A DNA stretch of 10,196 nt from Candidatus Alcyoniella australis (GTDB taxonomy: Bacteria; Lernaellota; Lernaellaia; JAVCCG01; Alcyoniellaceae), in the NCBI GenBank assembly GCA_030765605.1, contig JAVCCG010000028.1, forward strand, positions 1-10,196. Reading direction: 5' to 3'. Positions 1 through 10,196 of this stretch are shown one piece after another; the stretch's first letter is position 1; each line of letters starts with the position of its first letter. The position numbers and the translations under genes are program-made. The notes beneath the pieces are model-generated. The model was given only the letters and a program-made list of their open reading frames with translations, had not been told where the DNA came from and did not search any database.

Positions 1-132
1 GTCATAGTGCCTTTCGACCACGAGGGTTATCGGCTGCTGACGGAGGGCATTGAAAGCAGCGATGATGGCACTGCGCCTATTGACTGGGCCTCTGAAAAGT
101 TTCCATCGGGTCCAATTTGCGGAGCCATTTTA
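1..132 (+). other. edge-truncated open frame, coding status unresolved
   Basis: Frame 1 is open from the window edge and runs to about 348. Only the first ~44 codons read like protein (VPFDHEGYRLLTEGIESSDD), and a strong hairpin follows at once at 133-158. Beyond the hairpin the frame crosses repeated AT-rich DNA and its composition is not protein-like. This could be the 3' end of a gene lying to the left whose original stop has been lost, or chance. I recognise no family. Confidence 0.2.
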
Positions 133-158
133 GCGGGGCGACCAACCGGTCGCCCCGC
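133..158. terminator. perfect 11-bp GC hairpin
   Basis: GCGGGGCGACC and GGTCGCCCCGC form a perfect 11-bp stem around the 4-base loop AACC. No T-run follows on either strand, so it is not a canonical intrinsic terminator. A second, weaker stem (GGAGCCCC with GGGGCTTCC, about 170-201) lies just downstream. The pair probably marks the end of transcription of a gene left of the window, or a REP-like extragenic palindrome. Confidence 0.4.
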
Positions 159-224
159 GTCGTTTAACGGGAGCCCCAATCGGCAACGGTCGGGGCTTCC
201 GCCTTTCAGGGCCAGTCGTGGCGA

Positions 225-284
225 GACAAATAGGGGGACACCAGAGACAAATAGGAAACAAATAGGGGGACACCATACCTATTT
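225..284. repeat. clustered ACAAATAGG(GGGACACCA) repeats with a small palindrome
   Basis: The motif ACAAATAGGGGGACACCA occurs in full at 226-243 and again ending at 275, with a truncated copy (GACAAATAGG) at 246-255 between them. The last copy forms a perfect 7-bp inverted repeat, AAATAGG (260-266) with CCTATTT (278-284). GGGGACAC-type units like these are, to my knowledge, common beside REP-associated tyrosine transposase genes in deltaproteobacterial genomes. No transposase is present here, so they would be non-autonomous or leftover copies. Confidence 0.5.
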
Positions 285-385
285 ATTGCCAGACAAGTCA
301 CAACAAACTCCACGTCTCCACGTAGATTCTTCGGCCTGCGTCCTCTGAATGACGGAGTGGCGTCAATGTCTACTAGGCAATGAAA

Positions 386-404
386 GGGACACGATACTTA
401 ATTA
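386..404 (+). repeat. GGGACAC...TTAATT repeat unit, solitary direct copy
   Basis: GGGACACGATACTTAATTA matches the units at 493-511 (same orientation) and 565-583 (opposite orientation) with two or three differences. It belongs to the same dispersed repeat group as the neighbouring GGGGACAC elements. No gene is attached to it. Confidence 0.5.
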
Positions 405-492
405 TTGTCAATGGTCCTGTTTCTGTTATCTTTTTCCCATGACACGTATATCGCGAGTGGTGGCCCCTGGGATTCCTCATCCCCGGAGTTTT

Positions 493-583
493 GGGGACAC
501 GAAACTTAATTGACTGTTGACGCCATACCTCTATTAGTGCTTATCTATCAGTTGGTTAAACTATAATTAAGTATCATGTCCCC
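493..583. repeat. imperfect inverted repeat pair, GGGGACAC...CTTAATT
   Basis: GGGGACACGAAACTTAATT (493-511) faces AATTAAGTATCATGTCCCC (565-583). The second arm's complement is GGGGACATGATACTTAATT, so the 19-base arms differ at two positions and enclose 53 bases. The enclosed sequence encodes nothing recognisable. The structure resembles a small non-autonomous mobile element or REP doublet. Target-site duplications are not evident by eye. Confidence 0.5.
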
Positions 584-637
584 CAAACTAACCCTGCTCT
601 TGTAACGCCGAATTTCACCCGCCAAGTAAGATAGCAT

Positions 638-667
638 TTGACACAACTCCCCATCCACTGGTAAAAT
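638..667 (+). promoter_or_regulatory. possible sigma-70 promoter
   Basis: TTGACA (638-643) is separated by 18 bases from TAAAAT (662-667). The hexamers are good, but AT-rich DNA produces such matches often. No open frame follows, so any transcript would be non-coding. Confidence 0.3.
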
Positions 668-1070
668 ATAAAGGTGCTCATTGAAAACCGAATCTCGGAC
701 GGCGATTGAACAAAAAAACTGAGGGGCGGCTAGTTGACATAATGTTTTGCCAAAAATTCCATACGATTATTTCGCACTAGAATCAGCAACTTACAGACCG
801 GCGAAAACTCAACCTATGCGATCAACTAAGCCCTATCGTACTCGCGCGGAATTACAGCGGAATCGCGGTTTTTTTCGAAAGATTATCGCATGCGTGCGGT
901 TTCAAGATTACCCTGATTAATCAAGAGCTTACGCGACAGGGGAAAACAGTATATGAACATCGCATGGAGCCAAATCGCGATTACCCTGCAATTCCAACGA
1001 CTATACGCGCTTCGTAACCTATACGAAATCTGTGATTTGAAATCCCAATTCGCATGCAAGTCCTAAAGTA

Positions 1071-1126
1071 TTTTACCAAGGGCGGGCTGTTAAGCCGTTG
1101 ATTATTAGAGACAAACCCGGGTAAAA
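1071..1126. other. foldable nested inverted repeat
   Basis: TTTTACC (1071-1077) pairs with GGTAAAA (1120-1126). After a small internal loop, GGG (1080-1082) pairs with CCC (1116-1118). Inside, GGCT (1085-1088) pairs with AGCC (1093-1096) around GTTA. GCTGTT (1086-1091) can instead pair with AACAGC (1125-1130), which is incompatible with both the outer and inner stems. This could be a structured RNA or chance folding; no conservation data are available. Confidence 0.25.
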
Positions 1127-1196
1127 CAGCGAAATCCAGCATGTAAAGTATCACTTGACATTATCGCGCATACACCTTGATAAGAAGCGGGTCTTT

Positions 1197-1219
1197 GGCG
1201 ATTCGCCTAGTCCGGACTA
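1197..1219. repeat. two adjacent short palindromes
   Basis: GGCGATTCGCC (5-bp arms, 1-base centre, 1197-1207) directly abuts the perfect 12-bp palindrome TAGTCCGGACTA (1208-1219). They lie about 70 bases past the stop codon of the minus-strand membrane-protein gene and could aid 3'-end formation or bind a protein. No T-run accompanies them. Confidence 0.3.
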
Positions 1220-1286
1220 TTCATGAGGGTTCGTCAGCAAGGCGTGCAAGTGTGCGACACAGTAGAAGCATCGTCAATAGTGCGGG

Positions 1287-1646
1287 CTAGAGCAGCCGAT
1301 CAACGATTGTGCCCAGGCCCCAGCTTGCGGCGTTGGCCACCAGCGAGGCGCAGGCCGCGCGCCCCAGGGAGATCGGCCGGGCGATCAGCCAGAAGGTCAG
1401 GGTCTCGATCAGCACGACCAGCGATTCGCCGGTAGCCAGATAAAGCTCATAATTATCGGGTATTACCATCGGCCAGGCGAACCACAGCAGCGGGTGCGTC
1501 AGGCAGGTGCCCGCAGCACCGGCCACTGCCGCGCGCCACAGCGGGACTTGACCCCGCGCAAAGAGCACGAAGATCGGCACCTCGACCGCCAGGGTAAAAA
1601 CAAATGCTTTGAGCCACAGAATCATCAACCAATGCAGTTCCGACAT
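1287..1646 (-). CDS. small four-helix membrane protein in SOS operon
   Basis: A 119-residue protein with four likely membrane segments (about 7-29, 36-58, 68-90, 95-115) and no signal-peptide character. It shows an internal duplication. Residues 22-42 and 81-100 share the pattern E-x3-F-x-L-x-A-R-x(3-4)-L-x-R-A-A-x-A, so the protein is two copies of a two-helix unit. Intramembrane Glu22 and Glu81, His51-Pro52 and Asn105 stand out. I recognise the style of an uncharacterised small membrane family but cannot name it. The ATG lies 3 bases after the lexA stop, so it is almost certainly co-transcribed and probably coupled with lexA, which would make it DNA-damage inducible. No strong Shine-Dalgarno sequence is visible. 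Function unknown. Confidence 0.8.
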   Translation of the reverse strand: MSELHWLMILWLKAFVFTLAVEVPIFVLFARGQVPLWRAAVAGAAGTCLTHPLLWFAWPMVIPDNYELYLATGESLVVLIETLTFWLIARPISLGRAACASLVANAASWGLGTIVDRLL

Positions 1647-1649
1647 CAG

Positions 1650-2267
1650 CTAGAGCCTGCGGTGTACGGCCACCACGCGACCGGCAATGCGCAGCTCGGT
1701 GGCGGTGGTGATGCGGATCGGTTGGTAGTCGGGGTTGCTGGGCATCAGCAGCGGCCCGTCGCCATCCTCGAGCATGCGTTTGACCGTGGCCTCGCCGTCA
1801 ACCAGCGCCACCACGATGTCGCCTGGATGCACCTCGGCGCGGCTGTCCACGAACGCCAGGTCGTTGTCCATGATCCCGTCGCCGCTCATTGAATCGCCGC
1901 GCACGCGCAAACAGAACAGGCCGGGCTTGGGCGGAATCAGGCCCAGGGGATCGATCAGCTCCTCGAGCGACTCGTCCGAGAGCGCAGGCACTCCGGCGCG
2001 CACACGTCCCAGCAGCGGCACCAGACCCGGCTGACCCAGGGCCGCTCTGCCGCGGGGAGTGACGCGCCACGAGCGGCTGCGGCCCGGCGCGTTGTCGGCC
2101 AGGTCCAATCCTTTGAGCGCACGTAGCGCTTCGCTGATCGCGTTGACGCTGCGCAGGCCGAGCTGTTGTTGAAGCTGGCGCAGGGTCGGCGGCATGCCCA
2201 GCTCGGCGGTCAGCTCCCACAGCGCGTCGAGCACGCGGACACGGGCGTTGGTCAGCCGTTGGGCCAT
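1650..2267 (-). CDS. lexA: LexA SOS repressor
   Basis: A 205-residue LexA, the usual length. The N-terminal winged helix is at about 1-70. Its recognition helix reads RSVNAISEAL, keeping Ser40, Asn42, Ala43 and Glu46, which correspond to E. coli Ser39, Asn41, Ala42 and Glu45. The autocleavage site is Ala91-Gly92 (GRVRAGVP), and the catalytic dyad is Ser126 (GDSM) and Lys163 (ATVKRM). The protein represses SOS genes and cleaves itself when bound by RecA filaments. The start is supported by GAGAGGG (2274-2280) six bases upstream. It follows dinB by 65 bases, with no LexA box of its own seen in the gap. An ATGAG/CTCAT inverted repeat (2322-2336) spans the dinB stop. Expression therefore probably depends on the SOS promoter upstream of dinB, giving autoregulation through the operon. 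A LexA paralogue rather than the sole LexA is possible. Confidence 0.95.
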   Translation of the reverse strand: MAQRLTNARVRVLDALWELTAELGMPPTLRQLQQQLGLRSVNAISEALRALKGLDLADNAPGRSRSWRVTPRGRAALGQPGLVPLLGRVRAGVPALSDESLEELIDPLGLIPPKPGLFCLRVRGDSMSGDGIMDNDLAFVDSRAEVHPGDIVVALVDGEATVKRMLEDGDGPLLMPSNPDYQPIRITTATELRIAGRVVAVHRRL

Positions 2268-2332
2268 GTATCACCCTCTCGCGCATGGCGTTGGTTGTTG
2301 GTCAACGTACCTCTTTGCGTCATGAGTCAGGC

Positions 2333-3573
2333 TCATTTGCGGGTTTTATCGCTAGTTAAGGCCGCGGTGCTGGCCGGTAAAACCGCGCCTTTGCCAAAGC
2401 GCTGCCAGATCTCGTCGCAGGCCGGGCCCAGCAGCTGCATCCGACGCTCGTCCGGGCCGGATCGCCCAACAGCTCGCCCTGGCCCACCGGCCGGTCGACC
2501 AGGCCGCGTACGGCGAATCCGATCAGCCGCAACGGACGATGGTCGCGCCAGGCTTGATCGAACATTTCGTGGGCCGCGTGCAGCAACGTGGCCGTTACCT
2601 GGGTCGCGCAGGGCAATGTCAGGCCGCGGGTGATGGTCGAAAAGTCGGCGTAGCGCAGCTTGAGCCCCACGCTCTTGGCGTACAGCCGTTGGGAGCGCAG
2701 GCGGTTGCCCACACGCGCCACAAGCCGGTCGAGGCAAGCCTCGAGCTGCGCGCGCTGGGCCAGATCGCTGGCGAAAGTCTGCTCGTGGCTGATCGAACGC
2801 CGCTCGTGCTCGGTGTGCACCGGCGTGGAATCAATGCCGCCGGCCATCTGTTTCAGCCGCGGACCGTGCACACCGAACGTGCTCAGCAGCCACTGCTCGG
2901 AGGTCTGGGCCAGTTGACCGATGGTCTCGATGTTGTGGCGCGCCAGTTGTTGTTGGGCTCGCGGCCCGACTCCCCACAGCCGTCCCACGGCCAAGGGTGC
3001 GAGGAATGCGCGAGACTCTCCGGGAGGCACCACCACCAGGCCGTCGGGCTTTTGCAGGTCGCTGGCGACCTTGGCCACTAGTCGGCTGTCGGCCAGACCC
3101 ACTGAGGCGGTCAGCTCCAGCTCGTGGGCCACCCGCAGCTTGACCTGCTGGGCCACACCCCGGGGCGGACCCCACAGCCGCGCCGTGCCCTCTAGGTCGA
3201 CGAACGCCTCGTCGCAACTCAGCGGCTCGACCAGCGGACTGTAGCTGCGCAAAATCTCGAACAGCAGATTGGACGCCGTGTTGTAGGCATCAAAGCGCGG
3301 ATCCACGCGCACCAGGTTGGGGCACAACAGCAAAGCGCGGGCCATGGACATCGCCGAATGCACGCCGAATTGCCGCGCCTCGTAACTAGCGGCCGCCACC
3401 ACGCCCCGGCCCTGGGCCGGACCGCCCACTGCCACCGGACGGCCGCGCAACGTCGGATCGTCGCGTTGCTCGATCGACGCGAAAAACGCGTCCATGTCCA
3501 CGTGCATAATCGCGCGTTGCCGGTTGCATAACTTTTGTGCAGTGGCCGCGCCCGATACAATTCGGTTGCCCAT
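2333..3573 (-). CDS. dinB: DNA polymerase IV (DinB), frameshifted near the 3' end
   Basis: A Y-family translesion polymerase. From the ATG at 3573, HVDMDAFF lies at 24-31 (catalytic Asp26, steric-gate Phe31) and SCDEAFVDL at 119-127 (Asp121, Glu122). Helix-hairpin-helix and little-finger regions follow. As sequenced, the frame runs to a stop at 2356, and its last ~33 residues (after GELLGDP) are not DinB-like. Adding one base at 2457-2458 restores GPDERRMQLLGPACDEIWQR and then FGKGAV, a normal DinB C-terminus, ending at 2333 (413 residues). GQGELLG before the break may be the clamp-binding motif. The in-frame GTG at 3582 coincides with the predicted transcription start and the ATG at 3505-3507 would cut the first beta strand, so 3573 is preferred, although it lacks a clear ribosome site. 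The indel may be a sequencing error in a GC palindrome or a real mutation. Confidence 0.9.
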
Positions 3574-3588
3574 GCTGCTCACAGGGGC

Positions 3589-3616
3589 ATTATACTGTAC
3601 ATTTGTACAGCTTCAA
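3589..3616 (-). promoter_or_regulatory. SOS promoter with LexA box for dinB-lexA operon
   Basis: On the minus strand, TTGAAG (-35, 3611-3616) and a consensus TATAAT (-10, 3589-3594) are separated by exactly 16 bases. Those 16 bases (3595-3610) are CTGTACAAATGTACAG, a CTG-N10-CAG box with perfect 6-bp arms. The full site reads on into ACAGTA as in the E. coli consensus. LexA bound here would block polymerase directly. The predicted start is near 3582, leaving almost no leader before the first possible dinB start codons. Confidence 0.88.
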
Positions 3617-3784
3617 GGCGAATATCGAATTTTTAACATCAAAAAACTGAGAGGCCGCCGTGAAAATTTGACCCATGAATTCGATGTTTTGCAGTTCTAG
3701 CCTATGTTATCGATGTGATTCATGCCCCTGCCCGCGGATAACAGGTTGAAATTACATGTCCTTGTTTTTCAATCTGTATCACCC

Positions 3785-3814
3785 TTGACACATGGCACAT
3801 GGCTTGCTTATAAT
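3785..3814 (+). promoter_or_regulatory. near-consensus sigma-70 promoter of a small RNA
   Basis: TTGACA (3785-3790) and TATAAT (3809-3814) are both perfect hexamers, with an 18-base spacer. The predicted start is around 3822. It is the strongest promoter match seen in the window and points at a short sequence that ends in an intrinsic terminator rather than at a gene. The 168 bases between the SOS promoter and this site contain nothing else I can support. Confidence 0.75.
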
Positions 3815-3821
3815 CCGTTTT

Positions 3822-3902
3822 GCAGGAAACGTGATAGCTTCACACCGTAGCTATTGACCTCCTTTTTGGATGCTGAGGTTGCCCCGCCTCAGCCCTTTTT
3901 TT
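3822..3902 (+). ncRNA. candidate small RNA with anti-Shine-Dalgarno linker
   Basis: An ~81-nt transcript is bounded by a consensus promoter and an intrinsic terminator, with no credible open frame. The 5' part has a hairpin with ATAGCT (3834-3839) and AGCTAT (3849-3854) around a 9-base loop. An apparently single-stranded linker follows with ACCTCCTTTTT (3857-3867), which includes the anti-Shine-Dalgarno core of 16S rRNA (CCUCC). Then comes the terminator hairpin. Such a C-rich or CCUCC linker is typical of trans-acting riboregulators that pair with ribosome-binding sites. I do not recognise a known RNA family. It might instead be a terminated leader of a lost gene. Confidence 0.6.
3872..3902 (+). 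terminator. intrinsic terminator of the small RNA
   Basis: GCTGAGG (3872-3878) pairs with CCTCAGC (3887-3893) around an 8-base loop, followed after CC by seven T residues (3896-3902). It works only in the plus direction; the minus strand lacks a T-run after the stem. Confidence 0.85.
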
Positions 3903-3958
3903 ATCCATTACACACGATTCCCAATCCCCCATTTAGGCCGCAGCAAAAAACGCGAGCA

Positions 3959-4033
3959 GACCAAGGTCGTAGCTCAATGGCCCTGGCTGCGTCGGATGAT
4001 GGAGGGTGGGTAATAATGTTGAATAACATTATT
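3959..4033. repeat. intergenic repeat copy A, conserved block plus AT palindrome
   Basis: The block GACCAAGGTCGTAGCTCA (3959-3976) is followed 35 bases later by a perfect palindrome. Its arms are AATAATGTT (4012-4020) and AACATTATT (4025-4033), with spacer GAAT. A second copy in the same orientation and almost the same spacing lies at 6539-6608. The palindrome ends 9 bases past the stop of the minus-strand gene at 4043, so in a transcript it would form a 9-bp hairpin in the 3' untranslated region. No T-run follows. Confidence 0.6.
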
Positions 4034-4042
4034 TGGTGAACA

Positions 4043-4780
4043 CTAACGGGGCAGGGCTCCGGTGATCCCTTTGTAGCGCGGGATTTTCGCCGCCTCAAAA
4101 CCAAGCTGCACCGCCTCGATCACCACGGCGATCTTGTCGCCGCCGGGCGAAATCGAGACGTAGACGATCTTGTACTGAATGAATTTGCGCCAGGCCGAGC
4201 GGTCGGCCTGCAGTACCTGCCAGGGGCCGGAGTTGCGGCGGATCGAGAGGCTGAACTTGGATTTGGCGTCCCAGGGGTTCTCCGCATTTTGCTCGACGCT
4301 CTGTTCGAGTTTGATCTCGTAGTGTTGGTCGCCCAGGCTGAAGCGCACCAGGTTCTCGCCGAACTGTTTGATCACCGAGTCGTAGCCCAGCCAGACCGCG
4401 ATCGGTTGGCGGTAAACCTCGTTGCCCTTTCGGCCGCGGATCCCCAAGGCTCCCAGTTGGGTGTGCGTGCGTTGGTCGAACCGCGCGGCGTCGTTGGCAG
4501 CGCGCTCCATGTCCGGGTAGTCCCGCTCGGTGAACTCGCCCTCGAGCTTCTTGACGAAATCGTTTTTCAGCGCGTCGATCACGTACACGTGGATCGACTC
4601 GCCGGCCAGCGCCCCGCCGGAATAGTCACCGCGCTCGCCGAACGCCCACAGTTTGTCGTCGTCGGACCAGCCGTAGATGACCAGCGTGTTGCCCGTGGGC
4701 ATCGGCTGAGCCGCTGCAACGGCCGCAAAGGTCAGGGCCGAGAGCAGGACCGCAATGATCGCCACGGTGCGCATCGTCAT
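4043..4780 (-). CDS. secreted DUF2259-like protein
   Basis: A 245-residue protein with an N-terminal signal peptide (hydrophobic 5-22, cleavage likely after AAA at 24). The mature part has WSDDDKLWAFGERG (38-51) and SIHVYVID (62-69). Its C-terminal region has WQVLQAD, SPGGDKIAVVI and GFEAAKIPRYKGITGALP. This layout recalls the predicted secreted family DUF2259, from memory of its pattern (FxxDGxYFAFEEYG, IYVID, terminal GFEGP...VTG). That assignment is an inference. The ATG shares its A with the TAA stop of the upstream protease gene (TAATG), with GGAG five bases before the start, so the two are translationally coupled. A longer frame begins at 4870 inside the upstream gene but would bury the signal peptide, so I rejected it. 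A second ATG at 4774 is also possible. Periplasmic or exported; no enzymatic motif seen. Confidence 0.75.
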   Translation of the reverse strand: MTMRTVAIIAVLLSALTFAAVAAAQPMPTGNTLVIYGWSDDDKLWAFGERGDYSGGALAGESIHVYVIDALKNDFVKKLEGEFTERDYPDMERAANDAARFDQRTHTQLGALGIRGRKGNEVYRQPIAVWLGYDSVIKQFGENLVRFSLGDQHYEIKLEQSVEQNAENPWDAKSKFSLSIRRNSGPWQVLQADRSAWRKFIQYKIVYVSISPGGDKIAVVIEAVQLGFEAAKIPRYKGITGALPR

Positions 4781-6426
4781 TACTGCTCCATCAGTCGCAG
4801 GATGGTGGCCTGCTGCCAGCGCCGCAGCTCGTTCAGCCGCTCGGGATGGAACGGCGGCGGATCGAGCCAAGCCGGCGAGATCGCGCTTGGCGCGGGACGA
4901 TACTTATCGTCGGCCAGGGCCGGCAGATCGGGGCCCGATTGCTCGGTGGGCCAGGTATCGAATTTAAAGCGCGAGTTGTAGACCAGCAGCACACCGCCGC
5001 TCACGTCGAACGGCGCTTCGAGGTCCACGTTGTCGCCCGAATCGATCCCGGCGTAGAGCATGTTGGGTCCCTGGGTTGTGGGGTAGTTGATCGGGCTGGT
5101 GCCCAGCTTAAAAAGCGCGCCGCTGAACGACTCGAGGGCCAGCGAGGTGGTGCCCGCATCGACTCGCGGAACGCTGTGGGCGGCGAAGCTGAGCATCTCG
5201 CCGAATCCGTAGCGCCCGCTGGAGGCCTGAACCCAATTGGCGATCAGGTTGCTCATCTGCACCGTGGCGAACGACTCGTCCAGGGTGTTGACCAGGAATT
5301 GCTGCACTTGGTCGGGGCCGCCGTTGCTCAGCGTGAACACGTCGCCGTAGGTCTGGACCCCGTCCAGGCGCGAGGCCACGTAGGTCCAGAACAGGTAGGC
5401 CTGGACGTAGTTGTCGTAGAGCCCCCAGGTCCAGTTGACCAGCGACAGGCCGTTGCCGATCAATCCGTTGGGATCGCTCAGGTAGTAGCTCAGGGCGCCG
5501 GAGTTGATTCCGTAGACCGCGTGTACAGCGCATTCGGCCAGGCCCTCGTCGTGATAGGCCCAGTACGGGTTGGTCTGACCATGCTCCTCGTTGTACAGCA
5601 AGTGCTGGAACTCGTGGGGCACCACCTGCTCGTAATAGAACGAACCGTTGACCACGTTGATATAGACCATCTCCATCTCGTTGGAGTGAATGCCCCACCA
5701 ATCCATGGTCTGCTCGTTAGGGTAGGAGTTGATCGACGAGAAGTAGCCGCCGTAGTACGGCCCGCCGTCGAGCCCGAGGATCAGCACCTTGCCGTTGTCG
5801 TCGATGTCCCCCGGTTCGCAGAACAGCTCGGTTTCGGTCGGGTAGATGTGTTGGTCGAATTGCTCGACCGTGGTCTGGGCGTTGTCCACGACCATGCCCT
5901 GCTCAACGTAGACCACGCCGTAATCGCCCACTGCCGCGCGTTGGGCCGTAAGCTGGTACTCGTCGAAATCCGGGGTACTGAAGTCAACGGCCCAAAGCTG
6001 TGCGGTGTCCGCCGACCAGAAGTCGCCGCCAACGCCCTGCCCGGGGTCAGTGCCGCCTGCTTGCAGCGTATATTGCAGGCCCAGCTTCTGCTTGCCCGTG
6101 GTCAGTGTGGCCCGGGCCGTCTCCGCATCGTAGGTCACTGATTCGATTTCCAGCTCGTGGATCTCGGAGCTGATCTGATAGGTGCGCACATCACCGGCCA
6201 ACGCCGTGCTCGGATCGACGCTGAACACGATCACCACGCTGTACTCGTCCGGCGCGCTGAGCTGCTCAAGCTCAATACCGTCCCACGGACCCAGGTCGTC
6301 GTCATCGTCGTCATCGCCGCCCGATCCGCCGCCACCGTCGTCATCATCGCCACCGCCGCAACCCACGACCAGCGTCAGGGCGGCCAGGGCCAACAGCAGC
6401 GCCAAGATCCATCGATATCCGTTCAT
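4780..6426 (-). CDS. M30-like metalloprotease lipoprotein
   Basis: Residue numbers here count from the in-frame GTG at 6429; subtract 1 for the chosen ATG start at 6426. The protein begins with a lipoprotein signal ending in LVVGC (Cys24), followed by a Gly/Asp-rich linker (about 25-45) that would hold the catalytic part away from the membrane. The zinc site is HEFQH (272-276), with EGLAE (295-299) supplying a likely third ligand 19 residues later, the gluzincin pattern. Upstream GDIDDNGKVLILGLDG (207-222) and SNEMEMVY (249-256) resemble hyicolysin-type M30 peptidases. The C-terminal half is probably a beta-rich extension. AGGAA lies 7 bases before the ATG; the GTG is too close to it. The substrate is unknown. 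The gene leads a coupled pair with the DUF2259-like gene, perhaps its partner or substrate. A -10-like TACAAT at 6464-6469 (minus) lacks a good -35. Confidence 0.85.
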   Translation of the reverse strand: MNGYRWILALLLALAALTLVVGCGGGDDDDGGGGSGGDDDDDDDLGPWDGIELEQLSAPDEYSVVIVFSVDPSTALAGDVRTYQISSEIHELEIESVTYDAETARATLTTGKQKLGLQYTLQAGGTDPGQGVGGDFWSADTAQLWAVDFSTPDFDEYQLTAQRAAVGDYGVVYVEQGMVVDNAQTTVEQFDQHIYPTETELFCEPGDIDDNGKVLILGLDGGPYYGGYFSSINSYPNEQTMDWWGIHSNEMEMVYINVVNGSFYYEQVVPHEFQHLLYNEEHGQTNPYWAYHDEGLAECAVHAVYGINSGALSYYLSDPNGLIGNGLSLVNWTWGLYDNYVQAYLFWTYVASRLDGVQTYGDVFTLSNGGPDQVQQFLVNTLDESFATVQMSNLIANWVQASSGRYGFGEMLSFAAHSVPRVDAGTTSLALESFSGALFKLGTSPINYPTTQGPNMLYAGIDSGDNVDLEAPFDVSGGVLLVYNSRFKFDTWPTEQSGPDLPALADDKYRPAPSAISPAWLDPPPFHPERLNELRRWQQATILRLMEQ

Positions 6427-6538
6427 CACAGCTTCCTTATAATGTGCAATGCTCTAGCCGATAATTGTATCAAGAGCGGTGCGGCCAGTCCGCGAGGCAC
6501 CTTTGAGGCAGCTCGGGGCTACGGCAAAACACACGAAT

Positions 6539-6608
6539 GACCATGGTCGTGGCTCAGTTATGATCTTTGCGCCGCGGGGCGACTCTTTATAATGTTATCC
6601 AACATTAT
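6539..6608. repeat. intergenic repeat copy B, conserved block plus AT palindrome
   Basis: GACCATGGTCGTGGCTCA (6539-6556) differs from copy A's block at two of 18 positions. Further short identity (GCG-CG) lies at the same offset. A palindrome follows after 32 bases, with arms ATAATGTT (6589-6596) and AACATTAT (6601-6608) and spacer ATCC. It lies 17 bases past the stop of the minus-strand gene at 6626, the same relative position as copy A. The rest of the 6430-6625 gap shows no gene. Confidence 0.6.
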
Positions 6609-6625
6609 TGCCACCCCACCTCGCG

Positions 6626-7843
6626 TCAGAACTTGTCCACACGTTCGTCGTAGCCGCACAGCTCCACGTAGGCCATGCCCGTGATCGAGCCCTGGGGCGT
6701 GTGGGCCGTAACCGTGCAGGCCCCCTCCCAGTAGTTGACGTCGATCAGCGGTCCGGGCACTTCCTGCTCGCGGGCCACGGGCGAGACCTCGACGGTCCAG
6801 CCGCGCGTTGGCAGCTCCACGACCCAGCCCAAGGGGTAGGCCGCGCCGGTCAGCGGGCTGGTCCAGACCCCCTCGCCGCCGGTTTGCAGGGTGAAATCGC
6901 GGTCCGGTAAAAGCTCCTGCGGCGTTCCCTCGCGGTCCACGAACGTGCCCTTGCTCCCCTCGAGCCCTTGCCCGTCGATGGAGCGCACCTGGTAGATCAT
7001 CAGCTCGGCGCCGTCCAGGGGATTGGGCTGATCGGCAGCAGCCTGCTCCTCCGCCGAATCGAACTGGATCGAGAGCCAGTCCCAGCCCGCGGCGAGCTGC
7101 GAGGGCGAGCCCGAGGCGTACTCGTGGTCGTGCCAGGCTAGGCCCGTGACCGGACGCGGCTCGCCCTTGACGCTCAGCGTGCCCGTTGCGGCCAGCCGCG
7201 TATAGGAGATGTAGTTGGAGTTTACGCCGTTGGGCTGTTTGCGCATCAGCCCGTTATCGCCGTGCAGCACCGCGGGCTTGAGCGGCAGCAGCTCGAGGTC
7301 CAGGGCGTAGGGGCCGTTGTCCGCGCGGATGTGCAGCCGCAACTCGTCGTTCTGGTCGAACTCGGCCTGGGCAAACCAGTCGTAGGTCCAGACGCGCATC
7401 GCCTCGGTCAGCGCGCCCACGTCGGAACTCGAGTTCTCCGCGTTGAGCGCGGCCAATGTGTGCTCGCCGCTGTGCTTGTCGACAACCGCGAACTGCGCCA
7501 CCGTGGCGTGGGTCTTGTAGATCCACCACAGCGGCACGTGGTTGTACCACACGCCCAGGGTGCGAATGCGGAAGAACACCAGCTCGAAGCCGTACTCGCC
7601 CCCCTGATCGTCGTTGAGGTGGCCGGTGAAATACCACCACTCGGTTTTGTACTCCGGGTGCGCCGCCAGATCGCGCGGCAGTTGCACCGGGTGATCCTCG
7701 GGATAGGCGTACTCCACGTCCTCCGTGGTGATCAGCAGGCCGCGGTCGGCCCAGCCGTAGATTATGCCGACCAGCGCCAGGCCGATCAGCGTCACCAGCA
7801 GCACGCCCAGGGTCTTGAACAGAATCCTCAACAGTCTGCGCAT
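6626..7843 (-). CDS. membrane-anchored CrtC/AttH-like lipocalin-fold protein
   Basis: A 405-residue protein of the carotenoid 1,2-hydratase/AttH-type family of predicted secreted proteins. It has an N-terminal membrane segment or uncleaved signal (about 7-29). The signature HPEYKTEWWYFTG follows (62-74), then WHDHEYASG (237-245), GWDWLSIQ (253-260) and LMIYQVR (281-287). Near the end are YWEGA (371-375) and YVELCGY (392-398). The fold is two lipocalin-like domains facing the periplasm. A short acidic insertion (about 262-277) interrupts the second domain. CrtC adds water to lycopene-type carotenoids, but no other carotenoid gene is nearby and many relatives have no assigned reaction, so only the fold is supported. 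AAGGA lies 10 bases before the ATG. It is transcribed alone, with a candidate promoter-operator 43-84 bases upstream and repeat copy B after its stop. Confidence 0.85.
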   Translation of the reverse strand: MRRLLRILFKTLGVLLVTLIGLALVGIIYGWADRGLLITTEDVEYAYPEDHPVQLPRDLAAHPEYKTEWWYFTGHLNDDQGGEYGFELVFFRIRTLGVWYNHVPLWWIYKTHATVAQFAVVDKHSGEHTLAALNAENSSSDVGALTEAMRVWTYDWFAQAEFDQNDELRLHIRADNGPYALDLELLPLKPAVLHGDNGLMRKQPNGVNSNYISYTRLAATGTLSVKGEPRPVTGLAWHDHEYASGSPSQLAAGWDWLSIQFDSAEEQAAADQPNPLDGAELMIYQVRSIDGQGLEGSKGTFVDREGTPQELLPDRDFTLQTGGEGVWTSPLTGAAYPLGWVVELPTRGWTVEVSPVAREQEVPGPLIDVNYWEGACTVTAHTPQGSITGMAYVELCGYDERVDKF

Positions 7844-7885
7844 CGAACTTGTATCCTTACGTTGCAGTTTCTCGTCCGCCGGCCG

Positions 7886-7914
7886 ATTTTGGCCGAGGAG
7901 CCGACCGTGGTCAA
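7886..7914 (-). promoter_or_regulatory. probable promoter of the CrtC/AttH-like gene
   Basis: On the minus strand, TTGACC (7909-7914) is separated by 17 bases from CAAAAT (7886-7891), giving 5/6 and 4/6 matches to sigma-70 hexamers. The predicted start near 7879 leaves a leader of about 36 bases containing the AAGGA ribosome site. The -35 lies inside a palindrome, consistent with repressor control. Confidence 0.45.
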
Positions 7915-7927
7915 ACCATGTTGACCA
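7908..7927. promoter_or_regulatory. operator-like palindrome
   Basis: TGGTCAA (7908-7914) and TTGACCA (7921-7927) are perfect 7-bp inverted arms separated by 6 bases, a spacing suited to a dimeric helix-turn-helix regulator. One arm covers the -35 of the promoter at 7886-7914. No regulator gene is adjacent, so the binding protein is unknown. Confidence 0.45.
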
Positions 7928-7934
7928 ACTCTTT

Positions 7935-7951
7935 CGCCGCCTGAAGCGGCG
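7935..7951. terminator. GC hairpin after the channel gene
   Basis: CGCCGC (7935-7940) and GCGGCG (7946-7951) enclose CTGAA. It sits about 90 bases downstream of the channel gene's stop on the minus strand. It has a strong stem but only AAAGA after it, so it could be a Rho-independent-like pause site or a chance GC hairpin. Confidence 0.3.
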
Positions 7952-8040
7952 CGCGATAACTCAGGCGCGGTTTTGCAATAACTCTGAAGCACGTTTTGTT
8001 GGACTATCTACAACGCCGTTGGTAAAGCGGGCTGGGTGTC

Positions 8041-8946
8041 TCAGCTTCTGCGGGCGAGCTTGGTGGCTAAGATCGAGATCAGGCCGCCGAGCATCACGTA
8101 GCCCACGATCACCTCGGCCATGACCCAGTAAGCTGCTTCCAAAGTCTTTGGCGCAATATCTCCGAAGCCGAGCGTGGTGAACGTGACGACACTGTAATAG
8201 ATCATCGCTCCTATTGACCACGGCAGGTGTACTAGATGAAACGCCTCTGGCCCAAAGCTGGCGAACTTGAACCCGAACCAGACGGCAAACAAGATCGACC
8301 AGCCGATCCAGGGCCATAGCGACCGGCCGCAGTCGGCGAGGATCAGCCAGATGATGTAAAGCGGGTAGCGCCACCATGCTGCCTTGAACTCTTCGACAAA
8401 ATCCTCGTCCTGAACCATTCGCTTGAAGCGAGCATTGCCATGGCAACTATCAACTCGTATCCCGCGATATCTGCCATCTATGGACCAGCGGTTACGACCC
8501 TGAAAACAAATACGGTTAAATCGGACAAAAGCGACGTTCGCCTTCTCGAGATTCGCGGCCATGAGGTCAGCGCCCTTGAGATTCGACTCACGTAGGTCAG
8601 CGCCCTTGAGATTCGCCTCACGTAGGTCAGCGCCCTTGAGATTAGCCCCCTCGAGGTCAGCGCCCTCGAGATTCGCCCCATTGAGGACAGCGCCTTTAAG
8701 ATTCGCCTCACTTAGGTCAGCGCCCTTGAGATTCGCCTCCCTGAGGTTGGCGCCCTCGAGATTCGCCATTATAAGGTTAACGCCCTCGAGGTGTGCCCCC
8801 TTGAGGTCGGCGTCTTTGAGATCTGCTTCCCAAAGTTTTTCCTCTCGAAGCTTGTTCCACTCCTCGACCTGGCCTTCCTTGAGCATGGCGATGGCTTCTT
8901 CTTTGGAAATCGGGGGCTCGGGGGGCGTGTCGGTCTCTTTGTCCAT
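8041..8946 (-). CDS. pentapeptide-repeat / two-helix potassium-channel fusion
   Basis: Numbers count from the in-frame TTG at 8958, which precedes the chosen ATG at 8946 by four codons. A charged N-terminal region (1-44) is followed by about 19 pentapeptide repeats of the A(D/N)LxG type (46-142), which should form a right-handed quadrilateral beta helix in the cytoplasm. A linker leads to the membrane part: hydrophobic 199-231 around CGRSLWPW, then pore helix and filter TTLGFGD (261-267, the TVGYGD equivalent), then the last helix (about 274-297). This is a 2TM Ion_trans_2-type pore, probably tetrameric and K+-selective. The repeat domain is likely a sensor, scaffold or tetramerisation element. 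The ATG overlaps the nuclease stop (TGATG), with GGAG six bases before it. The start at TTG is less likely. The repeat-plus-channel pairing has been seen elsewhere, but its role is unclear. Confidence 0.88.
   Translation of the reverse strand: MDKETDTPPEPPISKEEAIAMLKEGQVEEWNKLREEKLWEADLKDADLKGAHLEGVNLIMANLEGANLREANLKGADLSEANLKGAVLNGANLEGADLEGANLKGADLREANLKGADLRESNLKGADLMAANLEKANVAFVRFNRICFQGRNRWSIDGRYRGIRVDSCHGNARFKRMVQDEDFVEEFKAAWWRYPLYIIWLILADCGRSLWPWIGWSILFAVWFGFKFASFGPEAFHLVHLPWSIGAMIYYSVVTFTTLGFGDIAPKTLEAAYWVMAEVIVGYVMLGGLISILATKLARRS
8536..8835 (-). repeat. 30-bp tandem coding repeat (pentapeptide pairs)
   Basis: Ten successive 30-base units share cores such as TCAGCGCCCTTGAGATTCG, with single-base drift. 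Each codes for two pentapeptides (ANLKGADLRE-type). The near-identical centre units (about 8566-8655) suggest recent unit duplication, and length variation between strains is plausible. Confidence 0.85.
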
Positions 8947-9437
8947 CAAGGGCTCCAAATGCCGATTTTGGCCTCCCGTGCGGTCTGCTCGACAGCCAGG
9001 AAGCGCGTCTTTAGATCTGGGTCGTAGTCAAAATTGGTAATGGCGTGGCCCAGGCCCTCGGAGATCATCACCTCGGTGAAGAAGCGGCCGTCGGCGAGGA
9101 TCACGTGTGCCAGGAGTCGGTTGTATCGGTCGCGGTGGCCGTCGTCCACGTTGGCCTTGTCCAGCCTCAGCGTGATCCGCTGGCCATCGAGCAGTTCGTG
9201 GCCCTTGGCCTCGGCCTCGCGGCCGAACGGCTCGCCCTTTTTTCCGTTTCTGGGGATCTCCGGCGTGTCGATCCCAATGATCCGCACGCGCTCCTTGATG
9301 CCCGTGTCGGCCAGCAGCACGTCAAACGTGTCGCCGTCGATCACCCGCGTCACTGTTGCCTGGAGGTCTACGGCGAAGGCCGGAGTGCTCAGGCCAACGA
9401 ACAGGAGCGCGAGCAGGCAACCGATGGCTTTTTTCAT
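8946..9437 (-). CDS. secreted staphylococcal-nuclease-like protein
   Basis: A 163-residue thermonuclease-family (SNase) protein. It has an N-terminal signal peptide (1-22, ending AFA). The OB-fold nuclease core includes VIDGDTF (Asp36), RVRIIGIDTPE (Arg52, Asp57, Thr58, Glu60) and DRYNRLLA (Arg107). These match S. aureus Asp21, Arg35, Asp40, Thr41, Glu43 and Arg87, so the Ca2+-dependent catalytic set is complete. The C-terminal GIW is typical. It should cleave DNA and RNA outside the cytoplasm. Its ATG overlaps the stop of the 51-codon gene (ATGA), and its own stop overlaps the channel gene's start, so all three are likely co-translated. No immunity protein is evident, as expected for an exported enzyme. 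Confidence 0.92.
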   Translation of the reverse strand: MKKAIGCLLALLFVGLSTPAFAVDLQATVTRVIDGDTFDVLLADTGIKERVRIIGIDTPEIPRNGKKGEPFGREAEAKGHELLDGQRITLRLDKANVDDGHRDRYNRLLAHVILADGRFFTEVMISEGLGHAITNFDYDPDLKTRFLAVEQTAREAKIGIWSP

Positions 9438-9589
9438 CTGCGAAGCGTGCTCAGATCACCCGAGTAAAACGCCTGGGCGGGCGTGGGAGGCTTTCCCTTT
9501 GCCGCCTCGAAGGGCTTGACGCTCCCGTCGGGATAGACCTCAAAATCAGCCCCAGGCGATTTGCCTTTAGACTCTGGCTCCAATACCAC
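9434..9589 (-). CDS. small protein upstream of the nuclease (51 residues)
   Basis: A short frame from GTG (9587-9589) or TTG (9581-9583) ends in TGA at 9434-9436, overlapping the nuclease ATG by four bases (ATGA). The translation includes PGADFEVYPDGSVKPFEAAK and then KPPTPAQAFYSGDLSTLRR. It has balanced protein-like composition and no membrane segment or signal. It begins 7 bases after the stop of the 101-residue gene, and AGG (9592-9594) lies 8 bases before the TTG. The exact overlap with its downstream neighbour is the main support. I recognise no family. It may be a regulator, a leader peptide for coupling, or the remnant of a longer gene. Confidence 0.55.
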   Translation of the reverse strand: MVLEPESKGKSPGADFEVYPDGSVKPFEAAKGKPPTPAQAFYSGDLSTLRR

Positions 9590-9596
9590 GACCTGG

Positions 9597-9902
9597 CTAA
9601 TCTTCAGCTTTATACCAAAGACCGGTCACCAGAGAATTCAAGTCCATAATCGCCGTGCACAGCTCCTGCCTAAGATCACTAGACATGGAATCGAGCCTTT
9701 GCTTATAACTACCCGTTTGGTCCTGGTCTATCATTCCAGAAATTTTATCAATGTTTTCTTGGACATCCCGAGGCAACTCATCACGGGGGAGCAAGGAGAT
9801 CTCATGCAGAGCATGGGTCAGACGCTCAACCGAATCATATGCCGAGGCTAGAGAACGCATTGCCCTCCCTGTTAACTCATAAGCACGAGAAATTTGATTC
9901 AT
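9597..9902 (-). CDS. helical 101-residue protein, first gene of nuclease-channel operon
   Basis: The ATG at 9900-9902 follows a perfect AGGAGGTG (9909-9916) at 8 bases; the GTG at 9911 is part of that ribosome site and was rejected. The product is soluble, charged and almost wholly alpha-helical by composition: QISRAYELTGRAMRSLASAY near the start, a Pro/Arg/Asp break around 42-49, then helix to the C-terminal LWYKAED. There is no signal, membrane segment or catalytic motif. The gene is more AT-rich than its downstream neighbours, suggesting separate origin. I recognise no family; a structural, adaptor or regulatory role is possible. Confidence 0.75.
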   Translation of the reverse strand: MNQISRAYELTGRAMRSLASAYDSVERLTHALHEISLLPRDELPRDVQENIDKISGMIDQDQTGSYKQRLDSMSSDLRQELCTAIMDLNSLVTGLWYKAED

Positions 9903-9908
9903 AATGTT

Positions 9909-9957
9909 CACCTCCTATTTAAAATAATTTATACACCTTGCTGAAAAATAAATGCAA
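9909..9957 (-). promoter_or_regulatory. promoter and strong ribosome site of the nuclease-channel operon
   Basis: On the minus strand, TTGCAT (9952-9957) and TATAAA (9928-9933) are spaced by 18 bases. The -10 is good and the -35 weak. AGGAGGTG (9909-9916) is a full anti-16S match. The surrounding 50 bases are very AT-rich, contrasting with the coding DNA on both sides. Confidence 0.5.
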
Positions 9958-9962
9958 TACCC

Positions 9963-10196
9963 CTACAGCCCCGCCCGGTCTCGAAAGCCAGTGTCGCAAA
10001 GCCAGCCGCGTCGCCGGGCAGCGCCTTCTTGGATATCCTCCCACCTGGCCAGCTTGACGTTGCTTGTGATCAGGTGCTTGAGGGGGCTGAAGTCAAAGCG
10101 CAGCGCAGCGATCTGATCGGACACCACAGCCACCAACCGGCTGAAGGGCACCAGGTGGGCCATCGCAACGAGCGTCTCCCCGCTGCCGCAGGGGCA
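9963..10196 (-). CDS. edge-truncated frame with degenerate Walker-A-like start
   Basis: This minus-strand frame is open from the right edge (10196) to TAG at 9963, 77 residues in view. It starts PCGSGETLVAMAHL, close to a superfamily 2 helicase motif I (PxGSGKTLxA) with Lys replaced by Glu. LVAVVSDQIAALRFDF follows where motif Ia would lie. It then ends far too early for a helicase. It may be the wreck of a helicase gene, a short inactive fragment, or an unrelated C-terminus. An internal ATG at 10161-10163 is possible but would discard the recognisable part. Confidence 0.35.
   Translation of the reverse strand, partial: CPCGSGETLVAMAHLVPFSRLVAVVSDQIAALRFDFSPLKHLITSNVKLARWEDIQEGAARRRGWLCDTGFRDRAGL

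Follow-up and report, generated by a model that had tools for sequence, protein, structure and literature searches.

The segment at positions 3822-3902 of the window (the whole 10,196-nt stretch of contig JAVCCG010000028.1 of Candidatus Alcyoniella australis that was analysed) is very probably a real small RNA gene, and its sequence gives good support for an independent one: it is a short, non-coding, intergenic segment with its own promoter and its own terminator. This is the layout of free-standing trans-acting small RNAs (sRNAs), which are a kind and not a lineage. The function we prefer for it is that of a trans-acting sRNA that blocks Shine-Dalgarno (SD) sequences with a seed that it perhaps masks itself, a reading in which we place about even confidence; if the RNA is real, an anti-SD mode of action is somewhat favoured. 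The features are collected in Table 1.

Table 1. Features in and around the predicted small RNA gene (positions in the window).
Feature	Position	Strand	Remarks
lexA	1650-2267	-	dinB-lexA operon
dinB	2356-3582	-	dinB-lexA operon
dinB-lexA promoter	3616-3589	-	TTGAAG-16-TATAAT; overlapped by SOS box
SOS box CTGTACATTTGTACAG	3595-3610	-	perfect palindrome, CTGT-N8-ACAG; overlaps dinB-lexA promoter on its own side
Imperfect dyad GATAACAGGTTGAAA ... TTTCAATCTGTATC	3737-3780	+	just 5' of sRNA -35; candidate operator, weak
Sigma-70 type promoter	3785-3814	+	TTGACA-18-TATAAT (hexamers 3785-3790 and 3809-3814, spacer 18), 12/12, as are only two others in 1.06 Mb
Predicted small RNA, ~81 nt	3822-3902	+	promoter-to-terminator unit; no credible ORF
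AGGA predicted to mask the anti-SD stretch	3824-3827	+	partner in the minimum-energy fold: UCCU 3860-3863
5' hairpin	3833-3855	+	7 pairs (GAUAGCU / AGCUAUU), 9-nt loop; alone modestly better than shuffles, z -1.98
ACCUCCUUUUU, anti-SD stretch and U-run	3857-3867	+	candidate seed and Hfq site
Intrinsic terminator	3872-3902	+	8-pair stem (3872-3893), 6-nt loop, CC then U7
DUF2259-like gene	4043-4795 (ORF 4043-4870)	-	just below curated cut-off

Much of the preliminary description of this locus holds up: the perfect -35/-10 pair, the terminator stem with its T7 run, the non-coding segment of about 81 nt between them and the AUAGCU/AGCUAU pairing of the 5' hairpin are all present. Placing the RNA start 7-8 nt past the -10 element, at about 3821-3823, gives the length of about 81 nt, and we infer a discrete transcript from 3822-3902. 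The only plus-strand ORF of at least 5 codons that starts and ends inside the RNA has 8 codons. No tRNA or tmRNA was found in the window, and Rfam 15 gave no family at gathering score over the RNA.

How unusual such a unit is can be judged from a scan of both strands of 1.06 Mb, about a quarter of this genome (62% GC). Besides the promoter of the RNA, two others match the consensus perfectly: one lies upstream of a gene whose product, judged by eye, reads as metK, and one upstream of a piece that, again by eye, resembles the 3' end of tmRNA. This last pair lies at locus L108 (4816-4909, minus strand; G000:C85), where the perfect sigma-70 promoter leads directly into the short piece, which ends GGGGGTTCGACTCCGACCGCCTCCACCA, like a tmRNA 3' end; an intact tmRNA gene lies separately at G000:C23:2877-3231, and the piece could be what is left of an integration site or else an unusual small RNA gene. 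When a strong unit had to have a promoter of 10/12 or better and then, within 45-250 nt, a hairpin of -11 kcal/mol or lower with five T, only two remained in the 1.06 Mb: a tRNA gene and the RNA at 3822-3902. Looser limits (9/12, four T) gave a list that, classified by eye, was mostly coding sequence and further tRNA genes. The promoter-terminator unit at 3785-3902 is thus far from chance in this genome and looks like a stable-RNA gene.

The RNA as a whole folds better than shuffled sequences (z -2.96, matched by 2/200), and nearly all of the excess comes from the terminator (3868-3902, -14.3 kcal/mol, z -3.56 when folded by itself); the 5' part on its own gives an unremarkable z -1.09. Between the two hairpins, ACCUCCUUU occupies 3857-3865 on the plus strand. 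The match to the anti-SD end of 16S rRNA that had been described there is exact: ACCTCCTTT at 3857 is identical to the canonical 16S 3' tail (ACCUCCUUU / ACCTCCTTT), the genome's own 16S breaking off at a contig edge. The 9-mer occurs just once on the plus strand of the window; the CCUCC pentamer itself is not rare there (9 occurrences).

The linker had also been described as unpaired, and this part is not confirmed: in the 81-nt fold most of it is predicted to be closed, with the 5' AGGA as partner of UCCU. Within the stretch 3857-3867 the predicted unpaired probability is 0.02-0.06 for UCC and above 0.95 for the U-run, and the only open part of the linker is the U-run at 3864-3867. CCUCC is fully open in 0.003-0.01 of the predicted ensemble at 15-50 C, and opening it is predicted to cost about 3-3.5 kcal/mol. 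Folding the 96-nt stretch 3815-3910 instead frees the linker, so its openness depends on the exact ends of the RNA. These predictions bear on an alternative in which the RNA is real and CCUCC is a structural clamp in cis, held by the 5' AGGA, with the RNA acting through its loop UCACACCGU, the U-run or protein binding. CCUCC is predicted to be closed at every temperature tried and the loop (3840-3848) to be mostly open, as a clamp would have it; the closing helix, however, has only 4 pairs, a target of 7-10 nt should still be able to pair because its duplex should repay the roughly 3.5 kcal/mol, and the longer fold does away with the clamp altogether. We consider a clamp possible but unlikely.

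If the anti-SD stretch does act as a seed, its targets should lie at ribosome-binding sites. Among 863 crudely called starts (about a quarter of the genome, with matches counted up to 40 nt from the start), the linker region has at least 7 contiguous complementary nucleotides at 74 and at least 9 at 9. Complementarity of at least 10 nt occurs at 4/863, against a mean of 1.2 for linkers that keep CCTCC and have the rest shuffled, a level reached by 12/200 shuffles; start-region complementarity is thus weakly above these controls. The candidate site singled out earlier, AGGAGGTG at 9909-9916, does have 7-nt complementarity and lies, by way of correction, on the minus strand, where it is the SD of an ORF of about 100 aa with its ATG at 9902. 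It is an ordinary 7-nt match, and the accompanying caution that many SDs would match the linker was well placed. The strongest lead is a galU-like nucleotidyltransferase gene (L059 1495-2397, G000:C157), a candidate target by sequence and a lead only: its start region contains a 10-nt SD match to the linker (AAGGAGGUCA) and ranks second of the 863 by raw duplex energy, accessibility being ignored.

The preferred reading, in which the RNA blocks SD sequences in trans, can be set out as a mechanism with several steps. First, a strong housekeeping-type promoter starts the RNA and its own terminator ends it, both read directly from the sequence. Second, Hfq would hold the U7 tail and the internal U-run, and the 5' hairpin would shield the RNA end. 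Hfq is encoded in all seven class genomes, in this one at G000:C107:77116-77286 (74.5 bits), and the RNA shares with Hfq-dependent sRNAs both a host that has Hfq and a U-rich 3' tail, here U7; binding through the U-rich tail would be expected. Third, the CCUCC stretch would pair with the SD sequences of a subset of mRNAs and so block ribosome entry. Because the seed is predicted to be closed by the AGGA near the 5' end of the RNA itself, it would have to be opened by Hfq, by trimming of the 5' end or by a target that offers additional pairing, and such masking would screen out the many ordinary SDs. That the RNA masks ribosome sites is plausible, given the anti-SD 9-mer, the Hfq gene and known sRNAs that act alike. 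A more specific version would make this an anti-SD sRNA that is peculiar to its lineage, acts broadly and has its seed masked in cis by the SD-like 5' AGGA, with 5' processing or Hfq switching it between a closed state and an open, translation-repressing one; we regard that as quite improbable.

Several known sRNAs work in this way. NfeR1 of Sinorhizobium meliloti, of the alpha-r14 or 'cuckoo' family, is short, has its own sigma-70 promoter and uses an anti-SD seed at ribosome sites; the alpha-r14 RNAs do not depend on Hfq and form three hairpins, every one of which carries CCUCCUCCC unpaired (PMC10746234). The RNA at 3822-3902 shares the short length, the promoter and the anti-SD stretch, whereas it has two hairpins and a single ACCUCC, in the linker and not in a loop, and gives no Rfam match to any such family; without three hairpins that each present CCUCCUCCC unpaired, it does not belong to the family. 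AbcR1/AbcR2 (alpha-r15) bind Hfq and block translation with CU-rich anti-SD motifs; they are 114-120 nt long, with three stem-loops and two unpaired motifs, and occur in tandem copies (PMC7143759). Here too an anti-SD motif goes with proposed Hfq binding and translation block, but the RNA is 81 nt long, single-copy and has two hairpins and one motif, which places it outside that family as well. In Staphylococcus aureus, RNAIII and RsaE direct UCCC-type seeds against SD sequences, and one seed of RsaE stays hidden in a stem until the 5' end has been processed (PMC9217828). The likeness is in the C-rich anti-SD seed, with RsaE as a precedent for a masked one; the seeds differ (UCCC(C)), as do the folds, and a sequence relation was not found. 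The best Rfam resemblance is to SorY of Rhodobacter sphaeroides (RF02651), with a hairpin, ACCUCC, UUGGA and a terminator in like order. Its 19.4 bits stand against a gathering score of 111 bits, and three other places in the genome score higher; the higher-scoring ones inspected resemble ordinary terminators at the ends of genes. Homology to SorY/SorX was rejected, the best Rfam matches (19.4 and 14.5 bits) being unspecific and far under the cut-off, and the likeness to SorY is at most one of architecture. The best reading is that the RNA works like NfeR1, AbcR or RsaE and belongs to none of these families: it is ordinary in kind and new as an individual.

The search for relatives covered the class and much beyond it. 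In the six same-class genomes, all of other families and the nearest compared, no match by sequence or by covariance rose above chance; the lexA neighbourhoods of the class and other loci from it contained no comparable unit, and pattern searches across the class (anti-SD then T-run; promoter then CCTCC) gave no relative, with counts near controls in the related genomes. A search of genome contigs with LexA found no near relative. A single-sequence covariance model run on 193 genomes, six of them from the class, found no relative of the RNA either: matches reach 28.8 bits, and the best, read individually, are terminators or coding sequence with another layout. The E-values of this model are too optimistic, as unrelated genomes give 27.8-28.8 bits on plain terminator and coding sequence. 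A possible paralog of 25.8 bits at G000:C157:37740-37812, antisense to the start of the galU-like gene and without promoter or terminator, is within chance by that measure and was dropped. DNA matches in two genomes (G007 and G012, E about 0.001) were rejected, having no such promoter-terminator layout around them, as were viral contigs sharing a 16-mer in an exact scan, with nothing shared around it; plasmids and phages held no relative. Because no conserved copy was found in any searched genome, selection on the stems and seed lacks support.

The missing homologs, together with the lack of a plus-strand gene downstream (the next gene is on the minus strand), are what one would expect of a remnant or by-product, that is, the promoter and terminator of a lost gene or an attenuator giving a short, non-functional RNA. 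Two points make this distinctly unlikely: promoter and terminator still match or nearly match consensus, although they should have decayed if nothing selected for them, and this genome has very few such promoter-terminator pairs. A perfect 9-bp A+T-rich inverted repeat (4012-4033, AATAATGTT-4-AACATTATT), with no T-run after it, lies in the gap that separates the RNA from the end of the DUF2259-like gene. A leader peptide or attenuator is highly improbable: AGGA-AAC-GTG does open the 8-codon ORF noted above (3831-3857, plus strand, VIASHRSY), which ends at the anti-SD stretch just before the terminator, but the start context is weak with an AGGA spacing of 3 nt, there is no run of a single codon as is typical of attenuators, and no plus-strand gene follows to be attenuated.

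Control by the SOS response would place the RNA in the dinB-lexA regulon, and it has a very small chance of being right. The RNA is indeed divergent from that operon, as had been described, and the box at 3595-3610 has the CTGT-N8-ACAG form of the E. coli LexA site. That box, however, is on the dinB side, overlapping the dinB promoter (3589-3616) and some 170 bp away from that of the sRNA, and near 3785-3822 there is no further box; by sequence, SOS control of the RNA is unsupported. The pattern of the dyad at 3737-3780 is unique in the genome and was equalled by 16/200 shuffles, which is not significant.

The locus offers a clean case of a probable small RNA gene that lends itself to testing, in a lineage whose nearest compared genomes belong to other families. 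As a free-standing anti-SD sRNA, the preferred reading, it would extend sRNAs that block ribosome sites with anti-SD seeds beyond the groups in which they have been described. The idea is already known, and the gain would be one further example, perhaps with a self-masked seed.
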